Origin: an uncultured Candidatus Saccharibacteria bacterium
GTDB taxonomy: Bacteria; Patescibacteriota; Saccharimonadia; Saccharimonadales; UBA4665
NCBI GenBank assembly: GCA_903900685.1
Contig: CAIUOC010000044.1
Location: 1-37,911, forward strand
Direction of reading: 5' to 3'
Length of the DNA stretch: 37,911 bases
Shown: piece by piece, positions 1 to 37,911 of the stretch
Position numbering within the stretch: the stretch's first letter is position 1
How the letters are laid out: every line of letters begins with the position of its first letter
The notes under the pieces: model-generated
Database searches by the model: none
The model's input: the letters and a program-made list of their open reading frames with translations, nothing else
What the model was told of the DNA's origin: nothing
Made by a program: the position numbers and the translations under genes

Positions 1-2382
1 AGGACCACTTACAGTATTGGTATTAAATCCTATGATTCCAGCATTCTTAGCGTTAGCGCCTGTATTGAGTGCACTACAGTTATTTAGAGTATTAAGGTTA
101 CTTCCTGCAACTACGTCACCGCCGTTGACACTGAAGTAAGGAACAGTTAAAGCTGTACCTGTAGTTGTTGAAGAACAAGTAAGATTTGAATAAGTAAAAG
201 TTATATTAAAATCTCCCGCTGTCCAAGTAGGTGGAATATTAAATTTATATAATACAGAGATTCCAGGTGGGGACGCTAAAGTGCCGCTAGCAGTTAGAGT
301 ACCTTGAGTCAAAGTCATACCCGTAAAATTACCTGATGCAACTTTTGTACTGACGCTAGCTGGGGGTAGAAGTGGTGCACCATTTAAAGCACTAATACTT
401 ACTGAAGCTGTAATTGAAACCGTAGTATTTTGGCCAACTATAACACTTGGCGCAGAAGTTGGGCCACAGCCTATTGAGTAACAAGGAGGGTAAGTAATTG
501 TCGAGCTAATATTACCATATATCCCTGGAGAAGTTACATTACTATTATAATCTGTTACTTGCAAAGTTACTGTATGTGATACAGTTTGATCAAATGAAGA
601 CATATCAAAAGATGAATTATATGAGAAAGAAGTACCCTCCGAAACTCCGTCAACGATTAGACTGACATTTAAAGCACCGCCGAAAAATGTCCAATCCATA
701 TCCTTATCAAATCCCTTTATTGAGTTTATGTTAGTAGCACTACAACTGGCAGTACCTGAAACTGTTGGAGCAAAATTATCCACACTGGCAAGTACAACAG
801 GTATAGATAATGTACCGTTAGCTCCATTATCACCGCTATTTAATAGTACAGCTCTAGGTATTGTAGCTATTGTTTCAGAAGAAGGAAGTCCGTATGAAGT
901 AGTACCTGATACTTTAGAGTCTGTAGCTGTTATATTTTGAGTGGTGTCTAGTTTATAGCCTGAGGGCGGTGTAATAACAAGAACTTTTCCATCACCACCA
1001 ACCAAACAATTTACACCAAAAATTACCACAGTCCCATTGCCTCCACCTGTGAATGTAGATACGGCTGCTTCCGCAGTTGACCCATGAGGAGTAGCCCCGG
1101 AAATAGTTATAGACCCAATGCTATTATCGTTAGCAGGTGGTGTAATAGACTGTAAGGGCATATTAGTTCCGTCACTGTCGTAATCCCAACATCCAGGCAA
1201 ACTATTATAGCCTGCATAACTGAATGAATTTGTTCCGTTACCCTGATAATTTTGGGTAATGGTTGACCAGATTGGATTAACTGCATTACCGCTCTTTGAA
1301 TCAATGAATTGAGCTTTAACTATATAAAGATGCAGGCCATCATTAAAGCATGACTGACTACTCAGTGCAAGTGCAAAAACTTTTTTACCGAAAAGATATG
1401 CAAATGGTTTTGTGATAACAGATTTGAAGTTCTTAAATATGTCGGCATAAGAGGTAAAATAAACTGCTTTTTTAGAGTAGTTATTAATCATGGCTTGTTC
1501 ATTTGAATATTTTCCTGCGCTAGATTGCTCTAGTCTGAAAATTCCATAATATCCAGATGAGGCTTTATATACACCAGTATTTTGACCAGTATGTGTTAGG
1601 TTTTTTATTGCTTGATAATTCGATATTCCGCCACCGCCAACATCATTATATCTCTCATCGTTAGTCTGCTGATCTACGATATTTTTCATGTAAGAATAAG
1701 TAGATGGAGGACCAGATGGCTGCGTTTCAATCTTATTGGCTAGTTTATAGTAGTCTGTTTGTTGCTTTATAGTTTCATCCGATGCTCCACTATTAAATAA
1801 AGGCAAAAACTGATTAGTTAATACAGACTTTATTTTATTGTCGATACTTGTTGTATCTGGAATATATGGATCCCATCTTATTACGACACCAAATAGTAAA
1901 TTCTTAGCAAATAGCTTAGAATCCAGAGAACTATTAAGATAATTGGTCTGATTAATATAATCTGCCACTTGCTCTGTCATTCCGTATTGATGTAGGACAT
2001 ATATATAGTATTTTTGCTGACTACCATTCCTTACGTAATACTGTTTCATAAAATTATTGACTGCAGACTGGGAATAATCTACGTTTGAGATTTTAGCTTC
2101 ACTGACGTAGGCATTATTCTTAAGAATCGTATTTTTGGCGATATTGGCATATGCACTAAGTGGTTTATGGATTTTATTTTTACTATCTTGAAACTGATAA
2201 TAAGCCTCTAGATTGTGATATAGACTTTTAGTAGTGATAATTCCATTTATGTTTGAATAGTACTTATTGGCTTTATTGTTATATATAAGAGTAATAAACA
2301 AAAAAATCAAAATGAGTAAAGAAACTATCAAAAAAATATATTTGTAGCGTTTTAAGAAATCTTTAGCTTCAGTTTTACCCAT
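1..2382 (-). CDS. Very large N-terminally anchored surface protein, partial (C-terminus beyond window)
   Basis: The frame is open without a stop from the ATG at 2382 to base 1, giving at least 794 residues; the C-terminus lies outside the window. A short basic start (MGKTEAKDFLKRYK) is followed by one hydrophobic helix at about residues 15-34, so the bulk should be extracellular. Residues about 80-420 are Tyr/Asn-rich and could hold a SurA-N/parvulin-like chaperone fold; a GYYGIFRLEQ stretch recalls the end of a parvulin domain, but this is weak. From about residue 440 on the sequence becomes Ser/Thr/Gly-rich and beta-like with a few Cys (GCGPTSAPS, NLTCSS), as in Ig-like or adhesin stalks. 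No LPXTG or other C-terminal signal can be judged. A -10 box lies 7 nt before the ATG and no Shine-Dalgarno is present. I infer an adhesin or host-contact protein; exact function unknown. Confidence 0.8.
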   Translation of the reverse strand, partial: MGKTEAKDFLKRYKYIFLIVSLLILIFLFITLIYNNKANKYYSNINGIITTKSLYHNLEAYYQFQDSKNKIHKPLSAYANIAKNTILKNNAYVSEAKISNVDYSQSAVNNFMKQYYVRNGSQQKYYIYVLHQYGMTEQVADYINQTNYLNSSLDSKLFAKNLLFGVVIRWDPYIPDTTSIDNKIKSVLTNQFLPLFNSGASDETIKQQTDYYKLANKIETQPSGPPSTYSYMKNIVDQQTNDERYNDVGGGGISNYQAIKNLTHTGQNTGVYKASSGYYGIFRLEQSSAGKYSNEQAMINNYSKKAVYFTSYADIFKNFKSVITKPFAYLFGKKVFALALSSQSCFNDGLHLYIVKAQFIDSKSGNAVNPIWSTITQNYQGNGTNSFSYAGYNSLPGCWDYDSDGTNMPLQSITPPANDNSIGSITISGATPHGSTAEAAVSTFTGGGNGTVVIFGVNCLVGGDGKVLVITPPSGYKLDTTQNITATDSKVSGTTSYGLPSSETIATIPRAVLLNSGDNGANGTLSIPVVLASVDNFAPTVSGTASCSATNINSIKGFDKDMDWTFFGGALNVSLIVDGVSEGTSFSYNSSFDMSSFDQTVSHTVTLQVTDYNSNVTSPGIYGNISSTITYPPCYSIGCGPTSAPSVIVGQNTTVSITASVSISALNGAPLLPPASVSTKVASGNFTGMTLTQGTLTASGTLASPPGISVLYKFNIPPTWTAGDFNITFTYSNLTCSSTTTGTALTVPYFSVNGGDVVAGSNLNTLNNCSALNTGANAKNAGIIGFNTNTVSGP

Positions 2383-2763
2383 ATTCACAAATATAATATC
2401 ACTTATGCTTGATAAAAAAAATAACGTATTTATAATTTAATTATATTTTCCAAGGTTTTTAATTATTATGGCAAAAAACTACATCCTTAAGCCTTATGTT
2501 TGGCTTATTAATAGTATATCGGCATAATAACTGAGAACAATTATCATATTGGGGTTGAATTCAGCTTAATTAACAGTAATATTTGAATATTTTAATGAAG
2601 ATTCAATAATAAAATTAACTGTTATTTTAGACCATTGAAAATACTTGTTCTTCTTTATTTGCCATCTAATAGTAGCAATCCATTTTAAAAAGTTTGAGAA
2701 GTTTGAAGTAGTAACGGGAATTGTGCTGATTTTTAGAATCATCAATCTGGCTTATGAAATAAA
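2383..2763. other. 381-bp AT-rich gap, no gene seen
   Basis: Both strands hold many stops and no convincing reading frame. It separates the immunity gene from the surface-protein gene. A weak inverted repeat (TAAGCC at 2488-2493 with GGCTTA at 2502-2507) could be a poor terminator for the toxin/immunity operon. The surface-protein promoter lies at the low-coordinate end. I see no RNA gene. Confidence 0.5.
2390..2395 (-). promoter_or_regulatory. -10 box of the surface-protein gene, leaderless layout
   Basis: On the minus strand TATATT ends 7 nt before the ATG at 2382, so transcription should begin at or within a few bases of the start codon. The -35 position (TTTTTA, 17 bp upstream) matches consensus poorly. 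Confidence 0.4.
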
Positions 2764-3102
2764 TTAGTTTTTCTCTTTCCATCCATCTATAGAATTCATT
2801 AGTAATGATGTAGGAAGATTATATTCCCCATCCCCTTCTCTATAAACAACACTTTTATTGTTCATAATTCTTAATGAACTAGCATTTTCAGCATCTTCTA
2901 TAATAATTCCATCCAGATTCAACTTAGGAAATAGAACGATTTTTATTTCCTCCTTAAGAATATCTAGTTGATCTAATTCATGATCTATAGAATTTAGTAT
3001 TATATTCTTAGCAATAGCTAGTGCTCTATCAAGATGTAACTTTTCGCTTACTATATTTATATGTTCATTAGGTTCTTGGTTTGAATTTATTGCCTCTGAC
3101 AT
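2764..3102 (-). CDS. Putative immunity protein for the EndoU toxin
   Basis: This is a 112-residue soluble protein with no signal or membrane segment. It is acidic: I count 20 Asp/Glu against 11 Lys/Arg, as expected of a protein that masks a basic RNase. It starts 11 nt after the stop of the EndoU gene on the same strand, with an AAGG motif just upstream of its ATG, so the two are almost certainly co-transcribed and made in sequence. I do not recognise the sequence family; immunity proteins diverge quickly. The immunity role is inferred from order (toxin then small acidic gene), size and charge. Alternatives are a toxin-specific chaperone or adaptor. Confidence 0.55.
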   Translation of the reverse strand: MSEAINSNQEPNEHINIVSEKLHLDRALAIAKNIILNSIDHELDQLDILKEEIKIVLFPKLNLDGIIIEDAENASSLRIMNNKSVVYREGDGEYNLPTSLLMNSIDGWKEKN

Positions 3103-3113
3103 AATTTAAATCC

Positions 3114-3737
3114 TTAAATTGGGAACGCAGTTAAAATGTTTCCACTACTGTTTGAAGTAATTACCTCTATATTAACACCATTAACCTGTGCCTTATGTAT
3201 AGACCTAGAATTATTTTCATCACCATTGTCGCTAATCGGTTCATTGGAAACAAGTAATATTGCCTCTAATACTTCTTGAGTTGACCATTCATCTGGAAAC
3301 ATATTAGAACCGCGGCGTTTTATAAATCTTTTATTTTTATTGCTCGAAATCACAATATCTCCTGCCCGATAAACTCCATTTTCATTCTTTTTTTGTGCAG
3401 CTTTATACTTCGAAACTTTTTTACTATTGGGTTTATTGCTTGCAATTGAGGATGCAACCTTTGTTTTGACATTGCCAACTTCTACTTGTGATGGTAAATG
3501 ATGAAGCCCTCCGCTTTCACTGCCAACAAGTATATGTTTAAGTGAGTCGTGACCGTTTTCTGGATTTAGTTCAAATTTTTTAAGGACCCCAGATTCATAA
3601 AACTCCGAGCTAATTAGACCTTTATCTACCATTTCAAGCTCGAATTGTTGTCTATTAAACTCAGAATCATTTATAGAGTCTGAATCATGCTCAGAATTAT
3701 AATGTTTATAGTTAAAGTTACTTATTTTTTCAGTCAT
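3114..3737 (-). CDS. EndoU-family (PF14436-like) RNase toxin
   Basis: The protein has 207 residues and its C-terminal two thirds carry the order of motifs of bacterial EndoU nucleases. These are a first His in KHILVG (H68), a GG-x-HH motif (GGLHHLP, H79/H80), a basic stretch KRRGS (about 140-144) leading into MFPDEWS (146-152), and a closing beta strand GNILTAFP (199-206). The family is known in polymorphic toxin systems, where it cleaves RNA in a rival cell using two His and a Lys. The first 60 residues are polar and charged, with no signal peptide and no recognisable trafficking domain, so the export route is unclear. A well-formed promoter precedes it and a small acidic gene follows. It could instead act inside the cell as a self-directed toxin. 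Confidence 0.72.
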   Translation of the reverse strand: MTEKISNFNYKHYNSEHDSDSINDSEFNRQQFELEMVDKGLISSEFYESGVLKKFELNPENGHDSLKHILVGSESGGLHHLPSQVEVGNVKTKVASSIASNKPNSKKVSKYKAAQKKNENGVYRAGDIVISSNKNKRFIKRRGSNMFPDEWSTQEVLEAILLVSNEPISDNGDENNSRSIHKAQVNGVNIEVITSNSSGNILTAFPI

Positions 3738-3770
3738 TTATTAGATTATTTATTTTAGTAATTTACTTAT

Positions 3771-3799
3771 ATATTAGCATATTTTTATTATTTTGTCTA
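3771..3799 (-). promoter_or_regulatory. Promoter of the EndoU/immunity operon
   Basis: Minus strand: -35 TAGACA at 3799-3794, exactly 17 bp, then -10 TAATAT at 3776-3771, preceded by TGC (extended -10). It is about 34 bp from the ATG. It closely resembles the promoters before the TraB-like gene (10225-10253) and the pilin gene (18400-18428). Confidence 0.65.
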
Positions 3800-3914
3800 T
3801 ATATTCTTCTTAGAATCTTATGTGCAATAAACCATTCAATCTTAAAAATATTACTAAGTTATTGTAAAAAATCGATATATTCAGCGTTATATTCAATAAA
3901 ATGAATATCTATGT

Positions 3915-3925
3915 CATACTTTAAT
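3915..3925 (+). promoter_or_regulatory. Candidate -10 region of the glycosyltransferase/DUF2304 pair
   Basis: CATACT (3915-3920) and the overlapping TTTAAT (3920-3925) lie 5-10 nt before the ATG at 3931. No Shine-Dalgarno is present, so a very short or absent leader is likely. No good -35 is seen. Confidence 0.35.
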
Positions 3926-3930
3926 AGATT

Positions 3931-4653
3931 ATGTCAAAAAAATCTGAGAGTAGGAACATATACAAAAAGAATAGCGATGTCGCAGTAATAGTTCCTGTTT
4001 ATAATGAAGGTTCGATTATAAAAACTACAATTCTAGAACTTGAGCAGTGCTTTAATTACATAATCTGTGTCAATGATGGAAGCAAAGATAACACTTTATC
4101 AGAGCTTAGAAAAACTAATTGTATTATAGTGAATCATCGTCTAAATCTTGGTCAAGGTGCATCCATACAAAGTGGTATAGAATACGCACTTTTAAACAGT
4201 AATAAAAAATATTTTATTACATTTGATGGAGATGGCCAGCATGTCGTAGATGAAGCAGTCAGCATGCTAAAACACCTTCAAAATAATCGTCTAGATATCG
4301 TACTAGGTTCACGCTTTCTTCACAAAAAGACTAATGTGCCTTTTTATAAAACAATAATCTTAAAGATCGCCCTATTACTTTCCAATAAAGTAATAGGTTT
4401 AAAACTATCAGACACACATAACGGATTGAGAGTATTTAATAGGCATGTTGCAGAAACTATAAATTTAGAAGTCTCAGGAATGGCACATGCGACAGAAATT
4501 ATATATAAAATACGCGACAATGTTTACAATTATTCAGAATTTCCAACAACAATTAATTATACCGATTATTCGGTTAAAAAAGGTCAACCTATTATGAATT
4601 CTATAAATATTGTCTTTGATATCCTAATGAATAGGTTTAGTAGAAAAAAATGA
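3931..4653 (+). CDS. GT2 glycosyltransferase, DPM1-like polyprenyl-phosphate sugar transferase
   Basis: This 240-residue protein is a GT-A-fold family-2 transferase. The nucleotide-sugar pocket is seen in VIVPVYNEG (about 19-27) and VNDGSKDNT. The metal-binding motif is FDGDGQH, followed by LGSRF. There is no C-terminal membrane domain, as in the short DPM1-type enzymes that load a sugar onto polyprenyl phosphate at the inner face of the membrane. The next gene overlaps its stop (ATGA) and encodes a DUF2304 protein, a usual partner of such transferases. The product would feed a flippase and GT-C enzymes that decorate cell-surface polymers; the GT-C-like gene at 6481-8493 is a possible user. 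The sugar cannot be told from sequence. Confidence 0.85.
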   Translation: MSKKSESRNIYKKNSDVAVIVPVYNEGSIIKTTILELEQCFNYIICVNDGSKDNTLSELRKTNCIIVNHRLNLGQGASIQSGIEYALLNSNKKYFITFDGDGQHVVDEAVSMLKHLQNNRLDIVLGSRFLHKKTNVPFYKTIILKIALLLSNKVIGLKLSDTHNGLRVFNRHVAETINLEVSGMAHATEIIYKIRDNVYNYSEFPTTINYTDYSVKKGQPIMNSINIVFDILMNRFSRKK

Positions 4654-5027
4654 TAATTAAGATTCTATTATTATTTTTAGTCATATTAATTTTTTTATAC
4701 TTTATTTCAAAATCAGAAACATATAGAATTAAAGCCTGGAAAAAATTGCTAGCATTATTTTTTACATTTTTTGCCACGATTGCAATAATTACACCAAATA
4801 TAGTTAGTGATTTAGCTCGTTTTGTAAATGTTGGCCGGGGAACTGATTTATTGCTTTATATGCTGACTATATCTTTCATATTTGTAAGTGCTAATACATA
4901 TATAAATAATCAGAAAGTTGAAAATCAATTGACTAAAATAATCCGATTGCTAGCACTCTATGAAGCTCAAAATGACAGTCATAATAAAAAAATCAGCAAG
5001 AATATCAATCATAAATTTAACGACTAA
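4650..5027 (+). CDS. DUF2304 membrane protein
   Basis: This 125-residue protein has three predicted membrane helices (about 3-19, 33-51 and 67-83) and a polar C-terminal tail starting near NNQKVENQL. Length, topology and the loop between helices fit DUF2304, a family that sits beside DPM1-like GT2 enzymes. The start ATG overlaps the stop of the transferase (ATGA), so the two are translationally coupled and probably form a complex at the membrane. Its stop overlaps the end of the convergent transporter gene by 11 bp. The biochemical role of DUF2304 is not established; anchoring or assisting the transferase is the usual guess. Confidence 0.75.
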   Translation: MIIKILLLFLVILIFLYFISKSETYRIKAWKKLLALFFTFFATIAIITPNIVSDLARFVNVGRGTDLLLYMLTISFIFVSANTYINNQKVENQLTKIIRLLALYEAQNDSHNKKISKNINHKFND

Positions 5028-5385
5028 TTACAAAACTGAGCCCAATTAATACTAAAAATATTCCCATTACATTGATATAGCTTAATTTTTCATGAAAAAA
5101 TAGTACCGCCAAAAGTGTTGAGAAGATAATAGCAGTTGTAGTCATCGCTATTTGAACAACATAAAATTTATTGTCAGACAGCAGGAAAAAGTAAACAACA
5201 ATTGCAAAAACATATAATAATCCACCCATCCATATTAAAGGACTTGTTATAATATTCTGAATAATGCGCATATTTGTACCATGCATTATTCCATGATGCT
5301 TTACTGCAGTTCCCCATAATGCTTGAGCACCTACAAGCATTATGGCCATAAGTGGTAGAAGAAGATATCTCCCAATCTGTAACAT
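5017..5385 (-). CDS. Small EamA/SMR-like four-helix transporter
   Basis: From the ATG at 5385 this is a 122-residue protein with four hydrophobic helices, the size of small multidrug resistance (SMR) proteins and of half-length EamA/DMT transporters. The last helices carry TLLAVLFFHEKLSYINVMG and ILIGLSF-like text typical of the DMT fold (a FFHEKLS motif before the final helix). A longer frame exists upstream to 5493, but it would run across the divergent glycosyltransferase start and adds Cys/Tyr-rich non-conserved text; 5385 also lies 6 nt from a -10 box, so I chose it. No EmrE-type membrane Glu is evident in helix 1, so a lipid-linked-sugar translocase (ArnE/F-like) is as likely as drug export. 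That would fit the glycan genes on both sides. Confidence 0.65.
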   Translation of the reverse strand: MLQIGRYLLLPLMAIMLVGAQALWGTAVKHHGIMHGTNMRIIQNIITSPLIWMGGLLYVFAIVVYFFLLSDNKFYVVQIAMTTTAIIFSTLLAVLFFHEKLSYINVMGIFLVLIGLSFVISR

Positions 5386-5387
5386 GG

Positions 5388-5397
5388 TACAATTGTA
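5388..5397. promoter_or_regulatory. Palindromic bidirectional -10 element
   Basis: The perfect palindrome TACAATTGTA reads TACAAT, a good -10, on both strands. It lies between two start codons only 18 bp apart. The leftward -10 ends 6 nt before the ATG at 5385 and the rightward one 10 nt before the ATG at 5404, so both messages would have almost no leader. No strong -35 is seen for either direction. Confidence 0.6.
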
Positions 5398-5403
5398 GCA
5401 TAT

Positions 5404-6471
5404 ATGTCTAAAGTAATTTTGAGTAGTTCTAAAAAATGGGCAGAACCAAAAAATATAGGCATAATAGTAGTTGCATTTGACAACCAAGAACATTTAAAAA
5501 AGCTTCTGAAGACAATTGCTCTTCAGAAGCAAAAAAATGACTTTCTTATTGTAATTGATAATCACCCGGAATACCGTTCAGCAATACTTGCAGATAAATA
5601 CGATACGGTAGACAAAGTTATTCGATCTCCAAAAAACTATGGTTTTGCTAAAGGCTGTAATGTGGCAGTTAAGCGATTACCGTCTAATATCGATACCATC
5701 TTAATGCTCAATCCTGATACTATCTTAGAGAAAAATACTTTAAATTTTCTCCGTAAAGAGTTGCCTGCTGAATGGGCTGGTGGTATGCCCTTATTGACAA
5801 TGGCTAATCAAAAAGTGAATAGCGCTGGCAACGTACTTCATATTAGTGGGCTTTCATGGTGTCAAGGTTTCGGTAAGAATGTTAAAGAATATAATGTACA
5901 CAAAGAGGTAGTGATAATTTCTGGTGCTTGTTTCTTGATTCGCAGAAATGTATGGGAAGAATTTGGTGGATTTGAAGAAAATTATTTTATGTATTATGAG
6001 GATACGGATCTTTCGCTTCGTATAAGACTAAAAGGCTACAAAATAGGTTTAATACCGAATGCTCACGTAAAACACGATTATGATTTTCAGAAAAGCCATC
6101 TTAAATGGTTTTATATAGAAAGAAATCGATATTTAATTATATTCGAATTATTTCCATTGCCAGTTATTATTCTACTTTTTCCTCTACTTTTTATGGTTGA
6201 ATTAGGATTATGGGGTTTGGCTATTATAGATGGTAGATTTTTAAATAAACTCAAAGCTAGTTTCTCTGTAATTAAAGTTATCCCATTAATATTCAGAAAA
6301 AGACATTTGAATAAAAAAAACCTACGACTTTCTCCCTTGGAGTTTTTTAATTTATTAAATGGTTCTATTGATACGCCTATACTTAGTCGAATACAAATTC
6401 TTAATCCTTTATTTAACTTTTACTATGAGATTGTAGTTATACTACTTAGATTATTCTACCCAACAAAATAA
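5404..6471 (+). CDS. GT2 glycosyltransferase, WbbL/rhamnosyltransferase-like
   Basis: The protein has 355 residues. An N-terminal GT-A domain shows NIGIIVVAFDNQEHL, the NYGFAKGCNVAV motif and the metal-binding MLNPD, then a FMYYEDTDLSLR motif with the catalytic Asp/Glu pair. This set is typical of the dTDP-rhamnosyltransferase-like (WbbL/RfbF) branch of GT2, which extends lipid-linked O-antigen or cell-wall polysaccharide at the cytoplasmic face. Residues about 240-275 form a hydrophobic hairpin, probably membrane-embedded, followed by a basic tail. It diverges from the transporter gene through a shared palindromic -10 and converges with the GT-C-like gene, with 9 nt between their stops. The substrate is an inference from the family. 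Confidence 0.82.
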   Translation: MSKVILSSSKKWAEPKNIGIIVVAFDNQEHLKKLLKTIALQKQKNDFLIVIDNHPEYRSAILADKYDTVDKVIRSPKNYGFAKGCNVAVKRLPSNIDTILMLNPDTILEKNTLNFLRKELPAEWAGGMPLLTMANQKVNSAGNVLHISGLSWCQGFGKNVKEYNVHKEVVIISGACFLIRRNVWEEFGGFEENYFMYYEDTDLSLRIRLKGYKIGLIPNAHVKHDYDFQKSHLKWFYIERNRYLIIFELFPLPVIILLFPLLFMVELGLWGLAIIDGRFLNKLKASFSVIKVIPLIFRKRHLNKKNLRLSPLEFFNLLNGSIDTPILSRIQILNPLFNFYYEIVVILLRLFYPTK

Positions 6472-6480
6472 TCTAGGGTT

Positions 6481-8493
6481 CTATTCGCCATAAGGAATCT
6501 TACAAATTGAAGATGACTGTAGTTTATTGTTGGATAAATTGGAATTAACATAATATATATTATACTCATGAATTGCCTTAACTAGTTTTAAGTAGCTTTT
6601 ACTTGATGCAAGTTTATTGAACTTATTATTTTCGCCTATTTTATAAGCTATTACAGTATTAACACCAGCCGCTTTCAGATCATATAATCTAAGATTTTGG
6701 TTTAAAGTTTCGGCGCATTTATCTCGGATAATATAATTAGCCATAGGGGCTGCCCCTGCTCCATAATTATTAATAATATGAATTCTTGAAACATCATCAA
6801 TTGTGACTGGCAAGAATGGATCATTTGTGAAGATAGTTCTATTGTTTAATCTTGCAATTTGATCGAGAGTTGTTAAATTTTCCGACCAGTTAGAGCTTAT
6901 ATTAAAAGGAGGGATTTGGATTAGAAATGTAGAATAACCATTACCAAAAGGCAAAGGTACAAATAAAACTAGAATGAATATCCCCATTGTTAGAGTGATT
7001 CTTTTATATCCCCAGCTTAACAATGGCGCAATTAGGATTAAAGTGAAGGAAAGAAGAGGCAGTGCGAAGGAAAAAATATTAATATCAATGAATCTATTAA
7101 CAGCCCACTGAGGAACAGATCTAACTAAAAATGGAACAACTATAGGATTATATACAATCATCGCATAATAGCCCATTGCTATTGAAAGCAAAAGTCTTAC
7201 TTTTAGATTTTTGTTTATATAAATTAAATAAAAAAATCCGACAAAAGTAATTGATGTTAAATTGAAGGATATTATTAAGCAAATAATAATGAAAAAATGA
7301 GTCATTAATCGCATTTTTTTTGTTTTAATTTTTTGGTAATTTAGAAGATAAATTAGAAAAAATACATTAACAGCAATTTGAAAACAAATGAGTGACAATT
7401 TAGGTATTGCCTCAATTATAAAAGGACCATAATGCACAACTTTTAGACTATAACCAGGGTTAAGATGGGTTGGATAAGAAAGTGCATAAATTATCGGAAT
7501 CATTAAAATTATAATCGCCAAAAATATTGGATAAAACAATTTTTTATTTAACAGTCCCAATAAACCATAAATCAATAATATTATTGAGAGAAAACCAGTT
7601 AATATAGTTGCATTAAAAGTATGCGTTGTGGCAGTAAGAATAACTGCCACAAAAAAAATAATTTTTATATCTTTTTCGATTAATAACTTGATACCTATAA
7701 AAAGTAAACTAAACCAAATCATATTAGTATATCTTGGCAATTCAGTAAAAAATATAGCATGATTACTCAAGTAGGGTAAATATGCCAGCATTAAATAGCA
7801 AAAATAATTAAAATATTTGCTATTTTTTAAATAGACCCAAAGAACAGAAAATATACTTACATCCAACATTAACTGCACAAACGAATATGAATATTTCCAA
7901 ACATCTACGGGATTTATATGAAATAAATATGAGACTAGAGATTCTATTGCAAATAAAAAATTAGTTGAATAGCCCGGCTGAACAACACCATTATAGCCAA
8001 AATATGGATCAGCTAAAGTGAAGCGACCGCCAGAAGCAATTTGATAAATTTTGGCAATATGCGTTGCAGCATCGCCATATGGATCTTCACCAGTTTTAAT
8101 AGATATTATATAGTTCAGTAAAACTAAACCACCAATAAATAATAAAATTATTAAACTAGATTTTTTTATGATTATTTGTTTTTTGAAGAGCATAATCCAA
8201 TTTTTTCGATCAATAAACAACAATACTATTGAACAAATTAAAATGAAAACATATATAAATGCTAAAAAAGAAATAGGCCACTCGAATATATAAGCTGGAA
8301 TGATGTAAATCAAGAAAGAGGAAGCCCCTATTGCCCAGAAAATTAATAACGAAACTAGCACATGGGTCGTGCGTAGAAAATCAATAAAGTTTTTTGAACT
8401 ATTAAAAAGTTTAAGTTTTAATAAAAATACAGTCTCAAAAAAACCAATTACAATAAATGACAGCCAAAATAACTGTACGATTAAAATATGCAT
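6481..8493 (-). CDS. Multipass GT-C-like membrane glycosyltransferase (DUF6541-type)
   Basis: From the ATG at 8493 this is a 670-residue protein with at least twelve hydrophobic helices up to about residue 520 and a polar C-terminal domain of about 140 residues. The first large loop carries GEDPYGDAATHIAKI (about 135-150), an acidic-loop motif of the kind GT-C enzymes use near the polyprenyl-phosphate-sugar donor site. The soluble tail (ARLNNRTIFTNDPFLP, GVNTVIAYK) is like the periplasmic end of these proteins. A TTG three codons upstream could also start it, but the ATG directly follows the end of a tiny upstream frame and is preferred. It probably transfers sugars outside the membrane using donors made by the DPM1-like gene at 3931. 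Family placement is moderate; function is inferred. Confidence 0.6.
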   Translation of the reverse strand: MHILIVQLFWLSFIVIGFFETVFLLKLKLFNSSKNFIDFLRTTHVLVSLLIFWAIGASSFLIYIIPAYIFEWPISFLAFIYVFILICSIVLLFIDRKNWIMLFKKQIIIKKSSLIILLFIGGLVLLNYIISIKTGEDPYGDAATHIAKIYQIASGGRFTLADPYFGYNGVVQPGYSTNFLFAIESLVSYLFHINPVDVWKYSYSFVQLMLDVSIFSVLWVYLKNSKYFNYFCYLMLAYLPYLSNHAIFFTELPRYTNMIWFSLLFIGIKLLIEKDIKIIFFVAVILTATTHTFNATILTGFLSIILLIYGLLGLLNKKLFYPIFLAIIILMIPIIYALSYPTHLNPGYSLKVVHYGPFIIEAIPKLSLICFQIAVNVFFLIYLLNYQKIKTKKMRLMTHFFIIICLIISFNLTSITFVGFFYLIYINKNLKVRLLLSIAMGYYAMIVYNPIVVPFLVRSVPQWAVNRFIDINIFSFALPLLSFTLILIAPLLSWGYKRITLTMGIFILVLFVPLPFGNGYSTFLIQIPPFNISSNWSENLTTLDQIARLNNRTIFTNDPFLPVTIDDVSRIHIINNYGAGAAPMANYIIRDKCAETLNQNLRLYDLKAAGVNTVIAYKIGENNKFNKLASSKSYLKLVKAIHEYNIYYVNSNLSNNKLQSSSICKIPYGE

Positions 8494-8494
8494 T

Positions 8495-8518
8495 TTACCC
8501 AATCTTTTTTTGATTCAT
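8495..8518 (-). other. Possible 7-codon upstream frame before the GT-C-like gene
   Basis: The minus strand reads ATG AAT CAA AAA AAG ATT GGG TAA, ending one base before the ATG of the main gene (stop TAA 8497-8495, ATG at 8493). A TATTAT -10 box at 8531-8526 ends 7 nt before this small ATG, the same spacing as other leaderless starts here. It could be a leader peptide that couples translation. Confidence 0.3.
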
Positions 8519-8936
8519 TTGTAATATAATATCTAATATAAACTGTAAAGTAAAAGCTTTATCTATAAATTTAACAATTCAGACTATATTAATTATTAAT
8601 GTAGCCCAAAATCTGTTAATGCTAAATTAATACGTCGAAGTAAAAATGAATACAAAACTAATTGAAATTTTAAAGACGTATTGATTCTGTTATCTTTAAT
8701 CAATTTTTAGTACATTAAAAGTAATTTATTTATAATATTTAAAGATATAATCTCCTAATTTCAAACATATCTGGCTTCCATGCAAGTCTCGAAATCGGCA
8801 TCGTCAGCTAGCTACCATACCATTCAGCCTCTCCTTTGAAATGTCTCCATTAGATAAAAGAACACGTGGTTACTTACCTAAATATATAAAAGAATTACAG
8901 ACTACAGTAGGTGGTGAGTGGTAGGATAATCTGGAC
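8519..8936. other. 418-bp gap with a GC-richer patch that may be gene remnants
   Basis: Positions 8519-8750 are AT-rich with no frame. From about 8760 to 8930 the base composition is visibly less AT-rich and short protein-like frames occur on both strands. The plus strand has 27 codons from 8841 to 8924 (MSPLDKRTRGYLPKYIKEL...). The minus strand has a strong AAAGGAG 7 nt before an ATG that stops after three codons, then a 20-codon frame from 8801 (MPISRLAWKPDMFEIRRLYL). I cannot assign any of them; decay of one or more former genes fits best. Confidence 0.4.
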
Positions 8937-10199
8937 TTAATTACCAATATAGGCTTCTAATCCTGGTTGTATAGTCGTAACATGTGAACCACCATATACA
9001 ACAAAAGGACTTTTACCATCACGGTATGTTTCTAGGATACGATGAAAAATAGTTCTGTCACGCATTTCCATACTAAATTTAGCAACCTCATTAATTCTAT
9101 TGTCACCAGCCCAATTAAGTCTATCCATACAAATCTGACCTATTTCATCTATATTAAATTCTGGGTTTATGGTTATAGTATCTCCGTCAAAGACAAATAA
9201 GTCTTTATTGTCTAGTGCTGGTCGATATAATTCATTTAATGTTGGTAATATTGTTTCAACTTTTTTAGCTAGCTCAGTTTTAATATCATCTAGTCTACCT
9301 TCAGCAACTATTGCTTGCTTTTCGGCTTCTGTATAATCAGTAAACCCTTCAATACCCAATTCAGCAGCCTGGTGATTAATATATCCCGCGATAAAGTCAG
9401 GTTCACCACTAGACATTTGAGTCTCTAAGCCAACAGCAACTCTAAAAGCTAATAATTCTTCACGTTTAATACCTAGTCTTTCCATTACACTTATCATTTC
9501 TAGTGTAGATGGCTCGCCAGAAATAACTGGCACATTTTCCTTACTAGCTAAATTTTGAACTAAACCTGAATCTGCGGCTTTTTGGATAGCCTCATTACGG
9601 TCTTCTACTAACCTTTCGTCCCCTTCATATATGACTACTCGGTCTTCTGGTTTTGTTTTGGCTAAATATTCTTCAAAAGCTTTTTGAGTATCTGCTATAC
9701 TCTCAGCTTCTGGGTTATATTCATGTCCAGAGACGGCCTTGCCTGTTTCAGGATCAACTTTTACAGACGCGACCAATGTTATAGAGTGATCTGGTCTTCC
9801 AAGCTCTACTACTTTAATCTTTCCATCCTTGATTCGTTCTTGATTAGCTTGCTCATATTCGGCGCTACCAATAGGTGCATATTGCTCCCACGAATCTTCT
9901 TCTTTTTGAGCTTCAATCTTCATTGACACTTCTGTCTCCCCAACTCTCTGCAGTATTTTACTAGCCTCAACTTCAGGTTGTTTTGAGGTAACCTCTTCTT
10001 CATAGGCCGCATCAAACCTGTCTAAAATATCCTCAGTTGAACCATCATTACCAACATTTTTATTCCACCAAGGTTCATCAATCTCTGGGCCAGTAATTTG
10101 TTGCGCTCTGATAACAGCATCATTAATATCACCTCTATATAACTCAGCACTTTTGGCTACGTCTGGTTGTTTAAGCTGCGGCAATGTTTCTGTAATCAT
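8937..10199 (-). CDS. TraB/PrgY-ChaN-like (EreA/TIKI superfamily) protein, tentative
   Basis: This is a 420-residue soluble protein with no signal peptide. The first ~110 residues are very acidic and probably disordered. Later motifs follow the TraB/ChaN/EreA order: an EG-D segment after a beta strand (VVIYEGDERL, 189-197), a charged-loop motif MRDRTIFHRI (379-388) like the RDR-x-M box, and a closing VVYGGSHV (400-407) like the G-x-GH box that supplies a metal-binding or catalytic residue. The region GHEYNP (158-163) may provide another ligand. Members include putative metalloproteases and haem- or lipid-handling proteins, so no reaction can be given. A good promoter (10225-10253) drives it, divergent from ychF. 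It could equally be a lineage-specific protein with chance similarity. Confidence 0.45.
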   Translation of the reverse strand: MITETLPQLKQPDVAKSAELYRGDINDAVIRAQQITGPEIDEPWWNKNVGNDGSTEDILDRFDAAYEEEVTSKQPEVEASKILQRVGETEVSMKIEAQKEEDSWEQYAPIGSAEYEQANQERIKDGKIKVVELGRPDHSITLVASVKVDPETGKAVSGHEYNPEAESIADTQKAFEEYLAKTKPEDRVVIYEGDERLVEDRNEAIQKAADSGLVQNLASKENVPVISGEPSTLEMISVMERLGIKREELLAFRVAVGLETQMSSGEPDFIAGYINHQAAELGIEGFTDYTEAEKQAIVAEGRLDDIKTELAKKVETILPTLNELYRPALDNKDLFVFDGDTITINPEFNIDEIGQICMDRLNWAGDNRINEVAKFSMEMRDRTIFHRILETYRDGKSPFVVYGGSHVTTIQPGLEAYIGN

Positions 10200-10224
10200 A
10201 TTTTTGTTTTATTTATACCTATTT

Positions 10225-10253
10225 ACATTAGCATAATTTTACTGTTTTGTCGA
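10225..10253 (-). promoter_or_regulatory. Promoter of the TraB/ChaN-like gene
   Basis: Minus strand: -35 TCGACA at 10253-10248, 17-bp spacer, -10 TAATGT at 10230-10225 preceded by TGC (extended -10). I count about 25 of 31 positions shared with the EndoU promoter at 3771-3799. Confidence 0.6.
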
Positions 10254-10280
10254 GTTATATTTCCTTGCAACCTCTGTATC

Positions 10281-10289
10281 TGCTACAAT
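10281..10289 (+). promoter_or_regulatory. Extended -10 of ychF, leaderless layout
   Basis: TGCTACAAT is an extended -10 that ends 7 nt before the ATG at 10297. There is no Shine-Dalgarno, so the mRNA should start at or next to the start codon. Confidence 0.55.
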
Positions 10290-10296
10290 CTAGTTT

Positions 10297-11379
10297 ATGT
10301 CAAAAAGTCTTGAGATAGGAATCGTCGGACTACCAAATGTTGGTAAGTCTACCCTGTTTAATATCCTAACCGATGGTAGCGCTTTAGCTGCTAATTACCC
10401 TTTTGCAACCATTGAGCCAAATACTGGAACAGTTGCTGTTCCCGATGAACGCTTACAAAAATTAGCGGAACTATATAAGACTAATAAGATTATTCCAGCA
10501 ATGATTACCTTTACAGATATAGCTGGACTTGTAGCTGGAGCTAGTAAGGGCGAAGGACTTGGCAACCAGTTCTTGGGGCATATTAGAGCAACTTCATTAA
10601 TAGTCCATGTAGTTAGAGCCTTTAGTGACTCTAACGTATTGCATGTAGATGCTGAGCCAAACCCTAAAAAGGATATTGAAACTATTAATACAGAACTTAT
10701 GCTTGCTGATCTTCAATCAATCGACAAAAGACTGTCCAAGCTCGAAAAAGAAGCCCGAGCCGATGGAACTCTAAAAGCTAAACTTGAACAAACCAAAAAA
10801 GCCAAGGAATATTTGGATCAAGGAATTATGCTTAACAGCCTAAAGACTGATAATTTTCCAGGCATAGATGATTTGAACTTATTATCTCTGAAGCCACAAA
10901 TATTTGTGTTCAATATTGATGACACCGATCTTAACAACGATTCAAAACAGACCGAGCTGAAAAAATTAGTACCTGGATATGAGGTTGTATTTATTAGTGC
11001 CAAGCTAGAAAATGAACTTAGAGAACTAGATAAATCTGATGCCATAGAATTACTTGAGAGTTATGGACAAACAGAAAATGGCCTATCAACCCTAATTAAA
11101 AGTGCATATAAGGCTCTTGGTCTTCAGAGCTATTTAACTGCCGGTGAAAAGGAAGTTAGAGCCTGGACAATACATTCAGGCTATACTGCACCACAAGCCG
11201 CTGGAGTGATTCATGGAGACTTTGAAAAGGGCTTTATTGCTGCTGAAGTAGTGGATTACAATTCACTAATCGATGCAGGATCAATACAAGCAGCTAAAGC
11301 GGTTGGTAAACTTAGAACTGAAGGAAAAACCTATATCATGCTACCTAATGATGTAGTTGAGTTTAGATTTAACGTTTAG
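10297..11379 (+). CDS. ychF: Obg-like ATPase YchF/Ola1
   Basis: The 360-residue length equals that of typical YchF. The P-loop is GLPNVGKST (16-24), followed by the G3-type switch DIAGLVAGASKGEGLGN. The nucleotide-base motif is NIDD rather than NKxD, as expected for a protein that prefers ATP to GTP. A coiled-coil hairpin (ADGTLKAKLEQTKKAKEYL) sits in the middle. The C-terminal TGS domain includes RAWTIHSGYTAPQAAGVIH and ends PNDVVEFRFNV. YchF binds ribosomes and tunes stress responses and leaderless or non-canonical initiation in bacteria. The gene has its own leaderless promoter and its stop overlaps the convergent PH-domain gene by 11 bp. Confidence 0.97.
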   Translation: MSKSLEIGIVGLPNVGKSTLFNILTDGSALAANYPFATIEPNTGTVAVPDERLQKLAELYKTNKIIPAMITFTDIAGLVAGASKGEGLGNQFLGHIRATSLIVHVVRAFSDSNVLHVDAEPNPKKDIETINTELMLADLQSIDKRLSKLEKEARADGTLKAKLEQTKKAKEYLDQGIMLNSLKTDNFPGIDDLNLLSLKPQIFVFNIDDTDLNNDSKQTELKKLVPGYEVVFISAKLENELRELDKSDAIELLESYGQTENGLSTLIKSAYKALGLQSYLTAGEKEVRAWTIHSGYTAPQAAGVIHGDFEKGFIAAEVVDYNSLIDAGSIQAAKAVGKLRTEGKTYIMLPNDVVEFRFNV

Positions 11380-12115
11380 AAAAGATGCCTTTTTTAGGCC
11401 ATAATCTGTTTTGTGCCTTAAATGAAGACTTGACATAGGGATTTATCGGATAGTACGAAGAGTTAGCTGGATTTAAGGCATTAGCTGGATTTAAACTGTT
11501 AGCTATTGGTATTGGTGTACTTGGAAGTGTATGATCAATTGCAATTGAGGCTAGTGAGATATCCTCGTCGGGATAATTGGTTGAAGTCTGAATTATCTGC
11601 GGAGTGACATATTGAGGATTTGCAAATTGTGAAGCGGCTATATTAGGCATAGTTGTTGAAGAGAAGCCGGGCATTTGACCCATATTATAGTTTTGAGTAA
11701 ATGGCTGGGCATTAGCATTTTGATATTGTCTTATAGCAAATACGTGTTGCTGAGAATTGGTAGTAAGTCTTCTTAGTCTAGTAATATTCCAGCTAGTGAA
11801 CTCTAATGATTTTGTTGGAGTAAATACCTTAACTGTGGCATTTAGTAAGCCATGTGAGTAATCTATCTCTGATATCATGTCATAACGAATATCTTCAACT
11901 GTTAAGAACATTGGTTTAACGTCGACAAGAATTATCCTTTGATTAGTTGCACATATCATTGCAAAACCGTTAACATAATGACCATGGACACAGTCATTTA
12001 TATGCTCACCTGGTAGCAAGATATTACATAGTTCCCTTACTTCAGATCTTCCCCATAGCCCAATTTTATGACCAGTCCGTCTTAGCTGATCGTCTACGGT
12101 ATGAATACTAACCAT
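11369..12115 (-). CDS. Bacterial PH-domain (YokE/bPH_3-like) protein
   Basis: The protein has 248 residues from the ATG at 12115. That start has a strong AAGGAGG 8 nt upstream; a longer frame from 12133 would place this RBS inside the coding sequence, so it is rejected. Residues about 25-120 look like a bacterial PH fold: GHYVNGFAMICATNQRIILVD, then DIRYDMISEIDYSHGLL and VKVFTPTKSLEFTSW. These match the strand order of YokE-like PH domains (PF14470-like). The C-terminal ~110 residues are Asn/Pro/Ala-rich and low complexity, with repeated NPAN/ANSLN units, ending in a basic KGIFSKR. No membrane segment is present. Its role is unknown; bPH domains often bind proteins at the envelope. Confidence 0.7.
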   Translation of the reverse strand: MVSIHTVDDQLRRTGHKIGLWGRSEVRELCNILLPGEHINDCVHGHYVNGFAMICATNQRIILVDVKPMFLTVEDIRYDMISEIDYSHGLLNATVKVFTPTKSLEFTSWNITRLRRLTTNSQQHVFAIRQYQNANAQPFTQNYNMGQMPGFSSTTMPNIAASQFANPQYVTPQIIQTSTNYPDEDISLASIAIDHTLPSTPIPIANSLNPANALNPANSSYYPINPYVKSSFKAQNRLWPKKGIFSKR

Positions 12116-12213
12116 TGATTTATCCTCCTTCATTGGTAGTTATATAATATATCGATTAATATGAACGCGTATGTTAATTTATTCACTAAATTTATGAGAT
12201 AAAAGTCACACAT

Positions 12214-12242
12214 TTGTCAGCCCTTAGAAATTCTGTCATAAT
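12214..12242 (+). promoter_or_regulatory. Promoter of the Crp/Fnr-family gene, leaderless
   Basis: -35 TTGTCA (12214-12219), 17-bp spacer, -10 CATAAT (12237-12242) with TG two bases upstream (extended). The -10 ends 6 nt before the ATG at 12249, which predicts a leaderless mRNA. Confidence 0.7.
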
Positions 12243-12248
12243 GTAAAT

Positions 12249-12902
12249 ATGTTAGCTTCTGAAACAGAGAAAGCTTCCTTGATAGAATTGTTTCATCAAG
12301 GAAAAAAAATGACTTATAAAAAAGGTGAATTTATTATAAGGCCTGGCGAAACTCCACCGGGAGTTTTATTATTAGAGGAAGGTTTAGTAAAAGCTTATGA
12401 TATTACAAAATATGGAGAAGAAAACCTACTTGTAATCCGTCAAAAGGGTGAAATTATTGCTCTCACATGGGCAATAACCGGCGAAGATCGTAATATTATA
12501 TACTCAGCTATGGAGCCGACAGTGACCTTCTGTATAAGCCGAGAAATGTTTCATAAAAGCATTCAATCTAATCCTAAAATAAGTTTACCTATTGTTGATA
12601 TGGTAACCGAAATGTATCGAATGCATTCTGAGCGTATTTTAAATTTGGAATATAGAACTGTCAGGGAAAGACTAATATCTTATCTATTAACCTGTGCTAA
12701 TAGATTCGGTCAAAAAGATGAAAAAACTGGAGAAATATTACTTGTAGCTCCTTTAAAACAGCAAGATATTGCAAGTTCAATTAATGCCACTCGAGAAACA
12801 ACAGGGAGACAACTTGCTTATTTAGAAAGACAGCAGTTAATCGCTAAAGAAAACGGCTTTATAAAACTACTTCAGCCAGAAAAAATGCAGAGTTATCTCT
12901 AG
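12249..12902 (+). CDS. Crp/Fnr-family transcription regulator
   Basis: 217 residues, the usual Crp/Fnr size. The N-terminal cNMP-binding beta-roll runs from about 18 to 115 (MTYKKGEFIIRPGETPPGVLLLEEG). A dimer helix follows (YRMHSERILNLEYRTVRERL), then a winged helix with a recognition helix near QQDIASSINATRETTGRQL (about 173-191). The phosphate-binding Arg-Ser signature of the cAMP site is not seen, and the Cys set of Fnr-type Fe-S sensors is missing, so the ligand, if any, is unknown. DNA-recognition residues R-E-T-T are Crp-like. It has a leaderless extended -10 promoter, and its stop overlaps that of the convergent tlyA-like gene by 4 bp. No clear operator palindrome was found in front of its own gene. 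Confidence 0.88.
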   Translation: MLASETEKASLIELFHQGKKMTYKKGEFIIRPGETPPGVLLLEEGLVKAYDITKYGEENLLVIRQKGEIIALTWAITGEDRNIIYSAMEPTVTFCISREMFHKSIQSNPKISLPIVDMVTEMYRMHSERILNLEYRTVRERLISYLLTCANRFGQKDEKTGEILLVAPLKQQDIASSINATRETTGRQLAYLERQQLIAKENGFIKLLQPEKMQSYL

Positions 12903-13462
12903 TTTAGTTTTTTAAGCAGATAAAATCTCTCACTATTACCATATGATCCATGTAGCCCTGAATCGGCTTTATTCAGCGTAATAAAATAGCTTCTAGACCA
13001 ATTTTCAAAATCCTTAAAAATTTGTCGTCTTATTTTATCATTTTTTATAATTCCCCTTATCTTATCCTGATTTGAAGCTTCAAACTGGGGTTTAACTAAA
13101 GCTGCAATCTCAGCTTTGCGAGGAATAATTTTTACAATGTTCGGCAATATATCTCTTAAAGACACGAAAGAAACATCTATTAGGATAATATCTGGAATAG
13201 ATGATAATTCATTTATGTCTCGAATGTCGGTTTTTTCGTGTAATTCAACTCTTGGATCTCGTCTTAATCGTTCATGTAACTGCATTACACCAAGATCAAC
13301 TGCGATTACTTTAATAGCCCCATGTCTCAGCGCGAAGTCAGTAAAACCACCAGTTGAGCTTCCGATATCAAGAACTATTTTATCTTTAAAATTAAGTTTT
13401 AATTTTTTAGCAACGCTTTCTATTTTTAAGCCGCCCCTGCCGACATAATTTGAATCATTCAT
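12899..13462 (-). CDS. TlyA-like FtsJ-fold rRNA methyltransferase lacking the S4 domain
   Basis: The protein has 187 residues. The SAM-binding motif is LDIGSSTGGFTDFALRHGA (about 31-49), followed by VIAVDLGVMQLHERLRRDPRV. The K-D-K residues typical of FtsJ-type 2'-O-methyltransferases are visible in GRGGLKIES, IILIDVSFVSL and ALVKPQFE. TlyA enzymes are usually about 240-270 residues, with an N-terminal S4 RNA-binding domain before the GRGG motif; here the frame begins right at that motif and only 14 nt separate it from efp, so S4 is absent. Target would be a ribose in 16S and/or 23S rRNA. It closes the rpsF-ssb-rpsR-efp operon. Its start codon sits in the loop of a small hairpin. Confidence 0.85.
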   Translation of the reverse strand: MNDSNYVGRGGLKIESVAKKLKLNFKDKIVLDIGSSTGGFTDFALRHGAIKVIAVDLGVMQLHERLRRDPRVELHEKTDIRDINELSSIPDIILIDVSFVSLRDILPNIVKIIPRKAEIAALVKPQFEASNQDKIRGIIKNDKIRRQIFKDFENWSRSYFITLNKADSGLHGSYGNSERFYLLKKLN

Positions 13463-13470
13463 GATGATTC
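13452..13470 (-). repeat. Hairpin with the tlyA-like start codon in its loop
   Basis: The mRNA reads GAATCAT-CATGA-ATGATTC, a 7-bp stem whose 5-nt loop contains the ATG at 13462. It may expose or limit the start codon. A weak AGGCG lies just upstream. Confidence 0.4.
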
Positions 13471-13476
13471 GCCTAA

Positions 13477-14040
13477 TTACTTAACTCTTTCTAAATAACT
13501 GCCAGTTTTAGTGTCCACTTTAACAATGTCGCCATTTTTGACGAATGCTGGTACTTTTATAATCATTCCTGTTTCAAGAGTAGCATCCTTTAAGACATTT
13601 GAAGTTGTATCGCCTTTAACGACATTTTCAGTATATGTGACTTCAAGTGGGATATTTTTAGGAAGCTCAACAGCAATTACTTGATCATTAAAAAATTGAG
13701 CAATGACCTTATCGCCTTCCTTTAAATATCCAGCTTGTTCTATAAGATCTTCAGCAATAATTTCAAATTGATCATAATTATCTAGGTTCATAAAATAGTA
13801 TTTAGTGCCGTCATTGTATAGATACTGAACTGTCATACTATTGACATCAGCGCTACTAATAGATTCGTTACCTTTGAAAGTTTTTTCCAATACTCTTCCG
13901 TCAATTAGACTTTTTATCCTGACATTAACTATTGAACCACCACGACCGACAACTTTTTGTGAATATTCAACTACTCGATAAGGTATGTTATCGAGTTGAA
14001 AGATTGTTCCTTTTTTGAGGTCAGTAATGCTTAGAGCCAT
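13477..14040 (-). CDS. efp: Translation elongation factor P
   Basis: 187 residues, normal for EF-P, with three beta-barrel domains. It binds between the P and E sites and relieves stalling at polyproline. Domain I starts MALSITDLKKGTIFQLDN, and its tip loop is VVGRGGS, so the residue at the usual modified Lys position (about 33) is Arg. The C-terminal OB domain includes ETGMIIKVPAFVKNGDIVKVDTKTG in order. Arg at the tip is known from EarP-type EF-Ps that are rhamnosylated; whether that enzyme exists here cannot be seen. It lies 26 nt after rpsR in the same operon. Only a weak purine run precedes the ATG. Confidence 0.95.
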   Translation of the reverse strand: MALSITDLKKGTIFQLDNIPYRVVEYSQKVVGRGGSIVNVRIKSLIDGRVLEKTFKGNESISSADVNSMTVQYLYNDGTKYYFMNLDNYDQFEIIAEDLIEQAGYLKEGDKVIAQFFNDQVIAVELPKNIPLEVTYTENVVKGDTTSNVLKDATLETGMIIKVPAFVKNGDIVKVDTKTGSYLERVK

Positions 14041-14066
14041 TATTTATCTTTTTTCTAATCTTGTAT

Positions 14067-14270
14067 TTAACTACTAGCCACGAATGGAAGTAGTCCTAAG
14101 TGACGAGCTCTCTTTATCGCCCGAGATAATTGTCTTTGTTGACTTTCAGTTAAGCCAGTCTTTTTTCTTGATTCAATCTGACAATAAATATCTAGGTATC
14201 TTTGTAAGTTTTTATAATCTTTGTATTCAAAATATGTTGAATCTACTTGTTGTTTAAATATCTTTGCCAT
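14067..14270 (-). CDS. rpsR: 30S ribosomal protein bS18
   Basis: 67 residues, slightly shorter than the E. coli protein. It shows the S18 core: a YKDYKNLQRYL strand-helix, then GLTESQQRQLSRAIKRARHLGLLPF (in part), the helical RNA- and S6-binding surface, ending near the central domain of 16S rRNA. A strong AAGGAGA stands 7 nt before the ATG, and the gene begins 11 nt after the ssb stop, in the conserved rpsF-ssb-rpsR order. No zinc-type Cys cluster is present. Confidence 0.96.
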   Translation of the reverse strand: MAKIFKQQVDSTYFEYKDYKNLQRYLDIYCQIESRKKTGLTESQQRQLSRAIKRARHLGLLPFVASS

Positions 14271-14281
14271 TAGTTGTCTCC

Positions 14282-14749
14282 TTAAAACGGTATATCATCT
14301 AAATTAATTGGTTCATCGCCGATATCATCGATAACGACGCTATCTTCTTTTGTGCTCTTCTTTACTGGTGGCTTTGATGATTCACGATTATCCTGTGGAC
14401 TATCGTTAGAATCTGAACCACGACCATCAAGGAAAGTTACTTCATTAGCTAGAACTTCGACTTTACTTCTTTTAGCTCCGTCCTGTTCCCAACTTCTACT
14501 TTGTAATCTTCCTTGAACTAAGACTCTTCTGCCTTTTGTGACATATTGAGCGACTCTTTCGCCAAGATTACTCCAAGCTATTACATCTACATAGTCAGTG
14601 ACTTCTTTCCATTCACCGCTAGCGTCTTTATAGCTTCTATTAAGTGCTAAGCTAAAACTACAAACTGATTGACCGTTAGGTGTTTGTTTAAGCTCTGGAT
14701 CCCTGGTTAGGTTACCCATTAGTGTTACTTGATTAAGACTTCTTGCCAT
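14282..14749 (-). CDS. ssb: Single-stranded DNA-binding protein
   Basis: 155 residues. An N-terminal OB fold (1-110) starts MARSLNQVTLMGNLTRDPEL and includes the ssDNA-binding aromatic stretch DYVDVIAWSNLGERVAQYV and KGRRVLVQGRLQSRSW. A polar linker (about 110-148) leads to the acidic tip LDDIPF, which in SSBs recruits replication and repair partners. It forms tetramers that coat ssDNA. A clear AGAGGAGA RBS precedes the ATG. It sits between rpsF and rpsR, a common bacterial order. Confidence 0.97.
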   Translation of the reverse strand: MARSLNQVTLMGNLTRDPELKQTPNGQSVCSFSLALNRSYKDASGEWKEVTDYVDVIAWSNLGERVAQYVTKGRRVLVQGRLQSRSWEQDGAKRSKVEVLANEVTFLDGRGSDSNDSPQDNRESSKPPVKKSTKEDSVVIDDIGDEPINLDDIPF

Positions 14750-14773
14750 AGTTATATTCTCCTCTAAATCCTA

Positions 14774-15166
14774 TTATACATCCAAGTTAGAATCTTCTGG
14801 TTTTTTCTTGTCTCCAGGATTAATTCGAGCAGCTTGTTTTGCCTTTTGTTCAGCTTGAAGAGCTTCGGCTCTAGCAATCTTCTTAAGATCTGGACGAACA
14901 ATAATAAATCTTAAAACTTCTTCAGTAATGTTTAAAATCTTTTCAATCTTAATTACATTTAGTGGTGGAATTTCAAGTGTATAAAAAATATATATAGCAT
15001 GGTCATGTTTTTTAATAATGTAGGCTAACTTCTTTTTACCCCAGTTATCTACTTTAATAACCTTAGAGCCATTATCTTTAAATATTTTTTCTACTTTAGA
15101 CGTAGCTTTTTCTAAATCTACTTCTAGACCTGGATCAATTAATAATCCAATTTCATACTGATTCAT
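14774..15166 (-). CDS. rpsF: 30S ribosomal protein bS6
   Basis: 130 residues. The ferredoxin-like fold is seen as MNQYEIGLLIDPGLE, a helix, WGKKKLAYIIKKHDHAIYIFYTL, and a second helix with ITEEVLRFIIVRPD. The C-terminal ~30 residues are charged and Ala/Lys-rich. bS6 pairs with bS18 on 16S rRNA. It is first in the operon, with AAGGAGA 8-9 nt before the ATG and a near-consensus promoter that begins inside the end of ftsK. Confidence 0.96.
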   Translation of the reverse strand: MNQYEIGLLIDPGLEVDLEKATSKVEKIFKDNGSKVIKVDNWGKKKLAYIIKKHDHAIYIFYTLEIPPLNVIKIEKILNITEEVLRFIIVRPDLKKIARAEALQAEQKAKQAARINPGDKKKPEDSNLDV

Positions 15167-15191
15167 ATGAGAAATCTCCTTCTGGTTATCT

Positions 15192-15216
15192 GCCTATGCA
15201 CATTACAGTCATAAGC
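15192..15216 (-). promoter_or_regulatory. Leader hairpin upstream of rpsF
   Basis: The mRNA leader contains GCTTATG and CATAGGC, which pair over 7 bp with one G-U, around an 11-nt loop. It lies between the promoter and the RBS. S6/S18 leaders that sense free protein are known in bacteria, but I do not see their hallmark bulge here, so this is only a candidate control element. Confidence 0.3.
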
Positions 15217-15235
15217 CTGAGTTAATAATATGCTT

Positions 15236-15264
15236 ATTATATATTAGTCACCCCTGTTGGTCAA
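15236..15264 (-). promoter_or_regulatory. Promoter of the rpsF-ssb-rpsR-efp-tlyA-like operon
   Basis: Minus strand: -35 TTGACC at 15264-15259, overlapping the TGA stop of ftsK, a 17-bp spacer, then -10 TATAAT at 15241-15236. It is near-perfect sigma-70 consensus and gives a leader of about 60 nt. Confidence 0.8.
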
Positions 15265-17438
15265 GCTTCGTCTTCAACAGTATCAGTTTTGACATCTGAT
15301 TCTTCAGCACTAACTTCATTCCCAAAAACTTCATCCATGCTAGTTATCAGAACTTCTCTAGGTCGAGAACCATCTGCAGGACCAACAATTCCCTGTTCTT
15401 CCATTGTCTCAATCAGTCTAGCAGCTCTTCCATAGCCTATTCGTAGTCTTCTTTGTAATAAACTAGTGCTAGCCTTTTTCCCTTCAATAACCACTCTAAT
15501 GGCGTCCTTCCACATTTCATCATCGGCATTATTAGCGCCATAGTCAGCGACTATTCCACCCTTACCGTTGAGTTGAACGGGTTGACTAATAATTTCATCA
15601 TTATACTGAGGAGGTCTTTGTGAGCGAATAAAATCAGTTACTTTTGCAGTTTCATCTCCAGATATAAAGGCTGCCTGAACACGTTTTGGTTTTGGCATTT
15701 CAGATGTTAAAAATAGCATATCACCTTGGCCAAGCAATTTTTCAGCTCCCATCTGATCAATAATAGTTCGACTGTCTATTTGAGAAGCAACAGTAAAAGC
15801 CATTCTAGCTGGGACATTGGCCTTAATTAAACCAGTAATAACATCCACTGAAGGTCTCTGGGTAGCAAGAACCAAATGTATGCCTACAGCTCTAGCTTTT
15901 TGAGCTAATCTAACTATAAGAGACTCTACGTCTCTCGCAGCCATCATCATAAGATCAGCTAACTCATCAATCACTATAACAATGTATGGCATACCTTCTT
16001 CTTTTTTGAGGTCATTGTATTCACCGATATTTCTACGACCAACTTCAGCCAATGCCTTTAGTCTTCTTTCCATCTCTGCAACTGCCCATTTAAGCGCGCT
16101 TATGCATTTTTCAGGTTCATTAATAACTGGAGTTAGTAAATGAGGTATGTCATTATAGGGAGCTAGCTCAACTTGTTTCGGGTCAACTAAGATTAATTTC
16201 AAATCACTTGGGCTATTATGATAAAGTAAACTTGTTAAAATATCATTAATCATAACAGACTTACCTGAACCTGTTTGTCCAGCAACTAGTAGATGGGGCA
16301 TTTTAGCTAGATCATAGACAACTGGAGCGCCAGTTATATCACGACCTATAATAATTCCTAGTGGACTAGCTAATTCTTGCCACTCTCTTGCTTTAAGCAT
16401 AGAACTAACTCTAACTATAGATGCCTTAATATTTGGCACTTCTACACCAACCGCTTTCTTGCCCGGAATTGGTGCTTCAATACGAATTGAATGAGCTGCT
16501 AAATCTAAAGCTAAGTTTGTTTCTAAGTTGACTATTTTTGTTAACTTAACGCCAGTAGATGGCTTAAGCGTAAATTGAGTAACTCGTGGACCAACATTAG
16601 CTCCTTCCATTTCTACGCTAATATTAAAATTAGCTAAAGTATTTTGGATGGTCTGAGCATTACCGGCGACATCACCTGCGTCAGCTTTATCCTGTTTTTG
16701 GTCAAGTAAAGTTATTGGAGGAAATTTCCATTCTGGATCTCGAGAAGTTGTAAGTGCTTGCTGATTGTCGCTTGGATTAACTTTTTGGGCGGCATTCTTA
16801 AATGAAGATAACCTGGGCTTAGCAATATTATTTTCTAACGGAACACCTTCATTGAGCTTGAATCCTGGATTGGCTTTCAGTGCAGTTAAATCACTATCCG
16901 GTTCCTTTTCTTTTGTTTTTAGAAGATCTCCAAGTTTCAAAACTACCTTAGGTGAAATTCCAAACGAGAAGAATATTGCTAATATAGTAATTAATAGAAA
17001 GACCAAGGATGCAGGAGTTTTAGTGAGAGCAAGAAGACTGGCCTGTCCTATAACTTTACCTAGATTACCGCCGTGACCACCAACCCAAGCACCATTTATT
17101 TTACTGACTCCTAATATAAAAAACCAGGCCGATAAGGAAATAACTGAAATAATAATACTTACTAATTTAGCAAGTGGAACCTTATTATTGTCTGTCATAA
17201 ACTTAACTACACCACAATAAATTAGAGTAATTGGTAAATAATATGCCGCCCAACCAAGAGTCCAGTATGTGCCGTGAAATAATGCATCAGGTAGAGGTCC
17301 GCCATTGCCAAACCCTCCAAGGAGAATAAACAAAGCTATAATCATTAGAACTACTGCACCTGCTAGAGGCCAGAAAGATGAACCTTCTACATATTGGTTC
17401 TTTTTTTTGTTTTTACTTTGTTTTTTCTTTTTTGCCAT
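15261..17438 (-). CDS. ftsK: DNA translocase FtsK/SpoIIIE
   Basis: 725 residues. A very basic start (KKKKQSKNKKKN) is followed by four membrane helices (about 24-165), a linker, the alpha/beta motor with Walker A GQTGSGKS and Walker B VIVIDELADLMM, the GIHLVLATQRPSVDVITG stretch, and a C-terminal winged-helix gamma domain (RRLRIGYGRAARLIETME) that reads polarity signals on DNA. It pumps chromosomes through the division septum and helps dimer resolution. Two promoters precede it: a perfect consensus one (17502-17530) and a leaderless extended -10 (17447-17452). It is not fused to anything and is of usual length for compact FtsK proteins. Confidence 0.96.
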   Translation of the reverse strand: MAKKKKQSKNKKKNQYVEGSSFWPLAGAVVLMIIALFILLGGFGNGGPLPDALFHGTYWTLGWAAYYLPITLIYCGVVKFMTDNNKVPLAKLVSIIISVISLSAWFFILGVSKINGAWVGGHGGNLGKVIGQASLLALTKTPASLVFLLITILAIFFSFGISPKVVLKLGDLLKTKEKEPDSDLTALKANPGFKLNEGVPLENNIAKPRLSSFKNAAQKVNPSDNQQALTTSRDPEWKFPPITLLDQKQDKADAGDVAGNAQTIQNTLANFNISVEMEGANVGPRVTQFTLKPSTGVKLTKIVNLETNLALDLAAHSIRIEAPIPGKKAVGVEVPNIKASIVRVSSMLKAREWQELASPLGIIIGRDITGAPVVYDLAKMPHLLVAGQTGSGKSVMINDILTSLLYHNSPSDLKLILVDPKQVELAPYNDIPHLLTPVINEPEKCISALKWAVAEMERRLKALAEVGRRNIGEYNDLKKEEGMPYIVIVIDELADLMMMAARDVESLIVRLAQKARAVGIHLVLATQRPSVDVITGLIKANVPARMAFTVASQIDSRTIIDQMGAEKLLGQGDMLFLTSEMPKPKRVQAAFISGDETAKVTDFIRSQRPPQYNDEIISQPVQLNGKGGIVADYGANNADDEMWKDAIRVVIEGKKASTSLLQRRLRIGYGRAARLIETMEEQGIVGPADGSRPREVLITSMDEVFGNEVSAEESDVKTDTVEDEA

Positions 17439-17446
17439 GCTCGATT

Positions 17447-17452
17447 ATTATA
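17447..17452 (-). promoter_or_regulatory. Proximal ftsK -10, leaderless layout
   Basis: Minus strand TGATATAAT (extended -10; TATAAT at 17452-17447) ends 8 nt before the ftsK ATG. No Shine-Dalgarno is present. Confidence 0.5.
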
Positions 17453-17468
17453 TCATTTATTTTATCTG

Positions 17469-17491
17469 TTAATTAAAATTTATTTAATTAA
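17469..17491. repeat. AT-only inverted repeat in the ftsK leader
   Basis: TTAATTAAA at 17469-17477 and TTTAATTAA at 17483-17491 are perfect 9-bp arms around a 5-bp centre. It lies between the distal promoter and the ftsK start. It could be a protein-binding site; as RNA its stem would be weak. Confidence 0.5.
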
Positions 17492-17501
17492 TGCTTATGG
17501 T

Positions 17502-17530
17502 ATTATACAAACAAAATACGAACTTGTCAA
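17502..17530 (-). promoter_or_regulatory. Perfect-consensus sigma-70 promoter upstream of ftsK
   Basis: Minus strand: TTGACA at 17530-17525, exactly 17 bp, TATAAT at 17507-17502. It points at ftsK, whose ATG is about 64 bp beyond the -10. Nothing else lies downstream of it. Confidence 0.75.
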
Positions 17531-17643
17531 TGCTAATGTTTTGGTGACTATACCATTACGTACTGTAACTATTGGTAATTATCCATTTACATCTTTCGAT
17601 TTTGCCTAATTTTGTTTTGTATACCGAACAATTTAAATCTAAA

Positions 17644-18354
17644 TTAATATGACATTGACTGTAACAAGAGTTTGAAGTCTAGATAGTTTTGGTTTGATGA
17701 TAATGCCGTCATTGGGTAAGATATTGTTTGACCTATTCCGTTTTCTGAATAAAACTGTAAATAAGCTTGGATATCCGAACTACTCCCCATTATATCGTTT
17801 TTAGCGGGAACGCAATGATAACCAGTCTGGTCAGCACTAACTCCTACGATAATAATTTCACCTTTATTACTAGCATTGGTTATGCCATTGTGATAAAAAG
17901 ATAAATACTCCGGCTGACCTGCAAAAGTGAAAGAAGTACTACTGTCAAGAACAGGAAAAACAGACTCTGAGCTCCCTGAGGGACTACAAATATTATTGCC
18001 TTCTTCCAAAATTTTGACTGAAAGATTAGGGCCCCTGAACCAAACATTATCATATTGACCAGTACCCTGATTTAAGTTAGTTACAGTCCACGTTGAGGGA
18101 TATTTGAATTTAAGCTTCTCATAAGTAAGTTCATAGGTTTTCCATCCATTCGTTGAAGAACTAGATATAGTATTGCTCGAAGATTTAGTTGAATTACCTT
18201 GTACTGAAACGATCTTATTAATATTTGAGGTGTGATGATTTCTATAAACTAAGTATCCTGCAGCCGCTATCAGTACCACCACCAAAACAACCAGAACTAA
18301 CTCCACGCCGCTGAAACCGTCTTGATTTGTTTTTATATTTCTAGTTGATTTCAC
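17644..18354 (-). CDS. Type IV pilin-like protein
   Basis: 236 residues, starting with GTG at 18354. A 13-residue leader ends in Gly, and the prepilin cut would be NQDG/FSGVE: the mature protein begins with Phe and has Glu at position 5, the pilin hallmark. A 20-residue hydrophobic helix follows (LVLVVLVVVLIAAAGYLVY). The rest is a Ser/Thr-rich secreted domain with Cys in GNNICSPSG and YHCVPAKN that may form a disulfide. It could be a minor pilin or pseudopilin of the pilus used for twitching or host contact. No pilus machinery lies nearby. An extended -10 promoter is found at 18400-18428. There is no Shine-Dalgarno. Confidence 0.8.
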   Translation of the reverse strand: MKSTRNIKTNQDGFSGVELVLVVLVVVLIAAAGYLVYRNHHTSNINKIVSVQGNSTKSSSNTISSSSTNGWKTYELTYEKLKFKYPSTWTVTNLNQGTGQYDNVWFRGPNLSVKILEEGNNICSPSGSSESVFPVLDSSTSFTFAGQPEYLSFYHNGITNASNKGEIIIVGVSADQTGYHCVPAKNDIMGSSSDIQAYLQFYSENGIGQTISYPMTALSSNQNYLDFKLLLQSMSY

Positions 18355-18399
18355 TAAACTATATATCTCGTATTATGGTTATTATATTTAAAGCTTATG

Positions 18400-18428
18400 C
18401 TATTAGCATACTTTTTTATGTCTGTAAT
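18400..18428 (-). promoter_or_regulatory. Promoter of the pilin-like gene
   Basis: Minus strand: ATTACA at 18428-18423, 17-bp spacer, TAATAG at 18405-18400 preceded by TGC. The TATGCTAAT core is shared with the EndoU and TraB-like promoters. The same bases form a short palindrome (18396-18410) followed by six T on the plus strand, which might act as a weak terminator for rightward transcription. Confidence 0.5.
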
Positions 18429-18458
18429 TGCAAGTTTATAGAGCCGTTCGTTTAAGTA

Positions 18459-18559
18459 CAATATTGTCTCTATATGTATATATAGTAGGGGAAGAATAAA
18501 TAGAGTAATTCATATCTGTCAGTAGATGCAACAAAGGCTAATATCGACATTAGCCTTTT
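18459..18559 (+). ncRNA. Candidate short transcript ending at a terminator
   Basis: A TACAAT box near 18457-18462, with a TTTATA -35 candidate 16 bp upstream, is followed about 90 nt later by a strong intrinsic terminator, with no plus-strand gene between them. A small RNA of about 90 nt would result. This is an inference from signals only; the terminator might instead be a relic or protect against read-through. Confidence 0.25.
18533..18559 (+). terminator. Intrinsic terminator
   Basis: AAAGGCTAAT at 18533-18542 pairs perfectly with ATTAGCCTTT at 18549-18558 around a 6-nt loop, followed by T. The 10-bp stem with T-tract is strongest for rightward transcription, although no gene ends here on that strand. 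It lies just outside the insertion sequence. Confidence 0.7.
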
Positions 18560-18594
18560 ATGATAAGTAACTTATAGGATTTACCAGGTTAATG

Positions 18595-18600
18595 TACACT
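18595..18600 (+). promoter_or_regulatory. -10 of the IS second gene, within the terminal repeat
   Basis: TACACT ends 6 nt before the ATG at 18607. The mirror site on the other end (TAGACT) also ends 6 nt before the transposase ATG, which supports this start and a leaderless mRNA. Confidence 0.45.
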
Positions 18601-18606
18601 AAATGT

Positions 18607-18849
18607 ATGCCTAAAAAGAAAGCTCTTACTGAAGAAGAACGTCAAGCCTTTATAGATAATCTACCGGAAGATCAGAAGTACTCAGATCCCAAGGTTAAAT
18701 TCGATGAGCTTATTTCACTTGCTTCAAAGATGCCAGTTCCAAAAGACTCGGGGCAATCGGTTGCTGACGCAGGTTATAGCGATAAGCGAACTCATTCACA
18801 TAAAGTTGAAGATACTTCGGACTCACACAATGATAAGTCCCATCAATAG
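18607..18849 (+). CDS. Small accessory protein carried by the IS element
   Basis: 80 residues from the ATG at 18607; an ATG five codons upstream (18592) is in frame, but it overlaps the probable -10 box. The N-terminal half (MPKKKALTEEERQAFIDNL, then KVKFDELISLASKMPVPKDS) is charged and helical; the tail is His/Ser/Asp-rich. Codons 35-80 lie antisense to the transposase C-terminus. Small partner ORFs with an F-x-E/D-L-hydrophobic helix then a Pro-rich tail accompany many IS1595-like transposases, so it may help or limit transposition. I do not know its function. It could also be a chance frame opposite the transposase, but the matching promoter and first half outside the overlap argue against that. 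Confidence 0.5.
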   Translation: MPKKKALTEEERQAFIDNLPEDQKYSDPKVKFDELISLASKMPVPKDSGQSVADAGYSDKRTHSHKVEDTSDSHNDKSHQ

Positions 18850-19579
18850 AACGTTTCATTTGTGACCAAAAGCCTTCAATAGTATTCGTACTTATTCCAT
18901 CTTTTGAGTATTCTTCCTTCGAGTGGTTAATGTATCGGTGGATATATTCGCGTTTTACTCTGTAATATATAGTTGACTCATCTGACTGTATTTCACTGCC
19001 ATGTTTAGCCATGGCCCTAATGAACGGTAAAGCAACAGTAGCATCAGCCCTTTTGGTAGCTATAGCCTTAACTTGACCACTACCTTTTTGTTTCTCCACC
19101 ATGCCAATGACGGCTGTCTTATTGTCGAACTTGCCTTCGTTACCCTTACGCCTACCACCAATGTAGGTTTCGTCGATTTCAACAATACCAGACAGTTGAT
19201 TACTCTTTTGTTGCATAAGTAGGCGTATTTGATTGCATATTCGCCAAGCACACTTGTAGGTAACACCTAGGTGTCGTTGTAGCTCCATGGCTGAGACACC
19301 GTTCTTAGATACTGAGAATAGATACAAGGCATAGAACCACTTAGTTAACGGTGTTGGAGAGTGATCAAAGATCATATTGGCTGTAGGAGATAATGTAAAG
19401 CCACAGTGCGGTTGTTTACAGCCATAAGCTTTCTTATTACGTAAACGATAGAACTTAGTTTCAGCTCCACAATGAGGACAAAACTTAAGATCCCCATAAC
19501 GAGCCTGAAAGATAGTCTCTAAACAGACGTCATCGTTAGGAAAATCTTTTTGTAAGTCTTGTAGTGTGTAGTTCTTCAT
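18710..19579 (-). CDS. IS1595-family (ISXO2-like) DDE transposase
   Basis: 289 residues, apparently intact. The N-terminal zinc ribbon has CPHC near 34-37 and C-x4-HC later, before the SPTANMIFDHSPTPLTKWF segment typical of the family. The DDE catalytic core shows EIDETYIGGRRKGN (first Asp), QSDESTIYY (second Asp) and NTIEGFWSQMKR (Glu). The end, NEFAYRYNLRQQ, is the usual C-terminal signature. It cuts the element ends and joins them to target DNA. A promoter (TAGACA-17-TAGACT, 19586-19614) gives a leaderless start. The 3' third overlaps an opposing small gene. The copy looks active or recently so because no frameshift is present. Confidence 0.93.
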   Translation of the reverse strand: MKNYTLQDLQKDFPNDDVCLETIFQARYGDLKFCPHCGAETKFYRLRNKKAYGCKQPHCGFTLSPTANMIFDHSPTPLTKWFYALYLFSVSKNGVSAMELQRHLGVTYKCAWRICNQIRLLMQQKSNQLSGIVEIDETYIGGRRKGNEGKFDNKTAVIGMVEKQKGSGQVKAIATKRADATVALPFIRAMAKHGSEIQSDESTIYYRVKREYIHRYINHSKEEYSKDGISTNTIEGFWSQMKRSIDGTYHCVSPKYLQLYVNEFAYRYNLRQQPIAPSLLELASLKQVK

Positions 19580-19585
19580 ATTTTA

Positions 19586-19614
19586 AGTCTACACTTCTGT
19601 ATACAGTATGTCTA
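19586..19614 (-). promoter_or_regulatory. Transposase promoter in the IS end
   Basis: Minus strand: TAGACA at 19614-19609, 17-bp spacer, TAGACT at 19591-19586, ending 6 nt before the ATG. The spacer contains the palindrome CTGTATACAG, a possible binding site. Confidence 0.5.
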
Positions 19615-19700
19615 GGGATAGTTACCAATGTTTTTTTATATATCTAATGCTCTATTATTTAAGGTTGCACTAATATTAAATTACTCGAAAATATTTCTAT

Positions 19701-21671
19701 CTAACTTCTAGCATCTTGATTGAGAAGCTGTTCGCGAAGCTTTGCAAATCTCTTTTGTTGTTCGGTAGCAATCTCTTCAGATGATTTTGCTTGGCCATTA
19801 GTATGATTTTTTTGAATATCGCCCTTTGCGCCAATAACGTTAACGACTGGAATAACAATTGGACTTCTACCAGTATGCTCAAATAGGAAATGAGTAACGA
19901 AGTCCTTTAATTCGACTTTAAATCTGTCTAAATCTACACGCTTGAATCTTTGTGCTGATGCTCGTCTAAGTTCTTGTCTAAGATTATTCATTAAATCTTC
20001 ATTGTCTCGCATGTATATAAAACCGCGAGATATGATATCTGGGCTAGTTAGAAGATTGCCGTTCTTCTTATCGACTGTTAAGACAATTGCTACCAGTCCC
20101 TCTTCGGCGAGCATTAATCTGTCTTTTATGACGATACTTGAAACTAGTGATCCAGTTTGATCAACAAGCATAGTTCCGTGAGGTACATCACCAGCAGTAA
20201 TCATTTTATCCTTAGTTAAATTAATAGTCTTTCCATTAAAGATATGGGTTGTATTAGCTCTTGGATAGCCTCTTTCAATGGCTGCCTCGTTATGATATTT
20301 TTGGGCAGTATATGTACCATAAATAGGTATGAGGAATTTTGGCTTAGTCATTTCAACCATATCCATGTACTCATCTATTGAGCAGTGTCCACTAACGTGT
20401 AGTGGTCCACAGCCGTCAACTTCATGGGTTGCGTGACGTTTAACAAATACACCTTTAATATTTAATTCATCAACCATTTTTGCGATAAGCTTGTCATTAC
20501 CACTTTCTGGAATTGGAGTTGAGCTTAAAACAACTGTATCGTTAGCTTTTAGCTTTACATATTTATGGTCGCCAATACTCATTCTTTGAAGAGCTGAGTT
20601 AGGTTCTCCCTGACTTCCCGTGCAGACAACAATTACTTCATGATCTTTCATGCTGTTGACATTCGCAATTGGTACAAATGTGCCTTTTGGAATCTTAATC
20701 ATACCGAGCTTTACGGCTACCTCTAAAGTACCCATCATGCTTCTACCATCCATAGCAATCTTTCGGTTGTGACGAACGGCAGCATTAACAAGCATTTGAA
20801 TTCTGTTAATATTGCTCGAGAATACGGCCACGAAAACCCTTCCTGGAGCACTTCCAAATAGGTCATTGTATGTAGGCTCAATAGTACTCTCACTTGGAGT
20901 ACGACCGGGTCTATCGGCACATAGGCACTCGTTTAGAAGCGCAAGTACGCCTTCGTCGCCTAGTTGCTTTAGTCTATCGGTATCTGATCTTTCATGATCA
21001 AGTGGATTTGGATCTAGTCTATAGTCGCCTGTACAAATTATTCTACCTACCGGGGTATCAACTACAACACAGGTACTTCCTGGAATTGAGTGGGTTATTC
21101 TAACCAGCTCTAAGAAGAATGGACCAACCTTAAGTCTCTCATGGGTTTCTTCATTCATTACAACTGTACGTAATTCAAAACCTTCGGGCATTGGTTGACC
21201 AAAGTTTTCGAAATGCTTGGTTATCATACCGATCGTAAATTTAGATCCATAAATTGGGGCTGGTACCTTTGGAACAATGTGAGGTAACCCTCCAATATGA
21301 TCAAGATGACCGTGAGTTATCACATAAGCTCTTACTTTATTCTTAATAGATTCAAGATAGGCTATGTCGCAAATGGCATAATTAATTCCAGGAAGATCAA
21401 TTCCAAGTTCATTTCCACAGTCGATGACTATGGCATCATTAAGATATTCAAGAACTATCATGTTTTTTGATCCACCAGCGTCCATTCCACCTAGTGCAAT
21501 TATCTTAAGAGTTGGACTATCGTCAATTAGGTTAGCCCTTCCCTTGTCTTCATTATTTGACGATGCGTATTGATTCATAATCCTTTGGGCATCATCTTGG
21601 TTTCTCCGTTGAGCTCTAATTGCAGCTCCTCTAGAAGCACCTCTGCTATTATTTTTATTATCGTTTGGCAT
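19701..21671 (-). CDS. rnj: Ribonuclease J
   Basis: 656 residues. After a ~50-residue basic, disordered N-terminal extension comes the beta-lactamase-fold core with the zinc motif THGHLDHIGG. The beta-CASP domain includes GSQGEPNSAL and a downstream HVSGH-type motif (LHVSGHCS), followed by a C-terminal domain that ends in charged residues. RNase J is both an endonuclease and a 5'-3' exonuclease that matures rRNA and degrades mRNA. The RBS AAAGGAT fits the ATG at 21671. It is the last gene of the pnp-UDG-rnj run, so 3'-5' (PNPase) and 5'-3' decay enzymes are made together. The IS lies just downstream of it and did not disrupt it. Confidence 0.96.
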   Translation of the reverse strand: MPNDNKNNSRGASRGAAIRAQRRNQDDAQRIMNQYASSNNEDKGRANLIDDSPTLKIIALGGMDAGGSKNMIVLEYLNDAIVIDCGNELGIDLPGINYAICDIAYLESIKNKVRAYVITHGHLDHIGGLPHIVPKVPAPIYGSKFTIGMITKHFENFGQPMPEGFELRTVVMNEETHERLKVGPFFLELVRITHSIPGSTCVVVDTPVGRIICTGDYRLDPNPLDHERSDTDRLKQLGDEGVLALLNECLCADRPGRTPSESTIEPTYNDLFGSAPGRVFVAVFSSNINRIQMLVNAAVRHNRKIAMDGRSMMGTLEVAVKLGMIKIPKGTFVPIANVNSMKDHEVIVVCTGSQGEPNSALQRMSIGDHKYVKLKANDTVVLSSTPIPESGNDKLIAKMVDELNIKGVFVKRHATHEVDGCGPLHVSGHCSIDEYMDMVEMTKPKFLIPIYGTYTAQKYHNEAAIERGYPRANTTHIFNGKTINLTKDKMITAGDVPHGTMLVDQTGSLVSSIVIKDRLMLAEEGLVAIVLTVDKKNGNLLTSPDIISRGFIYMRDNEDLMNNLRQELRRASAQRFKRVDLDRFKVELKDFVTHFLFEHTGRSPIVIPVVNVIGAKGDIQKNHTNGQAKSSEEIATEQQKRFAKLREQLLNQDARS

Positions 21672-21717
21672 ATTTATCCTTTCTAAGATTTATACAATTT
21701 GATATATTTTTCATTAA

Positions 21718-22278
21718 CTAAATTAATTCTGGTATTTTCTGAAAATCATCTATTAACGTTTGTCGCATCGAGCCGTTATAAAGTGCTGCGGCTGGATGAT
21801 ACAAAGGTAAATAAGTTATTCCATCAACTACTTCGGGACTACCGTGAACTTCAGATATCTTTCTTTTTGGTAAGAAACAATTCATGCTATGTCTTCCAAG
21901 TGTCACTACAATTTTTGGAGAAATAATCTCTAACTGATTTCTCAAATATGGCAAGAATGCTTGTTTTTCTGATTCGCTTGGGTCTCTATTCTTGGGTGGT
22001 CGGTATTTGACGATATTAGTTATATAGATGTCTGACCTATTAAGTCCAATTTTACTAAGTAAATCGTCTAGCATTTTACCTGATGCGCCAACAAAAGGTT
22101 TACCAGTTTCATCCTCTTTTTTACCTGGAGCTTCACCAATAAAAACTAAGTCGGCATCAGGGTTACCATCACCAAAAACTAATTGAATTGCCGAGTTTTT
22201 GAGCTCAGGGCAAGGATTATTTATGGCAATAGTTTTTTTAAGATTATCCAAAAGTTCTTTCTTGGTTTGAGTAGTCAT
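21718..22278 (-). CDS. Family-4-type uracil-DNA glycosylase lacking most Fe-S ligands
   Basis: 186 residues. The fold motifs are clear: LVFIGEAPGKKEDETGKPFVG (in part) for the active site, TNIVKYRPPKNRDP, VVTLGRHSMN and the closing LYHPAAALYN. These place it in family 4 (UDGa), which removes uracil from DNA. That family normally carries a [4Fe-4S] cluster held by four Cys; here only C23 (NNPCPEL) remains in place, the C-x2-C partner is Asn, and the two Cys around KYRPP and KQAFLPYL are Tyr and Phe/Ala. The only other Cys is in MNCFLP. It is 8 nt after the small membrane gene and upstream of rnj. Activity should be intact, but the cluster probably is not. Confidence 0.88.
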   Translation of the reverse strand: MTTQTKKELLDNLKKTIAINNPCPELKNSAIQLVFGDGNPDADLVFIGEAPGKKEDETGKPFVGASGKMLDDLLSKIGLNRSDIYITNIVKYRPPKNRDPSESEKQAFLPYLRNQLEIISPKIVVTLGRHSMNCFLPKRKISEVHGSPEVVDGITYLPLYHPAAALYNGSMRQTLIDDFQKIPELI

Positions 22279-22286
22279 ATTTAAAG

Positions 22287-22481
22287 TTATTTTTTAATAG
22301 GAGCAAATATTCTAATAAATCTATTGATAGAAAATATTAGTAGTATTAAAGTGGCACTGTATTCCCACCAACTAGCAGTATCTAATGCTCGTGAAGCTAT
22401 AAAGAAAGTTAAGATAAAACCTATTAAGCTCCCACCCAAATTTGTTAATCTTAATTTTGTAAGATCTTTTTTCTGCTTCAC
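22287..22481 (-). CDS. Small two-helix membrane protein between pnp and the glycosylase
   Basis: 64 residues from a GTG start at 22481, with AAGG overlapping the pnp stop region upstream. A basic start (KQKKDLTKLRLTN) precedes two helices (about 15-31 and 39-57), ending in a basic KK. It is in the middle of the operon with 12 nt and 8 nt gaps, so it is probably real. I recognise no family and assign no function. Confidence 0.6.
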   Translation of the reverse strand: MKQKKDLTKLRLTNLGGSLIGFILTFFIASRALDTASWWEYSATLILLIFSINRFIRIFAPIKK

Positions 22482-22493
22482 TTTTCTTACGCC

Positions 22494-24629
22494 TTATTTC
22501 CCTTCTTTTTTTACAGCTCTCATGCTTAATTGTAGTCTTCCTCTATCGTCAATGGAAACTAATTTAACGTCAACGTGATCACCTTCGCTAATAAAATCAC
22601 TTGTCTTATTGACTCGCTCATCGCTAAGTTCACTTATATGAACTAGCCCTTCCCGACCAGGCATTATTTCAACAAAAGCACCAAAATCTAGGACACTAAC
22701 TACTTTACAGTTAGTATATACTTTACCAACTTCAGGATCATCGGTAATGTTTTTTATCCAGGCAATTGCTCCATCTATAGATTTCTTGTCTGGACTAGCG
22801 ATGAATACAGTACCGTCATCCTTAATATCTATTTCAGCTCCAGTTTCACCAATAATCTTATTAATCATCTCGCCGCCCTTACCGATAACTTCACGAATCT
22901 TCTCAGGGTTAATTTTGATTGTTTCGACTTGAGGTGCGTATTGACTAAGTTCTTTTCGAGGTCTAGCAAGTGTCTTAAGCATAATTTCTAAAATATGTGC
23001 TCGTCCAGCTGTACCCTGTTTTATGGCTTTGGCAAGTAAATCAATACTTAGTCCGTGAACTTTCATATCCATTTGTAGTGCGTTTATTCCTTTTGCAGTT
23101 CCTGCAACCTTGAAGTCCATATCTCCAGCAAAATCTTCTGCATCAGCAATGTCACTTAAAACTGCAACATTGTCACCTTCCATCATAAGTCCCATAGCTA
23201 TTCCGCTAACTGGTGCCTTTAATGGAACTCCGGCATCCATAAGTGCTAAACAGCTTGAACACGTAGCAGCCATTGATGTGCTACCGTGTTGACTCATTAT
23301 TTCTGTTACTGATCGAATGACATATGGAAATACTTCTTCGGATGGGATTACTGGCAGTAGAGCTCTTTCAGCCAAAGCGCTATGACCAATTTCTCTTCGT
23401 CCAGGACTACCAAGTCTTCGCACTTCACCAACTGTATAGCCAGGTGCGTTGTAGTGGTGTAGATAGCGCTTTTCAGTACTCTTCTCCATAGTATCTATCA
23501 TTTGAGCATAGCTAAGTGGTGCAAGTGTTACTATATTTAATCCTTGGGTCATTCCTCTAGTAAATAAACTTGATCCATGAGCTCGAGGAAGTAATCCGAC
23601 TTCAGCACTAATTGGACGAATTTCAGTTAACTTTCTACCGTCAGGTCGTGATTTATCTTCTAGAATACCCTTTCGCACATCCTTATTGACTGCACTAGTA
23701 AAAGCTTCAGAATATGAACTTTTATTTTCAGCAAATAATTCATCACCATCAGCTTCCTTTAGGTGTTCCATCATAGAAGACTTAATTTCAGCTAATTTCT
23801 CAATTCTAACTGGATAATCCATTCTTACTTTAGAGCCTAGTTTACCGGTCAAAAACTTATCTACTTTGGATTGAATCTCGCTAGCAATACTAATTACCGA
23901 GTAGTCCATCGGAACTACTCCGACTTTCTTAATCAGCTCATCCTGTAGTTTAATCGCTGGTTGAAGAGCTTTATGGGCAAATTCTAGTGCTTCAATAACT
24001 TCATCCTCAGTAATTTCATTAGCACCAGCTTCAACCATAGTAATAGCCTTGCCAGTACCAGCAACTACTAGGTCTAAATCACCCTTTTCGAGCTGTTCTA
24101 GGCTTGGAAGCGCCATAAGTTTACCGTTTACTCTTCCAACTCTAACGCCTGCTATAGGGCCATCGAATGGCGCTCCTGTAAGACAAAGAGCAGTCGATAT
24201 GGCAATCATGGCAATCGAATCAGGTCTAAATTCCGGGTCAGTTGATAAAACTGTAGCAATTGCTTGAACTTCATTCCTATAACCTTTAGGCCAGAGTGGT
24301 CTAATTGGTCGGTCAATTAGTCTTCCAATTAAAATTGCATCATCGCTAGGACGACCTTCCCGTTTAATAAAACGACTACCGCTTATTTTGCCAGATGCAT
24401 ACATTTTCTCTTCATATTCAATACTTAGAGGAAAGTAATCCATGCCTGACATAGTTTCAGGGCTGACCATGGCTGTTCCTAGAACTACAGTATCGCCATA
24501 TCTAACAATAACCGAACTAGTGCTCCTAAAGCCTACTCGATTAACTTCCATACTAAGTGTTCTGCCACAAAACTCAGTTTCTACTTTTAATATATCTTTA
24601 TTAAATGGATTGATGGTTATTTGGCTCAT
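22494..24629 (-). CDS. pnp: Polyribonucleotide nucleotidyltransferase (PNPase)
   Basis: 711 residues from the second of two adjacent ATGs; AAAGG lies 5 nt before this one and only 2 nt before the first (24632). Two RNase PH domains flank a helical domain. The second core domain includes SRPDGRKLTEIRPI, SSLFTRGMTQ and the phosphate/metal region MDFKVAGTAKGINALQMD. A KH domain with VIGKGGEMINKI and an S1 domain with VKVVSVLDFGAFVEIMPGREGL-like text close it. The enzyme degrades RNA 3'-5' with phosphate and can add tails. It follows rpsO, the conserved order, with a structured spacer between. Confidence 0.97.
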   Translation of the reverse strand: MSQITINPFNKDILKVETEFCGRTLSMEVNRVGFRSTSSVIVRYGDTVVLGTAMVSPETMSGMDYFPLSIEYEEKMYASGKISGSRFIKREGRPSDDAILIGRLIDRPIRPLWPKGYRNEVQAIATVLSTDPEFRPDSIAMIAISTALCLTGAPFDGPIAGVRVGRVNGKLMALPSLEQLEKGDLDLVVAGTGKAITMVEAGANEITEDEVIEALEFAHKALQPAIKLQDELIKKVGVVPMDYSVISIASEIQSKVDKFLTGKLGSKVRMDYPVRIEKLAEIKSSMMEHLKEADGDELFAENKSSYSEAFTSAVNKDVRKGILEDKSRPDGRKLTEIRPISAEVGLLPRAHGSSLFTRGMTQGLNIVTLAPLSYAQMIDTMEKSTEKRYLHHYNAPGYTVGEVRRLGSPGRREIGHSALAERALLPVIPSEEVFPYVIRSVTEIMSQHGSTSMAATCSSCLALMDAGVPLKAPVSGIAMGLMMEGDNVAVLSDIADAEDFAGDMDFKVAGTAKGINALQMDMKVHGLSIDLLAKAIKQGTAGRAHILEIMLKTLARPRKELSQYAPQVETIKINPEKIREVIGKGGEMINKIIGETGAEIDIKDDGTVFIASPDKKSIDGAIAWIKNITDDPEVGKVYTNCKVVSVLDFGAFVEIMPGREGLVHISELSDERVNKTSDFISEGDHVDVKLVSIDDRGRLQLSMRAVKKEGK

Positions 24630-24662
24630 CATTACCTTTCTTGATTACTAGACAATGTAATT

Positions 24663-24816
24663 CTTTTTACGAATAAGGTGCAAATATATACTTAAAATTA
24701 ACTTGTGCTTAATATTTAGTTTTAGTAATATATCTGATCTCTACCCGTAAAAAGTGTTGTCATAGCTTAAGTTTATTAAAATGCACAAGCTATGTTTCTC
24801 TTAAGAAATTAAGAGA
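24663..24816 (-). promoter_or_regulatory. Structured rpsO-pnp spacer
   Basis: Inverted repeats in the leftward transcript: TCTCTTAA/TTAAGAGA with a 4-nt loop (24797-24816); CATAGCTT/AAGCTATG (24761-24768 with 24787-24794); and a long-range CTTTTTACG/CGTAAAAAG (24663-24671 with 24746-24754). CTTGTGC at 24702-24708 can also pair with GCACAAG at 24783-24789, which competes with the second hairpin. It could be a processing or autoregulation site, as PNPase leaders are in E. coli. Confidence 0.5.
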
Positions 24817-24831
24817 CTCAAAGTTTAAGCA

Positions 24832-25098
24832 CTACTTGCGAAGTCCTACTTTTTTAATAAGGGCTAGGTATGCCTGACTATCTGTCTCTGCAAGATATTT
24901 AAGGAGTCTTCTTCTTCGTCCTACCATTTGGAGTAAAGCTCTTCGAGCTGAAAAATCTTTTTTAGAAACTTTAAGATGTTCTGTTAATTCTTTAATTCTT
25001 TCAGTTAAAATACCTACTTGAACCGCAGCTGATCCAGTATCTTTCTTATTTACTTGTAGGCTTTCCAAAACTGCCTGTTTCTTCTCACGAGTTATCAT
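24832..25098 (-). CDS. rpsO: 30S ribosomal protein uS15
   Basis: 88 residues, the standard size. It is all-helical, with the 16S-binding text [22 protein letters not shown], then [19 protein letters not shown], ending GLRK. It organises the central domain of 16S rRNA. It has its own promoter (25110-25138) between truB and its start and is followed by pnp. Confidence 0.97.
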
Positions 25099-25109
25099 AG
25101 TTAATAGTT

Positions 25110-25138
25110 ATTTTAACAAATTTAGAGAGATTAATCAA
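25110..25138 (-). promoter_or_regulatory. rpsO promoter
   Basis: Minus strand: TTGATT at 25138-25133, 17 bp, TAAAAT at 25115-25110 with TGT before it (extended -10). The -10 is 11 nt from the ATG, so the leader is only a few bases. Confidence 0.6.
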
Positions 25139-25160
25139 GACGAATAATCTTTTTTCTTTC

Positions 25161-25844
25161 TTACAAGTCTGTAATTAAGTAGTCTTGAATATTTTCTTTA
25201 TTCAAAACATCAATTTTTACTGCACTCGAAATAAAAAATTTATCTATTGACGTTCGCCTAATACTGGTCGCATATGCTCCTGTTCCTAAGTCACTTCCAA
25301 TATCGCTGACTAGTGATCTTATATAGGTTCCGCTACTAACATGAGTTGTGAGTTTAATGTCTGGATAGTCATAACTATCAATAATAATCAAATCAATCTT
25401 AATTTCTCGAGGCTTTAATTCAACCGCTCTTCCCTCTCTAGCCAGCTTATATGACCTTACACCATTTATCTTAACTGCTGAATAACTTGGAGGAATTTGA
25501 GAAATGGAACCTCTGAATTTATTAATAGATAATTCCAAACCCTCGAGTGATGGAATTTTATCTGAAAGTTTTGTTATATCACCTTCTAAATCACCAGTTG
25601 TCGAAGTAGAACCTAACTGCATGCCAACTTCATAAATTTTATCTTTTTTCGTTAAAACTTCAGCTTTTTTTGTATAACTACCAACTAAAATAATGAGTAA
25701 ACCAGTTGCTAATGGATCTAGTGTTCCTGCATGGCCAACCTTTACTTTTTTACCCTCAATTGATCTTATTATAGATCGAACTTTGGCAACACAATCAAAT
25801 GATGTCCAATCAATATCCTTATCAATTAATAAAATACCATTCAT
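25161..25844 (-). CDS. truB: tRNA pseudouridine-55 synthase TruB
   Basis: 227 residues. MNGILLIDKDIDWTSFD leads to the catalytic motif GHAGTLDPLATGLL, whose Asp attacks U55 in the tRNA T-loop. Further motifs are a PPSYSAVKINGVRSYKLAR region and SSGTYIRSLVSDIG. It is shorter than E. coli TruB because the C-terminal PUA-like domain is missing or minimal, which is common in compact genomes. It lies between the DHH-like gene and rpsO on the same strand. Confidence 0.95.
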   Translation of the reverse strand: MNGILLIDKDIDWTSFDCVAKVRSIIRSIEGKKVKVGHAGTLDPLATGLLIILVGSYTKKAEVLTKKDKIYEVGMQLGSTSTTGDLEGDITKLSDKIPSLEGLELSINKFRGSISQIPPSYSAVKINGVRSYKLAREGRAVELKPREIKIDLIIIDSYDYPDIKLTTHVSSGTYIRSLVSDIGSDLGTGAYATSIRRTSIDKFFISSAVKIDVLNKENIQDYLITDL

Positions 25845-25886
25845 TAGTGAAAATTTTACACTAAAATCTATTCATCTAACAATAAC

Positions 25887-27509
25887 TTATGAAACTGGGG
25901 GTGATGGGCTAATAATTGGTGGCGGTACTGGTGGAGGTGATGTTGCTCCGCTCATTGCCGGGACCGAACTTGTCGGCAAAGACATTGTTGGCTCAGGCAC
26001 AGGTACCTGATTATTAGGATGTAAGTCATCACCAAGTGGCAAAGCATTGAATGACGCAGGAACATGATAAGTATTATCGGCAGCGTTATCAACTGCTTTT
26101 CGAGCACTATCAAGATTGTTTGAGTTAGATGGACTGCCAGATCCAGAAACTCCACTAAACATAAATTTATTATGATCGTCTTGACCAGTTGAAGTCTTCT
26201 CTGAAAAATCAGAAGATTCAGATTCGCTACCCGACATTGATGATGGTGGAGTAGTCATGTAACCATTTGGTTGACTGGCAGGTGAGTCTAATGGATTCGC
26301 AACCACTGGAGTCGATGATGCTAGGGCTGATTGATTTTCAGAACTGTCACTTATAGCTCCTTCTTCAACTTTATGCAGTAAACCAGATTGATCAATTCTG
26401 ATTTTTTCAATTTTTTCGGCTTCTGTTAAAGCATCAGCTTCTTCTTCATTATGATCAATATCTAATTCACCTATATTTGCCTTTTCGGCTTCATTTTTTT
26501 TCTGGGCTTCACTTTTTATGAGTGAAGGCTGAGGGTTCAAAATTGGTGTTTCTTGAGGAGCTGGTACTGGAACTGGCTCGGGTGGTAAGGTGACCTGGAC
26601 TGGAACTGGCTCGTTGGGTATTGATGCTGGGGGTGACATTTTATCTGCAACTAACTGCTGATTAGCTCCAGCTGATAATAACTGTGCACTAACGCTAAGT
26701 GACGAAGGTGAAGTTTTATCATTTGCGAATCTGTTCGTGTTAGATACGATACCCGTTAGTAAGGCAGTTGCTATTTGAGAATCTATAAGATCTTTGGCGC
26801 CCATGTCATTTGCCATCAAAGTTACCATTTCAGATAGGCTACTAGCAGTTGTGTCTACCCAGTTCAAATTTCCGACCGTTTGGCGTTCAGGACTATTAGA
26901 TACAGATATTACTACTGCATCGTGAAGAATTTTTCCGTGAGCCATAATTGCTTGATCGACTTCCTCTTGCTTATTGACACCAAGAGCTACAATCACATCA
27001 ACATTAAGATCACCAAGACTAAAATTTAAATCTTTTTCGGTTATAGAAGTTCTATAAGGTGTAATAAAAATCCTGACTAGATTATCCTCAACCTTATATC
27101 TAAGTTTATCGGCCTTAGCCTTATCTATGGCAATGATGAAATCTCTTAGGCTATCTGTAGTTTTTTCGATTGTTTTTTCGGGCTCCAAAAATTCAATAAT
27201 TGAAGGTGTTTGTCCGCTGTAAACTGCACTGGAGTGTTTTTTCATTTTGCTCAAAGTTAAAGTTAGAGCAATCATGGCCGCTAATTGATCAATGGTTGGA
27301 TCATTGCTGACAGTCACAAGTATGTTGTAGGCTCCCTGAAGTTTTTTAGCAATGATTGGTCTATTTGTAGCTGTTGTGGATGCAGGTGTCGATACTGCTA
27401 CAGGTGCAGGTGTTGTGGATGCAGGTGTCGATGCATTATCTAATGGGGTGTTATTAACTGGTGGTAGTGGTGGTAAAATTGGTGTTAGTGGTGATTGTTG
27501 ATTATCCAT
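25887..27509 (-). CDS. DHH/NrnA-like protein with degenerate active site and long proline-rich tail
   Basis: 540 residues. Residues about 50-285 follow the DHH-phosphoesterase layout: NILVTVSNDPTIDQLAAMIA in place of the usual H-x-x-P-D-x-D motif, VDVIVALGVNK, VDTTASSLSEMV (the SS motif after the linker Asp) and ALLTGIVSNTNRFA where a D-T motif is expected. His and several Asp metal ligands are missing, so nanoRNase activity is doubtful. Residues about 300-540 are Pro/Ser/Asn-rich with PVPVPAPQ-type repeats and little fold. The N-terminus has a TPAST repeat that matches a 21-nt DNA duplication (27373-27432). It heads the truB-rpsO-pnp run. It may be a scaffold or nucleotide-binding protein. 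Confidence 0.7.
   Translation of the reverse strand: MDNQQSPLTPILPPLPPVNNTPLDNASTPASTTPAPVAVSTPASTTATNRPIIAKKLQGAYNILVTVSNDPTIDQLAAMIALTLTLSKMKKHSSAVYSGQTPSIIEFLEPEKTIEKTTDSLRDFIIAIDKAKADKLRYKVEDNLVRIFITPYRTSITEKDLNFSLGDLNVDVIVALGVNKQEEVDQAIMAHGKILHDAVVISVSNSPERQTVGNLNWVDTTASSLSEMVTLMANDMGAKDLIDSQIATALLTGIVSNTNRFANDKTSPSSLSVSAQLLSAGANQQLVADKMSPPASIPNEPVPVQVTLPPEPVPVPAPQETPILNPQPSLIKSEAQKKNEAEKANIGELDIDHNEEEADALTEAEKIEKIRIDQSGLLHKVEEGAISDSSENQSALASSTPVVANPLDSPASQPNGYMTTPPSSMSGSESESSDFSEKTSTGQDDHNKFMFSGVSGSGSPSNSNNLDSARKAVDNAADNTYHVPASFNALPLGDDLHPNNQVPVPEPTMSLPTSSVPAMSGATSPPPVPPPIISPSPPVS
27373..27432. repeat. Perfect 21-bp direct repeat in the DHH-like gene
   Basis: The same 21 bases start at 27373 and again at 27412, 39 bp apart and in frame. 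They encode the Ser-Thr-Pro-Ala-Ser-Thr-Thr units of the N-terminal linker. Recent slippage expansion is likely. Confidence 0.8.
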
Positions 27510-27592
27510 ATTATTATCCGTATTTTTGTTTAAGTATTTCTTAATTTAAATTATCATAAATTATTATGCTTGTCGAGTATTTTATGAATTTC

Positions 27593-27621
27593 TTTACAAA
27601 AGGTGTTATTTTTACTATAGT
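27593..27621 (+). promoter_or_regulatory. rpsT promoter
   Basis: -35 TTTACA (27593-27598), 17-bp spacer, -10 TATAGT (27616-27621). It leaves a leader of about 37 nt that contains an AAGGAAG some 14 nt before the ATG. Confidence 0.7.
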
Positions 27622-27664
27622 TGTAATTTGAATTAGCTAATAACAAGGAAGTAAATTAAAGTCT

Positions 27665-28006
27665 ATGCCAATCATTAAATCAGCCAAAAAACGCGTTAAG
27701 GTATCTAAGAAAGCTGCTATAAGAAATTCTAAGACTAAAAGAATTCTAAAAGCCGCTATAAAGACCCTTCACAACAATCTTAGCTCTGGAAAAGATGTTA
27801 AGAAATCTCATTCTGCTGCTCAAAGTGCAGTTGCTAAGGCAGCTAAAAAGAATGTTATTCATAAAAATAGAGCTGCACGTATTCAAAAACAATTAGCGGC
27901 CAGTGCTAAAGCAGCCTCTAAAGTCACTCCTAAGAAAGCCACGGTCAAAAAGTCAGTTCCTAAAAAAACAGCTTCAAAAGCCAAGGCCAAAACTACTAAA
28001 AAATAA
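27665..28006 (+). CDS. rpsT: 30S ribosomal protein bS20 with extended basic tail
   Basis: 113 residues. The first ~85 are the S20 helical bundle: MPIIKSAKKRVKVSKKAAIRN, then TLHNNLSSGKD and KNVIHKNRAARIQKQLA. bS20 binds 16S rRNA near the bottom of the subunit. The last ~25 residues are an Ala/Lys/Thr/Pro tail (KKATVKKSVPKKTASKAKAK) not found in the standard protein; it resembles histone-like basic tails and may bind rRNA or DNA. It is the only rightward gene in this part and ends 3 nt from the convergent holA stop. Confidence 0.93.
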   Translation: MPIIKSAKKRVKVSKKAAIRNSKTKRILKAAIKTLHNNLSSGKDVKKSHSAAQSAVAKAAKKNVIHKNRAARIQKQLAASAKAASKVTPKKATVKKSVPKKTASKAKAKTTKK

Positions 28007-28009
28007 GAC

Positions 28010-28930
28010 TTACTTTCTTATTGTAATCAAGAAGTAAAGAACAGCTTCATCTTGATCGATGCTAGTTGTTTTTAGTTGTATGTCTAATTTTTGAGCTTTG
28101 TTGATGATCTCTAGGAGCTCATTAGAATCTATCTGCGAGAGTAGTCTTAGTCCTTTTTCAACTATATTATATGAAATTTTTGAGCTTCTAGAAATTGAGC
28201 TACTATTCGTGCTACCTGAAGATTTTATGACAGCAAGAATATGTATTTGCCAGATTATAAGTGCCATAATTTGAGCTGCATCAACTTTTTGTTGTTTTTG
28301 TTGGTCATATAATTTTATGACTGATTTTTGGTCTCCTCGGAAAGCACTGTCTAATAATTGAAAGATTGTGCTATTTGGAATTGAATCAGTCATAGCCTCA
28401 ATAACTTTTTTATCTATATTGTTAGTATATAGAAGCATTTTATCCAACTCATTCATAATAGTAAGTTGATTACTACCAACTCTATCTATTAATAGGTTGG
28501 CATCAGAATAAGATATTTTAGAAGCTGAATCGCTGACATACTTCAAAATCCACGAAGTTAATTCATTTGGACCCAAAACTGGATATTCTTGATAATTTGG
28601 CATTTTTTTAAGAGTTTTGTAGTAGGTTGAGCGCTTATCTAAATTCGGCTCGTAGATTATAACGTCAATAGAATCACTAACTAGGTTATTAATCTCGGAT
28701 ATTTTTTCGACAAATTCTTTATTCTTACTAGGTTCAATCAATATAATAAGTTTTTTATTAACCAAAAACGGTAATGATGTGATTGAATTATAAATATCCT
28801 CGTATTCTGCCTCCTGAGCATCAAGTCTCTCGATAGATAAATCACCATATTCTAATGAAAATTCACTGATTGTCGACTGAAGTGCTAGACTTCTTTGAAA
28901 ATCATTTTGACCGGTAATAATTTTTATCAT
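28010..28930 (-). CDS. holA: DNA polymerase III delta subunit
   Basis: 306 residues from the ATG at 28930, which has AGAGGAA 8 nt upstream and overlaps the mutM stop as ATGA. The frame could start at 28957, but that would lie inside mutM. The N-terminal domain (MIKIITGQNDFQRSLALQ, VNKKLIILIEPSKN) has the delta fold without a Walker motif. Later PNYQEYPVLGPNELTSWILKY and a C-terminal helical collar (DSAFRGDQKSVIKLYDQQ, MALIIWQIHILAVIK) match HolA. It opens the sliding clamp within the clamp loader. It is coupled to the repair gene mutM. Confidence 0.88.
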   Translation of the reverse strand: MIKIITGQNDFQRSLALQSTISEFSLEYGDLSIERLDAQEAEYEDIYNSITSLPFLVNKKLIILIEPSKNKEFVEKISEINNLVSDSIDVIIYEPNLDKRSTYYKTLKKMPNYQEYPVLGPNELTSWILKYVSDSASKISYSDANLLIDRVGSNQLTIMNELDKMLLYTNNIDKKVIEAMTDSIPNSTIFQLLDSAFRGDQKSVIKLYDQQKQQKVDAAQIMALIIWQIHILAVIKSSGSTNSSSISRSSKISYNIVEKGLRLLSQIDSNELLEIINKAQKLDIQLKTTSIDQDEAVLYFLITIRK

Positions 28931-29799
28931 TTTGTTTTCCTCTGGCACTTTGGACATAAATGAGTCCCACGGGAAGCCACTCTAGTCTTTATAATAATAG
29001 TATTACACCTAGGGCACGGTTGTCCTTCTTTTCTAAAAACATTAGCGAATTCTAGATAGCTGCCTTTTTTCCCTTCTGCATCTACATAATTTTTATCTGT
29101 TGATCCGCCTAACGAAATGCTCTTTGTAAATACCTCTTTTATGGATTTGATTAGTAGATTTAATTTATTATCCGACAGTGTTCCGCTCAATGATGAAGGA
29201 TGAATTTTAGCTATCCAGAGGCTTTCATCGGCATATATATTACCGACTCCGGCCAGTACTGTTTGATCTAGTATTGTTGCTTTAATTGAACTATTTTTTC
29301 TCCGACGAACTCGAGATCTAAATTCGGTATTTTTAAAACTAGAACTTAGTGGTTCGGGTCCTAATTTTTTCATAAAATTTAAATTTGCTACTTCAATTTC
29401 AGGCAAAAGTCTCATCCATCCAAACTTACGTTGATCGTTGAAAAATAATTTAGAATCATCATCAAAAGTTAATATCACTCTTGTTGATCTATCTGGCAAT
29501 GGACCAACTAGTGAGTCATTTGGATGACCGGCACCAAATTGTTCCTTACCTCTAAAAACCAACTGTCCCGTCATTTTAAGATGAATCACCAGGCAATACT
29601 TGCTTGATAGATTCACAATCAGAGACTTCCCTCTTCGTTTGACAGTTAAAATTGAAGCACCTATAAGAAAATTATTAACGTCAGCTTGAGAGTTTGGAAA
29701 ACCTTTTGGCCAATCATAAACAACAGATTGAACTTTTTTATTCTTTAATAATCTGTTCAATCCGTTCTTTACAGTCTCTACCTCTGGAAGCTCTGGCAT
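28927..29799 (-). CDS. mutM: Formamidopyrimidine-DNA glycosylase (Fpg/MutM)
   Basis: 290 residues. The N-terminus MPELPEVETVKNGL supplies the catalytic Pro2 and Glu3; a Lys follows in VKRRGKSLIV. The H2TH region includes TVLAGVGNIYADESLW, and the C-terminal zinc finger has CPRC and CPKC pairs. It removes oxidised purines such as 8-oxoG and nicks the DNA by beta/delta elimination. Here all four zinc Cys are kept, unlike the metal sites of other enzymes in this window. Its start faces the small DUF721-like gene across 32 bp with a -10 for each. Confidence 0.96.
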   Translation of the reverse strand: MPELPEVETVKNGLNRLLKNKKVQSVVYDWPKGFPNSQADVNNFLIGASILTVKRRGKSLIVNLSSKYCLVIHLKMTGQLVFRGKEQFGAGHPNDSLVGPLPDRSTRVILTFDDDSKLFFNDQRKFGWMRLLPEIEVANLNFMKKLGPEPLSSSFKNTEFRSRVRRRKNSSIKATILDQTVLAGVGNIYADESLWIAKIHPSSLSGTLSDNKLNLLIKSIKEVFTKSISLGGSTDKNYVDAEGKKGSYLEFANVFRKEGQPCPRCNTIIIKTRVASRGTHLCPKCQRKTK

Positions 29800-29808
29800 G
29801 GTTTAAAT

Positions 29809-29825
29809 ATTGTATCAGTTATAAT
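29809..29825. promoter_or_regulatory. Divergent -10 pair between mutM and the DUF721-like gene
   Basis: Leftward TACAAT (29814-29809) ends 9 nt before the mutM ATG. Rightward TATAAT (29820-29825) ends 6 nt before the ATG at 29832. Both genes would have almost no leader. No strong -35 is seen. Confidence 0.5.
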
Positions 29826-29831
29826 AAAGTT

Positions 29832-30071
29832 ATGGACGATATTGCGAATATTTTGAGAAGATCAAATATAAAACAACCCGATGAAATTGAAAGAGTTAAA
29901 AACTATATTTATGAAAAATATACTAAATCGGTAAATGTTACTGTAAAACAAGAAGCTTTAGTAGTTTCCGCAAATAGTGCTTCACTGGTTAATGATTTAA
30001 GGCTTAATGCCAATAATATAATTGAAGCATGTGGCTTAGAAGATAAGAAAATTATATTTAAAATTAGTTAG
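29832..30071 (+). CDS. Short DUF721/DciA-like protein
   Basis: 79 residues from the ATG at 29832. A longer frame to 29694 would read antisense through mutM, and a perfect TATAAT lies 6 nt before this ATG. The pattern VNVTVKQEALVVSANSASL followed by a helix, then ACGLEDKKIIFKIS resembles the C-terminal half of DUF721/DciA proteins, which help load the replicative helicase. Without the usual N-terminal half it is minimal. It lies among replication genes. The assignment rests on pattern only. Its stop overlaps the convergent anchored-protein gene by 8 bp. Confidence 0.55.
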   Translation: MDDIANILRRSNIKQPDEIERVKNYIYEKYTKSVNVTVKQEALVVSANSASLVNDLRLNANNIIEACGLEDKKIIFKIS

Positions 30072-30645
30072 TTGGGGGACTGGTTAGATTAAGATTAAAG
30101 TTAGTTACCAAATTGCTATAATTTGGGAATTGATTTTGGATTAGTTGTTGCATTGGACCAATCTGACCACCTTCACTTCCTTCACCGCAAGTCGTTGACC
30201 AGAGATTTTGATTAATATTGCTGGGTCCATTAATAATTTGCCATGTGCTTCTGTTGCCGAATGGACACAAACCCAGTGAAGATGAATATTTTGAATGTAG
30301 CTTTACTCTATAGCCTAATAAACTAATTGACGCTAAAAAGTTTTTAAATTCAGTGGGATTATTTTTAAAGTTATATGAATTTAAAACAACTCCATCATAC
30401 CCCCTATAGGTAGTTAGATTAATGTTATTTATATCGATTTTTATCGTCATTGATCGGTGGATAATATCGTTATTTATTATTCCGTCTGTAGTATTAACAA
30501 TACTTAGGCCAGATTGATATTTATCTGATAGACTAACAGGTCTTGAAACAATAGCCGCTTTTGTATTAGTCGTGCCACGTACTAATAAGACTATAATAGT
30601 TATAGCCAGGCCGATAAAAACAAATATAGCAATAATATATCTCAT
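30064..30645 (-). CDS. Single-helix-anchored extracellular protein, unknown
   Basis: 193 residues. A short cytoplasmic start and one helix (about 3-22, IIAIFVFIGLAITIIVLLV) are followed by an exported domain with two Cys (GLCPFGNRS and STTCGEGSEG) that may form a disulfide. The text CGEGSEGGQIGPMQQLI is distinctive. I recognise no family. It has its own strong extended -10 promoter just past polA. There is no prepilin motif (no G-F-x3-E), so it is not a classical pilin. A small envelope protein specific to the lineage is the best description. Confidence 0.6.
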   Translation of the reverse strand: MRYIIAIFVFIGLAITIIVLLVRGTTNTKAAIVSRPVSLSDKYQSGLSIVNTTDGIINNDIIHRSMTIKIDINNINLTTYRGYDGVVLNSYNFKNNPTEFKNFLASISLLGYRVKLHSKYSSSLGLCPFGNRSTWQIINGPSNINQNLWSTTCGEGSEGGQIGPMQQLIQNQFPNYSNLVTNFNLNLTSPPTN

Positions 30646-30666
30646 AAAAAACTCTTTATTAAGGCT

Positions 30667-30695
30667 AGTATACCATATTTATTAATTTTGTGCAA
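30667..30695 (-). promoter_or_regulatory. Promoter of the anchored protein at 30064
   Basis: Minus strand: TTGCAC at 30695-30690, 17 bp, TATACT at 30672-30667 with TGG before it (extended -10). It starts within 10 bp of the polA stop. A leader of about 15 nt results. Confidence 0.7.
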
Positions 30696-30703
30696 GGGTT
30701 ATA

Positions 30704-33355
30704 TTAGAGACTGCCCCAATTGTTGGCTATTACGCTATCTACTGTTAGTTTAACGGAAAGCTTAACTGCATTTTCCATAGTTTTCTTAATTAGCTTACTC
30801 ATCTCCTCTGCTTCATTTTCCAGAACTTCAACGAGTACGGAGTCATGTATTTGGAGAAGCATTTTAGCATCTCGAGTGGCAAGTTGTTTATCCAGATCAA
30901 TCATTGCAACTTTCATGATATCGGCTGCACTTCCCTGAAATGGCATATTTACTGCTGCTCTAATGGCTGCTTCACGAACTGCAAAATTTGATGATTTTAT
31001 ATCTGGTGTAGGTCTTCGTCTACCGAAAATAGTTTCGACATAACCATCTTCAATTGCCTGATTTCTAACTTTATCAATGTACTGTCTTAATTTTGGTCTA
31101 ACTTCAAAAAACTTATCAATAAAATGCTTAGCTTCTGAATATGACATACCTGTTCCTGAGGCTAATCCATGAGGTCCTAATCCGTACATAACACCAAAAT
31201 TGACTACTTTAGCTTCTCGTCTCATGTTTTTGGTTACATCTTCTATGTTTCGATCATAAATTTGAGCAGCAGTCGTCGCATGAACATCAACATCGTTATT
31301 AAATTGCTCTATTATATCCATATCATCAGACAAATAAGCAGCTATTCTAAGTTCAAATTGTGAGTAATCGGCACTGATAAAAGTTTTACCCGGACCAGCC
31401 ACAAAAGCTGTTCTAATTCTTTTACCGAGATCAGTTCTGACTGGTATATTCTGCAGATTAGGATCTGTTGAACTAAGACGTCCAGTTTGAGCAACTGTTA
31501 GGTTGAAGGTGGTATGAAGTCTGGATTCTGAGTCAACCATTCTAGGTAAAGCATCGACGTATGTAGATTTTAACTTAGTGACTTCCCTGTAACTAGATAT
31601 AAGCTCAATAATAGGGTGGGCATCGCGTAATTTATCTAGCTCGCTAGCAGCGGTAGAATAGGCCGTTTTGCCTTTTTTAATTCCTGTTTTTGGTAGTTGA
31701 AGTTTATCAAATAAAACTTCAGATAATTGAGCAGGAGAACTAATATTGAATTCCATATCTGCATATTTATAAATTTTTAACTCTAGGTCTAAAATTAGAT
31801 CATTTATTTCTTTAGAGAAGTTTGCTAGATATTTAGTATCTAGCAAAATACCAGTTTCTTCCATTTTAGCTAGTACTGGTATGATTGGCCATTCAATATC
31901 TTTAGCTATTTTTTCAATTTTTGGTAATGGAACTAAGTCTTTTTTTTGTTTCTCATATAGCGCCCAAATAATACCAGAAATTTGATCTGACACATCAATT
32001 AGTTCATCTTCAGCTTTATTATCGAAGCTCATGGTCTCAAGACCAAGTTCATCTTTTGCTAAACCTTGAAGTGATTGATCTCGCCTTAGGCTATTTAATA
32101 GAAATGAACATACTAAGACATCGTGGTCTATCTTTTTTAGCTTTAGACCAAGGGAAGATAATGCCTCTATGGTAGCTTTGATGTCATAGCCTATTTTCTT
32201 AATAACCGTTGAATCAATAACTGGTTTTATTTTTCTAATTAGCTTAGAAGAATCTATTTTATTGAGGTTAAAAACAATTAAGTTGTCTGGTTTAGAGCTC
32301 ATAAATAATAAGCTAGTATTGACTCCATGTTTCCCTTTGGATCTACTGAATAATATAATTTCTTTAAGATTAGCTAAATCAAGTTTTTCAAGTTTTTCAT
32401 CACTATCGATGATTGTTTTTTCAACAATAAATTGCGCATAGTCTATTTTGGTTAATTTTGCATGGTCATCAATCTGCATTATTTCTGGCAACTGCCTAAC
32501 TAATGATTTAAATTCAAGATTATTTAATATTGATAGTATGGCTTCAGGTTTAGCTTTTTTGCCATCAACTTCAGCAAGATTTAACTTAATAGGAGCATCT
32601 AACCAGATTTCTGCTAATTTACGACTTAGATAAGCTAGCTCTTTGCCGTTTTTTAATTTATCGGCAATGTTATTTTTTATTAAATCAAGGTTATCGTAGA
32701 CTTCATCAAGTGTCTTATATGTTTTTAATAGCTCTATGGCTGTTTTTGGGCCAATTCCAGGCACTCCGGGTATATTATCACTACTGTCACCCATGAGAGA
32801 TTTTAAGTCCAGGAATTGGCTTGGATCTAGGCCATACTTAGCCTCGAAGCTTTCTGGATGATAAAGTTCAATCTTACTTAGGCCAGTTTTAAGTAAATAG
32901 GTATGGGTATGGGAGTTAATCAATTGCAACATGTCCATATCGCTAGTGACAAGCATGGTTTCAATATTCATATCCTTTGCCTGTTTAGCTAAAGTACCCA
33001 TAATATCATCGGCTTCATAATCATCAAGCTCATAAAGTGGCCACCCAAAAGCATCTAATAAATTATGAAGAATGGGTATCTGTTCATAAAAATCAGCAGG
33101 AGGTGATTTCCTGCCAGCTTTATAGTGTGGATAAATCTCTAATCTTTTTCTAATGTTGGTTTTTGGCTTATCCCAAGCAACTGCCACATAGTCTGGTTTT
33201 AATTTTCTAATAACCTCTAGTGCCATGACTGCAAAACCATAGACTCCACCTGTTGGAATACCATCTTTTGTCTTTAAATTAGGCATGGCATAATAGCCTC
33301 TATAGAAAACACTTTTTCCATCAATAATTACAAAACGTTTTCTAATATCTGCCAT
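30704..33355 (-). CDS. polA: DNA polymerase I
   Basis: 883 residues with three domains. The N-terminal 5'-nuclease (1-290) includes FVIIDGKSVFYRGYYAMP, ELDDYEADDIMGTLA and SDNIPGVPGIGPKTA. The middle domain (about 300-480) has the fold of a 3'-5' exonuclease, but the acidic DxE start is absent, and only weak echoes remain (KKIGYDIKATIEAL, KIDHDVLVCSFLLNS), so proofreading is probably lost, as in Taq polymerase. The polymerase shows RLSSTDPNLQNIP, motif A ADYSQFELRIAAY, an O helix RREAKVVNFGVMYG and motif C QIHDSVLVEV. It is the fourth gene after dnaG-rpoD-kinase. A TATAAT box 8 nt before its ATG may give a separate short transcript. Confidence 0.96.
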   Translation of the reverse strand: MADIRKRFVIIDGKSVFYRGYYAMPNLKTKDGIPTGGVYGFAVMALEVIRKLKPDYVAVAWDKPKTNIRKRLEIYPHYKAGRKSPPADFYEQIPILHNLLDAFGWPLYELDDYEADDIMGTLAKQAKDMNIETMLVTSDMDMLQLINSHTHTYLLKTGLSKIELYHPESFEAKYGLDPSQFLDLKSLMGDSSDNIPGVPGIGPKTAIELLKTYKTLDEVYDNLDLIKNNIADKLKNGKELAYLSRKLAEIWLDAPIKLNLAEVDGKKAKPEAILSILNNLEFKSLVRQLPEIMQIDDHAKLTKIDYAQFIVEKTIIDSDEKLEKLDLANLKEIILFSRSKGKHGVNTSLLFMSSKPDNLIVFNLNKIDSSKLIRKIKPVIDSTVIKKIGYDIKATIEALSSLGLKLKKIDHDVLVCSFLLNSLRRDQSLQGLAKDELGLETMSFDNKAEDELIDVSDQISGIIWALYEKQKKDLVPLPKIEKIAKDIEWPIIPVLAKMEETGILLDTKYLANFSKEINDLILDLELKIYKYADMEFNISSPAQLSEVLFDKLQLPKTGIKKGKTAYSTAASELDKLRDAHPIIELISSYREVTKLKSTYVDALPRMVDSESRLHTTFNLTVAQTGRLSSTDPNLQNIPVRTDLGKRIRTAFVAGPGKTFISADYSQFELRIAAYLSDDMDIIEQFNNDVDVHATTAAQIYDRNIEDVTKNMRREAKVVNFGVMYGLGPHGLASGTGMSYSEAKHFIDKFFEVRPKLRQYIDKVRNQAIEDGYVETIFGRRRPTPDIKSSNFAVREAAIRAAVNMPFQGSAADIMKVAMIDLDKQLATRDAKMLLQIHDSVLVEVLENEAEEMSKLIKKTMENAVKLSVKLTVDSVIANNWGSL

Positions 33356-33359
33356 TAAT

Positions 33360-33369
33360 TATAATTATA
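33360..33369 (-). promoter_or_regulatory. Palindromic -10 upstream of polA
   Basis: TATAATTATA reads as a perfect -10 on both strands. Leftward, TATAAT ends 8 nt before the polA ATG. The opposite direction would be antisense to the kinase gene. No good -35 is seen. Confidence 0.4.
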
Positions 33370-33393
33370 CTCTAATAACTATTTTAGCTGAGC

Positions 33394-34005
33394 TTAAGCG
33401 TTTAATATATTGTCTAATTTTTGAGAAGCGTAACTTAAAAACTGAGCTGTACTATTAAAATTATTATTGAGAATCAGATTTGCAACTTTTTTTACATAAT
33501 TCAAATTCATTTGAATTGATTCATCAATGCCGGGCTGAGGCTTAACTTGAGTTAGTTCTTGTCTCATATAGTTATCAAAATCTAATTTCGGTTCGCCAAG
33601 TCTAAGATTGTTCATTGCCCTTTCATATCTAGATTTTGGATCAGAATTTATCCAAATTAGAGTGCCCTCATTTTTTAAAATGAAATCAGCTTCAATTGGA
33701 GCTCTTATACTCCAAACTAGAAGTCCTTTATATGTCTTACTTATTGAAGCTGTTTTAAATTTTTCTAATGCGATCTTCATAAAAACATCAGCGCCTCTTT
33801 GTTGTCTAAGCCAGTTAGATGTTTCTGTAAGATTAATTCGAGATATCGGACTTTCGTCTTTTTTGTGGCGTTCTAAGGTATATTCTCTAGCAATGTCTCC
33901 TAAAGAAATGCCAAAATATCCACTTTTTAATAAAACATCGGCTAGAGTATCCTTACCAGATCGACTATATCCACTAATGCCAATTATTATATTTTTGTCT
34001 TGCAT
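33394..34005 (-). CDS. P-loop kinase, UPF0200/dephospho-CoA-kinase-like
   Basis: 203 residues. The P-loop is GISGYSRSGKDTLADVL (about 9-25). WSIRAPIEADFILKNEG (about 97-113) resembles the 'R-x-x-x-E' segment of archaeal UPF0200-type nucleotide kinases, and a lid-like Arg region follows (PKSRYERAMNNLRLGE). These also fit dephospho-CoA kinase and deoxynucleoside kinases, so the substrate is not known. It begins 3 nt after the rpoD stop, so it is co-transcribed with dnaG-rpoD and precedes polA. A nucleotide-supply role would fit. Confidence 0.6.
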   Translation of the reverse strand: MQDKNIIIGISGYSRSGKDTLADVLLKSGYFGISLGDIAREYTLERHKKDESPISRINLTETSNWLRQQRGADVFMKIALEKFKTASISKTYKGLLVWSIRAPIEADFILKNEGTLIWINSDPKSRYERAMNNLRLGEPKLDFDNYMRQELTQVKPQPGIDESIQMNLNYVKKVANLILNNNFNSTAQFLSYASQKLDNILNA

Positions 34006-34008
34006 TGA

Positions 34009-35139
34009 TTAACTTATATAATCGTGGAGTTTTTTAGAATCCTTGTGTTTACGAAGCTTAGCTAGAGCTTTTGCTTCAATTTGTCGAATTCTTTCTCTAG
34101 TTACGCTAAATTCCTGCCCAACCTCTTCGAGTGTATGGTACTTGCCATCTTCAAGACCAAAACGTAATTTGAGTATTTTTTGCTCTCTCTCCGTTAGTGC
34201 TCCGAGTAAAGATTTTATTTGTTCTTTCATTAGCTGACCTGTTGCTGATTCTTCAGGACTAATAGTATCTTCATCTTCTATGAAGTCAGACAAAACAGAT
34301 TCTTCTTCATCATCCTTAATGCTTGCATCAAGGCTACTAATATCCTGTTTAATCTTCATTATGTGTTCAACTTTATCAACTTCTATTTCCATAGCTTTGG
34401 CAATTTCTTCATTAGTTGGCTCTCGGTTTAATTCCTGCGTTAATCGTCTTTGTGTTCGAAGTAGTTTATTAATAGTTTCAACCATATGAACTGGTATTCT
34501 AATCACTCTTGCTTGGTCGGCAATAGCTCTAGTTATGGCTTGCCTAATCCACCATGTTGCATAAGTTGAAAATTTAAAACCTTTATCTGGGTCAAATTTC
34601 TCAACAGCTCTAAGTAATCCTGTATTACCCTCTTGAATAAGATCGAGTAAATCTAAGCCTCTACCGACATATCGTTTAGCAATAGATACAACTAAACGCA
34701 TATTTGCTTCAGCCATTTCTGCCTTAGCTTCCTTGTCTCCAGCAACCACTCTTTTAGCAAGGGCTAATTCATTTTCAGATGATAGAAGAGGAATTTTACC
34801 AATCTCTCGCAGATAAAGTCTGACAGAATCATCAGCAATATCATCTATATAGCTAGTATCGTTAGTTACTATTATTTCTTCTTCGCCATTCTCAAGAACC
34901 CATTCTTCGCTAAAATCTTCAGTATTTGGCTCTTTAACAACATCAATACCAGCTTCTGCAAGGTCACTATATAACGAATCAAGTACCTCAACATTGTCTG
35001 GAGAGTCGGTAATTAATTTTTGGATTTCTTTCTGGTCAATTGTTCCTTCTTTTTTTGCTTTCTCGATAAGTTGATTTTTTATTGTCTCAAGATCATCTTG
35101 AACCACCTCCGGTTGTGGTTTTTTTGCTTTCTTAGTCAT
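34009..35139 (-). CDS. rpoD: Primary sigma factor RpoD (sigma-70)
   Basis: 376 residues, a short primary sigma with no large non-conserved insert. Region 1.2 is seen in [18 protein letters not shown], region 2 in [18 protein letters not shown] and [19 protein letters not shown] (-10 recognition and melting), and region 4 in ITREQK-like [15 protein letters not shown] and [18 protein letters not shown] (-35 contact). An acidic N-terminal 100 residues stands for region 1.1. It explains the consensus TTGACA/TATAAT and extended -10 sites found in the window. Its ATG overlaps the dnaG stop by 8 bp and has AAGGGG upstream. Confidence 0.97.
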
Positions 35140-36892
35140 TTATTAGCCCCTTATTAATTCTTAATAGTTTATCTAGTTCTTTTGCTTGATTTAATAATAT
35201 TTTTGAATCGGGTGTAGTGGAATTTTTAAGTTTGTCAGAAATTACTTGTTTTTTATTTTTAACGTATTGTTGTATGATTTTGGCCTGAAGTAGGCTTGCT
35301 TCGTAATGAAGTTCAGTATTATCTTGAATTTTATATAATTCATCGTACTGTAATAACAATACTTTAATATAGTCTTCGATATTTTGCAAGTCGGAGGGTA
35401 CTATTTCATAACTAACTATTTCGGGGTTGAGTACTAGAAAATTAAATAAAGTTTTTGCTGAATCGCCTAAAAACATATCTACTAGCATAGGTTCAAGTAA
35501 AATTCTTAATTCACTGTTACTAATTAATAAACCTAAAAAGTGATTTTGATACCTATCAAGATCATAAGTACGACCATTATCATCGTTGCTTTTTTGTTTT
35601 TTTCTTAAAGTTGGTGTATCGGTCTTATTGTTTTCAAGCTTTTCAGATAAAGCACTTTTTGAAACATCAATTGTTTTAGCTAACTTACTAAGATAGTGAT
35701 CTTTCTCGACTGGATCATCAATATTTTTAATGACTCGAAGGATAATATCGCTAAATTGCCTTTTACCCTGTCCAGAATTCAAGTCAATAATGTTTTGGTA
35801 ATAATCGACTAGCCAATCAACGGCATAAATTGGTTGTTCGATGGTTTTTAGCCATGCATCCTTATTAACTTTTATCAACTCATCAGGATCCTTGCCTTCT
35901 GAAATATTTATCATAGATAGGCTAACTCCGACTTTAGATGCAATTGGAATTGCTCGCTCAGTAGCATTAATGCCAGCCTGATCTCGATCAAAACACAGTC
36001 TTATGTCTGAAGTAAATCGATTAAGCCCTTTCAAGTGATACTCAGTTAGAGCAGTTCCAGCGGTTGCAACTACCTGATTAATACCAGCTTGATAAGAACT
36101 AATGACATCCATATTTCCTTCAACAACAACTACATAATTTAATTTTCTAATCGCTTCTTTGGCCTTATCTAGCCCGAATATGTGTCGACTTTTATCGTAA
36201 AGCAATGTCTGCGGGGTATTTATGTATTTCGGGCCGTTACCACTGGATAATAACTCTCTAGCGGTAAATCCAATTGTTCTTCCTGTCTGATCAGCCAACG
36301 GAATCATGATACGGCCCCTAAACATATCTATCATCCGACCATCATATATAACCCCAAGTCCAGCCGATTTTATAAGGTTTTCTGGTGTGCCCTTCTTTTT
36401 TAGATAATCTGTTAGTGCAGATCTTGAATTTGGAGAATAACCGATCTTAAAAGCCAGGGCTGTAGGTTTGTCTATTGACCTTTTTTTGAATACATATTCT
36501 TGAGCAGATATATTTTTAGATAAGTGTATCTGATAGAACTTTGTAGCAATTTCTAAAATTTCATAAAGTTTGTCTTTAGTTTTAGAGTCATTTCTATATG
36601 TTTTAGAGTCATACTTAGTTAAATCAATTCCTGCCTGTCGAGCCAGTAATTCTAAGGCGCCCCTGAAATCTAATCCTTCCATCTCCATAATAAAGCTAAA
36701 AACATTGCCGCCCTTGCCACTACTAAAATCATGCCATATTTGTTTCTCAGGACTAACGATGAAACTTGGAGATTTTTCAGAATTAAAAGGACTTAGGCCT
36801 TTAAAGTTACGTCCGGCTCTTTTTAGTTGGACATACTGAGAAACAATATCCTCAATTGAAATTCTTTCTTTAATTTCATCTATAGCACTCAT
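35132..36892 (-). CDS. dnaG: DNA primase DnaG with degenerate zinc ribbon
   Basis: 586 residues. The N-terminal domain aligns with the CHC2 zinc-binding fold ([20 protein letters not shown], then [21 protein letters not shown]), but all four ligands are replaced: Cys to Ser34, His to Asn37, Cys to Asp55 and Cys to Ser58. The TOPRIM core is intact: [10 protein letters not shown] supplies Glu and CFDRDQAG the Asp pair that hold Mg for primer synthesis. The C-terminal ~170 residues are a helicase-binding-like helical domain. It starts the operon dnaG-rpoD-kinase-polA. A TACAAT box ends 9 nt before the ATG. Confidence 0.94.
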
Positions 36893-36901
36893 ATATATAT
36901 T

Positions 36902-36907
36902 ATTGTA
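36902..36907 (-). promoter_or_regulatory. -10 of the dnaG operon, near-leaderless
   Basis: Minus strand TACAAT at 36907-36902, 9 nt before the dnaG ATG. No clear -35 and no Shine-Dalgarno are seen. Confidence 0.45.
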
Positions 36908-36915
36908 CGCTAAAG

Positions 36916-36944
36916 TTGCTTGAGCTCATGAAGTCAGTTATGCT
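36916..36944 (+). promoter_or_regulatory. Promoter of the anchored protein at 36957
   Basis: TTGCTT (36916-36921), 17 bp, TATGCT (36939-36944). The -10 ends 12 nt before the ATG, giving a leader of about 5 nt. Confidence 0.5.
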
Positions 36945-36956
36945 TAAATGTAATAT

Positions 36957-37592
36957 ATGCAGCCAAACCAACCATCAAATCAGACTTCTAAAAGTAATCC
37001 TTATTTTTTTTTGAATGAAACTCCAGAATCAACAAAATCTAGTCCTGGCAAAAATTTAATTCCATCTAAGGGAAGTATGAAATCTCGGATTATATTAGTT
37101 GGCTTTGGCTTAATTTTTATTATTATCGTTGTTATTATTATTAACTCTATTATGTCAGGTGCAAAAAATGGCAATCAGTTAACCTTTGCTAACGTAGTTC
37201 AGGACCAATCTATACTATTAAGTATTGCCGATTCGGGAACAAAAAACTCAGCCACTATACCAATTTTAAATTTATCTGGAACAACTAAATTAGCAATAAC
37301 TCGTGATCAGGGTCAACTTCTAAGCGTTTTAAGCTCAAGTGGAGTGACTATATCAAGTAAAGATACTAAATTTCAGAACCCAATAGTAAACTCTAATTTA
37401 AGTAATGCATTATTAAATGGCGAATATAATGGCGCTTTTTTAACCAACTATCAAGATTCAGTTAATACTTATTTGCAAGATATTCAAAAAGCATATCCGG
37501 GCGCTAATCCAAGTGAGAAAAAAGTCCTCGACCAGATATATAATCAAGGTAAGTTACTACTTGAAGGCGTAAAAAATATTTCTTCTATTTAA
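36957..37592 (+). CDS. Membrane-anchored protein, unknown
   Basis: 211 residues. A Pro/Ser/Asn-rich cytoplasmic stretch of ~45 residues precedes one helix (about 46-66, IILVGFGLIFIIIVVIIINSI). The outer domain of ~140 residues is helical and Ser/Asn-rich, with an AFLTNYQDSVNTYLQDIQ helix. No signal cut site, Cys or known motif is seen. It diverges from dnaG, and its stop overlaps the last gene by 8 bp. A lineage-specific envelope protein is likely; no function can be given. Confidence 0.6.
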   Translation: MQPNQPSNQTSKSNPYFFLNETPESTKSSPGKNLIPSKGSMKSRIILVGFGLIFIIIVVIIINSIMSGAKNGNQLTFANVVQDQSILLSIADSGTKNSATIPILNLSGTTKLAITRDQGQLLSVLSSSGVTISSKDTKFQNPIVNSNLSNALLNGEYNGAFLTNYQDSVNTYLQDIQKAYPGANPSEKKVLDQIYNQGKLLLEGVKNISSI

Positions 37593-37911
37593 TTTGTTTA
37601 GTGATCTCATATGAATGTCTTATTAGATCTCTAATTTCATTGATAGATAATTGACCGCTAAGAATAACAGTTATCCATTTATTGGGATTTAAATCTTTAC
37701 CGTTAAGCACTGATTCATATTTATCTTTCAAATGCTTTGCTAGTAGTCGGTCACAGCGAAGGCTAATCTGTAATGGATTAAGATCCTTATACAAAAGCAC
37801 AAACATTTCCTCGTTCAAAGAATAGACTTCTATATCATCACCGTAAGGACTTGATTTCGTAATATCTGGATATACATTTAATAGTTTTTTAATTGATTTA
37901 ATATCTAACAT
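37585..37911 (-). CDS. MmcQ/YjbR-like protein
   Basis: 108 residues; the ATG is the last triplet of the window, so the true start could be further on, although the length fits the family. The pattern VYPDITKSSPYGDD-like start, VYSLNEEMFVLLYKDL, LQISLRCDRLLAKHL and the close NPNKWITVILSG then RHSYEITKQI matches MmcQ/YjbR (double-wing) proteins, small proteins of unclear, perhaps DNA-binding, role. It is convergent with the anchored protein. Confidence 0.75.
   Translation of the reverse strand: MLDIKSIKKLLNVYPDITKSSPYGDDIEVYSLNEEMFVLLYKDLNPLQISLRCDRLLAKHLKDKYESVLNGKDLNPNKWITVILSGQLSINEIRDLIRHSYEITKQIK

Follow-up and report, generated by a model that had tools for sequence, protein, structure and literature searches.

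In the window, a 37,911-nucleotide stretch of DNA from an uncultured Candidatus Saccharibacteria bacterium, we identify an element that we read, with a probability of roughly one half, as a passenger-bearing transposon of the IS1595 family with a conserved accessory gene antisense to its transposase. The element spans 17543–19626 (2084 bp), as given by its terminal repeats and the exact 8-bp target duplications AATGTTTT (Table 1). In the arrangement we propose, the transposase would be transcribed from a sigma-70-type promoter whose -35 is sited in one terminal repeat, and the small gene would run from its own internal, probably leaderless promoter, on the opposite strand, into the transposase tail. 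Its product, predicted to be a short protein of two helices whose core is conserved and whose polar tail varies, is a putative regulator or accessory factor of the transposition machinery, and the convergent transcription is a candidate additional brake on the transposase. Tentatively, and at somewhat less than even odds, we further suggest that the small proteins form an unannotated, widespread family, whose genes run antisense over the ends of the transposase genes of passenger-bearing IS1595 elements in Saccharibacteria, other Patescibacteria, Rickettsiales and further phyla; that this family may be built into the transposon to regulate or partner its transposase; and that it may rank among the best comparative cases of conserved antisense-overlapping protein genes in bacteria.

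It is disputed whether protein genes antisense to other genes are real in bacteria. The small frame varies naturally in length, and this variation supplies a control: silent-site constraint on the transposase begins and ends with the frame. Should the small protein act on transposition, a transposon family that carries diverse passengers through Patescibacteria and other bacteria would have a component that has been overlooked.

Table 1. Features of the element and its flanks, in window coordinates.
Feature	Position	Strand	Basis or remark
Target duplication AATGTTTT, left copy	17535..17542	.	exact 8-bp match to 19627-19634, just outside both repeats
Terminal inverted repeat, far end, GGTGACTATACCATTACGTACTGTA	17543..17567	+	19/25 to other end; family consensus, about 25 relatives
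Passenger gene, 236 aa, start GTG, pilin-like hydrophobic N-terminus GFSGVELVLVVLVVVLIAAAG	17644..18354	-	inside element ends
13-bp inverted repeat between passenger and small gene	18533..18558	.	92% complementary arms
Small-gene -10 box TACACT	18595..18600	+	6 nt before ATG at 18607
Small gene, 80 aa, core KFDELISLASKMP	18607..18849	+	homologues antisense to transposase relatives; codon-position pattern, dN/dS; synonymous constraint
Tail-to-tail overlap, 140 bp	18710..18849	.	small-frame position 2 opposite transposase position 3; same phase in relatives
IS1595-family transposase, 289 aa, zinc ribbon and DDE domain	18710..19579	-	Pfam
Transposase promoter TAGACA-17-TAGACT	19586..19614	-	-10 6 nt before ATG; -35 within terminal repeat
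Terminal inverted repeat, transposase end, GGTAACTATCCCTAGACATACTGTA	19602..19626	-	
Target duplication AATGTTTT, right copy	19627..19634	.	

Ends of the element

The ends were solved via a family consensus repeat. A repeat of the form GGYRAYTATCCCTTGACARCAAGTA stands upstream of most related transposases; its inverted copy was sought, and the flanks were then checked for target duplications. The two repeats obtained in this way begin GGTGAC and GGTAAC, respectively, and a degenerate pattern drawn from the far-end repeat had that repeat as its sole match in the genome. The earlier note on this DNA had proposed fixing ends and duplication from related copies, and about 25 relatives were resolved by the same method, with exact 8-bp duplications. 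Looking for terminal repeats in the vicinity of the genes, with or without gaps, returned only noise. At 17574–17598, immediately inward of the left end, a second sequence resembles the terminal repeat more weakly (17/25) and is possibly a subterminal transposase site.

These ends replace the more compact layout of the earlier note, in which the element would run from about 18592 to 19614 and its terminal repeats would serve as twin leaderless promoters. The proposed right end falls 12 bp inside the true one, and the left end is actually at 17543, so 18592 is internal. That layout drew on a 14/19 similarity between the two stretches and on their equal spacing from -10 to ATG. The two upstream regions do match best in this way; the similarity is near chance, however, being reached by about 5% of letter shuffles with all offsets allowed. 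It comes from the -10 and ATG that both stretches have, and the stretches are not terminal repeats. Of the two promoters placed in the inverted ends, that of the transposase does overlap a terminal repeat, whereas that of the small gene lies within the element, with the passenger gene between it and the true far end about 1.05 kb away. The exact duplications and the 25-bp repeats thus refute the compact layout for the window element, and we give it practically no chance. Twin terminal-repeat promoters are nevertheless real in part of the wider family, for example in locus L104, where a convergent gene with CTGACA-17-TATACT-6 nt-ATG is driven by the far terminal repeat.

Assignment to the IS1595 family

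The transposase has the DDE_Tnp_IS1595 domain (PF12762, 3e-40, residues 128–269) and the N-terminal zinc ribbon (PF12760, 6.3e-9), in agreement with the earlier note's reading of an IS1595 element, and its gene is single-copy in the genome (983 kb, 106 contigs). The border between insertion sequence and transposon in this family is reportedly treated in the 2009 work of Siguier and colleagues. The family itself is attributed to Siguier et al. 2009 (cited in PMC8101967 and PMC12561309); an N-terminal zinc ribbon is found in every group except IS1016 (PMC8101967), and members usually carry one transposase gene only (PMC8101967; an example is given in PMC12561309). The window element shares with the family the DDE domain, the zinc ribbon, the 8-bp duplication and terminal repeats starting with GG, as the family's mostly do. 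Unlike the usual members, it also holds, within its ends, a passenger gene and the conserved small gene on the antisense strand. Because the single-gene layout is usual and not defining (PMC8101967), membership by transposase and ends stands. We do not claim passenger carriage in IS1595 as such to be new. Passenger-carrying insertion sequences and unit transposons likewise have terminal repeats that flank a transposase together with unrelated, varying passengers; what sets the present element apart from them is an antisense small gene over the transposase tail that is kept while the passengers change.

Layout, promoters and product of the small gene

The two convergent genes, the 80-residue frame and the 140-bp tail-to-tail overlap were described correctly in the earlier note, as was a -10 exactly 6 nt upstream of each ATG; both boxes have the form TAnnnT (TACACT for the small gene and TAGACT for the transposase). 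At the small gene, TAnnnT stands at exactly this distance in 10/10 window-type relatives; at the transposase, most relatives with 45% identity or more have a -10 six or seven nt before the ATG. The transposase promoter would be of sigma-70 type, and from promoter placement its mRNA is expected to be leaderless; the small gene, judged in the same way, is probably also expressed without a leader. The 13-bp inverted repeat between the passenger and the small gene is a possible transcription terminator, although a terminator scan called no T-run terminator.

In the small protein, the core F-x-x-L-[LI]-x-[RK]-A-[ST]-x-P is conserved and the polar tail varies; in relatives the tail can shrink to a few residues. 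An AlphaFold model of the protein alone was weak (pLDDT 70, pTM 0.22), with helices at residues 9–17 and 28–40. The curated libraries searched, among them Pfam, NCBIfam and PHROGs, have no family that covers the protein, and a literature search whose scope lay outside Siguier 2009 and ISfinder found the small gene nowhere described. The one Rfam match, to STnc430 (27.9 bits against a cut-off of 47), was sub-threshold and was discarded as chance.

The small frame is constrained as a protein-coding gene

A protein search with the small gene hit 22 further genomes of the class (E ≤0.01), and most of the matches were antisense to a transposase relative. The core is encoded in one fixed antisense phase at the transposase stop in 43/89 loci and in every other antisense phase in 0/89, and in the three sense frames of these loci it occurs 7, 0 and 2 times; since relatives share history, these and the following counts are not independent events and are to be read as strong patterns, not as exact probabilities. 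The frequency of the core follows transposase identity (29/38 at ≥45%, 13/26 at 38–45% and 1/25 below), and on the transposase tree the core label is clustered, with about 12 gains or losses under a strict motif definition. The earlier note had made the case depend on whether relatives of the transposase keep the small gene. Nearly half of the loci encode the core in phase, and some IS1595 relatives are without it yet have transposases that look intact.

Across the last 33 transposase codons of relatives with at least 45% identity, the small frame has 10 stops against 41.6 in synonymous shuffles, and it is open in 25/30 genes against 7.3 expected. Control transposases without the core showed no depletion (72 stops against 69.3 in shuffles). 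A second antisense phase is also stop-poor (47 against 92); far fewer genes are open there, and the core is never present. We also measured codon identity, that is, identical codons among same-amino-acid pairs relative to expectation. At transposase residues 244–272 the ratio was 1.65 and 1.40 in groups with a long antisense frame, 1.09 in the short-frame group and 1.05 in the group that has none; in the short-frame group the excess was limited to residues 273–289 (2.83). Silent-site conservation of the transposase thus rises only where the small frame runs, and the length of the conserved zone tracks the length of the frame.

The C-terminal half of the small frame lies opposite a conserved region of the transposase, and one could suppose that the frame is open merely through composition or transposase conservation. 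Phase specificity, constraint in the non-overlapping part and synonymous constraint that tracks frame length stand strongly against this, and we consider it very improbable. The narrower idea that C-terminal conservation of the small frame simply mirrors the transposase was rejected on the stop depletion and on the silent-site constraint that follows frame length.

The non-overlapping part of the small gene, for which the earlier note had proposed a check of protein-level conservation, diverges fastest at codon position 3 and slowest at position 2 (0.45/0.33/0.64 for positions 1/2/3). In one close pair of loci, L086 and L087, dN is 0.05 and dS is 0.55 over 25 codons outside the overlap. These values bear on whether the transcript, as opposed to the peptide, is what is selected: an antisense RNA, kept open for protection by translation, could lower transposase by pairing with the tail of its mRNA, with the peptide secondary. 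A convergent overlap kept across relatives and a conserved small-gene -10 agree with such an RNA. Conservation of the protein sequence outside the overlap (slowest change at position 2 and, in that one pair, a dN/dS of about 0.1) and the phase-specific protein core point instead to the peptide, and the small frame is kept at L168 despite loss of the transposase. We regard an RNA as the main product as quite unlikely.

Comparison across relatives shows the small frame to be protein-coding, constrained both outside and inside the overlap and tied to this class of transposase. Because relatives retain it under selection, the small gene is probably a real, overlooked component of this transposon family. 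The laoB and asa genes of E. coli O157:H7 (PMC5810103, PMC6294744) similarly encode small proteins antisense to an annotated gene; laoB and asa are backed by expression data, whereas the small gene of the window is known from comparative constraint in several phyla.

Two alphaproteobacterial IS1595 elements, on plasmids of Sulfitobacter sp. W027 (L177) and of a Geminicoccaceae bacterium (L178), have related ends and exact 8-bp duplications. In both plasmid records the transposase tail is covered by an unannotated open frame of the same antisense phase, whose sequence is too different for a homology call; these frames are possibly a parallel or a strongly diverged case.

The small gene persists while passengers change

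The passenger of the window element matched no Pfam family above the cut-off. Passengers change between elements and the small gene persists: the cargoes include a serpin (L088), P63C proteins (L044 and L046), a PAPS reductase-like protein (L080), a ClpP-like protease of the SDH type (L002), a replication-relaxation protein (L087) and a Panacea/SocA protein (L003). The serpin, full-length (Pfam 2.7e-109) and carried by a 2745-bp element (G282:C4), is an unusual cargo for a small bacterial transposon.

Some loci tie the small protein closely to the cargo, and raise the prospect that its role is unrelated to transposition and host-directed, for example as an antitoxin-like protein or as a tail for passenger proteins. 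At L044 and L046 the core forms the C-terminus of the P63C passenger protein. At L100 and L103 the passenger stop and the ATG of the small gene share an ATGA, an overlap suggestive of translational coupling between the two genes. The element at L168 (356–1909, G071:C6) has terminal repeats and an exact 9-bp duplication and is without a transposase, and a 26-aa version of the small gene adjoins its terminal repeat. Against a role of this kind, the small gene stays beside the transposase while passengers change, and a profile search found the small protein next to transposase genes or remnants of them and almost nowhere else. We judge a host-directed role unlikely, and favor one in transposition because of this constant linkage to the transposase. 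Among the profile matches, one (L169, G115:C1:641725–641859; 3e-16) lies in a genome without a detected transposase relative and has no clear terminal-repeat pair nearby.

The insertion site

A perfect TTGACA-17-TATAAT promoter at 17502–17530 on the minus strand, which probably belongs to ftsK, starts just outside the left duplication, with the element directly upstream of it. The intergenic region between ftsK and the RNase J gene holds differing IS1595-type insertions in 3/3 genomes of the genus examined (window 17440–19700, G070 and G393), and an empty insertion site was not demonstrable because G070 and G393 hold other insertions in this same region. The insertion in G393 (L176, G393:C116) is 53% identical to the window element and is separated from the RNase J stop by about 650 bp. 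That in G070 (L175, 380–3160), a 2781-bp element with good terminal repeats and the exact duplication GCTAAAGC, is without a transposase and carries ABC transporter, CHAP and ricin-type lectin domains.
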